This document shows positions 1 to 64,000 of a stretch of 64,000 nt of DNA, piece by piece. The position numbers and the translations under genes are program-made. Source of the stretch: Neelides folsomi (Eukaryota; Arthropoda; Collembola; Neelipleona; Neelidae); NCBI GenBank assembly GCA_034687125.1, contig JAQGBZ010000075.1:160485-224484 (forward strand). Direction: 5' to 3'. How positions within the stretch are numbered: position 1 is the first letter of the stretch; the number at the start of each line of letters is the position of its first letter. The notes below the pieces were generated by a model that worked only from the letters and a program-made list of their open reading frames with translations, was not told the origin of the DNA and ran no database searches.

Positions 1-1
1 C

Positions 2-683
2 TACTCGAAAGACGAAGTTGAAAAATCCAAAGAAAAATTGAACGAAGTAAAATCCAAGTGTTCTTGGTCTTGCTGAAATAATATAAAAATTATTATAATT
101 TAATAATAATTTATAATTGTTATAATGTCCCAATTATATCTTATATTAAATTATAGTCAAGTAAATATAAGAAAACGTACTTGTTGTTGCTCTTGTTGTA
201 GGACTTGCTGTTGGTGCAGAAGTGGCTGTTAATCAAATTCACCCATATTAAAATTTAAATTGAACCATAATAAAAACTTTCGGTTAAATGTGATATAGTT
301 GAAATAATTTACCTGAAGGAACTGCTGGTAAAGCATTAGCTTGGACTGCAGCTGGAGTCGTCGACATACTTCCATAAACAAACCCCATACGCTCTCTCTG
401 TATCAATATCAATTAATAAATATATGTTAATATATAATAAATATAAATTCAATTATTAGCTATAAACGAGTCAAATGCCTTTTTGAAGGAAGCTGACGAA
501 ATTGCGACGAACGCCAAGCTGACAAAGAGTATGAAAGATGCTTTTGCCATTTTAAAAATTGATGAATTTCACTCAATCAACTGTGTGATCTTTTGCTGTT
601 CCAAAGTTAGGAATGCGAATCCCCAACTTTTATATCTCAAGGCAATATTGAGAAGAAAGATTCTTTGCACAAACGGTTTTTAA
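2..683 (+). other. Possible exon fragments, no consistent gene model
   Basis: Several short stretches read like protein on the + strand: 2-57 (Lys/Glu-rich, then Cys-Ser-Trp-Ser-Cys and a stop at 74-76), about 200-226 and 311-372 (Gly/Ala/Val-rich, amphipathic in look), and 460-683 (ends in a stop at 681-683). Splice-like AG sites precede the later pieces, but the reading phases at canonical donors and acceptors do not join into one open frame without exons of about 10 bases. The composition recalls small amphipathic lipid-binding proteins, but no family is recognised. It may be the end of a gene that starts before the window, or a decayed copy. Confidence 0.2.
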
Positions 684-1848
684 AAGAAGAAAGAAAATAA
701 CATCTTTTTTTACTTTTAATATTTACATAAACAGTTTGACGCATTTAAACCATAATAAGCTCTTGTCATATTATTCAAGTTCATTAAAGACTATACAGTC
801 TGAATACTAATCCTATCAAATCTCTTGGCTGCCATATTTTAATCGATATGGATGAAGTTATTTTGATTTATTTGATAGACTACATAAAGTAAATAATGTA
901 GATTGATTAAAATTGTATAATACTTTGAAATAAAAAATCAAATTCCCAGTATTATTAAACAAGATCAATGCAAATTTGACAGAATCATGACGTTTGATGA
1001 GTTTGATCAGAGTATTGATTAAAATTATTTAAACATCTGGAAAAAAACGAATATCTCAAAATCATGTTTTAGACATTTATCCACCAATTTTAACCTTTGG
1101 ATTAGAGTGATCATATTCAAAATTTTAATGATGATCAAATTGTTAAGTTTAAAGTAAATACAACGAATATGAAGGGCAATTAATGTTTGGTTTCCAACCA
1201 AAGCAGTCATTATCATTATAGATATACCATACTTAATATACATACTAGAGAGAGGTTTATTGCAGATTGTATGTTTACTTTATTGTGTAACATATATGTA
1301 CCTAAATATAATAAATATTATATTAAGCTATACAATACTTATTTAATAAACCGTATGTGTTCTTATTTGTAAAGAATATGAATACTATATATTACAATGC
1401 CGTTAAAAGTATAGTAGACCCTGGTTGTCGGATGAAATTTAATTTACATTCATTATACATATTAGAACCAAGCATTAATTGATATTTTTGGGCTAATTTC
1501 AACTCAAAATATTAGATTCGGCACATTTAATTAACAGACGTCTTTCAAGCTTTTAATGTTAAATCTCGAGATGAGAAATAGCCTGTGAAAATGAAATATC
1601 ATGCTATTGTTATTTAGCCTAGTTTTGATACAATTTATGATATTAACTTCATTCTTTGTTAGAATAGATAATTAGCAAATTATTGATCAACTAATGCAGA
1701 TTAATAGTGATTTTAATATGCAATTTCAATAATACAATATATTACACAAAATTCAAATATAAATACTTATTGTATAGTATGTTATTTGCATTCATTCACA
1801 AAGGAAATCAAGATTAAATAAGTATTTATTTATTTTTAATGGCATTTT
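684..1848. other. Intergenic, AT-rich, nothing recognised
   Basis: Only short open frames with no coding character. The end at 1825-1830 carries the poly(A) signal of the minus-strand gene at 1849-3009. Confidence 0.5.
1825..1830 (-). promoter_or_regulatory. Poly(A) signal AATAAA of the secreted proline-rich gene
   Basis: AATAAA on the minus strand, 19 bases past the stop codon at 1849-1851. Confidence 0.55.
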
Positions 1849-3009
1849 CTAATAAAAATATTCCATCATTGCTGGCAAGAATTCATTAAGCATTCTTGTG
1901 GATGAAGCTGAAGCTGAGTTACTTGTATATTCTTGGACCAGTTCAGATGTAATTTGGAAAGCTTCAGTCAAGGTGGCGAAGCTCGGTGGGCCGGTGCTTC
2001 CATATCCCGAAATGAGAATGACGAGACGAGTCAGTGAGTCTTTTTCTCCAGGTGTTTCAGCTACCTCTTTAATTGCATCCTTGAACAATTCCTTGAATTT
2101 CTCCATGCTAAAATTCTCGTATGATGAGCATTGGTCAATGTTAACCTTTTCAAATTTTGTAAAAGACATGAAAAGGTTTTCGTGGCCTGGGAATTCAACT
2201 GGGAGATATTGATTTTCAGCGGGAATCATATCAAGGAGTAATGCAATATATGAACCAACAAGTCTATAGCTTGTTAAGTACCCATACATGTCAATTACTT
2301 TGCATGGGGACTTGAAATCATCTACGGGTTTTGGTTTAGGTTTTGACTCAGGATGAGGATGGGGATTATTTGGTTTTGCTTGTCTTGCTGGGTTTGGTTC
2401 TGGTTTTACTTCAGGCTTTGGTTCAGGTTTTGCCTCAGGTTTTGACTCTGGTTTTGGCTCTGGTTTTGCCGCTGGTTTTTCCTCGGGTTTTACTTCTGGT
2501 TTTTTTTCAGGGGCTGGATTTTGTGCCGGTGAGATGACTTGAAGGGCGGGTTGAGGGATAGCTTGTGGAGCGACTGGCGCTGGTGGTGGAGGTGGAGGTG
2601 GTGGTGGTGGCTTAGCTTGTGGAGCGACTGGCGCTGGTGGAGGTGGTGGTGGTGGCTTAGCTTGGGGAGCTGGAACCGGTGCGGGTTTTGCTACAACTGG
2701 TTGTGGAGCTCTTTGGGGAGTAGCTGCAGGAGCCTTTCCTAAATTTAATTAATTAATGAGAAACCATAAATAACTATAAAAAATTAAAGAATTCGTGTAA
2801 GTGTTTGTTATTGTAAATCATTAATTAACCATTAGGGAAGAAGACTTTTTCTTCAACTTGAACCTAAAAATAAATTATTAATTAACAAAAATCACAGGTG
2901 GTTTTATTAATTTTTATTAAACATAGAGAATGGATATTATTTAATAGGGTTAACATACGATGCCGGCGAAGGATGTAGCACAAAGTGCTAAAATAATGAT
3001 TAACTTCAT
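1849..3009 (-). CDS. Secreted proline-rich low-complexity protein, unknown family
   Basis: Three exons, complement(1849..2738, 2830..2863, 2959..3009), give 324 residues with clean GT-AG junctions. Exon 1 is almost exactly a signal peptide: MKLIIILALCATSFAGI (1-17), with a hydrophobic core and a small-residue cleavage site. Residues about 30-85 alternate Ala-Pro-Gln with runs of six to ten prolines. Residues about 85-150 are Lys-Pro-Glu/Ala repeats (types KPEP, KPEA, KPES). The last roughly 165 residues are non-repetitive, acidic and probably helical, with a single Cys in the middle, and end in Phe-Tyr. A TATA box lies 69 bases before the start codon and an AATAAA 19 bases past the stop, so the unit is compact. 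The layout suggests an exported structural, mucus or cuticle-associated protein, but that is inference; the C-terminal domain is not recognised. Confidence 0.85.
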
Positions 3010-3077
3010 CTTGTAGTAGTTCACACGTTGTCCGACTTTGAAGTAAAAGAATAAAATACGTAGATTTCCGTTGCTCT

Positions 3078-3085
3078 TATTTATA
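3078..3085 (-). promoter_or_regulatory. TATA box of the secreted proline-rich gene
   Basis: TATAAATA on the minus strand, 69 bases before the start codon at 3009. This leaves room for a 5' leader of about 40 bases and fits a regulated, tissue-specific promoter rather than a housekeeping one. Confidence 0.6.
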
Positions 3086-4247
3086 ATAATAGGACTGGAT
3101 AAATACTTGGATAGATCCAATATGAATCCTTGAGTATGTCGTTGTTTAATATGCATTCAATGATTCAATCTCAACATCCATTATGCCTTATTATTCCCAA
3201 ATAATATAATTTATTAAAACCATATTTTAATGATGTTGATACAACGAGCCTGACTTTGCTCTTGGGCTAAATCTGGTTGTTTGAATGAAAATTCCATCAA
3301 ATGTTCATTGCGCAAATTGCGGTTTTTTCTTTTTAGTTGTTGATTCAAATGGTTTGATGCTTTCTTTCAATTTCCTTTTTAATATTTAATTTATAATAAT
3401 TTCATTATATAATAATTTTACTCTTATACTTTACACATAAATATTTATATGCTATCAATATACCAAAGTTGCGAATTTTAATATAACATCAATATACAAA
3501 AATATTGTGGGTATTGATCACGATTCGCAAAATTCTTACTTTCAAAAGCTATTTGGTAATAATAATAGTCTATGTCTATCTGCATAACTTACAATTACTT
3601 TAATTATTACTGAAAAAATGTTTCTCATGCTATTGTATACATATATCCTTTTATTTGATATTTGCTCTTGATGGTTTTTATTTGATCCAAAGCATCTGTT
3701 TTTAAATCTTTTTTCAAGTTATTTTTCCAAATTCGCTAAAATGGATCTGGATTGACTTTATTCTAAATAGGAAAAAGTAAATAAATGTTTATCGAAGTGT
3801 GATGGAGTAGGGAAACCTTGAGAGAATTCAGCTTCCCTTCCAACAAAGATGGAGATTGTGAAAAGGAGTCTCTTGAGATAAGAACCCTGCAGCTTTTATT
3901 GTATTTCTTGCTTCAATGGCCAGATTTATTTGCCTCATGAGTCTCAAGCCTTCAAAGATTATAAAAGACGATCCATTGAACCGTGAACTCTTTTACAGCA
4001 CATTTTAGCCAGACCTTTCTCCCTATGACCTGTACATTGTTTGGCTCTTGTCGGATTTAATTGTATGCATATTGGTAAACACATAACGGAGTAAATTCTA
4101 AGGCAGCAACCACAACAAACACTTTACAGATAAACTTCTAATAACTTTAAGAGTGCATGGGGAACAAGTTGAAAGTAATTTATTCATTATTTTTCCACCT
4201 TTGATCTCCTGGTTGGGAGATATTCCGAGAAAGAATTCCGTTGGGGC
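3086..4247. other. Intergenic, nothing recognised
   Basis: AT-rich. A frame in line with the start at 4248 is open from 4179, so a slightly longer N-terminus or an upstream leader exon for the next gene is possible. Confidence 0.4.
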
Positions 4248-5445
4248 ATGGACGATCTCCATGATGGAATCTTAGACGATTCCAATTATTCTCTCAAAAT
4301 TCTTGATGGAGAAGTAATTAGCTCACGCTCACAAGAAGTTGAAGAAATTAATTCTCGTGGGGAGTTGAAGAGAGGAAATGAGAAGGAGCGGACCCGATGT
4401 CGTAGGAAATATTCTGCGGGTTAAAACTTTAGTAAATTAATTTTATACGTACGTTAAAAGTTACCATACACTTATTCCCTCATACTTTACTCTTTACATT
4501 TAATCAGACATAGAACATGTAGGGAAAGTTTATTTGATTAGTGCTAAAAATACTTAATACGTATTAAGTAGAATTAAATGAATATAAATTAAAATTTAAA
4601 AAATTGATTAAAATCAGAGTATAAGAGCGTGGAATCCTACAGTGAGACAAGTTTAAGTGATGTGAAGGAAAACTTCAGGACCAAAAATTCGAAAAGTATC
4701 TTAAAAAGAAGTAGGAAAAAAGTTTCATTTTCCACGCAAAAAGATGAAACAATGGGGAAAGTTGGAGGTTCATCGGACTCGGAGACTTTTGATGAAACAC
4801 GAATGTTATATGATTTCGACTCCGACATTATTGACCCACATTGTCAAGGGACTTCAGGAAGGGAATCTTCCCGAATGATTCGTACTTCTGCAGAGTCTTT
4901 TCTCATTTCATCAGTTCAAGATGAGTTGGAGAAACTCAACGAAATTGTTTTCATCTTTCGAGACTCAACCAGACCGGAAACCTTTGTAAGATGTCTTTAA
5001 CACATTGAATTTCCTTTTCAAAGGAAATCTCCTTAATAAATTTATTTGAAAAGTCGGAACAGAAAATTGAATTTTCCTCCTTCCACATTCCCTTTATACC
5101 ATGTATTCAAATAAAACAGATTTTTAAGTAGATTCGTGGTTTCCGGCTTTCTTTCATTTATTTAGGGGATTTTCTCATGTTGGATGTTTTGAACGTTTGT
5201 AGGTATTTAATACCCGAGTTGAACCACCACAACGATCTCCGTCCGCCTCTGACAACTTTCAGATTCCCCTTGAGGAAGTTGGTCGAAAGTGGAAAAATAT
5301 CTTGGGCTCAATTTTTCGCCGACTCATTCAATTAGTGATTTCAAAAGGGAGGGAGAGGAGGGGATTAATGCGGCGTATTCGGAGGACTCGGCCTCTTCCC
5401 GGGAGAGTTACTCCCTTTGCCCTCAAAGGAGTCTTAGGCCATTAG
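4248..5445 (+). CDS. Unrecognised protein with SILK and RVxF-type PP1 docking motifs
   Basis: Exons 4248..4419, 4618..4985 and 5203..5445 join in phase (GT-AG throughout) into 260 residues. I do not recognise the family. Residues 1-57 are acidic and polar (starts MDDLHDGILDD). Residues 84-95 read SILKRSRKKVSF, which contains a SILK motif (84-87) and an RVxF-type motif (KVSF, 92-95), the two classic docking motifs for protein phosphatase 1. Residues 100-165 are Ser/Asp/Glu-rich and probably disordered. The last 80 residues include a short hydrophobic helix (about 218-225), then a strongly basic Arg-rich tail. It could be a PP1 targeting subunit in the nucleus or on chromatin, but this rests on motifs only. 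Only four residues separate the motifs, fewer than usual for simultaneous binding. The start at 4248 is the first ATG in the open frame. Confidence 0.7.
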
Positions 5446-7975
5446 CTCCACTCAACCTTCAAACCATTTACCATCTAATGTGAACTGCTCCTATCTAATT
5501 TATTTCATCGTTTCCCATACATTACAAGATATTAAAGTGATAAGAGCCAAGGGTATAACCGTATAACCATTACTCTCATATTATTATTATTTTTAATTAT
5601 TACTCATGAATGAATGTTCAACTCGAATTCTTGGAATTGTTCGCAATGCCACCCAACTTGAAAAAGAAATTTAAAGAGATCAAACGGTTTTGAAGGACGA
5701 ATACACGAGATGCTTAATTACAGAATCGTACTAGAACCCATTTGGTCCTATATAATAAATATTTTATATTACTATACATATAAAATGATTCCAGCCCTTA
5801 ATAATATAGCTAAAATAATAAATGTGTCTGGTATTGATTATACATACCTTTATGTGCATAATATCAAGGGATATAAATCCAACTTTAAGCCTTTATAGAA
5901 GTCTGTAAAATAAAGATCAATAATTTAAAGATCTAAGGAATATAAAAGACAGAGATCTAAAGGGAATTTATATAAAATACTTCAAACATCAGGCTCTAAA
6001 GGTTTTAAGTTTAGAGATTTAACAGAGCGTGGACTTATGAGGTGGAGATTCTTTTCAAGAAAATGATGATGAGCCCACGTGGAGGAACGTAAGACGGGGA
6101 AAGTGGGGCGATCGGGTGGAAGTGCGGTGAAAGTGAGTCCTTCTCACCTCCGCTTCCCCTCCGAATTTCGGATCGAGTGGGCAAATCTGAGAAAATCAAT
6201 ATAGACGTCTCTCCGTTTCAACACTTCCCTCCGTTATTATTATGCCTTGAGTGGGGGCAGAGGAAGTAATAAATTATTTTAAATCTCCTTCATAATACAC
6301 CAAAACAATTTGGAATACAAAGACGTTCACCAGATCCACCCAAGGAATTCCGTGGCGGAAGAGGAGACGGAAGAGGATCTGGGACCGGAGTTGATTCCTT
6401 AGATTTATTCATCATTCTGCCCGATTCGAGAAAACTTATCGGATTTTGAGGGTCTTTTGAAGAAAAATGAGCATATGCATTATGCATTCTTCTTTGCATG
6501 AGGATGAATTTCATCCGCGAGTTATTTCTTCTTCAAGAGTTTTGTATACTTTAGAACCGCAAGTTGGTCGTAACTCTTATTTTTCCACCGTCTGCAAATT
6601 TCATTTAAACACAAAAGGTATGGCCAAGGAATTTGGAGAAACAATGAAAAGAAAATTAGAAAATCCCTCTGGGTCTTTGGGTGTGTTCTTATAAACTCCC
6701 ATATCTTGTGCTTTATCATTCCATTTTGACGGTGAGATATGGACAAATTTTCCACAAGTTTTCCTCCCCCTTATTTTCCTAATGAGGTTATGAATAGGAA
6801 TGAGGATAATTTGAAATAAAGACTTTATATGTAACTGGATCGTCGTCTTTTATTCATCATGGTTATTCATGGTTTTACATTAGATTTTGAGAAATTATTT
6901 TGTAGGTCTGTAGGTATGTTTCTCTTACGTAATAAATAAATTAGAAACCTAATTTCTTGTTCTTACAATATCAACTACCAGGCCCAAATTACAAATAACA
7001 TAAAACATGAGGATTATAAATACATTTAGTTTACAGGAGACGCCACTCCATGGAGGACAAAACGAACATTCTTATTTTATTTATTGTTAGTTAATTATTT
7101 AATGTTATTTAAGTTTATCATAGGCATAAATTATAATTATTACACAATTGTTGGCTCTTTATACAAACAAGTTCACAATTTTCATATTACTTTTGACGTA
7201 GCATTTCCTTTTATTCCTCTATCCCCTAATTCCCAATCAAGTTAATAGTTTATAAGATTAAGTATAATTCAATAGAGACGGGTCGAGCGAAGAAGATATA
7301 GAGATTAACAAATCATTCCTCATTACACCGTTAGTATTTACGTCAGAATCCTCAATCAGTGTATATGATAGATTTAGTCTTATATGGATTTGAGTATCTT
7401 AAGTAAATTAAATTAAGTTACTTCGTATCATAAAACAAAGGGCTCGTAAGTATATTATATTTTATTAAATTTAGTTTGATATATTATCATTGTCGAGCAG
7501 GTTTTGTGCACGGTGGGGATTAAAACATCATCATGTAATTGACTTTCTCGCTCCTTGTATTACGTAAATGTAATTTTACTACTTTCCTCCAATGAGAGCT
7601 TGACTGTTAGAGAAGGACCGAGGAGGAAGAAGAAGTCATTTCCTAAATTTTCCCCCAGCTTCCTTTAATTGTAAAGAGAGGTTAAGGTGGTTCTTTCACA
7701 ATATAGCCAGAATGATTATAGTTGGTAGTCAATCCTCGTTCTTGACTGAATGGGAGCGACCATGAGTGTTATTTTGATGTGTAGTATAGCCTGTATAGGA
7801 GGTTGGAGAGTAATAGCAAAGAATGTTTCTACACTTGGTATATAAGGAAAGGCAATTTAAAGTAAAGTATAATGTGGTGGCCTCTGAGGTTGTCCACCAT
7901 TGTGAAGAGGAACTTGATTTTCCTTTTAAACCCAACCCATTTATTCTCCCGACGACCGGGAGACGTTGACGAGGG
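5446..7975. other. Intergenic, two weak minus-strand open frames
   Basis: A GC-richer patch lies at about 6060-6200. Minus-strand open frames at 6290-6514 (Pro/Ser-rich) and 6522-6755 have fair composition, but no splice or start context supports them. No recognised gene. Confidence 0.4.
7940..7945 (-). promoter_or_regulatory. Poly(A) signal AATAAA of scramblase-like gene 1
   Basis: AATAAA on the minus strand, about 30 bases past the stop codon at 7976-7978. Confidence 0.5.
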
Positions 7976-10900
7976 CTATACCGGCCTATGGTTGTACTTC
8001 TGGTTCCCATATGATGAAAAAAGAGTGAGTCCGAAAATCGTCAGGCACCCGAAGATGAAGGGAGAAATGCAAATGCATTTGGAGCAATTTGCCTCGCAGC
8101 TCACGAGGTCCTAAATCAGGAAAGATCATTAGTTTTTTGAGGAGCCGGAGGAAGTGAAGGGCCGTCGGAGGAGATGGGGAATTGTATTTATCTCTCTGAG
8201 TTGGAGAGACAGTTGGAAGAGAGTTTGGGCTTAAGGAGGGCCGACGTGTGAAAGCCGTTTGACAAACATACCAAGGTTATGATGCACCCGATGAACAGAG
8301 CCTTGTTCGCCGAGCTGATCTCTTCCGTGAAAGTCAATGTGTACTTTTGGTTCTCACCCCGCTTCTTCTGAATGTTGATTATTGCTACGATTGTGCCGTC
8401 CGCTCCTTTTATCTACAATGGGAAAGGAAAAAAGGAAAATTGATCTCAGCAGCTCTTCAACGCTCAATAAAAATCTCGACCCAATCTCAGGAATCATCGT
8501 CCAAATCACATTACTCACCTATGTGCTTAACCATATAATCCCTACGATCATGGGTCGAATCTCCACTGATATACAGATATATCTATCTTACTTATTTCAA
8601 ATACTTTCAGTAAATATATTTATTTCATATACTCTGAATTCTTATATACTCCACTACATACATAGATCTATACGAAATTCGTAATATCTTTAGGACATTC
8701 ATGTCACATGCGATTTTTACTTCCTTTCCTATAGACGTCCTATAATATGTGGTGATGGCTTCTAAGAGTCTTAAGCATTTAAACTTTTTATATTAGATGT
8801 TACATAACTCATCCTCATTTGATTTGTATGAGGAATGTCCGAGTTTTTATTATATTCCACAGTGAGATATCGATTGGATTATACGGACAAATTACTAACT
8901 TGGGATTAGAATCGTGATTCGTAATAGAGATCATATCAACTCCGGAGGCTGACTCCGGGAGACTACTAATGGAAGTGGGCTCAATAAAGAGAAATGTATT
9001 TATTAAATCTGAAGAATATTAAGAGTTCAATCATGCACACATGGTTTATTAAAACCCCATTGGGTTTCCCCATTAAATCGCCTCTCAATCTAATCATCCC
9101 CGACTTCGACTTCATTCAATTCCTATCAAATATACTTGTATGGGAGAAGCCGGAATGGAGTCCGAGAATTCATTTGGAGTCTGGCCATTTTGATAACAAA
9201 ACCTGCAGCATGGTTTTTTCTCGTAATTAATCCTTTAAACTGTATAGGATACCCCGCCCACAATCCTTTCACCAAGGGGAATTGGTAGATTTGAAGGTCT
9301 GGACCTGGTCGAGTTCGATTCAAAATCGGCGAATGTAATAAAAAGAATGTAAAGGGAAAGTGCGAAATCTCTGGCATTTCCAAAAGGCCGTAAATTGAAT
9401 TTAGGACGTGCAGGAGGAGGTGAATTGACTAAACTGAACCAGTCTTATATATTTAGTTATAATCATAATATCTTTTCGGAGCAGCACATGGAATCAAAGA
9501 CCTATGGCTTATAAGGTAGATATAAAAACCCAGAGCTATGATAAATATGTAAAGGAAAAAAGAGCAAGTGACTAACCGAGATGTCGGAGTGGCCCAGAAA
9601 CTGCACGGCAAATGTCTCCCCTTCCAATGCATTGAGAATTTTGAGGGAATATTTGAGTTGGCCAGCCTCAAATAAAACAGCTCCAAATGGATTTTCAAAG
9701 ACGGGGCAGTAGACGGCAAAGCACCGCTTTTCCTATTTCATCACCAAACCCCTCCATTAGGTATTAAATATTCAAATGGGAGTCTCAGTAGAGGCATTTG
9801 ACTTTATAATACTCCATTTCCCCAACCTCGGAATCACACTCGCAGACAGAAGGTGTGAATTTGAGTTGAAAGATGCAATCGTCGTTGATGTCCTTCATCG
9901 ACACTATTTTCTGTTTAGAGTCGAAAGGGCAGAACAGAAGGTCGGATCCTCCTTTGAGCATCATGTCCCCTTGAAGATTGTGAACTTTGTAGCCGGGAGA
10001 GCAAATTGAACCGCCAGAGAGAATCCCTTCGTATTTTACAATCAAAAATAATATCGTGAATTATTTAGTACGACCCATGAAATTAAATATTTAGGTTCTA
10101 TTTTCTGTTCAGTCTATCCCGGAGCCACTGGAGCCGAACCTGACTGTGTTCAGCTTATGATACCGGATGTATCTTAATGTGGGTTATTCATCAGGGGCTA
10201 AGGTTTGGAAATGAAGCCTCACCCGTATTGTGGACTTTGATGAATGGGATCCTGTCGAGGATTTCTAGTCCTGGGAGGGGAATGCCAACAGACGGCGTCA
10301 TGTTCGAAGGAACGTTGACGGCGACCGAGGAGCGAGCATACGAGACGGACATTCCTCCAGGGATTGCTGACCCATATCCAAGCCCAAGACCCGGCTGTTC
10401 CGTGATCACATCCCCCAGTGGAACCGATGTGTAGCTTGTTTGATCTTCGGGACGATACAATTTGGCGTAGCTGGACGGTGGTCGGTCGAATTCTGCACAT
10501 TACAAATGCACTTGCTGTTACTGAGCTGTTCTTGGTGTTACTTACTTTATAAGTGTATCTACAATATGTATAGTATAATAATATATTTATACTTAATATA
10601 CCTACCAACCTTTAACCTAACATATAGGATTGCTCAATATATTCTTAGAACTATTGTTAATATGAAATAAAATGGTATACTATATGTTAGGTTAAAGGTA
10701 TGTTACACATACAGAATAGAAATATGTACACATGGAAGTTTGTATCTCAAAGGAAGTCTCCACAAGGGACTTTTATTTTATTAATGAGGGTCTCATGAGA
10801 GGCGAATTCGAGTTCTTAGAGTGCCTACCCTGCGAATTACTCTCACTTGTCAAGAGCAGAAGAGTTTAAACTTGATACATCTTTAATTCAACTCCCACTC

Positions 10901-12578
10901 CACCATTTTGAGGAGTTCATCCATTTACAACATAATAATATTTATTTGCTTTACATAAACCATATCTGTTCCAGATATCCAAATATTTGGAATTGAGCAT
11001 TTGTATTAATTTATCACTATTGTTCATTTGGAATTCCTTCCTAATGGATCCTTATTAATGCTAATGAATCTCATTGAATTAATAAACAGACTTGTGCTCA
11101 TTAGTTTTAAGCAGATGATTAATAAACTATTTGAATTGGTTTGCTTGTTAACTCAATACAATTCTCAGAATATTTTGGAAGAAATGGATATGGGGACTAC
11201 GTATGTAGAGTATATAGGTACTTGTTATGTAGGACTACAAGTGAGAGAAATCCCATCGTAAACCGAGTTTGTTAAACTCGGTGTCGGTCCCTGAAAGATC
11301 GATGAAATGTATCTTCTGTATTTCGGGCTAAAGGTGTTTCCCTTAATCCTTAATCCTAACAATAAAAAGTTCTCATCTTACATTTTAAGTACTTGTTAAC
11401 TGATACTTAAAAACATTACTGAAGACTGCTAAATGTCTCCAGTGCTAATTTGAAATTAGACATATCTTTTAAACTTTTTTAGTTCTTGAAAAGAACCAAA
11501 CTTTAACGATAAGTACTTAATGGGTGTATTATTAAGTATTGTGTGTATGAATGAGAGAAAACTATTATTACAGACATTATATGAAACTTTATAAGTGAGA
11601 TTGTTTAATTAAGTTTATACATTAGAAATTGATATGAGCAGATTTTGTATTCATCTCAATAATGGAATTTTACAAAGCTAACTTTATTATATAACCTTCT
11701 GCTTATTTCTAAATCCAATTAGTGAATCTACCCTTTTGTTTTATGTCTAATTTCCAGAATTCTAATTTACCAAATTAAAATAATTAAATTACCCAGATGA
11801 ATGCACTTATTTACAGGATGTTGATATTGTGAATCAAGCCATAACATCTTATCCATGTTGAAGAATATGCAAACTTTGTACAATTAGGTAGGTATATTAT
11901 TATTTGTGTACCTCATACATTTACACTACATATATTTCTACAAACAAACCCATCTATGTAATTCAGTATTTATAAACATTAATTAACATGGATTGAAATA
12001 TTAATATGTAGCAAACTTTATATTGTCACTGCATAGCATAACACCAGAAGCGGAGGAAAACTTGACATTTCAAAAATAATGAAATAACAAGATAACTTCA
12101 AAGTAAAATTGAGTTATTTTCTCAACTTTTAACTTTTGCTAAAATGTCCCTTCATCAGCAATCAGCAATATATCATATCATATCTATTTTATTCAAACTT
12201 TAAGTCAGAGATGTCTTAATATTTAGTAAATTACTACCTAATTTATGCGTATAACAGGTTAAAAGATTTCCAACAATGATTGATTTTATTATTTATTATT
12301 ATTATATGAAAGATTTCAAAATATTCAATCTAGAATGAAATTAGTGAATCCTCAATGTCCACAATTTATTTTATCTTACAAGGATTGTTGTGAATATTAT
12401 GTAATATATTAGATTGTAGGGCAATTGGAAAAGTGTGAAGATGAATGGGAAATGTAATTAGGAATAAAGTGGGAGAAAGTAGGGGGAAATCGAGAGTCGA
12501 TAGATTTAACATTAATCAAGTGAAGAAAGTTAAATGTTATTTACCTGGTGGGGCTCTTGGGTAGTAAGGGTCCGACAT
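7976..12578 (-). CDS. Divergent phospholipid scramblase-like protein 1
   Basis: Seven exons, complement(7976..8110, 8272..8412, 9253..9428, 9573..9732, 9803..10026, 10223..10492, 12545..12578), close to 379 residues. The N-terminus is Pro/Tyr/Gly-rich and disordered (MSDPYYPRAPP). A GLEILDRI segment (about 89-96) matches the GLEYL-x-QI signature of phospholipid scramblases. Beta-rich Cys-containing segments follow, and one hydrophobic helix near the C-terminus (about 349-366), with a short tail, fits the single membrane anchor of the family. Scramblases move phospholipids between leaflets or act as membrane-anchored tubby-like domains. The classical Cys clusters and the usual calcium-binding segment are not clear, so activity is unproven. 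The junction between exons 4 and 5 needs a weak donor (GTCACT) because the better GTTAGT four bases earlier is out of phase. The intron at 8413-9252 shows nothing else. Confidence 0.7.
10493..12544 (-). other. First intron of scramblase-like gene 1
   Basis: A 2.05-kb AT-rich intron. It contains the 20-bp inverted repeat at 10608-10699 and no coding signal. Confidence 0.6.
10608..10699. repeat. 20-bp perfect inverted repeat with 52-base spacer
   Basis: The arm at 10608-10627 (ACCTTTAACCTAACATATAG) is repeated as its exact reverse complement at 10680-10699. It is inside the first intron of scramblase-like gene 1. It could be a very small MITE remnant or a hairpin. Confidence 0.8.
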
Positions 12579-15500
12579 TCCTGTCTTCGCCTCCTTCACT
12601 TCACCACCCGGGAATTTAAATGAGGAGTGTTAACTCTGTCGTCCCGCGACTCCATGAGGACACTCGATCATTGAATGAATTGAATCTGAATTTGGCGGTG
12701 TGTGGGAGTGGTAATTTCTTGGAGAGTCGATCCTGCGGATGTTCAGATGCGAGACTGACTCGTCCGCCCGCTTTCCCTCGCTAAAAAACCCGGATCGATA
12801 TGACATCCGCAGTTGGGCCGAAGTGCTCGCCTTCGGCTCAAGCCCACCCTCGCAACAACACATACACGAGATGAAGAGGAGGATGGGGGAATTTGGCCCT
12901 GGTTTTAATTCCTCTTCATCACTCTACATAACCAGGATGGACAAGAGACGACGAGGATGGGTGACAAGATAATGGCAGCGGTGGACCTTGTGGCTTAAGA
13001 GATTCATCCAATTGGAGGAGTAAATTTGAGGGCGAGGAATTCTCTTGCTTTTAGTTACTCTCCCTCTTCTCATCCGCTCGTCTTTTTCATTTATCTCCCA
13101 ACGACTCACTAATCAATGTCAGGCCCTCAGCAGCTCACTTTGGTCTTCGAGCACCGTCGCCGTTGAAAATCTTTCCAAGCTAAAAGGAGTAAAAGCGGGA
13201 GGAAATATCCATTTAATACAAATGTCCCTACTCTTTCATTATTCACTTTCAAATGAATTCCTTTGCATTCCGCTCCACAGAACCCCATTTAGTAATTCCC
13301 TTCCAAATCCCCACTTTTCACTTACCATTAATATGAATGTGCAGATTATATTCCCACTTACATCGACCGTTCTTCCTAGGCACCAAAATAAGTAAATTCT
13401 ACAGGACTCAAATGAATTCTCTATAATATTTTCTCTAAAGTAAACAATAAGTAAACTGCTTTTATATGATATCTACACACTTGAAATAATATAATTATCA
13501 TAGTATAGTACTTACATTTACATTTATAGTTAGAAAAATACATCCGAAATATCTAGTTTGTTAAAACTTAAGTTTGATAAAATTGTACCACGTTCCAATA
13601 AGGGTCTTAAAAGCTTAAAATGAAATGTTTATGTATGGTATTAGGCAGGTTTGTTAGTATTTATAAAATTTATAATTATGGGAGGAAAGGGGTTTTAAAA
13701 ACAAAGTAAAAACAACATTTGTGTGACATGAGGTATGTCATTGGGACATTAAGCCGTTTTTGTACAACTCCAAGTATTTGTATATTTTGGTTGATGGGAG
13801 GAAAAGTAGGGCGGAATGTGAGCGGGTGTGCATAGTGGGGAGATTGACAGGTAAGGAGAATTTCCCCCAAACTTTCTACATTTATTTCCTCCGAATTCAT
13901 ATTTCTGCCTTTCTCACTCTCCGTTGGATCATATAAGTTTCATAAAGGCATGGGGGAGGATAGGGAAGTCCTCCATTCATATTACATATTGATCATTTCC
14001 TCGTGTCGAGTAATGGATAAGGAAGAAACTTCATTTTAACACTTTCTTCTTCTCCTCGAGCTCTCATTTCGGTGAAGGGGAGAGAATTCCATTTCCTCTA
14101 TGTAACAAGGTCAGGTTGTGAGCCCAAAAGACCCCTTTTTCCCTCTTTCACATCCAATAACGACTTTGCCTTCAAACTCGCCCACTTTAAAATGCTCTCC
14201 ATTCAATGAGGGATTATTTGCAGAACATTGCCATCCACAAGGACAAGAAAGAAAGAACATTAAAGTCCTTTTAACTCTTTTTTGTATAAGATCACTTCCA
14301 AGGCATATAACTTTAAATATGCGTAATATTATGTTTTAAACAAAATATGAAAAGAAGATCTGATGCGGTATGAAATTCTTTTTGTCGAGACTCTTGAACA
14401 CATCTTTTCTTTCAGTTGAAAGAAATTCTAAAACTTTTTTAAAGACTTCAGTGGAAAAGGTGTGATCTGATAAATGACAGCAAGATAGACATCCTTGATT
14501 AAAAACTTTATTTTCAAATTAATTTCTGACTTGATTTGGCAAATACAATTTCAGAGATTAACTTTTCTTAAGTAAATTAAATAATCTTCATATTATAGAG
14601 TGTTTTATAAGTTTGGGCAATCATTATATAAGATATTTTTGACACAAATGTCCTTGAGATAAAAAAAATAATACTTTTAAAAAGATTGAATCCTTGCTTG
14701 CCATAAATGACTTTTTAATATTCTTAAGTTAGGTATAAGCACAAGCTTACAAACATGTTATTAATATTTGTAAGGCGTTAGAATAATTACTTTCTAGCAA
14801 AATTTTATTATTTTCTTTCATGCATCCTAATTATCACTTTATCACATAGCACAGTCAAGAGGTTGAGTAAATGGCAAAACGCCCTTTATTAAACTCTCAA
14901 AGTGAAAAGGGCAAAGACTTCCTGCCCCCAATTTCCCCATTAAAAATCCATCAATATTAATGATAATGGAAGTTTGAAAAATAGTCTTATCATCGTCTGA
15001 CTAACTTTAAAAATTAATGATGCTTCTATATAGAATACATATAAAACTGAATAAAAAATGATACATCCTTATAAAAATTACTAATCCGTAAGTATGAATA
15101 CATACGTACTTACGTACTATCGTTGCTGCCTTAAAGATAGTTCCTTCCTACGTGTGTATTACATTAATAGTTTTACTCAGCTTGTCTTATAACATACTTT
15201 TTTTGTATTATGTATAATATAAAAATAATGAAATTCTTGCAAAAATCTAATTAGAGCAGACATTTTTCAGATCTCAAGTTTTGCAAGTGTAACGCTAATT
15301 GCATTAATTTACCCTTTGTACGTTGACGTTATAATGGTTATAATAACTTATAATACATAGGATATTTTAAATAAATAAATATACATAAATACTATATATT
15401 ACATAGGTAATTACAAATATGACTATACGCATATTTGTAATTACCTACATAGATTTGCACTTAAGTATGCATGTATATGTAGTACAATCATATTAGTACA

Positions 15501-15583
15501 ATCTTTTGAATCCCGGCGTTTAATTGAGTCTTTACGGTAGGTATTAAAAGTTTTATAAGTTAAAAAAGCTTAAAAAGTTGAGA
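12579..15583. other. Intergenic between the two scramblase-like genes
   Basis: A GC-richer patch at about 12580-13160 next to the start codon at 12578 probably holds the promoter of scramblase-like gene 1. The rest is AT-rich, with short open frames that lack coding character and a perfect hairpin at 15404-15447. Confidence 0.5.
15404..15447. repeat. Perfect 18-bp hairpin
   Basis: Arms at 15404-15421 (TAGGTAATTACAAATATG) and 15430-15447 are exact reverse complements around an 8-base loop. It lies just beyond the 3' end of scramblase-like gene 2. There is no T-run after it and no known RNA family fits. Confidence 0.85.
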
Positions 15584-17581
15584 TCAAAAACTGATTTTTT
15601 TATCGTGATGTTCAAAGACGTAAGCGAGGGTTCCAATGATGACGACGACGAATGTGATTGACAAGAATAAAGAGATGAAGTCGGAACATCGTCTCCGCTG
15701 GTTCATCTTCCGCTCAAGCTCTTCCTAAAATTGAGATAAGCCGTCTTATGTTATAAACCCACATAGTAATACATTATATCTTATAAAGGTATACTTACCA
15801 TTGTATGAAACCAATGTACCAGAAAATATAGAGAAAGTAAAAGCGGTTAGGTAAATATATAGGCGGAAACATTTGTAATGGAATTGAGCAAAGGAGAATT
15901 ACGAGAATAATCATGAAGATGAGGAGAACTGCTGTGGTCTGGGGTTTATCAGGTTGAATAATTTTCAAACTTTTCGTTTTCGGTGAGTTGGGTGGAAGTT
16001 TAATAACGGCGACTGTCTCCGATTCCCCGACGACATCACCAGGACCATCCGCTCCCCGTTTAACCTGGAGAGAACAACATGGGAAATTTCATTGGAAATG
16101 AAACGCAAACAGGTTTGAATTTCCTATACGATGACCCCAAAAATCATCACAAGAGATTACTGGAATGGAAGGGCTTAAAGTAAGTATAGGGAAAGTGTAC
16201 TATCAACAGAGTTTGGACTAACGAGAATAATTTCAGATCTCGGTTGTGATAAGGCAAAGTAGCTCTTGGTCGTTGGGCCATAACCGACTTTTATTTCAAA
16301 TGTTCTTTTCCACAACTTGGTCCTGAAAACTATTGATCCAAGATATGAGCTGTCTTCAGTGTAAACCCTCTTTTCTCCGTTTTTCTAATATAAATAAAAT
16401 GAGACTTTTAATGTTAAATGCTTTACTTCAATTACAGTAGTATTTCTTTTTCTTCTTTGTATGCGGATTTAATATATGTGTACTATTGTATGTATTTGTA
16501 ATATAAATATTTGAATGTAATTTTAATTTTAAGATTCTGAACATTTTCAGTTATTAAATTGGTTATGTCAAAAGAATATTAAAAAGTTGTAAGACACGGT
16601 TGATTTCATTAAACTCAAATTTCAATATTAATTAACCTCTCTGAAGAAAGCAGCAGATAAAGAACAGACGGCACCGTTGAGAGGAACAGAATTCGTTTTC
16701 AAGATCAATTTCGCCCTTTCGTTCGACTCGTACAATTCAATTTCCTCTTTTGATTTGCAAATGCAAAATCCCCGACTCCGCACTTCTTTTCCCCAAAACA
16801 GAATGTATCCGTTCTGACTCCAAATTTCGAAATTTCCGTCACCTGGAATTTACATTACAAAAATGTTGTTGGCTCAAAAGATCCACAATAAAAGTTTACA
16901 ACATTATTCTTGGGATTATATTACAGAAGAGTATAAATAAAGTATAACAATTTTAATATATTCTTATGCCTACTATAGATATAGAGTTTTATGTACCCAT
17001 AATATATTTACAGAAAAATTTAATAAATTTAACTATTTAGTATTCGTAAAAATATTTACAGTTTACAGTTTTGAGGAATACAAAATATAGTCTTATTGTT
17101 ATTTGGAATATGATAGGGAGTTTAAACTTAATACACGTTTAACAATAAAAGTATTATAGAGTATAGTATAAAAGAATAAATAAGGCAATTAAATATCTAC
17201 ATACAAATCTCTGTAACTGCATTATTGTATAAAAGCATACGCACACAGTTCTTACATCTTATAATACATACATACACCTTATACATATTAGCTCTTTTAG
17301 GATTATATAGAATGTGCAAATAAGTATAAAAAAAAGTTTAAAGAATATCGGGGAATAGAGCAATGAAGCTTAAAATGGGATTATTCAAGTGTGAAAATTT
17401 GCTTACCTTTGGGAATGAAGCTCAGCTCCCGTACATTTTCAAAAATTCTGAATAGCTCGTTTCCTCCACCCGTTGTAAAATTTTGGGAAGATTCCATCTC
17501 GATAGATAAAAAGGCCATTGGTGGATCTTCGATCCCGCAAGGGAAAACTTCTTCGTACCTCGGAGGGGAGTCACGAATCAT
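15584..17581 (-). CDS. Divergent phospholipid scramblase-like protein 2, last exon out of frame
   Basis: Exons complement(15799..16064, 16223..16384, 16637..16842, 17407..17581) plus a last exon from 15724 downwards. The first four give about 268 residues. They start MIRDSPPRYEEVFP, continue with beta-rich segments alignable with gene 1 (the GADG...VAVI stretch in both) and end in a hydrophobic helix. The last exon has a good 47-codon frame (15584-15724) holding a second hydrophobic helix and ending Lys-Lys-Ile-Ser-Phe. With the canonical GTAAGT donor at 15798 the phase is wrong by one base, and translation stops after eight residues at 15703 (276 residues in all). A one-base error or mutation, or alternative splicing, would explain this. 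The start of exon 4 and the phase of the last intron match gene 1, which supports common origin. The intron at 16843-17406 holds nothing visible. Confidence 0.65.
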
Positions 17582-18559
17582 TTTGACTCAATTTCTCGAC
17601 CATTCACTTGTTCTCTCTTTAGGTATTCTAATTGAGTTCAACTGACTCATAAAAGTCATTGAATGTTTAGCAAGTAAATTAATTAAACATCAATAACATT
17701 CATTAATAAATACACTTGTTTTAAAACTATTTAATTATTAGAATTTAATATAAAAGAGTATTATTAATCTTTCATAGTGTGTATATGTATATTGATATAC
17801 CCTTTAGTTTCCCAAGCTTAAATAATATAACGTGGGCTATAACGACAATTAATGCTAATTTAATAGTAATTATTATTTCAAACTTTTAGTTTTGTATGGA
17901 ACTTGAAAGGAATGAACAAGGAAAACTTTATTGCCCACATCTCCACTTCACGTACAAGTTTTGTTTAAACAACTGCTAGTTGCTTTTTTATGTCCCGAAG
18001 GGTATTCCTGGGTTATTTAGGGAATTAAGTCGAATTACCTGTGAATTTATGAGTCATGTATTGTGGGTTAGCAGTTTAGTGTGCCTTCATTTTTAACAAA
18101 ATATTGAGCCATTCTTTCAACCTATGCCTATTGAAGAATAGTGGAATTGAGGAATTTCTTCAAATCGATCATAATACTTTTATAACCTTTACCCAACCCC
18201 TATTGCCTATTATCAATAGGGAAGAAAATGAATAATAGAGGAACTCATACGAAGATTGATGAAGGTTTCTGGAATTCAATTCTTTCTCACCATTCAACTT
18301 CGTCGTAGTATTTCCACTATCTGGAACACTAAAGATATATATGAATGAACATGAGGAGTCTGACAGCGACGTTGATCTATTCTAAATTCTAATGGATCTT
18401 TTATGCAGACTAATGGATAAATGATCTTCTTTTATCAAAACACAATAAATGCATTATTTCTTTCTATTAATGCTTTATTGATTCTTTTAGATAAATTCTT
18501 CGTAAAATAATAAAAAAAACTTTCTCTTACAATTAATATAATTAATGAATTGAAACATG
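17582..18559. other. Intergenic, promoter side of scramblase-like gene 2
   Basis: AT-rich. It carries the poly(A) signal of NIP7 at its right end and no recognisable gene. Confidence 0.5.
18474..18479 (-). promoter_or_regulatory. Poly(A) signal AATAAA of NIP7
   Basis: AATAAA on the minus strand, 81 bases past the NIP7 stop codon at 18560-18562. Confidence 0.45.
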
Positions 18560-19392
18560 TTAGGTGAGGGTGTCTTCGCTCCTGATGTATTCTCCAATAT
18601 CGGCCTGGTGGAAACATACAATTGTGGCTGGATCAGCATGTCGGCAATCGGACGTTGATTTCGCTGCAGTTCCAAATCCCTAAATACTCATTCATTTAAT
18701 TATTAAAAACAACTATAATTAAATATTTTAATTATAATCACAAGATGTAAATGTAGTAATAAATTAATAAATGTTTTTATATGAATTGTAAAAATACCAA
18801 TGGAATGTCCTGCATAGAGTAAAGAACAACTCCCCGGTACTTGACGGTGTTTTCAGAAATTCTTCCTAACCCAGCTTTAGCTACGTTGTGCCCATAAAGA
18901 AATTGTTGTTCAGCCGAAGGTTTAAGCCACATTTTTGCCTGTAATTATATAATAAACATAAGGCTTGTTAATAATTATTTTTAATAATTCTGATATTAAT
19001 TTAATTTCGTAAGGATTTTATAAAAATGCAAACCTGAGCGTAAGGAGCCAAATAATCAAGTGCTGTAATATGAAGATGAAATTTCTTGCTCTTTGTAAAT
19101 TTTCCAAAACATGTTCCAAGTGAGAGTAAATTGTCTCGGGCGATGTTCCCAGCCTTTTTCATAATTTCTTCACTGACATAATAAATCCTCTCTCTGTGAA
19201 GGCGAAAGCAAAATGGTCCGTCAGGTCGGTCAATTAAAATCTTGATATTCGAGCCGATGCTATCGAACAAAACCAATTGTTTAGTAAAAACATGATTATT
19301 GTTATTTTAATTATTGGGGAAAATATTCAAACTTACTATTTTTCAAGTTTTTCGAAAAATATCCTCGTTTCCTCTTCAGTTAAAGGTCTCAT
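18560..19392 (-). CDS. NIP7: 60S ribosome biogenesis factor NIP7
   Basis: Four exons, complement(18560..18679, 18798..18938, 19034..19259, 19337..19392), give 180 residues, exactly the usual length of the family. The N-terminus [19 protein letters not shown] and the segments [23 protein letters not shown] and ALDYLAPYA are near-identical to NIP7 of animals. The C-terminal PUA domain (about 95-170) includes GLGRISENT and the end EDTLT. NIP7 is a nucleolar protein needed for 27S/60S pre-rRNA processing and binds RNA through the PUA domain. All introns are GT-AG and 74-118 bp. It is transcribed away from ELYS, with about 530 bp between the two start codons, so a shared promoter is likely. Confidence 0.98.
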
Positions 19393-19922
19393 GATGAGAA
19401 TTAGTAAATTACTATTTGAATTAAAAGAAGCACATGGATCTTTTTGACCACAACCGCCAAGAGTCTATATACCCATAATGCAGAGAAAAGAATACGCGGG
19501 CCATTCTGCATATGAATGTGAAGCCGCTCACATACTCACATTGCTTCCTTTTACTCGACATTAAACATAATTTCAATTTATTAATTTTTTAAATTGTAAC
19601 CTATTTAAATTAAAGACCTGTTATAGAGTTATAGACTAGTAGCTGTTTTATATTAGTTAATTGGTTATTCGCTACGAGGAAATTGTCCCTCAAGTTCAAT
19701 TGACATGACACGACGACAGAACGTATTCGGTAAATTATATATTCAATATTCAACTATCATTCTATGAGCTCTATATCTAATCTATCATTCTTATTTAAAT
19801 TTATGCATATCATACGTGTACGTGTACATGATTAATATTTATGTTTTATGAATAGATGCGATTAACATAATTAATGTCATTTTGATAAATTTTACAGGTT
19901 AATTTCTTTAATCCAATTTACG
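19393..19922. promoter_or_regulatory. Bidirectional promoter region NIP7 / ELYS
   Basis: The 530 bases between the NIP7 start (-) and the ELYS start (+) must hold both promoters. A possible leader intron of ELYS runs from a GTAAAT donor near 19730 to the acceptor TTTTACAG near 19898. Confidence 0.55.
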
Positions 19923-22900
19923 ATGGCAAGCTTTGGAAAGCAGACATCTTTACAACATTTATTATCTCCAGCATATATTGCGGATCAGATTGATTTACCA
20001 CTGGAGCAAGCTGGAGATTTCCTTGTTCCAGATAGCATTTATAAAAAGGGCTTTATATCCGAAGGTACTTGTACTTTAAATATTTTGTATTTAATATTAT
20101 TTATTTAGTTTTTATATTTCAACGAGTCAATGAGTCTACTTGGAAAAATCATTAGATTTGCAATGGGGTTGCAACTACAATGAAGATGTCATCCGTTGTT
20201 TTCCGATCGTCGAACATCATCAGCCATTCAGAAAAGTATGCAGATCGGCTTACACTATTACAAGCCGGAGCTTCAAATTTCGCAAATATAAAAACAAGAA
20301 TGTGATAATTACTTGTGCCGCCGAGGTCTCTCTGGATCACTTACGAACATGTGGGAGGAAGTATATCTTACTCGGTTTAGAGATTTCAGATGATGTCGGA
20401 GCTCTTGTCATTTATGATCCACACAAAGCGAAACCAATTAAATGGATCAAACTTCCTTCTTCGGTAAATAGCTGGATAACTGACATTCACTTTGAGTATA
20501 TATAATTGTCCATTTCTATTTAACAGCCAAGGAGTGTCACTGTTGTGAGTCACTTCGAAGACGATGTGATGAATTATTGCTTCAATCCAGCGATGATTGC
20601 AATGGTTGGAATTGCAGCTGTTGGGTTAATTGGTGGGGATGTTATAATCATCGACTTGGGATTGGATGACCCGGAAATGGCCCCAACTCTTCAGAGAAAT
20701 GAACAAGTGAAAACATGCAAATTAAGATTTGTCAAGCCCAATGAACCTCAGATTGCACAGAAAAGAAAACATTACGCTGTTAAATTTTACACCATCGCCC
20801 TACTAATCACCCGTAATATATTATTTATAATACTTTTTTTATTCTTTATTAGCTTATTTCCGAATTCTAATCTTAATTGATTTTTTATTTAGCTGATAGC
20901 GACATTCCCGATTACGTCCCAGAAAAATATTTTTACCTAGCTCCAGACAAAACTATTATTGCCGATACTGAAAAATATGCAGTTTTTGTCACTGCACTTA
21001 GTTACGTTCCGGAGATTGGATCATTAATTATTGGATTCTCCTTTGGCGTATTTCAAATATATCGGATTGACAATTTGACTTTAAAGTAATTCAAAAATTA
21101 ATATTTTATTTCATATAAAATTAAAGGTTTTCTAATTGAAAATTGTACGTTCAGTGTTAAGTAATGTAGACTAATTTTTTTAAATTTATTAATCAGGTAT
21201 AGTTCTCCAATGGAATATGGAGACGCTCCTGTAATGTCTTTTGCCTTCCGTCAACCCATCGACGATCCAAAGAACTTTTGTTATCTTTGGGTTTTTTATG
21301 GAAGGTACGACTATGAAAGCGATCAAGGTTTTGCTGAATTATTTTCAATGTTATTTGAAAGAAAACGAACTCTTGAAAATTACGGAGCAATCTATGAGGT
21401 ATTATTTGAAAAGAATCATTTTAATTGTTTGACGATTTACAAATGACTGCAAACAAAGTTTACAGCATATAAAATAATTTCTATTTATTTTAGAATCTTA
21501 AAACAAGTCAGAAGAGATTGGCCATTCAGCTTAAAGATTATCATTATGGGGATGGGGAAGACAGTCTTATTCGACCAGTTTGTATGTGGAATGGGAGTGA
21601 CAATTTGACATTTTTTGTTTGGGAGGCTGGACGTCTCGGATCTTACTACGTCGGAATTTTTGATTTAAACCAATGGTATTCAACGGAGACTCCAGCTGAA
21701 CTCAGAATTAATCCAATAAATGGATTATGTCCATACTGGGTTGCAATAAATATTGAAGCTAATGGTATTTGAAATATTAGTTTAAAAATATTAAAATATT
21801 AGCTTATTTTTTATATATTAGTTAATTATTATTATGTTACTTTAATATATTCATTATTTTAACTTTTCTAGATAAAAGTTCAGCCCTTTGGGATATAAGA
21901 CTGAAGCCAAATACGTTCCGCAAATGGTCAATGCCTCACCTTGATTCAGAACTTCATCATTACCCAGCTTCCTTCACGTTTAGTGAGTATTCATATTCAA
22001 ACATATTTTGAATTATTTAATAAAATAATTTAATTTTAAAGGTCTTCTTTGCTTAAATTCACTCGGAACTTTTACTTGCGACTATGACGGAGTGCAAGAA
22101 AGAATATTGAGAATGATTGTCACAGAAGGACATTCACTTCTCACAGAGCCTTCTGAGTTGGTTCACGCTTGTCGGAAATATGGTCTCAAGCCTGTTTACG
22201 ATGAAATGTATCAAATTGAAAATAGTTCTCCTGATGTAAGATCAAGATTTATAATTAATTTATTATGGTGATAAACTTATACCATACCTAATAGTAATAT
22301 AATACATTAATCAATTTAGGATCAAGAGAGATTTTTTATTTTCTCTACTCTCTTGGATTGTCGTCGGACAACACATATTACTTGCATAGCTGACAAATGG
22401 ATGGATGGATCGTATGCGAATGCTGGATGTACTATTGATCTCATCATTGACTGGATCAAACGCGCCATATCGACCATTCAGTCTTTTTCCGAGGATCATT
22501 GGTACAATCTTTTCAACTTCAGAAGTTCAATTCTTCCACCCGAGTCTGCTGATTATATTTCCTATTCATCCGAAGCATGGAACGATCTCAAAGGACTCCT
22601 TCATATATTTATGAAACCAAAGGAAGTCTATTCAAGTAAGTATTGAAAACATGGTCTTAACAATACTATATTTTCAATAAACACTTTTAAGGCAGTAAGA
22701 AAATAACATTTTTGAATAATTATAGTGAGAAAGAAAATTGTGGATGAATCAATTTACATTGTGAATAAGCTTGTTTTGTATTCGAGAGCTTTATTCCTCG
22801 TGTATCAAGCAAAGATTCTTCCAATGTCTGGCGAGTTTGAACCAATGAGGATTCTGAAAAAACGTTATCATAGGCGTCGTATAGAAATTGAAAGAGATTT

Positions 22901-25900
22901 ATCAAATTCTAATTTTTTGGAAAATGAATTCAAAGAGGTAAAATTAATTTATATTAACCAAATATTGAATATTTTAATAAAGTGAATTTGTTCTATATTT
23001 TTGAATTTCTTATTTGTTGAATTTTTAGTGTCCGAAATTAATGATCGACTTCCTTGTTAATAATTTACCTGGTGATTTGCTTGAGATGGAATGGTATGTT
23101 CCTCTTGATCTTTCTCCATTGGATCCCAAATATCCACCAGAACACCCTGGAATTATTTTAAATATGCTCATGAGGAGTGGAGAAAATAAAAAAGGTGAAA
23201 AGGCCATTTCACGTATCGTCTATTATTTCTTCAATGACATCTTCAACCTTGCAAGAATGTCTCACAAGTATGTTAAAATATCAATTAAAATCCCAATAAT
23301 TTAATCTCATCCGAATAAATTAAAATATTCATTAAAAAGAAATTTAATCCTTATTCTTGCAGTGTTGTTCGAGGGCATTTGGGATCTTTACTCCAATTGT
23401 CTGATATTGAAAAGGACGAAATTGACCAACTTTGGGCATTTGATCAAGGCGATTACGAAAGTGCTTCCTCTTACCTTATGCAAAGAGGGGATTTGGATGA
23501 AAAAGAAGGTCTTCCATGGTTTACACTCATTGCCTTTCTCTCGACTATCCCTGGGCAAGAAGATAGAATGCTGAGTATACTCAGAAGCTCATGCCCACCA
23601 AAATTAGCCAAGTAATATAATAAATTGGGAATAGGAATAAGGATAATATTATTTTTCATAAAATTGATAATTAAAGATGCTTACTTAAGATTGTTTTATT
23701 CTTTAGACTTTACATCAACTTATCTCTAGCAAAGGGTTGTCAAGATTATATCTTTGACGTTGATTTCTACTCAACAATTTGTAAAGATGCTGAACTACTT
23801 AAGCATTTCTTTCTTGGTATTTTATTTTGTTTAAATTAACAATTAATGAATTAAAATGATGTAAGTAATTTTAAGAGAATGTCTACCTATGCATTAATGA
23901 AAACTAGATATGAAGCTTATATAATTAATTATTTGTATACCTAACCATCTTTTTAATTATAATAGAAATTGAGTGCAAAGGACTCCTTCGGAACTTTATT
24001 TTGAAGAATGGAAATAATTTGGGAGAATTGGGAAATTCAGTACTTGAGTCTCATCTGAAGAACTTAATAAGTTTTGATGGGGAAGATCTTCTCTTTTTAT
24101 TTTATATCCTAACGAAAAACCAAAAGGATGGGACTGAACTTGAGCAAAAAATGCTGGTTAAATGGAATTCGCTCCAGCTAACTCCCCAGCAGCAGGAGAT
24201 GTTTTCATCAAAACAGAAGATGTTGGCTCAAATGTTAAAAGATCGAAACGAGCAAAATCCTCTCAAAAATCTTCTCAAAAAGGCTCCAGTTTGCGAGACA
24301 GGTAATAATTGCTTACTCATTTCTTGAATTATTAGAAATAATATAATTTTATTAAATAAAAGAAGTAAAGATTCATCATATTGGTGCTTTTAAAATCTAT
24401 TTTATAGGAAAACAACCAAAAATTTCCAATTTAAAAATTCGTGTGAAGAAAGTAGAATCAACGCCCGTGAATCGTCCAGATCCAATCTTATTGCGATTTA
24501 AAAGTCGTCATCAAACTGAAGTTGCTTTTAGCCCTTTGAGACAGTTTACTGGTTTCAAAACGCGTCAAAATGAAGATCAAGAACTTGGAGAAGCTGATAT
24601 GGAAGAGGACATGGATATTTCACAGTCATCTACCATCACTGGTTTAAAGTTGTACGATGTAGCGAGCATTTTGCAAACTCCAAAAGTTAACAAATTGAAT
24701 GAACCTACCCCTGTCTCAATAACTCAACAACTTTTGTCTGATTCTACTAAAATCCAATCAATTATTAAGGTAATAATCTAATAATTTAAATAATCTAATA
24801 TTTTATATTGATTTCCTTATTTAACTAAATGTAAGTAAATCATAATGAAATGAATTTACTGCGAAATAAAAATTTATTTTTTATAACATATTTTATGAAT
24901 CTTCTTTTTAATTTACAGAGTGATTCAAGAACAAGTACACCACGACACATTCAAAAGATTCATTTTAATTTGATTGACGATGAAGAAGGATTGGATTCGT
25001 CGAGTGATTTGCGGCTTTCAATTCCACCATCACCAAAAGAAACTGAGGCGTCAACCTCATCGGAAAATATTGTCCAAGATGATGAAAGTATGGATATCGT
25101 GAATGAGAAATCTATCCCAGTGGAAAAAGTTCGAGAGATTCCTCTGCCATTTGACGATGAAAGTATCGAAGCTGGTCCTTTCTTCGCTGGTATAAATAAT
25201 GGTAGCAATATGATGCAAACATCAACAATTAACCGAGCGTCTGTCTCTTTATCTGAATCCACTGTCTCCGTCTCAACACCTAAACCCGCTTTTGCAGAAA
25301 TATCCGCCCTTCGCCTTTCTAGCCCTATTGCTGTTAACATTGCGGATTCTGAGGACGAGGTTAAGGATACATCTCTTATTGAAATATCCGATGATTCGGT
25401 TATTATTGAACAATCTCCTCCAATTGTTGAAGAAATTTCATCGAGAAAGACGCTAGATGAATTATTTAAACAAACGACACAAAATGAAAAGATCCAAATT
25501 AGAGAGACGATCCATGAGGTTTTTAAAGACGCTATTGAGGAATTCAAAGAATCCGAAGAAATTGTGGAGGAGCCATTGGTAGTTCCAGTTCCAATTGTTG
25601 AATCGGCTCATATTGAGGAAACGTCCCCATTTGAGCTAACTGAGGAAGATGAGAATGAAGAAAGTATAAATGATGAGTGTTTTGAAAAAATCCCGGCTCA
25701 AAAACAAGTTCCAGCCATCTTTGACACTACTACAGTATTTGAATTGAGTCTCGATGCATCTACTGGAGAATTTAAATCGCTGGATACAACTCATACTTCT
25801 GAACAAATGGAAGAAGCGCTAGAGTCTCAATCTGTTCCGGAAACGAATATTTCAACTTTGAAAAAAGTCAATAAACTAGAGGAATCGCCAATAATTGAAA

Positions 25901-28020
25901 CAATTCCAGAGAAAATTGTTCCAGCGAAAGGGAGAAAACGCAAAACATCGGCGAAAGAATCCCAAGCTAAGATTCTTAAGACCAGCTTTGAAGAAGATCA
26001 AGATGAATTGATTCTTGATGCGTCTCAACGCGACTTGGAGCCGGATGATCTTCCAATCCCAGAAACTCGCTCAAGTAAAAGGAAAAATGAAGTGGTGAAA
26101 GCTGACGAACCTCGGACGAATAGAAGAGGAAAATCGAAAACACCAGTGCCAATGCCTGAACCAATCTCAGTTTCACCAAAGCAGAGAAAAAGATCAACAA
26201 AAACATCTGAGTCGCCAGAAGTGATTCAAAAAGACGAAATTTTTAGAACACGAGTTAGTAAATCTCGAACACCGGAGGTAGAAACTACCCGCCAAACTTT
26301 AAGATCAAAAAAGATGTCCGAGTCACCAGAAGTGATTCAAAAAGACGAAAGTTTTAGAACACGAGTTAGCAAATCCCGAACACCCGATGTGGAAACTGCC
26401 CGCCCAATTTTAAGATCAAGAAAGATGTCCGAGTCACCAGAAGTGATTCAAAAAGAAGAAAGTTTTAGAACAAGAGTTAGTAAATCCCGAACACCCGATG
26501 TGGAAATTGCCCGCCCAACTTTAAGACCGAGGAGAACAAGAAAAAGATCCGAATCATGTGAAGAACCTACTTCTCTTCCACCTTATGTCGAAACAGCAGA
26601 TAATCCTTCAACAGCTCCAACTAAAGATTCTCAGCAAGAATCCCAACAAGAAGAAGAAATTGTCGCCAAAAAGCCGAAGAGGGGAAGACCAAGAAAAGAT
26701 TCTGAAAGTGAACAAGCTGATTCCCGAGGAACTTCAGTTGATCCTGAATTGGGTGACAGCAGGGTGGAAAAACCAAGAAAAAAGGCCAAACAAGAAGAAG
26801 GGAAACTCGCAGATATTTCTGTGTCTTTAAGGACGAGATCAAAAGCTGGTCCAGCGAGCAAAACTAATAAGACCAAACTCGTTGAAGAAATTTTACCAAT
26901 GTTGGCTTCAAGTGTAAAAGAAAAGAAAAAAGCATCATCAACCAAAGGATTTTCTCCATTGGATGAAGAAGGAAGTAGGAATGTATTTAATGATTTTACC
27001 GTGAGCCCATTAAAAGAAACTGACGCTGATGATAATTTATTCGACTCGCAAACCTTAGGCGAACCGAGTCATAGAAGGGTAAAGAAAATGGATTTATCTG
27101 ATTCTTCATTGTCACAAAGTTTAGTTTCAAGCACGACTGGAAAGAGGGGAAGGAAAAGGTCAGAAGAACCTCTTGATTTCGAAATATTTAAAGAAATGGA
27201 TGAATCAACATTAGAACGAAGTTACGCTACTAGGAGTAGAAGGAAAACTCCAGTTCCGTCCACTTCGACCTCAACCTCGCCAACTAAAACCAGAAGTCGA
27301 AAAAAGTCAACTGATTCTCCTGATAGTCAAAAGGGTTCTCCATCCATTGAACCCAAAACCAAAGGAAGAACCCGTAAAAAATCCACCGATTCCATTGGCC
27401 AACCTGCTGAAGAACTAAACGTTTTACGAACGACCAGAAGACGCAAAACTCCAACCCCTGAACCATCCACATCCACGATTGCAACTCGTAAAGGAAAGGC
27501 TAAACAGAATGTTGAAACGGAAGTGGAAGAAGAACCACCAAGGCAACGAAGATTAAGTGGACGAAAGTCTGCTGACCCATTAAGTCCAAAGAAGAAGGAA
27601 AAAAGAACTCGAAGAGCAGCATCTGAAGAACCCCCAATTGAGGAGGATGAAAGTGACAGAGAGGAAAGGGCCATTGCCGAAGTAATGAGGAAAAAAGGGA
27701 CGAAAAGATTAGCTCAATTTAATCTCAATCTCTCTACTGTGATTGAAGTCTCGGGGGCGGATTTATCCCAAATGGCTTCCACTTTGGAAGAAATGACAGA
27801 AAGCCCCGTTACTCCAACAATGCCGGTTTTGTCCCTGGCCCCGACCGCCCCGACCATTAAACTTCGTTCTCGTACAGTTTCCCAACCTGTGGAGGAAAAG
27901 GAACCAGTGGAAGCTACAAGTAAAAGGTCAAAGAAAATCACATCCGATGCTGATGTGTCCATTTCAAGAAGGACAAGGAACAGATCGGGATCTGTGGCCA
28001 GTTCAAGCAGTAAAAATTAA
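19923..28020 (+). CDS. AHCTF1: ELYS / MEL-28 nucleoporin (AT-hook protein)
   Basis: Sixteen exons (19923..20064, 20135..20463, 20527..20812, 20893..21085, 21197..21398, 21494..21764, 21872..21982, 22042..22235, 22320..22635, 22726..22937, 23029..23267, 23363..23611, 23707..23816, 23966..24301, 24408..24769, 24919..28020) close in frame to 2217 residues, near the vertebrate length. The order is N-terminal seven-bladed propeller region (1 to about 500), helical ELYS domain (about 560-1000, with a motif GDYESA matching the NDYESG of human ELYS), then a long disordered tail. The tail has an AT-hook core RGRPRK at 1772-1777, many basic RS/RK patches, three 37-residue repeats, and SILQ (1150-1153) and KIHF (1197-1200) in the place of the vertebrate PP1 docking sites. 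ELYS seeds nuclear pore assembly on chromatin after mitosis. The exon 3 to 4 join uses a weaker donor, CGTAATA. Confidence 0.95.
26200..26532 (+). repeat. Three tandem 111-bp repeats inside the ELYS coding region
   Basis: Copies at 26200-26310, 26311-26421 and 26422-26532 each encode 37 residues built on SESPEVIQKDESFRTRVSKS, then a Arg-Thr-Pro and Leu-Arg-rich stretch. The second and third copies are closest to each other, which suggests recent duplication. Confidence 0.9.
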
Positions 28021-28530
28021 ATGTGTTTTATGATTTATTTTTACTGTTTGTATTTAATTTTTCTAGATTTTAATGTTTATTTCTTAATCCTTTTTAATTA
28101 CTTTTAATTAATATTTTGTATTTTAAATGTGCAGTAATTATATATTACTTAATTTTAAACTGTTTACATTTTACATTAAACTTCATATTACGAGAAAATT
28201 GGAAAATATATTACAAAAATATAAACATAATAACAAGCATTATTACGTTTTCTTCCATCTTTTAATTGAATCTGTCATTTAATTTTTACCTTATCTATGA
28301 TTAATTATATTTATCTTTCCTTTCTACTAAAAATATTTAAAAGTACGTACCTTTAATAGCTATACTAAACTATAAGGATGACGTTTATGTGTTGTAAATT
28401 TTAATGATGCGAAAATTGAGAAAAACATTATTGTATAAACTTTAATGGAAGTGTATTACAGTACAGACCGTACTGATACTTAAATTAAATACATAAAATA
28501 GAGATTATTTTAAGCATTAGCATAATACAA
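28021..28530. other. ELYS 3' flank, AT-rich
   Basis: Untranslated and intergenic sequence between the ELYS stop codon and the transposon remnant. No gene seen. Confidence 0.5.
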
Positions 28531-29065
28531 GGTGGCCCAGCGTTAGCTGAGTATTTTTGATCATCCCTAACTTTAATTTTTTAACACAATTTTCTCATAG
28601 ATTATCATTATTTGCTCAATGCATCAGACAACTAAAATAATCTCAATATGTGATTGCAGCCCCATTTACTTCAATACAGCGTTTCAAACAACCTTTGGAA
28701 GCTTCTCAAGCTATTTTACATAAAGCATAAAGCGGACATTTCACTGAACGCTTGAACAATTCCAACTGAGCTCCACAAGGGTTAATGGAATTTTGTAGAT
28801 ATTGTTGTTCTTTACATAACCCCAAAAGAAAAAATCGAGTGGTTGGAGATGGGATTGTCCAAGCGCTCAGTGAAATACCCGTTGCTATGTGTGTAAATGA
28901 ACTTGGGAGGCTGGCGAAGGTCCTTTAATGGTGCTCAAACCACAAATTAAGATTAATTTTCTACTTGTATGATGTATTGGGCATATAATATTCTTTGAGA
29001 AAATTAAAGGAAATAAAATAAAAAAGTTAGGGATGATCAAAACACTCAGTTAACACTGGGCCACC
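28531..29065 (-). mobile_element. Degenerate Tc1/mariner-superfamily element
   Basis: The 535-bp block is bounded by terminal inverted repeats of about 42 bp: left end GGTGGCCCAGCGTTAGCTGA... at 28531 and right end, as reverse complement, GGTGGCCCAGTGTTAACTGA... at 29065. Both run into TGATCATCCCTAACTTT. Between them, the minus strand reads as the C-terminal part of a mariner-type transposase (FFLLGLCKEQQYLQ, then a region ending in the Arg/Cys/Gly pattern CIEVNGAAI) with an in-frame stop and no DDE core, so it is an internally deleted, dead copy. The flanks share ATACA, but a clean TA target duplication is not evident. Confidence 0.75.
28640..28880 (-). pseudogene. Transposase C-terminal remnant
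   Basis: A minus-strand frame resembling the mariner transposase end, with the pattern Phe-Phe-Leu-x-Gly-x-x-Lys-Glu-Gln followed by a basic helix and Arg-Cys-Ile-Glu-x-x-Gly. It is interrupted by a stop codon and lacks the start, the DNA-binding region and the catalytic acidic residues. Confidence 0.55.
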
Positions 29066-29330
29066 CGATACATAAATATATAATCCAAAGTGATTGATTA
29101 AAATTAATCGTATACAAACGAATTCGCAAACATTATTTCTTATCATTTATCATAATTTCATTTTAAGAGGAACCGGGTTCTCTTGAAGTTGAACTATGAA
29201 GGCTGGAATAAAAAAATTGGCATAGTTAGATAAGATATCTATTGATAAATCAATCTAATAATTAACTTAATCATAATTACTCATTGAGTAAACTTACATA
29301 TGATTGATATGATATAAACAATAATTTGAA

Positions 29331-32300
29331 TTACGGTAATGATATGTTGAAGTCGGACGGTGGAGACGGAGAATGAGAACCCCTACTCTGGTGATGGGAC
29401 ACTGAGTACGAGGATCCTTGGGCTCTTGGAGCCAAATGGGTCGAGATGGGCGAGGGCGAACGACCAGATCTGTCCATTGTGGTCGACAGGAGGAGATTCG
29501 TACTCGAAGAATGAAGTTGATTTTTGATCCTAAAAGGAAAAGAAATTAAAATTAATGTTGGAGGATTTGAACAGTCGAACCTTTCTATTTCAAACCTTGT
29601 GGTTTCCCTTTCAGCTTTTTCTTGTTCAAGTTGACGGACAAGACGATCGTGTTCGCTTTGTTGTTCAATCGCCTTTAATCGATAAGTCCGAACTTCTTCG
29701 CTTAGACTTTCACTGTTAAAAGATAAAAATTGATCAAGGATTAAACATTTTTGGCAATGCTGAGTGAGTAGGTAAAGGTACATAATACTGAATAATACAT
29801 GTATACATTAGCAAAACACAGAAAAGAAACTGATTATAAATTGTCAAGTGATGTTTAATACTATAAATTAGACAAAGATTGAATGGCACGTTAATTACCA
29901 TCTATTATCCAGAAGATCAATACGAGTCAATAGCTCGGTCCGTTCTCTCGACAGTTCTTTATGTTTCCTTTGAATCTCCATGTCATGTTCTTTGCTCGTT
30001 TTGATTTCATCTTCTAAATGAGATCGACTCTCTCGTTCCATGTTTAATTGCCTTGTGTGCATTTCCAACTGTGCTCGCAAATCGGTATTTTCTGCAAGAA
30101 GCTAAACAATGACAGAATTTATTATTATTTATTTCGCTAACTGGATAAATTACATAGATAACAAAATGCATTATTAAACTAACGAATACATAAATGGATT
30201 GATATCGATGAGAATTAAAATTGATGATAAGTAAATTATGCTTACTTTGTTCTTAGTGCTTTCAATCATCCCGAGATCTTGCCGAAGTTTGTCCATCTTT
30301 CTCTCCATTGTTAGAATGAGATCACGATTAGATTTATTTTCAACTCTTGTCATTTTTTCGTCGTCTCCAATTTTTCCTATTTGGCTCTCTAGATGGATGA
30401 TTCTTTGGCTTGACTTTGCGATTTCTAAATGAAAATAAATTGGCATTGTCAATCAGAAAGGAAAAAAGTTAAATAATGTTATTAATTAAAAAATAATCAT
30501 GTAATGTTTGGAATGATTGTATTAAAACCTTCTTCGTATTTAGTAATTAAACTGCTCATTGAAGCTAATTTGTTTTTCAAGCTGATATTCTCATCAAACG
30601 CTTCCCGAACATCGTGCCTAATCGAAGTCGCTTCTCGTTCTAATGTTGACCGCTGTTCTTCTAACCCAGTTAATGATCGATATTGCTCAAGAATTTTCTC
30701 CATTTCTTCATCCTTAAATCCACCAGACAAAATATTTTAAATAATATTTATATGCATTCCTAATAATACAGGTAGTTCAATACAGTTCTCAATAACTTCT
30801 CAAAATATTGATAAAAACTATATAATTATATACGATATACTAATTAAAAATGATATATTTAAATGGATCCTTAATAGGCAAAGAGATGTCACCTTTTGTC
30901 TAAGCAAATCTTCAGCTTCTCTCACTTCATCAATATACTTTTGGACTTGCTTCTTCAGTTCATCAACTTCTTTTTTCCTCTTGTCAAGCTCAGCAGCAAT
31001 TTCCCTCTTTTCCGACTTCTCCAGGTTTTGATTCGAAGAGATTCTCCTCATATCCCTCAAAGCGGAGTCTCTCTCATTTAAAAGTTTTTCCATATCTTTC
31101 CTCATGTTGTCCAATTGGCGTCTTAATAAGCCAAGTTCTCTTTCATTTTCCCTTGTCGACTCTCCCGAATGCCTAAAAAACAAATAAAATTACCAATACA
31201 CAAATGTAGCATTAAAATAATGATTTAAATTAATAAATAATTAAATGTTTAATGGATAAACTTATGTTTAATAAACTAAAAATAATATCACATTTGAGCA
31301 TTTATAAGAAATAAATATAAATTTTTTTACTCGGTTTCTTACCCAAGATTCAATTGAGAATTTCTGAGTTTGAGTTGCAATCTTGAAATTTCCTCTAATT
31401 GAGATTCCTTTTCCTTATTTAATCTCGCCAGCCTTTCGTCCTTCATGTCAAGTTCCAACCTGCAGGCGTCCAACTCCCTGTCCAACTTCTTCACTGACGA
31501 CTTAATATTTTCATTTTCCCTCACTAGCCCTTCTTCCCTGCTCCGGAGAATTCGAAGTTTCCTATGGAGTTCATAATTCTCCTTCTCCTGCATTTCTTTG
31601 TTCCTCACCGCACCAGCTTCGATCAAATATTGTTCTAGGGAACTTTCGTCTCCGCTCCTCACATTTGCGGTCTCCTTCCCTTTAGTTTGGGTTGGAAATG
31701 AGGATAATTGAATCTCCTGATCGATTTGAACGCCGTACACGAACTTCGACTCCGTTTCCTCAACCTCCTTCCTATGTTTGGATTGATTGGGGCTTGGGAT
31801 TGACACTTGGACGAGCCGACTCCCTCCAGCAACTTCAGGGGGTCGTTGGGCCGTCATCCCTCTTTCACCTTCATCCTCCTCATCATCATCAGAATAAATT
31901 TGTCTATAAACCTCTTTTTCTACTTCGTCCATGCTCAACTCACTTTCGGAATCGGGATTGAAAAGTTCATCAACACGCGTATTGCTCTCCCGCAACATGT
32001 CCATCATGGAAGAACCACGAGCTCTTTTTTCCTTTTTTTCTTTCTCAGTTTCATTTCTTTCCCCATCGTCGGAAGATTCTTGGGCCAATTCAAAAGAAGT
32101 TTTTTTCTTCTCCGCCCTCCGTTCGTTCGATTCTCGGTTGGTGATGGATGGGGATTTCCGGGTGGTTGAATTCCTCCCTCGATCTTCCTCACTTTCACCT
32201 CGCATCTCTTCTATTGAACCCAAGGTCTTATCAGCTCTCGTCTTTTCCTTATGATCGTCATTAACCCCTTTTTTACCATCTGGGAAGGTTTTCCTTCGTT

Positions 32301-35300
32301 TATCTTTCCCATCCGGATCTCGGGATTTCATCCGGGTCTTATCGTCAGGATCGTTGGCTTCACTTCGATTTTTTGGATTTCGGATCGAAGGGTTTCGAGT
32401 TCCAGGTTTTTGCCCGTGTTGGTCAATTGAAGCTTCTGAGTCGTTGGATCTCCGCTGTTTGAAGCTCGACTTCTTCAGTTGGGCTTGAGGAATTTCACTC
32501 TTTCGGGAATTACCTTTAGGTTGCATTTTTCCTTTTCCAACTCCTTTTTGAGTATTTTGACCTTGTGATTCTTCCCCCTCAGTCTCCGAATTTACTCCTG
32601 AACCTTCGTCGTCTTCTTGATGGTCCCTTCCATGTGAATCAGTTGACTTGCCTTGTTTATCTGATTGTGAGAATTTCTTTTTATGTTCGCGGATTAAATG
32701 GGCAGCGGATTCTCGCTCATGCTTTTCAAGATATTTAGTGGGTTTCCGGAGATGGCCATATTTAATTTCCGTGCCTTGTCCATCTCGATCGGTTCGTTCG
32801 CCATTCTCTCCTTGGTCATTTTCGCTGTCACTTTCGTTCAGAGTTTTCTGACTCTTCGATCTTTCTCGTGTTTCTTGCCCACGTTGCTGGTCGTTATTTG
32901 TATTTCTCCTGCTTTGGCTATTTTGACGTTGATTCGGGCGTTGAACTTCGGTTTTCAAATCTTCTTGTCTTTTTTTATTTGTTGTATTTCTGTTTAGAGC
33001 TGTTTGACTGTTTTGTCGAGAGTTGGGTTTTTGAGAAATTTTTGTCTCTGAACTTCCATCTTTGCCTTTGTTGTTTGTATTTCTTCGGTTTTGGCTATTT
33101 TGTCGTTGGTGAGTTTGTTTTGAAATTTCTTCAGTAAAATGCTTCTCTTTATATGTGCTTTTTCGGTATTGACTCCCTTGACGCTGATTGGGCCGCTGAG
33201 GATCCTCGTTGTCAAATTCATCGCCCTTTTTATTTGTATTTCTTCGGTTTTGACTGTTTTGGCTTTGTTGGGAATGATTGGGATCATCATTGTCAAAATC
33301 CTCTCTATCTCTGTTATTCGTATTTCTTCGGTTTTGGCTATTCTCACGTTGGCTGGAATGGGCAACTTCTTGTTCTTCTTCACCTTCCATCTCATTTGGA
33401 TTTCTCCTATTTGTCGACTTTCTTCGATTCTCTTTGGAATTCTTTTCATCGTCTTTCCCGTGAGAGCTATTGGGATTCCCACGTTTAGAATATAATGGAT
33501 CATGATCATGAATATGATGTTCCTCATCGCCATGAGGTCTCGAACTTCTTTTCCCTTTAGTTGATTCACTTCCCCTCAAACTCTCATTTTCATACTTTGA
33601 CCTATTTTCTCCGTGTGACTCATCAAGACTCTCGTCATCATCTTGGCTAAATCTTGAATCATCAGCTCGAAAATTATCGATCGGGTCATGAATCCTATCC
33701 AACGTTTTCATTTCCTCAAAATCGGACATTTCCTCACCGTCAAAACTTCTGTTCCTTGCTGAGTTAATGGAGTTTTTTGGGGTGGAGGTGGGTTGAGCGT
33801 TTTTTCCCTTTTCATTTGGTTCCCTACTGCGATCCGAATTCCCCCCTGTCCAACTCCCATTCAAAGGGTAATCCAATTTGGTGTTTTTTCCACTGTAAGG
33901 TGAGACGCCTTTCCTGTTCCCACTTTCCCCAAAGGAGGATGATTTCCTATTGTCGTTATTTACACCACCGGGTTCATTTCTCTCACTAAGCCGTTTACCT
34001 ATGTGTCCATGTCCTTCTTCTGATTCAAGACTCGGTTTGTATCGACTTCGCTCCTCCACACTTCCTCTCTTGATTGGGCTTTCATGTCCAAATACATCGG
34101 CATGACTTCCCTCGTGTTCTTTAAGAAAAATCCCACTGCTTTTGACCCTTTGTAAGTCAACCGAGTCATCCCCATCGTGATCGTGGTTTTTATGCAAATG
34201 GACGGAGTCAGCAGATTTGATGTGAATTGTCCCAGTGGAATATTCATTCAAATGGGTGCTTTTTCCCCTGTAAACAACATTGTCCTTTGACCTGCTGTTT
34301 GGCAAAGGTTTATGAGGAATCCCTGAAGTTTTATTAATTAAAGAGCTTTTGCTCCTATTGATTAAACCGTCTTTGGGATAATTCATTTCCCCACCACTTT
34401 GGCCACTGCTTCCTTTGCGGGTTTGGTCAGATTGAGAATTCCTTGTAGAATTTCCGATATTTGATCGACGTTCAATTTTCTCGGGGTTGTCATTTAACAT
34501 ATCGAGTTGGAATCCGTCTTTGAGGATTTGCTCCATTGAATTCAACCTTTGCTCCTTTGACCCGGTTCGTTTTGCCCCTTTGTCTGTAGAATCCCTTTTT
34601 TTACCCGAAAATTCGTCAGTGTCTCGAACTGGCCTGTCTTGTTTGAATTGGCTTGAAGATTTCCGGAGTCCTCCTTTGGTCTTTGAAGTCGTTTGAGGAT
34701 CGTTGCAGTCGAGACCGGCAGAGTTGAGAATGTTTTTCAATAGGGCCTTTTCTTTGCAACATTGGGCGAGTCGGGATTCAAGAATTTGGATTTTCTCTTG
34801 ATATCTTAACATGTCTTCGAGTGATATCTCTTCACCATCAAGACCGAGAATAGCCGCCAAGTATTCCCGCTCTCCCGCCGTCGCTTCAACTCCTCTCATA
34901 AACTTATCGTGTTCATCCACTAAAAATTAATTTATTATTCTTCTTATGTTCCTCGAGGAACTTTTATGCATACCTCTATTAAATTGAATATGACTCCAGT
35001 AACAAAATGACAGAACTCATCAAAAACTTTTTTGAATGAAAATTGAGGGAGTTGAATTTAATTTATTTTTCTGCATCTGTATGCTTCTAATTGTAATGAT
35101 TATCTGGGAGGATACTTATAAAAGAGCTAACTTTATGAGGACCTCATAAAGTTATCTATGACTCCCGATTTTTTCATAATTATAAACTAACTCATAATGT
35201 CCTTATAAAGTTAAGGAAAATGCAGAAAATCCATACATTTCCATGTGATTTGACTCGTTTTAATTCTTCTTACTTATAAAAGGCTCATAGTTAACTTTAT

Positions 35301-38300
35301 GATTCTTTTATAAGTTAGAAAGTATTTGTATTAAAAGCATTGGAAGAATATTAATATAAAACTTACATAGAGATGTTTTGAGCTTTCCCTCAAGTCCGAT
35401 ATTTCTTCGTTGGAGCATTTCGAGTTGAAGCTCAAGCATTTTAATCGTTTGCTCAGCATCATCTCCGAAATTTCCATTCTTTGGAATTGGACCATTTCTC
35501 TCAAAATAAAACTTAAGCTTTTCAATTTCTTGTTCGCGAGATTCAACTTTCCCATTCATGCATCCAACTAATTCTAATAAATCCTTTTGAGCCAACTTCA
35601 ACTCCCGGTTTTGTAAATGCAATGCTTCAATCCTCGAGTCGGCAATCTGATCAAACGAGCAAATCAAATTATGAATTTAACATGAATCCCGATTTTAATG
35701 TGATACATCATGATGTATGACGTGGCGCTAAAGTAATTTATTTTAGCTTACTCTCAAATAATCTGTCGTTGCTCTCTTATCGCACTCTTTTCCAAACTTG
35801 GCAAAGTTTCTTATACTGACAGCCTGTGGAGTCACGGTAGGGACCGGAATGCATTGGTCAATTTCCATTCGTTGCTTCTGTCCGCCCATCTTCTTCACTC
35901 CGTCTATTTAATGTATTTCAATTAAGAGATAAGTAAAATAAAGAATATCAAGATGGATAAAAGTAAAATATTTAAGTTCACCCTTGACACAAATAACGGC
36001 TTCTAAATTCCGAGCTTGTAGTTCTGCAATTTTTCTTGTTTTCTCCAATATATCAGAATTGAATTTCTCAATGCGACTGACAAACTCTTTGATTAGAAGC
36101 TTCAGGTCGCCGTTCTCCGTTTCCAAATCACGAAGGCGAGATTTGGACTCTGAAATTCAATTATAAAATATCGCAATATTTTCTCAGATCTCATAGATAC
36201 GGCATTTCTTGTCGTGCGTGTTGAACAGCGATCAAATGATCATGTTTAACTTTTGCGCTTATAACATTTTTATCAGTTTAATATTAAACATGATACGCAA
36301 ATAAATCCATTACAGTATTACAATGATTCATTTTATAAATATTATAAATGAAAAAATTATAAAATCAAATACAAAAATTAGCCATTATACAATTTTAAAG
36401 TAAAATAAAATCACAAGTATTTTTATTGCAATGCATAAACACGATACGATAAATCGAGATGTTCGATAATGTTAGAATTTTTCTAAGTATTTGCACAACA
36501 TTATCGATCGATCATTTGGCATACTTTAAGACTATTCCTCATTATAAAATGAAATGCCCGTCTGAGCAAACAAAAATACCCTCAAAAGAAAAAGGAGAGT
36601 GGGGGTTATTCAAAAGGACCAATTTAAAGAGTAAATACATAGTTGTGATGTCGTGAGCTCACCATGTACTTTGTCATGAGCGTCTTCTTGGGTCCTGAGG
36701 ACGGCAAGTCTCAGCAGGGAATTTTCCTTGGCCAACCGTTGGTTTTCATTCCGGAAAGGGAGGACTCCCTCCTCGAGTTCCTCCGCCACCTCAAATGAGA
36801 AAGAAATTGTGGGCTTAATTGGAGAAAACTCCCTCCACGTGTGAGTTCTTCTCTCATCCTTTGGAGAGCTTAAGAAAGCCAAGTGCGAAAGTTGAATGGC
36901 GAAAGGAGCCGTCTAATTTATCACCTTTCTTTCACACTCCGCCCTTCCGTCAGTCACATTGGGATATAATGGATTTTAAACAAGAGCTGTAACAGTAACG
37001 GACTGGAACCCCTTCAATTCCCTCTTCCCATTATTCCATTCATTCCCAGAATTCCCTTCCTTACACAAAACGCAAGGTGGAAAGAACAAACTCCTCATTA
37101 TAACTACTTTACTAAAAATATGAAGTTTAATAAGAGTTCATACACATTTCTTCGGTTGTATGACAGTTGAAAAATGCTGAAATTGATTCAAAGTGCGAGT
37201 TGACTTGACCTATAAAATAACTTTTCTATTTTTCTACTTTCTAATCAATAATTTTGTTCCCAGTATTAATACTTGTTTCAGACAGCAATTGGAGAATAAA
37301 CTCCACTAAAATAATATATAACATAATACAAAACATCCGTTTTAATAAATTATTTTTTGCTTAATTTATACAACATGTATGTTTAAATTATCAATACTAT
37401 CACACTTTTTCTCTGATCAATCAATGAAAAATAGATGATGTATCAGTATGAGATATGATAGTTTTTATAATTGGTGCATCGTTAATTGGTTATTAAAACG
37501 GTTGCATAATGTTTTGGTTAGAAAATGTATGTCAACGCCAACGTCATGCTACCTAATATGAAGTTAAGAGGTTAAAGTTAAATGGGAGCTTATAAGGAGT
37601 GTTTTTGTCAATTGAGTATAGTGAAGAGAAGGAGGAGCACACAAATTGTGGATCATTTCGGTGAAGTTTAATAACAGTTTTAGAAGGTTAATATTAGGGA
37701 TAATTGGAGGATATGTCAATTGATGGATCAATTTCATGTTTACTGAACCAAGACATGTCAATCGGTGATAACTCGCCAAAGGATGACAAAAGTTTACTCT
37801 TTTATGTTCTTCGTAATCTTTATAAGAGGAAAGAATTTAGTAGAATAAAATTACTATTAGTTATATTGACAATCTCAAGTTAAAATTAACAATAGAAGTA
37901 AAAACTAATAAAACAGCGAGGTGTTAAAAATTTAATTGCCTAAACATGAGTATTTTTGAAACATTGACGTTTGTTTTCATAAAGCATATTGAATAAAATT
38001 GAGTTTTCTACATACAATCATAAAATTGTCGAAAAAAACACAATGGCAAAAGAAAAATCATATGGTTTACCAACAAATGGGATATGAGATATCTGACAGA
38101 AAGAGAAAAACATCAAACATAGGAGTCGGAGATTATTGATTTAATGAATCAATTTCATTTTTGAATGCACCTGTCTTTTGTTTCAATTAGATGAAATGAA
38201 ACATTTTTATCACCATTTAAGCTGTGAAATCACACCAATAACTGTTTAAAAAATAGATGCAAGGATAATATAATTATAAAATTATAAAAAAATTAATTTG

Positions 38301-38542
38301 GCACGTATGAATTTATAACTTTAGAATGGTCTATTTTATGTGGATTAAAAATATTTGACACTTACATTTTTAAAATAGGAAAATTCCTTGTCTCTCAATT
38401 TGAGGGAGCTTTTCGCTTGTCGAACTTCATTGACGAGTCTTTCAACGAGTGGAAGTGACTCAATTCCAAAGGCCTCTTTAAAATCGAGATCGTCAAGAAG
38501 TCGACGAACCTTTGCATATCGATTCTCAACTAACGGCTTCAT
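29331..38542 (-). CDS. CEP135: Centriolar protein CEP135 (Bld10), with large insertion
   Basis: Twelve exons, complement(29331..29529, 29596..29712, 29899..30101, 30246..30424, 30529..30712, 30893..31172, 31343..34919, 35367..35646, 35752..35903, 35982..36149, 36663..36789, 38366..38542), give 1880 residues against about 1140 in man. Residues 1-59 (ENRYAKVRRLLDDLDF..., then ESLPLVERLV) match the N-terminal microtubule-binding region of CEP135. KQRMEIDQCIPVP, ADSRIEAL and DKFMRGVEA match later blocks, and the C-terminal coiled coil (RRQLDNMRKDME..., QKYIDEVREAE) and Ser/Pro tail (SGRSPSPIS) also agree. CEP135 builds the centriole cartwheel and links it to the wall. The 3.6-kb exon carries about 1000 residues of Ser/Arg/Asn/Asp-rich disordered sequence between two coiled coils (residues about 370-1385). 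The last donor choice at 29596 could instead be 29581 (five residues more). Confidence 0.93.
32880..33352 (-). repeat. Six imperfect repeats in CEP135 insertion
   Basis: The minus strand encodes about six degenerate copies of 25-30 residues, each opening with RQNSQNRRNTNN or a close form followed by acidic/Gln-rich spacer. This accounts for about 160 residues of the insertion. Confidence 0.8.
35128..35154. repeat. 27-bp near-perfect palindrome in CEP135 intron
   Basis: Arms TAACTTTATGAGG and CCTCATAAAGTTA flank a single A. The same intron holds further partial copies of the ACTTTATGA / TCATAAAGT word near 35192-35214 and 35292-35303. Confidence 0.85.
36463..36507. repeat. 11-bp inverted repeat in CEP135 first intron
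   Basis: TCGATAATGTT at 36463-36473 is mirrored as AACATTATCGA at 36497-36507. Short enough to be chance in AT-rich DNA. Confidence 0.5.
36790..38365 (-). other. First intron of CEP135
   Basis: A 1.58-kb intron, GC-richer at 36790-37080 and AT-rich beyond. No coding signal. Confidence 0.6.
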
Positions 38543-39321
38543 TCTCCCTAACTGACTTCCTTAATTGAGCACTTTAATCACATTAATAGGACTCTTCAAT
38601 TGGAAAGGAGCACTACACAGTTTAAATAATGAGAAGGGTCAACACAACACAACCATTGGAATTGGAATTGACAAATTTGACGAAGAGGTTTTGAAGAGGA
38701 AAATCAAATTGGTTTGTTGACACGAATTCCCGCGACAAGCTTTTACCGGTACATGAAAGCAAGGCAAACTTTCCCTATCTCAATAGCCAATAAGCTAATG
38801 CAATACATTGAATGGTCTCATAAGTGCTTTAACCTATCTCTATAAAAAAGAAATATAAATATTTACAAAATTGTTTAAATATTTATATAATTGCAAATTG
38901 TTAAATCTAAAGCTAAGATTGCATTTAAAACAATAAATTCTAACAATAAATAAATAATATGAATTTCTAAAATATATGAAGATTTATATTTTGTAAATGA
39001 GTTTATGAAAAATGTAACTCGAAAACGAGATTTTAATCATTATGTAAAAATCTTTTTATTTTACTCATCATTGTCATAATGCATCTTTATTTAACTTTCA
39101 ACGATAGCTTTTATTAGGTGAATTATTACGCAAACACTTTTGCACTTATATGCTTGCTACAATTATATTTGTATTTTATATGTATTTACAGATATATGGT
39201 ACAAATTCGTACAAATAGTATTTAATATGAATGCACTTTTTAATAATATAATATACAGCATATCCCTCTACTTGATTATTTATATTAGTTATCACGTTTT
39301 ATTTTATATCAAATTCCATTT
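38543..39321. other. Intergenic CEP19 to CEP135
   Basis: The 779 bases hold the CEP135 promoter (right of 38542) and the CEP19 3' flank, including an AATAAA on the minus strand at 39298-39303. Nothing else seen. Confidence 0.5.
39298..39303 (-). promoter_or_regulatory. Poly(A) signal AATAAA of CEP19
   Basis: AATAAA on the minus strand, 19 bases past the stop codon at 39322-39324. Confidence 0.5.
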
Positions 39322-40296
39322 TTACCAAAAATCATCGAAATCATCCTCGTATTTCTTTTCCGGAATTCCCACATCAATGGCAATATTCAATTCTTCATCA
39401 TCTTTAACTTCTTCAACTTCATCGTCATCAAATAGTTTATCCAAATCGTCATCAGTCAAGGCTTTGTTTTCATCTTTGAGAGGAGCTTCAGGCTTATTTT
39501 CAACTTTGATAGGAGATTTAAGTTCGTCGGGATTTTTGTTCTCAATAATGGCATGAGTTTTGGGTTCGTCGGGAATGTCGTTTTCATCTTCGACAGGAGT
39601 TTTTGATTCCTCATTGTCCTCATCTTCATCCCATTCGCTCCTCACTTTATTTTTGCTATTAAACTCCACGCGTTTATCGTAGATGAAATTGGCATCTCCG
39701 GGTTTGATGATGTTTTTGAGAAAACTCTTATCCATGATTTCTTTCTTCTTTTGGAGATCTTTTATTGAAACCTTATTCAAATCTTCTTCTGGATCAATTT
39801 CAAATTCCGCATTTACTTTCAAAACGGCTTCCTCTAAATACGAATTATCATATTTTGTAAAAAAAATAAGTTTTTTTAACTTCATTTTTTATATTTTAAA
39901 ATGATTGAAAATCTTTCTATTACCTTTTATTTCTCCTTTTTGCAATTCTTGAATAATTCTTAAAAGCTTCTCTATAAGAGCATTCGAAACTTTTTCCAAA
40001 TAAACTCCATGCCGTAGTTTGATTTCATTCGCCACAAGCTCAACATTCGACTTTGCAGTAAACTTCCTCAGTGGCATTACTCTCTTCCTTCTCTCGTGCC
40101 CGTCTCCGTCTCCATCTCCAGAGTTGTAAAAAAGGACGAGAGTTGGAGGATCAGCGATTACACCAATACTCACAGGATTGCAACTGACTTTGTAGGCATA
40201 AGCTCTTGAAATATTCCCAAAGAAACTTTGAGGTTGTTCCAAATTGATGATTTCATCGTGTTTACGAAAAATATTTGAATATTCAAAAGGATCCAT
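39322..40296 (-). CDS. CEP19: Centrosomal/ciliary protein CEP19
   Basis: Two exons, complement(39322..39833, 39924..40296), give 294 residues. The core matches CEP19: PTLVLFYNS, then KRVMPLRKF, LEKVSNALIEKLLR, the signature DPEEDLNKV (IDPEEDLNKL in man), KKKEIMD and DANFIYDKRVEF. CEP19 sits at the mother centriole and ciliary base and with FGFR1OP (FOP) and RABL2 starts entry of intraflagellar transport trains. Compared with the roughly 165-residue vertebrate protein there is an N-terminal extension of about 50 residues, and a long acidic tail of about 110 residues built of Asp/Glu/Lys/Pro, ending in DDFDDFW, where the short vertebrate form ends in an acidic Trp-containing tail. It lies directly downstream of CEP135 coordinates but is transcribed separately in the same direction, 0.8 kb away. 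Confidence 0.95.
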
Positions 40297-40873
40297 CTTT
40301 TTTATTGCAACAAATTAAATCCACTATCTATTTGTTTAATTAATTTTGATCATGCTCAAAAATTAAACTCCTATTCCCTTTTCTCAAGACTTTTCAATTC
40401 AAGAGTGAGTATAGATGTAACCGTTTATTTGTGTACATAGCCGTTCTTAGCAACGATGATATATGAATGCACAGTTGGTTTGAGAGTCTCAAACTCGAGA
40501 CTTTTATTATCGACCGAAACATGATGATTGGAACCGGGAGCCATGATAAATTAAATAGTACAATTGCAAACCTCTATGATACATGGGTCAATTGTTTATT
40601 AAATTACATCCAATATGAAGGAATTTGTTCTTTCATGAGATCATGAGCATTAACGAAATGAATTCTGTATTGTATTGTGGTGAAAAAAATTAAAGACTTC
40701 TACTGAAGGAATGATATGATTAGAATTTAGAATATTAAATAATTAAAACTTGACGTGTAAGAATTCTATAAAATTAGCGTGATATGTTAAATAATAAAAT
40801 AATATATTTTGGAATTATTACTTTATTACAAAGCAGTAATTCGTTAGTTCAAAATCGTCGTAATGCAAGAAGT
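40297..40873. other. Intergenic, CEP19 promoter side
   Basis: About 580 bases with the CEP19 promoter and the RpL24 poly(A) signal. No gene seen. Confidence 0.5.
40822..40827 (-). promoter_or_regulatory. Poly(A) signal AATAAA of RpL24
   Basis: AATAAA on the minus strand, 47 bases past the RpL24 stop codon. Confidence 0.6.
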
Positions 40874-41711
40874 TTATCTCTTTCCTCCAACACGAGGGGC
40901 GGCTTTTTGAGGTGCCTTCTGGATCTTCTGCTTCGACTTGTCAACCTTAGCGGCGGCCTTGGGTGGAGCGGATGCCTTCTTAACAGCCTTGGTAGCTTTC
41001 TTTTGCTCCTTCGCCGCTCTGACAGCTTGCTCTCTTTGAGCTTTCCTCACCTAAAAATCACATAATCAAATTATTTTAAAATCGAATACAAATAATAATA
41101 AAGATCAATATTAACACTCCTTAAAATAGTAAATAATCTTAATTATTATTTAACTCACCTCAGGCTTCATGTTCCTCTTGGCCTGAATTTCAGAAAGGGA
41201 AGCTCCGACGATAGCTCTCTGGAATTTGTGTGTTCTCCTCGTCCTTCGCTTTTGTTGTTCTTCCTCAATTCCCTTCTTGTGCTTTCGTCTTTAAATTCAA
41301 ATGCAAATATTAGTCTCATTATATTTAAACTTGTAATTAAAATTAATAGTAAAATTACAACCGGCGATAAAAATAAACATACCGGTAAAAGACGGTCCAT
41401 GTGACCTTCCTGGGATTCCTCTTCATCAAATGAGACCTCTCGCATTTTGCGTTGAGGAACGTGAAGGACTATATAAAAATAATAATTCAATTTCAGTCAA
41501 TATTTTCCCAATATATTAGCTATTAAAATTAAAGTCTGCCGTAATTGTGAAATTCACGCTCACCTTCCCGTCGATACGGACAAAAGTTTTCCCATGGCCT
41601 GGGTAGATCTTAAATGCGCTGTAAGCGCAAAGGCCGACCCTATCAAAAACCACATTTAATTCTCGTACATTTAAATCCTAAAATCGGTTATTTTTAATAT
41701 ACTTACTTCAT
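40874..41711 (-). CDS. RpL24: 60S ribosomal protein L24 (eL24)
   Basis: Five exons, complement(40874..41050, 41159..41288, 41383..41468, 41564..41639, 41707..41711), give 157 residues, the standard length. The first coding exon is only five bases (ATGAA). The sequence begins [19 protein letters not shown] and contains [20 protein letters not shown] and [15 protein letters not shown]. It ends in APRVGGKR, all diagnostic of eL24. This protein sits at the subunit interface of the 60S particle and joins late in cytoplasmic maturation. The lysine/alanine-rich tail is variable in the family. A pyrimidine tract (CTTTTCTT) lies 15 bases before the start codon, as expected for a 5'-TOP-type ribosomal protein gene. 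Confidence 0.98.
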
Positions 41712-41725
41712 TTTTGACGATGATT

Positions 41726-41733
41726 AAGAAAAG
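41726..41733 (-). promoter_or_regulatory. Likely TOP-type initiator of RpL24
   Basis: CTTTTCTT on the minus strand, 15-22 bases before the start codon. Ribosomal protein genes often start transcription in such a pyrimidine tract. No TATA box is seen. Confidence 0.4.
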
Positions 41734-41830
41734 ACTGCTAAACCTCCACGTTCGTCTTCCTAGTTGTGCTTTTGAGCGAGAGATCCCACAACTTTCTCTG
41801 CACCAACTGCGCCTTCCTTTCCCTCCGCGA

Positions 41831-41975
41831 GATGGCGCTCTTCAAAACAATTGAGAAATGGCAACCAATGTCAAATGTCGCTTTTAACCCGGATGGAACG
41901 TTTTTCAATTTTGATCCTCAAAAACACTCGAAGTCGAACATGGCAAAGGGTTGGATTACTATATTTAATATCTAG
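41831..41975 (+). CDS. Doubtful 47-codon open frame opposite RpL24
   Basis: This frame, head to head with RpL24, encodes MALFKTIEKWQP..., with a balanced composition and a possible donor (GGTTGG) near 41949. It could be the first exon of a gene, but no following exon is visible before profilin. Alternatively it is chance within a GC-richer promoter. Confidence 0.2.
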
Positions 41976-42232
41976 TACGTGCGCGTGCCATTCATGACTG
42001 AATCAAATTAGCTCCCCAGCTTACACAGAGACATGATATGATCATCGGAATAAAAATAACCGAGTGCCAAAGGTGCGTTTATATGCGATTAAGTAGGTCA
42101 TTACAGATGCAGTAAACCTTATCGGCAATTTAATAATAAAATGTAGGGTAGATCAGATTTCATTTTATTAGTATAAAATGAAAACAGCTCTTAACCTAGG
42201 CTTGGCCTTTTGTTTTCCATCATCTTCGTTCT
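41976..42232. other. Intergenic, profilin 3' flank
   Basis: Holds an AATAAA on the minus strand at 42164-42169, 64 bases past the profilin stop codon. Nothing else seen. Confidence 0.5.
42164..42169 (-). promoter_or_regulatory. Poly(A) signal AATAAA of profilin
   Basis: AATAAA on the minus strand, 64 bases past the stop codon at 42233-42235. Confidence 0.5.
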
Positions 42233-43987
42233 TTAATATCCACAAGACACCAAATAATCCCCTAGTTTTTCCACGACCGAGGCCGCTTGTTGGGGTTGAA
42301 TAGGGTCTTCATAAAGTGAAACGACCACGGCTGAAATTAAAAATTCAAATCAATATTACACATTTACTTAATTAGATTACAACCACAGAGCATGCTCTTC
42401 AGAAATCATGAGATCAAACTAGTCATAGTATATTGTATTTGATTCGTCATCTAAAAAGCTTCGTAATATAATGGCCCAATAGTTACTATTTACTATAAAA
42501 GCTCGCTATATAGGCGATGAGCAATAGCGTTGATGACTAATATGTTATACTTTTATATTGATAAGCTCAAATTACAGAAATCCGAAATGACCATTTATAG
42601 TAGTGTAAATATAAACTTTTGGAGAGAATCAAATATTGGAGCATCAAAATTCGTTAATTTATATTTTTCCTTGTGAATTTTTAAACCAAATTCACCAGCA
42701 ATGCTGTAAAACTCAAAACTCAAACTCAATTCCAGATAATTTGCCCACTTCCAGGATGTGACAAGAAATTCATAGCAAGTGATAAGGTCCCTAAAGCTGA
42801 GCTTCTAAATACACCCACACTTCCTCATAAATAATTTATCATAATTCATAAATCATATATTATCGTCGTAATGACCTCAAATCGAATGGCATTATTTTTA
42901 AGTAAAAAACAACTTTTTTAGTTTTTATAAATTAGAGCTAAATCTTTCAGAACATCAATAAAAGATCTATAAAATATTTGGAACACGTATCAAACAAGTT
43001 GATATGAATTGAAAATGTTCATAAAATAAAAATAGCTGATATTCATCTCAATCCCAATAAATGTAAAGTCGATGATTTTGTATTTAATCGTGAGGGGAGT
43101 TATGTCAAAATGACATTCTAATATCTAACTTGGGGTGAAAGTCCGCGAAGCTCAGAGACCGCTTCCAAAGTTGGCAAAATACATATAAGGTAATACATAT
43201 GCCATAATTTCAAAATTTTATCTTAGCACATCGTCCCTTCTAGGGTTTCGAACCTAACCTGCTCGAGGAAGAACAAACAATAATATATGAAAATAAAATA
43301 ATGTAAATAGTTACAAATAACTGATAAACTGATAATTCTCCATTGCTTTCCCATCCATGTCATTTGGCCGAGTTTATAGCGAAACTCTTGAAATTAAAAT
43401 TAAATAACTCTTTTTCCTCTTCTCACCTAACCTTCTCCCTCCTCATCTAAAAATCATCCAACGAAGCAAGAACAAGAGTAATCTAACCAGATGAACCATT
43501 AAAGGCACAACTCAAACACCAAGAACCCCACTCCCTCATAATAATCCCCAATTAACATAAATATTCTAAACAGATCATTAATAATTCAATGAACCCACCT
43601 TGTTGAGTTTTCATGCAGTGGACACCGACTTTCCCGAGCTTAGCCCGCACAACGCGATCAGTTCCCGAGAGATAAATATACCGTTGACCTCCAAGTGTCA
43701 CTCCAGTCCCGGTGAGAACGTCTTGATTATCAAAACCCAAGACCAATTTGGCTATCTCCTCCCTCGCCACCTACAACACAGACCATTTCCAATTTAGCAA
43801 AGGTGTCCCAGACCGTCCTCGTGGGAGCCGGGGTGAAAAGCCGACTCAATGACAGTTCATGTGCTTTCCTACTGACCTCAAACCCTTCAGACTTGGCCCA
43901 AACGTTCCCGTCGAGCCCGGCGATGCAGGCCTTGGAGACGCACTTGGAGGCGAGCAGTTGTTTGTCGACATAGTCCTGCCAACTCAT
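42233..43987 (-). CDS. Profilin
   Basis: Three exons, complement(42233..42330, 43599..43770, 43877..43987), give 126 residues, the usual arthropod length. The N-terminal [15 protein letters not shown] (poly-proline binding face), the [20 protein letters not shown] stretch (the actin- and lipid-binding face), GVHCMKTQQ and the end DYLVSCGY are typical. Profilin binds G-actin, promotes ADP to ATP exchange and feeds formins with actin through proline-rich tracts. The last intron is 1268 bp, long for this region. An AATAAA follows the stop by 64 bases. Confidence 0.98.
42331..43598 (-). other. Last intron of profilin
   Basis: 1268 bases, AT-rich. A stretch near 43140-43260 on the minus strand contains GGTTCGAAACC, like a tRNA B box, but no A box or cloverleaf. 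Confidence 0.6.
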
Positions 43988-45145
43988 TTTGACTACAAGA
44001 CACTGGAGTGGTTCCTACGCTTTTGTAAAACAAGATCTGACGAGTGTCTCCCCTTGGAAATGCCCTTCTGAAGACCGCCTTCTCCAACCCGTCAACCAAC
44101 TACTAATGGCGGACTAGACTAAACCATTGCAATGCATACTTCCTTATTTATACTTGACGGGACAAGTCATGCTGCCCGGTCAGAATCACACAACCTGCGA
44201 CTCCTTTTCCCACAGCATCCTAAGAGCCTTTACGAGAAGGGAGTCTGAACGGAACCCACGCCCTCAGAATCCTCCTCCTTTTTTCACATTCCGTACTGGG
44301 CAGGATTGGGATGAAGGTTGTGTGGCAAGGGGAGAAGTGCAAGTATAGGGATTGTGTCATCTCTCTCTGGTATTCCTCCGCTCCTTTCCGAACTACTTGC
44401 TAGATCATCATCCTCCTCCACATTTGCGCTCCCCTTAGCTCCACTCTCAACAAGAACAAAGAAATCCCTTAACCATCAAACATTAACCCAACATTAACCC
44501 TACTTTAACCCAACCATTAACCATCTCATATGCTCACCCTCCGTAATTTTTAAAGACAATCCTAACGGCATACTCACCTTCCGAATATCAATGTCATCAA
44601 TCCCGTGATAAATTAATCACAGCATTTGATGCGATGCTCAAAATTAAAAATTGGCACATGCGATGACGTATAAATGAATAAACAAGATAATTATTTTTCA
44701 TCTAACAATTTTTATTAATCGAATCAAAGCAACGTTTTCTCAATCTTTTATTTTTAGAAAGGAAGAGGACCTGGAACTAAACTAATTAGAATAATAGTAG
44801 AATTAAACTATTTAATCCTAACTTTTTATCCTACGTATATCGAAGTTATAACTTCAAATATTAACTTTTTTATCCTACTTATACATTGAAGTTATAACTT
44901 CAAATATTAACTTTTTTCCCTAACTATTTAATAAATGTATTTAGTCCTTAAAGAGTAATTCATAATAATATTTTAATAATATATGGAAAGAAACACTTGA
45001 CATGACAAACAGAACAAACATTTTGTATTTTCATCCTCACGTTCACTTTCTCTTCTTTTTTCAATTTTTCTTCATTTTTAGAGAAAAGGAATTTGTAAAA
45101 AAAATTCCCGTTTTTGATAATTTAGATGCCCTAAGAGCTTGATCT
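43988..45145. other. Profilin promoter and eIF4A 3' flank
   Basis: The GC-richer part at about 44000-44480 adjoins the profilin start and probably contains its promoter. AT-rich sequence with a tandem duplication (44820-44908) follows. No gene supported. Confidence 0.5.
44820..44908. repeat. Tandem duplication of about 45 bp
   Basis: Two copies (44820-44862 and 44863-44908) of a unit containing the palindrome GAAGTTATAACTTC, followed by the start of a third copy. The copies differ by a few bases and a short insertion. Confidence 0.8.
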
Positions 45146-47959
<2,814 letters not shown>

Positions 47960-48576
47960 GTTCACTTCAAGAGAAAGTGTGAAAAACTAGAGATTGAATG
48001 AATCAACTAGGCAAGTTAGTCGACAGAAGAACACTCTGGAGTTCCTTCGGGGAGGCTCCAAACCACCCTTTCGCTCACCAACCTTCCTCGCTTTTTCACA
48101 TACCCCGCCATAGCCCAGACAGTGGGATGTTAGGAAGGATTTTCTAGGTCATTTCCCTCGCCGTCCTACCCTTCCCCCTTTCCTCCCTTAGGACCCAAGG
48201 AGAAAAAGAGTGGCATGTTGCGGGAGTCATTCTACCGAGACAGGCGACCGTCGACCCGCGTTCATTTTGGCTTCCCCCCTATACTCCCCTCCTATGGGCA
48301 TAGGAAGTGGGGAATGCATGGGAGGTGATAGGACCAAGTCTGCGTCAGACATATGAGTCATGTGAGAGGGAGGACAGGTCAAGCCTACCACGCAACTACC
48401 GGCATCCGGCATCCAAAACCACGTTGTCCCAATCTGCCCCGACCTTCATTTTCCTCTTTTTTCCTCATTCTTCAATGATCCTCATTGTCTTCGGTAATTA
48501 ACAAATTAATTATTATTTTTAAATCGTTAATCTTTTACGCCTATTCTTCGTCATACTCTTGGTTCGAATTTTAACA
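47960..48576. promoter_or_regulatory. Divergent promoter region eIF4A / coiled-coil gene
   Basis: These 617 bases separate the two start codons and are GC-richer than the surroundings, with no TATA box. Open frames here have no coding character. Confidence 0.5.
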
Positions 48577-49281
48577 ATGTCGGACAACGTTCAAATGGAG
48601 GACTCGAATGGCTTTATTAAACTCGAGGAAAAGCTCGAAAAGGAAACAAAGGAAATGAATGAAGAGCTTGCTAAAAATGTTGCTTTGAAATCTGACCATC
48701 AAGCCTTATTTTCTGGTATTTAATTAATAAATTTTTGCTTATTAATACTGGCTAATTAATTAATTAATTTTGTATAAAGTTCTCATTTGAGAATTGTGTA
48801 TCTATTGTTGAGACTTTCTTTGTAATGTTTCATCTTATTTACAATTTTGGAAATTCATTTGTACGTTATATTAATTTCTCGATATTTAGAGCTTGACAAA
48901 TGCAAAAGGGAGACTAACGAGAGTTTGAAGACCCTTAACGAGGCTAAAGTGAAAATGGAGGAGATGGAAGTTAAGAAGGAGAAAGTCATAACTCTTAAGG
49001 AGAAAGCTAAAGAGGATCTTCTCAATACTGGGTAAATATATTTTTCGCGAATTAATTAATTACTCATAATAACAATAATATATTATAAAATTGTTAAAAT
49101 ATTTTTATCTGGCTTAAACTTTTTAAACTCGTATATTTTGTACAATTCGATTAGACGTGAATTGCTCAATGACCTTCTGGTAATTGAAGAAAAAAGGCAA
49201 AAGCTTTATGCTAAGAAAACGAATTTTCAAGGTGAAAATCATCCCAACATCGGTTGTTTGAACGAGGAAGGTGCAGAATGA
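48577..49281 (+). CDS. Small coiled-coil protein, unknown
   Basis: Three exons, 48577..48715, 48890..49031 and 49155..49281, join in phase to 135 residues. Residues about 15-110 are almost entirely Glu/Lys/Leu with a heptad pattern, so a continuous coiled coil is likely. A short polar tail contains GENHPNIGCLN and the protein ends GAE. No signal peptide or membrane segment is visible. It faces eIF4A head to head and converges on ACSL, 210 bases away. Size and charge would suit a subunit of a coiled-coil complex, for example at kinetochores, centrosomes or vesicle tethers, but nothing in the sequence decides it. Confidence 0.8.
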
Positions 49282-49490
49282 ATTTTACATGTTCCACAAA
49301 GTGACCAAAAAATGCTGTTATTCATTTTTTCACTAAATGTTTTTATAATAATTTTTATTATTTTTCAAATTATAATAGAAATATAAACTAAAATATAGAA
49401 TATAGAGTTTTCCATCTTTTGTCACATTTTAAAGTAATAGGTAAACTTATATTAATTAAATAAAAGTTTTGAGTAATGAATTTGCACTGT

Positions 49491-52400
49491 TTAAGAAGCG
49501 TACATTCTATTAATGTCACTTTGATAGCGTTCTTGAATGTTTTTCCTTTTGAGCTTAAAAGCAGCAGTGACCTATAAGATATTAAAAAAATATAAGTATA
49601 TTTTTCTAGCTAAAATAATTGAATAAGTTATAAAGTTATGATTATAAATAATCTATTTTGGAATTTTGAAAAAGAATTTCCACATACTAGACCCATATCA
49701 GGAGACCAAACATCAGAAACGAGTTTAACTGCTCCAGGGATCTCGAATTTCTCTAGCTTGCATTTCTTTCCATGGTCCTGAAGCTCTTTTAATACTGCTT
49801 TCTCTAATTCTGAATCAATGCACATAGCTTCAAAGGTAACACCATTTCGTCCCAGTTTTTCAGCAATTTGTCGAAGCTATTTAAATATAATTCATATATT
49901 AAAATTATACGCATCTACAGTCATCTACTAATACATAATACGTACATATAGAATAATTTAAGAAGATAATTTTAATTTCCCGTTATTCATCATCGATTTA
50001 TAAGTTTGATTTCAGTTATATGAAATTTTAGAGTATTATACTCACTTGCTTATCTGCTGGAACCACTAGAGCGACAGTAAAAAGTTTTGTGGAATCTGCA
50101 TAAATGCAAATATTTTCTACTAACGAGGAAGTTTTCATTTCTGACTCCACCTTTCCAAGACTCACATATTCCCCAAATTGGAGTTTTACTAAATCCTTCT
50201 TACGATCTGTTGATCACAAAGTCACATTAGTTTTAATTTAAATTAATGAATACCGATTATCATAAATTAAATATAATAGTGAAATTCAAAAGGGATAAGT
50301 ACCTATGATTTTCAAAGCGCCATCAGGACAAACTTCTCCAATATCTCCGCTCCTGAACCATCTAACTCCATTTTCCACGAAAAACTCTTCGTTCGTGGCC
50401 GAAGGAAGTTTAAAATAGCCCATTGACACATTTTCTCCTCCTATGAGGACTTCACCACGCGGATTAGGTTTATCTGTAATTCGATAATTCCCTTCTTCCC
50501 AATCAACTAGTCGAACAAAGGAACACTCGAGTGGTCCACCCACTCTTCCAATTGACATGTCGGTAGCTGTAAAAAATATTCCAATTTATTATTATATTAC
50601 GTTACATTATTTTGATGTCATAAAGTTACAACATTTTTAAGAATTTACCCAAAGAGACTGTAGTGCAGGCGGCTGTTTCAGTCAGCCCGTAACCCTGTAA
50701 TAATGGAGCACAGAGACAAGTCCGGATGAATTCGTGAGTATCCGGTGAAAGCGGAGCTCCCCCGCTTGCCATCAACCTCACATGTCCTCCCACGGTGTCT
50801 CGGACCTTTTGGAATATTAGTTTGTTGACAATGGGTGTGTCATAGCCTCTCTTGAACCATCGGATTTTGTAATCATAGAAGAATTTGAAAACGGTTTCCC
50901 CAACGGGTCCTCCTTCCTGTACTTTCTCTTGGATTCCTTTGTAAATCCTATCGAGAATTAGCTGAAAACGAAAGAGATGCTGATTAGTTATGGGAATTCC
51001 TCAATGGTTAGATGTCTAGTTATGAATTGGATGAATGAGACTCACAGGAACAGCAGTCATAATGGTTGGTTGTAAAACCGTGGCATCTCCCTTGCATCCC
51101 CTCTTAATCTTGCTCGATTTGTCAGTCAAAGTGAGGGGAGTTGAGTATCCGACAGGGACTCCTGATAAGAAGAAAACTGACTCGCACATGAGTTCGAGGA
51201 CGTGGGCGAGCGGAAGGAAGCCAATGTAACAATCTCCTGGTTGGGTATCTCCGAGTACATCTGAGAAGGCCATCATAGCAGTGGCGATGTTTTTATGAGA
51301 GAGCAAAACTCCTTTGGGTACTCCAGTTGATCCAGAAGTATACATAACAATGGCAATGTCATCACATGATGGTGGATTCAATTCTAAAGGGTAAATTAAG
51401 CATTTATTAAGCATTACATTTTTGGTTTAATCCTGTATAAATAATAAAATATTTATATTATGTTATACAATGTAGTACATAACAGTGTTGGATCATGATC
51501 GGAATTTGTCAATTAAAGCAAATTGAAATACTTAATATGGGTGGGTCATAAATTGAGAATTATACGGTTGGTTTCCTAACCTTTTGTGGAGCGGCCGCCA
51601 TTGGCGATGACATTACAGTAGGCGAGAATCTTCACATCCTCCTTGAACCCGTCAGTATCAGTTTTTTTCAGTGGATCTTCCATGTAAATGATAGTGTGGA
51701 CTTCTGAGGTTTCTTTGAGGATTCCCCGAAACTTGGGCATCAGGTCGTGGGATGTGATAACGTACTTAACTTCAGTTTCATTAAGCCCATGAACCACAGC
51801 ATCATCTCCAAGTGTAGCATACAAGGTCACAACTATTGAACATAATTATAACTTATTACACATTACATCCATTTGCATTATTTCTATTAATTTTTTAAGA
51901 TAGCTGATAAAGTCTTCTTCGTTAACATTTTCAATTAGGTTGATGATTAATTTTAAATACATCTTTAAAGACTACGAGGGCTTTTCCTTATAGCTAAATA
52001 TAATTAATTACAAAAAAATTGGGATATAAAAGTTGTTCAGTTTAATCTGATTAATTTTATAAATGGGCAAAGCAATTGAATTAAATGAGATGAAGAGTTG
52101 AAAGTAATCGCGATCGTAAAATAAGTATGAATATTATCCTTGGTTCACTTCACCTTATGGTTTCAAGTACCAAGTTCATGGTTCATGGTCTAATCTAAGG
52201 TTTACTAGACTCTTAAATGAGATATTAAAAGTTCTTACTCGTAATGTTCTGCTTGAAACATGCGATTGCGGCAATAAGCCATTCTGCTCTTGTTTCTGCA
52301 AAAATGGCAATTTTGTCTTTGGGCTTGAGTCCTAACTCGAGAAGCCCTTTGCTAAACGCTGTCGAGAGTCGATCCACTTCATTGTAGCTTTTCCACAAAT

Positions 52401-55400
52401 AGTCGCCGAGAACATACTTCTTAAATACTCGATTGTTAGGTTGCATCTCATCCTCTTCGGCAATGACCTCTCGAGTTCCCAAGCACCGTTTATGCCCATT
52501 CTTCTTAATGGCAAAAGAAAAGACTTTTTCCATTGTGTCGATCTTGTTTTGTTTTAATTCCTTGTGCATTTTGGTGACAGGTGTGAGACTTTTGTATGTT
52601 AGACCTCCTTCTCTGCTTATTACTTCGGCCTGAAATCAGATTTTAAAAATTATTGTCATACAAGAATTTCTTTTAATTTTACATTAAATTGAAGTTAAGA
52701 TTGTATATGGTATATGATGTAATTGTTGGGACAAACTTGAAGCATAATAATATTTATGAATACTTTACTTGAGGATTTTGGAATACAGCTATTGGTATCT
52801 TACTATCATTTTGATATATTTTTAGTAGATATTCGTATAACATATTTAGCAGTATAAAACTATTTTAGATACCAATTTTATAAATCTTTAATAGACATTT
52901 TTATCATTTACTGACTGTGTAAATACTAATATAACAATAATAACATTTAATTACATCTAAAATATTTTCAATGTTCATACTTCAGTTGTGTCAATTAATT
53001 TCATTGGTGTTTTGAGAATTGTAATCAAGTCATGCCTTTTCATGTACCAACTCTCGATATTTAATTAAAATGTATTAAAGCCATGTTATGATATTTATCG
53101 AGCATTTGGTATTGGGAAAGAGACATGAAAAACGTACGATAAATATTTCAATGTCTTTTTGAAACTATTCTATTGAAATCTATTGAATCGAATACAATAA
53201 TACTTCCTTTTTACAAGTGTTCATCTGACGGCATTGTGACACCTGACCTTATAGGCCCTCGCCGTGTATTATAAATTCATGATAATTCTTTGAGAATCGT
53301 TATAATAATTGATAGCCCAATGACATAAGTTGACATCTTCACGAGTACTACCCGTATGTTAATTAGTAAAAATATGAATATTTACTGAAATTATTGTACT
53401 TGAATAAGCTTATATATTCATTATTATTATTACTGATCGTTCGTATGCTTATAAACTTATTCCTCGCGTACATGATTCGACACTAATAAAACACTAGTTA
53501 ACGATGAAACTATGTATTAACATATGGTACATAGTCACAACAAACATAATTAATAACTGACGGTATTGTACATTTGAGCTAATTGTCAATTTGATTGTTT
53601 TTATTTGATTACAAACCATAATATATTGACTAATTAGTAATTAAATTTATTAACCAATGAAATACCGCTATGCATTTTATGTTCATTTACCACGTTATTC
53701 CTCGAAAAATTACTAATTCGAAATTCCTCTTATGCGTTATTGGGTTAATCCAATATTTTATAACAATATGTTATATAGCGATTTCGTATCAAAATAAGAA
53801 TGACTTTTATTAGTGGTTTTACCATCATTTTTATCTTAAAACTACCATACAATGATGCTTGATGGCTTCCAATCCTCATTCCTTTCTATGTCTCACACTA
53901 ATTTCCAGATGATATTCAATATCAAAATGAAATTGCTAGCTTTTGTTATATGATGAATTTAAATATTCCCTTTTTTGAATGAGAAGAGATCACTGATTAC
54001 TGATTGCCTGTATTATTTTATTACTTATTATGCTATATTTAGATTTAGAGTATTCTATGTAATGTATCCAAATATAGTAATTGTAAAATATTTTATACCA
54101 ATTGTATTTGAGATAGCATTCATACTTTTATGAGGCTCAATTCACTTTTGTGGATAAGTTAAAATGTCACCACCATAAATCTAATGTACAATGATAAATG
54201 GTTCTCTTGAAACATCTAAACAATAACCATATTAGAAAGTATGTATCGATGAGGTACTAACACACTATGTTACTCTAAATTCTATTTTAAGTATTCATAA
54301 AATATTTTCATATTCTCTAATTGTATTTCCATTAATATTACGGCTATTAAATAACATATTAATTATGTAACATGTAGTAATAAATGGTTAAATACTACTC
54401 AAAGTTTATAGTGATTGATTGATATTACTTTTTTTTAAAACGCTATTAAGATATGATGGATATTTTATATTTAATTAAATATCCAATTTTGAGTTTATTA
54501 ATTTAAAATGGGCCTTTCGAAAAAATGAGAATTTCTTTATGATAGTATACATAATAGGCATTTGACATTGAATCGTTCAATTTTTGCTTATACTTTGTAT
54601 GATGCATCATAATTATTTAGCCAAATGATAAAAAATAATTTTAAAAGATAGTAGGTTCAAATTATAGAAACATTTGATTGACTGGAAAAGGATATTTAAA
54701 ATGCTTATTGTGTAATTATTTAGTTCAGGGATCAAAATGTCAATAATGTGATAACCGAATCACTTTAATATCATCATCCATTTGCAATCTATCTCTATTT
54801 AGGATGCTAAATATTTATTTATAAAAAAAATACTAATGTAAATACTTAAAGTGAATGAAATGCCAAAATGATGAATTTGCTTAAATTGATCGCTCACTAA
54901 ATCTTTTTGCTGTTTTTCATTAAGGAAATTGAGGAAATATTATATTTTGCAAAATAATACAGGGGGCTTTCATACATTCAATTAAATGATACAAATTGCT
55001 TTCAAACATTCTTTTCATAAATACTATATTAATTACTTGCCTAATTCTTTCTTATTGAAGTCTTTTAAAGGTTTAAAATCTTATAAGAATAAATATTTGA
55101 TAATTTTTTTATCGATTGTGGATTGACGCTTCCGTTTTATTCAATCTATTATGTATATTTCCATTGTTTAATATTTGATAAACTCTTATTATAACTGACG
55201 AAAGTCATAAACAAACACAATATTGTATGCTAAACTGGATCATAAATTAATTTCTAGTGAATTTATGAATTCATCGTTTTTCTAGAACATGAATAAATAA
55301 AACTAAAACATAAAAGCAATTCGTGCATCACTTTTCTTCGAACCGTTCCGATATATAATAAATAATAAGGCAATAACCCATCTTTCAATTCTACAAAATT

Positions 55401-55815
55401 TGGAATTTTTGATTGGCGTATTTATTTATACTACAGCTTCAAGAATTAAATGATAATTATATAATGTAAAATGTCAAAGCATAATATTACAAAATGTAAA
55501 TAATTAGATGGGTAATTTCATTATCAATAATTCAATAACACAGTATAATAAAATACCAATTTAAATATAATAATGACGTGGTTGATACCAAATGTTGAGG
55601 AAATGATTATGGTTTAATTAAAATGGGTTAGTTGTGTAATGAGTAATTTTTCGGATAGTATTTAAGGAAATGAAACTCACTTTGACAGCTTTTGATTTTT
55701 TCTTCCTTGACCATGGTTTCTGTACCAGCATGTAGATTGGAAGTGTGACTAGATCGTAGATGAATGTAAAAGTTTTGAGTAGAAATACGACTGCTTGACC
55801 TGCGAACCCCCCCAT
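49491..55815 (-). CDS. Acsl: Long-chain fatty acyl-CoA synthetase, ACSL3/4 type
   Basis: Nine coding exons, complement(49491..49571, 49688..49876, 50046..50206, 50303..50566, 50649..50961, 51046..51383, 51581..51832, 52239..52629, 55681..55815), give 707 residues. The N-terminus has one membrane helix (about 8-32, [20 protein letters not shown]) and then a basic patch, as in ACSL3/4, which anchors the enzyme in ER or lipid-droplet membranes. The AMP-binding P-loop [11 protein letters not shown] is at 274-284. [28 protein letters not shown] and [19 protein letters not shown] follow in family order. The end is [13 protein letters not shown]...MYAS. The enzyme activates fatty acids to acyl-CoA with ATP; ACSL4-type enzymes prefer polyunsaturated chains, which cannot be told here. 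The ATG at 55815 is the first in frame downstream of a leader stop. Confidence 0.97.
51833..52238 (-). other. ACSL intron, AT-rich
   Basis: 406 bases, no other signal. Confidence 0.6.
52630..55680 (-). other. ACSL intron, 3.05 kb
   Basis: AT-rich throughout. No coding frame, repeat family or RNA gene recognised. Confidence 0.6.
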
Positions 55816-55842
55816 ATTGCACCAGCTCTGGAACTGTTGACT
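55816..55842 (-). other. ACSL 5' untranslated part of the first coding exon
   Basis: The exon carrying the start codon opens at 55842 after a good acceptor (TTTGCAG). These 27 bases are upstream of the ATG. Confidence 0.6.
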
Positions 55843-58800
55843 CTGCAAACAACAAGGGATGAATGATCAAACTAATGTAAGGTTCTGTGCATAAATACCT
55901 CAACTAACAAACAACCCTCGAGAACTCTCACTAATTAAATTATATCATATACTTATTCCCATACTCTACATATAATTACACTACATATTTCAATTCCGTA
56001 TCTTATTCCCAGTAGTTGTAATAAATGTAAGTATGTATTTACATGCATGTAGTTAAATTCATGTTATATTGCAATAACGTACTAAAGCATACTCTTTAAA
56101 ATGCAATCGGCGATTAATATTCTATAATAATATCAAAGTCATAAATATATTATAACTTATCTGGATTACTAAATAGCCATTGATAAAATCTTCTATTTGA
56201 TCTTATATAGCGTTTACATAAATGACAGATTATTATATATTTTTTCCTTGATATTTTATGAGCTTACAATAAGGATAGATATTTCCATATTCTAATTGGT
56301 TTAGGAATGTATTGGAAATTATCATCATATGATATGCTATAAATATCGACACATTTAAAGAAAAAAAAGAATTGGTTGTATTAATTGCTAATGCTGCTAC
56401 ATTTTCTTAATAAGGAGAGATAAGATGAGTTCGGAGTGCGAGGGAGAGAGTCTCAACTCCAAACTCCATTAAGTTCATAAGGAAAATTCAGGGTAATGAT
56501 GAGGAACGAAAGGTGCATGAGTCCAATGGGATTTTATACAAAATTTCCAAGATACGTTCAAATCAAAGTCCATGCAAAGAAACGCTTAATAATTTAATGG
56601 AAAGGTCTACCATAAGGTCATTTCACATTTGATTGCCATTTGATTCCTATTTTGATTTGATCTTTGGATATTATATGTTCGGTTATGTACTCGTTGTATA
56701 CCTATGTAACCATTTTCTCTGTAATGTCCATAAAGCGGATAGTGCTTTTTCGGAGTAAACCCAATGGAAATGGAAGTGAAAAGAGGGAACATTTACCTTG
56801 ATTTTATAGATAGCTTTAATGCAAATGGTGCATAACTTATATTACGCAATAAATTTATTGACTTTAGAGAGTAATGAGTCTAATGACTCTGCATTGAGAT
56901 GAAATGACAAACCTTTGAGACACAAACAAGGTGGTACAATATTTATAATGCATTTGATAAGAATTCATTCACACTCGACAGCCTTCACCTCAACATGTTT
57001 TTCTCATAATATTGTTCTATTAGTACAGTGTAGTTTAGCTGATATGGGTTCATGATTCCTTAGTTCATTTTCCTCTCTAAATTTGTATATTGCAAATCGA
57101 CCCATTTAAATATGCGGAATTGCAGATTTTTAAAATCTTCTCATTCACTTTTATCTTCATTGAAGGGCATAAACAGCGAGCAGACCGAGTACATCTAATT
57201 AGAGAGTCCTGTTTACACATAAATCCTATGCACTTGGATTGATATCAATAAGGATTTAAAGTAAATAATATGCATATCATATAAAAACAAATGTATCTAG
57301 GGTTTACGCTTACGCTTGTGACGGGTCATTGGCGTAAGATACGGCCCAAGTACAAATCTACGTTATTTTTAATACTACTTGATTTTATTTACTAGGGCTT
57401 ACATAAAATAAGTAATAATCCCTTTAAATGCCATAAACTGATAATTCATCAATTGAGTTTCCCATTTTGGAAAAAAATAAAACGGATTTATCCAGCTGTC
57501 ATCTCCGTCAGATGTTCCTATGAAGGATTTAATCCATAATCTCAATTCTTACGTAGTTTATTTTCCATTTGCTATTCTAATTGTGTTTCATTTTCTCAAT
57601 TAAAGTTATCAATCCATGCGGGGGATTTGAAAGGAAAAGTGGAGGAGCATTATGTGATAATTTACCGTTCAATCATTTCTGTTATGAATAGTTGTTACCT
57701 ATTATGGAATATTAAGATATTACCATATTACATTGATTGTATTTATTATATCTGTTTTATGGAATCTTTGTTTCATGTTATGTAGCTGTACTGCTGCTGT
57801 ATGTTACATTCAAATTAATATGTATTATTTTTATATGTAGTCTACAATGTTCTCAAAAGCTATGGTACATTGACGCTAATTGAAAGCATGTATGGGAATT
57901 CAGATTGTGTATTTGGAGTGCGAGTTTGGAGAGTGACGGTCTTGCATGGTTCGATGACGGATTAAAGTTCAAGTTGAGACTGCGATAGCGTTTGATATGA
58001 ATGGACTCGTAGTATTTAAAAGAACACGTCTTGGAGTGAATCCACTGACCTACTGTCCCTTCACATTTACACTCCGTGCCGTGGTCGTCTCAAGTTTTCA
58101 CCTATACTATACCTATAGAATGGTCTTCTTCTGACGTAACATAGTATATAATTGTAATACTCGGATTAAAAATTGGAACTACGAATGTCTCTAGCTAACG
58201 ATAAGTAATTAAAAGTAATTAAATACATATTAGATACTTTCTATTGAGACTATTGAAAAATGGACTTTGTGATGTGAAGTCTTTCTGTTTAATAAATAAG
58301 TATCAGGTTTACCATATATTAGCTTATATGCAGAGGAAGTGAGAAGAGCCTTGGGTGATTTTTAAAATGTGAACTTTGTTCAAGTCCACTTCTCGGAGCT
58401 GTCACCATGAGCCATAAAATGAACAGCAGCCCGACAGCCGATGTATGAATTTGTTAAATGTACAGGGTTGAATACCAACTTACATATATATATGGGTTTT
58501 TTGAGAAGTTCTCATCCTTTTAGGAAGCCTCGCCCTGCTTATCTCCTTGCCCTCTCATTTATCCACATCCGTTCGGCCCTCACGGCAAATTCCAATATTT
58601 TTATATACAAATAGGCTTCTTGGAATATTTGGGACTTTTGGCCCATAGTTCAAAGAATCACATTCTATGAGAGTGACGAAGGATCAACTTTCGGACTTTT
58701 ACCATTCGACCTATGATACCCATCATTAATGGTCCTCATTTCTCATGACAAATGCGTGAACTGCGTGATGGAATATGGAGTCTTAATATTTTCGTGGAAT

Positions 58801-61596
58801 GTTATAAAAGCTTATGGAATTTCTAACCTCTTGATAATTCCTCGGAGTATTTATATTTATCTTATATTTGGTAAAATAATGCGGTATTAGGACCCATACA
58901 AACCAAATGTATGGGATTAAATGTTCCCTTTTGAATTGAGGGTTAAAGTTCAAGTCCTACCTGTTGGATTTATTTAATGCTTCTAAATATTTTGGATATT
59001 TTAAATGATTTCAAAAAGCAAAACATTTATTCATACGTGTAAATCAAGCACCCCTTTGTTAATTTTAATTTTTGAATTGATTTATAAAAATATAATGGGT
59101 AGCAAATTTGCATTTAAAGAAGGTTAAAAAGTTTAATTACCTAAAAAGGTAAATGCATTGTAGAATTCTAAAAAAATTAATTTCTCATGAATGCTTCACG
59201 TTAACTTTAAAAATTCTAATTAGAAACTAACTAACTAACTTATTTAAAAATACACAGTAAGCAACAAATACATGTTAAAATATAGTGCTTAACTTTTATT
59301 ACCGTAAGTTTGTTTTATTATTTAAGATTTTACCTCTGAATTTCTGTTGAAAAGTATAACCGGCTTTTATTTTATACTGCTACTGGTTCAATGGTTTATG
59401 TAATTTTTTGAACTTTGCACTATGTATTTATTAAATAAATATTACATCCAAATATTATTGGAATTTGAACCCAACACTTCTTTCGATTCCTAATGAAATT
59501 CACAGAAATGGAATTGAAAGACAAAAATGGTTGGAAAGAATTAAATGGAACCCTCAACTTCTCCACCCGCCATACATAGTTTCTATTTATACATTCGAAT
59601 ACGAATGATGCGAATCCCGAGCGCATTCCGCGTTTTCAAGGGACGATGACTCGCACGTTTAACTTGATCGGGATACAAATTATATATGCAGAGATAATTA
59701 CAAAGTTTTAAAGCGTTGCTATTAAAAATATGCATATTGTAGTCTGAAAGGCCTTCGCATTTATGAAGGAACCTTGAAATTTCAAAGGATGCTCTCGGAG
59801 CATCTATCCACGTGGGCCCAATAACAATGCCAATTAAGAATTTAATCTAATACCTTTTATATTAGTATAACAATGATGCTTCCTTTCTACGCAGCATTAA
59901 TACTACAAAATAAATGCAAGTTTTGGTGCATATACCTATTCTATCTTAATACAGAAAACTGTATGTAATTTAAGAATCTCTAATACTTATTATGATTATT
60001 AAATCTAATAAGTCTAATACAATATTTAAAAATAGTTATAGATCATACATTGATATATTATGGATCAGTACAAGACAGTATATTATGTTTGTATGTAGAT
60101 ATCGTGTATTCTTTGGGTATCTGCATTGTGCGTCTTTTAAAATTATTTTTGCGATGGGCGTTCAACGCAAACTATTCATACAAGTTTAAAAGACGGGTTT
60201 TTTGTGGTATCTGACAATAATAAACTCCTACATAAAAGATTCTAACTTGGATATTGTACAGATTTGTATACAACTATATGCGAAAGTTTTTCATTAAATT
60301 ATCTATAGATATAAATGCGTTTTATATATTTAGAAGTCACAAAAGATATATCGTTTCGCTATGGTCCAGTTTTTGTATAATTTTTTCCTCTTACAATTAA
60401 GATGATGCAGTGTTATCTACGTTCATATTCACTGTAAGTATATAAAATAGATGTTTATAACCCCACTTGTTCCTTTAATCAAAAATTTAAAAATATGACC
60501 ATGTATTATCATGCTATCATATAAAATTTAGTGGTACAATAACTATTGGCTATACGAGGTACAATATCTGTTCAATTGCATTTTTATTAATATTGACATT
60601 TGTACTATCAGTCAACAGTGACTTGAAATTAACAAATTCGACAACTCTTGACGTGTGAAGAAAAGGCCAAAGGACAAAAATCCTGACTTTTACAAAATTT
60701 ATACGTGATTTATTCACCCATCATCTGTTGACCTACTTTCATCCCAATGTGCTATTTTTGATCTTTCAAGAGGTTTTCCTACTTTTAGAATCCACTTTTT
60801 CTTTCTATGCCCAACCTTCATCACTTCCATTAATGACAATTTAATTTGTATAGGATTTTATACTATCACCAGTTTCTTTATTTTTGTAAAACCATTTAAT
60901 TTAGTTGCCTAAATAAAATTCAGATAAGTATCAAAAAATCTTTCAATCTAATGGAAAATATTCAAAAATTCTATTGATAGTAATCATCATTGACCTGGAC
61001 CTTAACTTCAATGTAATGTCTTCCAATTAGGAATCTTCTTAAAATTACAATTACAATTACTCCCCGCTGTCCTTATGTTGTTTACTGAGGTAGCCTTGAT
61101 GAAATGTATGAAACCCTTTCCACTTCCACTTCCTTTATGAACATCATGCTAGAATTGTTTTGAGAAGTTCAAGTGAAGAGAGACATACGACGAACTTAAA
61201 CTCTCTTTACTATACCTATACGAACTTAACAACCTTGAATTTCGGACGTTGTTTACACTTTACTTGAGGTAATAAGGGTTTCATATTCCATCTAATGTAC
61301 ACGCATTTTCCAATCTGTTTATCCCAACAGAATCTCCCAAACATTGTTTGTTGGACTAATCGATAATATTCTATTCTTAAATTTTATAATTTTCTTTTAT
61401 AAAATCTGAGTACAAATGGGATAACACTTATTATTATTTGACGTTGTTTTAAACTTTAAAGTAATTTAAGCTTAATGTTAATTTAAATATTAATGACTTT
61501 GTCGTTTAACTTTTCTGTTATATAATAATTTTTTCAAAGAGATAACGATATTAAATTAAAATAATATTAGTTTATTGATTAAACAAAAATTCTTAC
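55843..61596 (-). other. Probable 5.75-kb leader intron of ACSL
   Basis: Gene-poor AT-rich stretch. Only scattered short open frames. GC-richer islets at about 56410-56480 and 58400-58620 could be enhancers or alternative leader exons, but nothing in them is decisive. Confidence 0.45.
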
Positions 61597-61720
61597 CTTA
61601 TCCACTAAATGAATCGTAGCGTAGTATCTTGTTTTATTGCTTGTTTACAATCTTGAAGGAATGAGATAATGATGTGTGGTTGAGTTAGAATGAATGAGAT
61701 TCACTGACTACACACATAGG
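61597..61720 (-). promoter_or_regulatory. Candidate non-coding leader exon of ACSL
   Basis: The minus strand reads GTGGATAAG followed by the consensus donor GTAAGAAT at 61596. If spliced to the acceptor at 55842, the leader brings an in-frame stop upstream of the ATG and no competing in-frame ATG. The 5' edge is not determined; the end at 61720 is approximate. Confidence 0.4.
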
Positions 61721-63151
61721 ACTATCTATTTTAAGGTACTATTAAATGAACGAAGGTACGAGAAAGCTTCAGTTGTAGGTTAATCTTAATTTTTGATATC
61801 AGGTAAAAGTGAATGTGATTGTCGTTGTAGGAAGGTGGGATTCGGAATGAGTCCGAGTGCGCCGTGAGTTTTGGAGTAGTTGGATTGGATGTTTGGGAGT
61901 GAGACACTTTTTGCTCACTTGCTCACAAACTCCCATCATCTGTTAAACATGTATTCCTGCACAGATCTCATCTCGCATGCGGTGACTCACGCAGCCCACA
62001 CCAAAAGAGTCATATTGTATATGTGAATATACGCACACGTATTGTAACACGTGTGTTTTGATCTTATGATGAATGTGTGATAATATTATAACTGATTTCG
62101 TCACTTTTAAATTCTTACCACCAACTCATCGTCGGCTTTTTTTCGTGACCTTCTTTTAATTAACAACTAGTAGCATAATCTTAATTAACAACTTACAGAG
62201 TGAATATTTCAACTGACAATGACAGAATTCACAATTGCATGTAAAGTTACTTCAACTTTAGAATAATCCTCTTGTTACTATCTTGGATAAATAAATAGCT
62301 TGTCAATTACACATAATTTCATATTTACCTATGTATTTTTTTATTTATACTATTCATCTCTTATAAAAGTTCTAAGATTTTTTATTTTTCCCTCCCGTTC
62401 TCCTCGTACTTTATGTATGTACTATGTAAGTATGTAGATAATAATGCATTCGTGTCAGTTAATTTTTATTTATTATAATTATAATTATTTTATGTAATGC
62501 AATGTAATAATAAATACCTACTTATTGCTAACAGTAATGATATATGGGTTTATAATTATGTAAGTTTATGTATACAATACTTTTAGATATTTTAAATCCT
62601 CTTTCAGCTGTGCTAATATTAATATATGCGTCTTTATGAAATATGAACGGTATTCATTGTTGTTCAATTCCTATTTGCGCCCTTCATCACAAGTTGGCAG
62701 ACCAAAGTCCAAAAACCTTCAGACTGTCTACTTCGACATGTGTCTTATGTATTTTCCGTATAGGTTGTCTACATAATTTCAATTGAACTTGTACGTTCTA
62801 TGTTTAGGCGTAGAACATCTAACCATAGAGTAGGTATTATAGATACATTTTTATAGACAAATTTTGTATTGATATCACCTTCAAAATATTTAGGTTTAAA
62901 TAATTTTAAGAATTTGCCTTGTTAATTTTAATACATTTTGGCTTCGTTTAATTACAATGAATTTTTAAAGATCAAAATTAATAGCAATTTATTTTTTATG
63001 AATTCCATTTTTTGTTGGAGAATTTTATGCTATTTAACGAACATTGTTGTATGATGATAAAATGATAATAATATGAATTCTTAAGCTAATTACAATATAA
63101 GCATATTATACTAATTTTAATCTTTAATAAACTTGACCAATTATATTACGA
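61721..63151. other. Intergenic
   Basis: GC-richer at about 61800-62000, next to the presumed ACSL leader, then AT-rich. No gene seen. Confidence 0.45.
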
Positions 63152-64000
63152 CTATTCTTGTGCAGTCGAAGGCTGTGGCCCTGTTTTAAAATAAAAAAGT
63201 TATAAGATTACCCTTAATCCTTTATATGTATAGAACAATAAATTGATTCGTTAATTACCCCATGAGACTGATGCAGTCAAAGGTGGATTAAGTGTGATTG
63301 GATTGAGAGTTGCTGTAACTTTTCCTCCACTTTGCGTTGGAGTTGGACCCATTGTCCTTGGTTGTTGGGTTCTTGGTCGTTGACTACGAGCTGTAGGTCT
63401 TGTCCTCGGTCGGAATGTCCGTGGGCGAAGGGTCCTTGGTCGCAGTGTTCTGCGTGTTCGTGGTCGTAGAGTTCTAGGACGTCTTGTTCTACGCGTTCGT
63501 GGTCGTAGAGTTCTAGGACGTCTTGTTCTACGCGTTCGTGGTCGAAGTGTTCGTGGTCGTAGAGTTCTTGGGCGTCTTGTTCTACGAGTTCGTGGACGAA
63601 ATGTTCTTGGTCGTAGAGTTCTTGGGCGTCTTGTTCTACGCGTCCGTGGTCGAAGAGTTCTTGGTCGTAGAGTTCTACGAGTTCGTGGTCTGATACTCCT
63701 TGGTCGAAGAGTTCTTGGTCGTAGAGTTCTTGGTCGTCTTGTTCTACGCGTCCGTGGTCGAAGTGTTCTTGGTCGTCTTGTTCTACGCGTCCGTGGTCGA
63801 AGAGTTCTTGGACGAAGAGTTCTTGGTCGTAGAGTTCTACGTGTTCGTGGTCTGATACTTCTTGGTCGAAGAGTTCTTGGTCGTAGAGTTCTACGAGTTC
63901 GTGGTCGAAGAGTTCTTGGACGAAGAGTTCTTGGTCGTCTTGTTCTACGCGTCCGTGGTCGAAGTGTTCTTGGTCGTCTTGTTCTACGCGTCCGTGGTCG
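63152..64000 (-). CDS. Arginine-rich repeat protein, 3' part of gene
   Basis: Two exons, complement(63152..63180, 63259..>64000), with the 5' end beyond the window. The open part of the large exon is about 247 codons. About 190 codons are a degenerate repeat of Arg, Pro, Thr and Leu. In places the unit is exactly [13 protein letters not shown] (39 bp, two identical copies near 63470-63550); elsewhere it varies as RPRTLRPRS or similar. A less repetitive end ([20 protein letters not shown], then a Gly-Pro-Gln tail and stop) follows. The frame stays open through every repeat, the intron is GT-AG with matching phase, and the tail is non-repetitive, so it looks coding. The charge suggests nucleic-acid or polyanion binding, such as a sperm nuclear basic protein, or a secreted basic structural protein. 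The missing N-terminus would tell. Confidence 0.7.
63360..64000 (-). repeat. Degenerate tandem repeat encoding Arg-Pro-Arg-Thr units
   Basis: The 640-bp array is made of variants of a 39-bp unit and of shorter pieces of it (12, 15 and 24 bp). The + strand reads as TTCTTGGTCGTAGAG-like words. It continues past the window edge. Confidence 0.9.

Follow-up and report, generated by a model that had tools for sequence, protein, structure and literature searches.

In the text available from PMC5082667, SAS-6 and Bld10p figure as molecular spacers, centriole structure being governed by how long they are, and the locus analysed here raises the question of what becomes of such a spacer when a single exon of its gene encodes about a thousand residues of low complexity. 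A natural CEP135 with its rod interrupted by 1013 predicted disordered residues would be a ready experiment on rigid ruler versus tether, and no such insert was described in the titles or abstract openings listed by literature searches on CEP135 with disorder or low complexity. The gene lies in a 64-kb window of Neelides folsomi DNA (the whole stretch analysed, 64,000 nucleotides), across which Rfam at gathering thresholds gave 0 matches; its features are collected in Table 1.

In the spliced model, 11 of 11 introns were GT-AG and in phase, and exon 6 was bounded by attaatttttag immediately before and gtaagaaa immediately after; the exon coordinates of the first-pass annotation were reproduced exactly, and so was its open frame (0 in-frame stops). 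By sequence likeness the gene is a genuine CEP135. Comparison was made with a sequence that we take to be human CEP135 (1140 aa; cross-checked against PDB 5fcn residues 82–144 alone), and with these letters residues 1–298 aligned at 30% identity (E 1e-29) and residues 1440–1846 aligned with human 725–1137 at 25% identity (E 6e-21), both blocks in the same order as in the human protein. In a PDB search, residues 69–178 matched the CEP135 chain 7bji (E 2e-15) and residues 6–135 matched 9qzc (E 7e-10). The conserved N-terminal region of CEP135/Bld10 thus appears to be present by likeness, as does, on the assumed human letters, a collinear C-terminal coiled coil through the Ser/Pro-rich tail. The C block, the only part so compared, scored 84.7 bits to CEP135 and 40.4 bits to an unverified fragment of the paralogue TSGA10, one lacking the N-terminus. 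No PDB match was obtained for the C block, nor for the insert at E 0.1, and five TRPM8 chains matching the N block (E 0.02–0.06) were taken as coiled-coil noise. Pfam returned no CEP135 family match for the N block, the C block or exon 6; exon 6 had zero matches of any kind, and the four weak matches to each of the two blocks (ATG16, KASH_CCD etc.) were below cut-offs and set aside as generic coiled coil. Prokaryote genome contigs scanned for CEP135 fragments held no relative. This is the one CEP135/Bld10 gene found in the genome, in which partners were also found, namely a SAS-6 head domain and a Sas-4 type Tcp10_C domain; searches for the ALMS motif and the ELYS domain gave no match anywhere, controls included, and were uninformative. 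The earlier statement that conserved CEP135 blocks lie on both sides of the insert is correct for the complete protein; it does not extend to the flanks within exon 6, as neither residues 299–379 before the insert (P 0.29) nor residues 1393–1440 after it (P 0.19) could be placed significantly on the assumed human sequence. An insertion exactly at an ancestral linker (human ~460), proposed from a D-x-F-x-(K/R)-G-x-E...E-R-x-Y pattern in the left flank of exon 6, was rejected, the best alignment lying elsewhere (P 0.29).

Table 1. Position, strand and supporting evidence of the features of the CEP135 locus (window coordinates).
Feature	Position	Strand	Evidence
CEP135 gene, 12 coding exons, 1880 aa	29331..38542	-	in-phase GT-AG splicing; PDB 7bji E 2e-15; assumed human CEP135 sequence E 1e-29 and 6e-21
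Exon 6, 3577 nt, frame open from end to end	31343..34919	-	spliced model, reading-frame count
Helix at left flank, residues 335–368	34720..34821	-	AlphaFold2, pLDDT ~47–50
Predicted disordered insert, residues 380–1392 (1013 aa)	31648..34686	-	composition, shuffles, heptad contrast, AlphaFold2 pLDDT mostly 25–45
SxIP-like motif SGIP, residues 500–503, possible EB1-type site	34315..34326	-	motif definition assumed; not significant
Degenerate repeat array, six copies of ~28 aa, core QRQNSQ-NRRNTNN, residues 823–990	32854..33357	-	self-comparison, codon-position tests, pN/pS
SxIP-like motif SEIP, residues 1109–1112	32488..32499	-	motif definition assumed; not significant
Two short predicted helices in insert, residues 1274–1287 and 1298–1309, possible binding elements	31897..32004	-	AlphaFold2, pLDDT ~40–50
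Long predicted helix, coiled coil resumes, residues 1393–1492	31348..31647	-	AlphaFold2 pLDDT 64–89 per 10-residue block except last; heptad contrast P 0.05 and 0.03

The low-complexity insert makes up 1013/1880 residues (54%), in agreement with the earlier estimate of over half of the protein. It had 0 stops in frame, with 24 and 112 in the other two frames of the same strand, and 300 dinucleotide shuffles gave an expected in-frame mean of 42.4 (minimum 22); its GC content was ~0.43 (from its three codon positions) versus 0.28 in the introns. Ser (12.5%), Glu (10.3%), Lys (9.8%), Arg (9.4%), Asn (8.3%), Asp (8.1%), Gly (7.7%) and His (3.3%) were counted, so that Glu and Lys should be added to the earlier Ser/Arg/Asn/Asp/His-rich description, in which the share of His is modest. 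The repeat array scored above the maximum of 10 shuffles in self-comparison. Variable columns at codon positions 1, 2 and 3 numbered 3, 1 and 8 of 13 among the four best copies, which were picked for likeness (Fisher P 0.005), and 7, 5 and 11 among all six (P 0.02). pN/pS was 0.26 for the four and 0.70 for the six, two of which are out of step in the ungapped register; the 7 best repeat pairs chosen at DNA level, which are not independent, were 7/7 in frame. Synonymous differences among the four best copies were ~0.64, and together with the third-position bias this argues for an array that is under constraint as translated sequence and did not arise very recently. The codon-position signature argues for purifying selection on the array, that is, on ~168/1013 insert residues. 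It had been proposed that the open frame is under selection or very recent: the former is borne out for the array, the latter is not supported, given the synonymous differences among its four best copies.

On the structural side, no 56-residue window between residues 393 and 1400 showed heptad contrast at P < 0.05, by a measure insensitive enough that 3/6 such windows within residues 1–336 also lacked it. AlphaFold2 gave pLDDT < 50 for 1049/1191 exon 6 residues, the input being a single sequence with no alignment, which by itself lowers confidence (the left flank also reached only ~50). On these predictions the insert looks disordered. The nearly continuous coiled-coil rod that is typical of studied CEP135/Bld10 proteins, though not family-defining, appears to be absent, with ~1010 residues lacking heptad contrast and low in pLDDT. 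Human residues 293–724 (432 residues, assumed sequence) correspond to 1141 residues in Neelides folsomi, ~128 of them structured, and a clean insertion into the middle of an intact rod, as first envisaged, is therefore not supported. By the scaling law for random coils, 1013 residues would have an end-to-end distance of ~23 nm versus a contour of 365 nm; this being short, a spacing determined at the ends could remain unaffected.

Short motifs were counted in the insert. R-x-x-S/T sites, which like other kinase motifs are short and common, numbered 34 versus 17.0 in shuffles and, outside the array, 21 versus 12.7 expected (P 0.01); the N and C blocks showed no such enrichment (9 versus 9.4). 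SQ/TQ was raised over the whole insert (18 versus 10.9, P 0.016) and not enriched outside the array (8 versus 6.2, P 0.26); [ST]P, CK2, KEN and D-box-like motifs showed no enrichment in the insert. The two SxIP-like motifs, by the definition we assumed, were not significant (2 versus 0.4 expected, P 0.06), and no enrichment is claimed.

The reading that we favour, with roughly an even chance of being right, is that this genuine CEP135 has grown, in a long internal exon, a disordered tether rich in basophilic kinase sites between its halves. The exon would have expanded, partly through tandem repetition, into ~1010 residues of disordered polyampholyte, separating the N-terminal half (microtubule binding; Ana1 binding in flies) from the C-terminal coiled coil. 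Exon 6 would be retained whole in the mRNA, and the insert would serve as a flexible tether replacing part of the rigid rod. The R-x-x-S/T excess may provide a platform for basophilic kinases, and phosphorylation could switch the span of the insert or its partner binding. In the fly, the N-terminal half of Cep135 binds Ana1 and the C-terminal half does not (PMC13422256, in the part available), and Plk4 phosphorylation of the N-terminal part of Cep135 controls Asl position (available text of PMC5007297). Should the centrioles of Neelides folsomi turn out to be of normal diameter and nine-fold symmetric, CEP135 would act as a tether docked at both ends, as opposed to a ruler. A bolder version, which we think rather unlikely, is that the rod is shortened and split, with a disordered chain, constrained and phosphorylated at multiple sites, linking its halves; CEP135 would then no longer be a rigid spacer, its pinhead end and C-terminal coil would be positioned independently, and SAS-6 and the wall would by themselves fix the spoke-to-wall distance, tuned by kinases.

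Other explanations of the same exon were weighed against the tether. That the insert is translated but merely tolerated, a long disordered linker whose length has no particular role, the repeats being gained by long internal exons and the CEP135 halves being independent, is possible though doubtful. Long internal exons tend toward disorder and repeat gain (PMC12457776, available part), the adjacent gene, too, has an open frame of low hydrophobicity, 1061 residues long, which bears a young 3 × 111 bp repeat, and elsewhere in the genome there are open frames of 1063, 598 and 562 codons; the constraint signal, moreover, is limited to the array, most of the insert lying outside it. Such neutrality is opposed by the codon-position bias within the array, by the R-x-x-S/T surplus outside it, and by 20 sampled 10 kb stretches (200 kb, frames cut at stretch ends) in which no open frame exceeded 463 codons. 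A mobile-element insertion, for which repeated genomic copies would be expected, is not supported: searching the 75 Mb genome yielded no second copy of the insert, the sole match listed being the insert itself (match counts are lower bounds). An assembly artefact joining unrelated coding sequence into the exon is highly improbable given a frame and splice phases unbroken through 12 exons, no second copy found in the assembly, and no exon 6 array reported by Tandem Repeats Finder that was liable to mislead an assembler.

Part of exon 6 could instead be an exitron, an in-frame stop-free intron that is spliced out of some or most transcripts; the usual CEP135 would then be short and the long form regulated, which we regard as improbable. 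Roughly half of the exitrons known have a length divisible by three, and disordered regions and modification sites are affected when they are spliced (available text of PMC4484396). At lengths of >=300 nt, exon 6 offers 224 in-frame GT-AG pairs that score no lower than the weakest of 11 real introns, and the best, 34146–31879 (2268 nt, sum 10.9), outscored the four weakest, but none attained the real-intron median of 11.7; frame-shifting splice-like pairs reached 15.8, above that median. A short splice form may be made, the internal splice-like signals being compatible with one. Acceptor-like YAGs in exon 6, however, had at most 9/12 upstream pyrimidines, whereas 4/11 real acceptors have >=10, and the insert is exon-like in GC and its repeat array appears constrained as protein.

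Compared with known systems, the Neelides folsomi protein resembles human CEP135 (assumed sequence) and PDB 7bji in its N-terminal 298 residues and its C-terminal residues 1440–1846, in the same order, and differs in the middle, where human 293–724 stands against 1141 mostly disordered residues. Coiled coil is predicted across ~900/1140 residues of human CEP135 (PMC7667884, in the part available). Exon 6 resembles the disorder-encoding, tandemly expanding long internal exons of Homma et al. (2025, PMC12457776) in being long and internal, predicted disordered and repeat-bearing, but at 3577 nt it far exceeds the ranges in the available text of that study, up to 840 nt. Drosophila Cep135/Bld10 (1059 aa), also an arthropod CEP135 and compared by length and description, is 821 residues shorter. 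The conserved N-terminal region of CEP135/Bld10 binds microtubules in fly and human, and Bld10p truncations lead to shorter spokes and frequent 8-triplet centrioles (both from the accessible part of PMC4113102). Chlamydomonas Bld10p (170 kDa) is likewise a long family member, described as coiled coil almost end to end, whereas the Neelides folsomi rod is broken by a block predicted to be disordered.

In the spliced model of the CEP135 gene, all 11 introns run GT...AG and their phases combine into a single frame of 1880 residues. Exon 6 coincides exactly with the exon delimited by the first-pass annotation, whose observation of a CEP135 with a large low-complexity in-frame exon was confirmed. 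In the PDB search, residues 69-178 matched the CEP135 chain of 7bji (E 2e-15) and residues 6-135 matched chain 9qzc (E 7e-10), and the C block (CEP135-like residues 1440-1846) gave no matches. Against a provisional human CEP135 sequence, identical to PDB 5fcn over residues 82-144, the N block (residues 1-298) aligned with human 1-292 (30%, E 1e-29) and the C block with human 725-1137 (25%, E 6e-21), the two being collinear and reaching the Ser/Pro-rich tail. The C block scored 84.7 bits with CEP135 vs 40.4 with TSGA10, the latter a provisional fragment without its N-terminus. Six exon-wise matches to the N block were obtained in the 75 Mb genome, all inside this gene and none elsewhere. A CEP19-like gene lies upstream on the same strand, ~780 bp from the start of CEP135, making two adjacent centrosome genes.

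Features of the CEP135 locus and of the surrounding window
Feature	Position	Strand	Description
CEP135 gene	38542-29331	minus	12 coding exons, GT-AG junctions in phase
Exon 6	34919-31343	minus	3577 nt, frame open throughout
Insert (low-complexity part of exon 6)	34686-31648	minus	residues 380-1392
Repeat array within insert	residues 823-990		six degenerate copies, unit ~28 residues, core QRQNSQ-NRRNTNN
CEP19-like gene	39322-40314	minus	Pfam CEP19, E 1e-11 and 1e-21, two open frames
Second long open frame	24835-28020	plus	1061 residues, low complexity, few hydrophobic residues; no Pfam match at E 0.01
Tandem repeat in second long open frame	26190-26526	plus	young, 3 x 111 bp, 90% matches
Open frame	1849-2748	minus	299 residues, start Pro-rich with PKPE repeats; no Pfam match at E 0.01
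GC peak	47001-48000		GC 0.51 in AT-rich window, overlapping plus-strand open frames; no Rfam match

The insert is not an ordinary intron: it holds no in-frame stops (mean 42.4, minimum 22 in 300 dinucleotide-preserving shuffles), its GC is 0.40-0.44 in 1-kb steps vs 0.28 in the pooled CEP135 introns, and its in-frame codon usage has a correlation of 0.62 with the remainder of the gene, compared with 0.31-0.50 for the five other frames. Removal of a portion of exon 6 as an in-frame, stop-free internal intron (exitron) is a less probable alternative. When in-frame GT-AG pairs of at least 300 nt were scored with a splice-site model whose training set was the 11 introns of CEP135, none reached the median real-intron score of 11.7, but the top pair (34146-31879) scored 10.9, above the four weakest real introns, and 224 pairs equalled or outscored the weakest one. 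Frame-shifting GT-AG pairs in exon 6 score up to 15.8. With such scores, an exitron stays a candidate as far as splice signals alone go.

The repeat array was not reported by Tandem Repeats Finder. In a DNA self-search blind to frame, in which the best pairs had at least 32/45 identical positions (codon-shuffle maximum 31 in 8 shuffles), all seven best pairs were in frame, six involving the array. Differences over the seven pairs fell 19, 12 and 37 at codon positions 1, 2 and 3; the one pair outside the array (517 vs 642) had 4, 5 and 4, with no bias. Over 13 aligned core codons, variable columns numbered 3, 1 and 8 when the four best copies were compared (Fisher P 0.005), and 7, 5 and 11 with all six included (P 0.02), P values that are only indicative because the copies share ancestry and were picked for likeness. 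Nei-Gojobori counts gave pS 0.64 and pN 0.17 for four copies, and a ratio of 0.70 for six, two of which are out of step in register. On the plain reading, the array would be old, translated and constrained, a reading that concerns the array alone. The first-pass interpretation, that the frame was under selection or very recent, is upheld in part: CEP135 identity and an in-frame insert stand, and 'very recent' is not supported, array copies differing at pS 0.64.

The insert contains 3.4% Leu, 12.5% Ser, no Cys and 38% charged residues, with a net charge of ~0. Between residues 393 and 1400, no window of 56 residues had heptad contrast at P < 0.05, an insensitive measure by which 3/6 windows within residues 1-336 likewise lacked contrast; it resumes from ~residue 1401. 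AlphaFold2, run on exon 6 alone, predicted a helix at 335-368 (pLDDT ~50) and a long helix beginning at 1393, with pLDDT mostly 25-45 between them and two faint helices (1274-1287, 1298-1309); pLDDT was below 50 in 1049/1191 residues, a low value partly expected from single-sequence input. Besides disorder, the insert is notable for its surplus of R-x-x-S/T sites, which suit basophilic kinases: there are 34 vs 17.0 in shuffles, and 21 vs 12.7 when the array is left out (P 0.01). The N and C blocks have no such excess. Predicted disorder together with this surplus favours the insert as a putative flexible, phosphorylatable tether, in which a disordered chain would join the N- and C-halves; its random-coil span, estimated at ~23 nm from a scaling law, would allow the CEP135 ends their ordinary positions.

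Fly Cep135 binds Ana1 through its N-half (1-498) and not its C-half (PMC13422256). Plk4, by phosphorylating its N-terminal part, controls where Asl is positioned radially, and full-length Cep135 is suggested to be inhibited before this phosphorylation (PMC5007297). The N-terminus is situated close to the triplet microtubule in both Chlamydomonas and Paramecium, yet Chlamydomonas can do almost without the N-terminal 44% of the protein (PMC4113102).

The longest open frame in 20 sampled 10-kb genome stretches was 463 codons, and the window holds two above 1000; counter to rarity, frames of 1063, 598 and 562 codons occur at cuticle-domain loci elsewhere in the genome, which is that of an arthropod and has 39 Chitin_bind_4 (cuticle) matches. 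What is unusual is the location of the insert, in a core centriole spacer. A Sas-4 type Tcp10_C domain and a SAS-6 head domain are present in the genome, the latter followed by coiled-coil-like open frames of ~660 residues (summed by eye, with no spliced model), an ordinary SAS-6 size.

Human CEP135 293-724 (432 residues, largely coiled coil) corresponds to residues 299-1439 of the protein encoded here, 1141 in all. Only two segments of this stretch look structured, 299-379 and 1393-1439 (~128 residues together), and neither could be placed on the human middle. Judged from alignment and predicted structure, the insert thus appears not to be a clean insertion into the rod: with 432 human vs ~128 structured residues here, either the rod was shortened and interrupted or the human middle became independently longer. 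Fly Cep135 has 1059 residues (PMC13422256).
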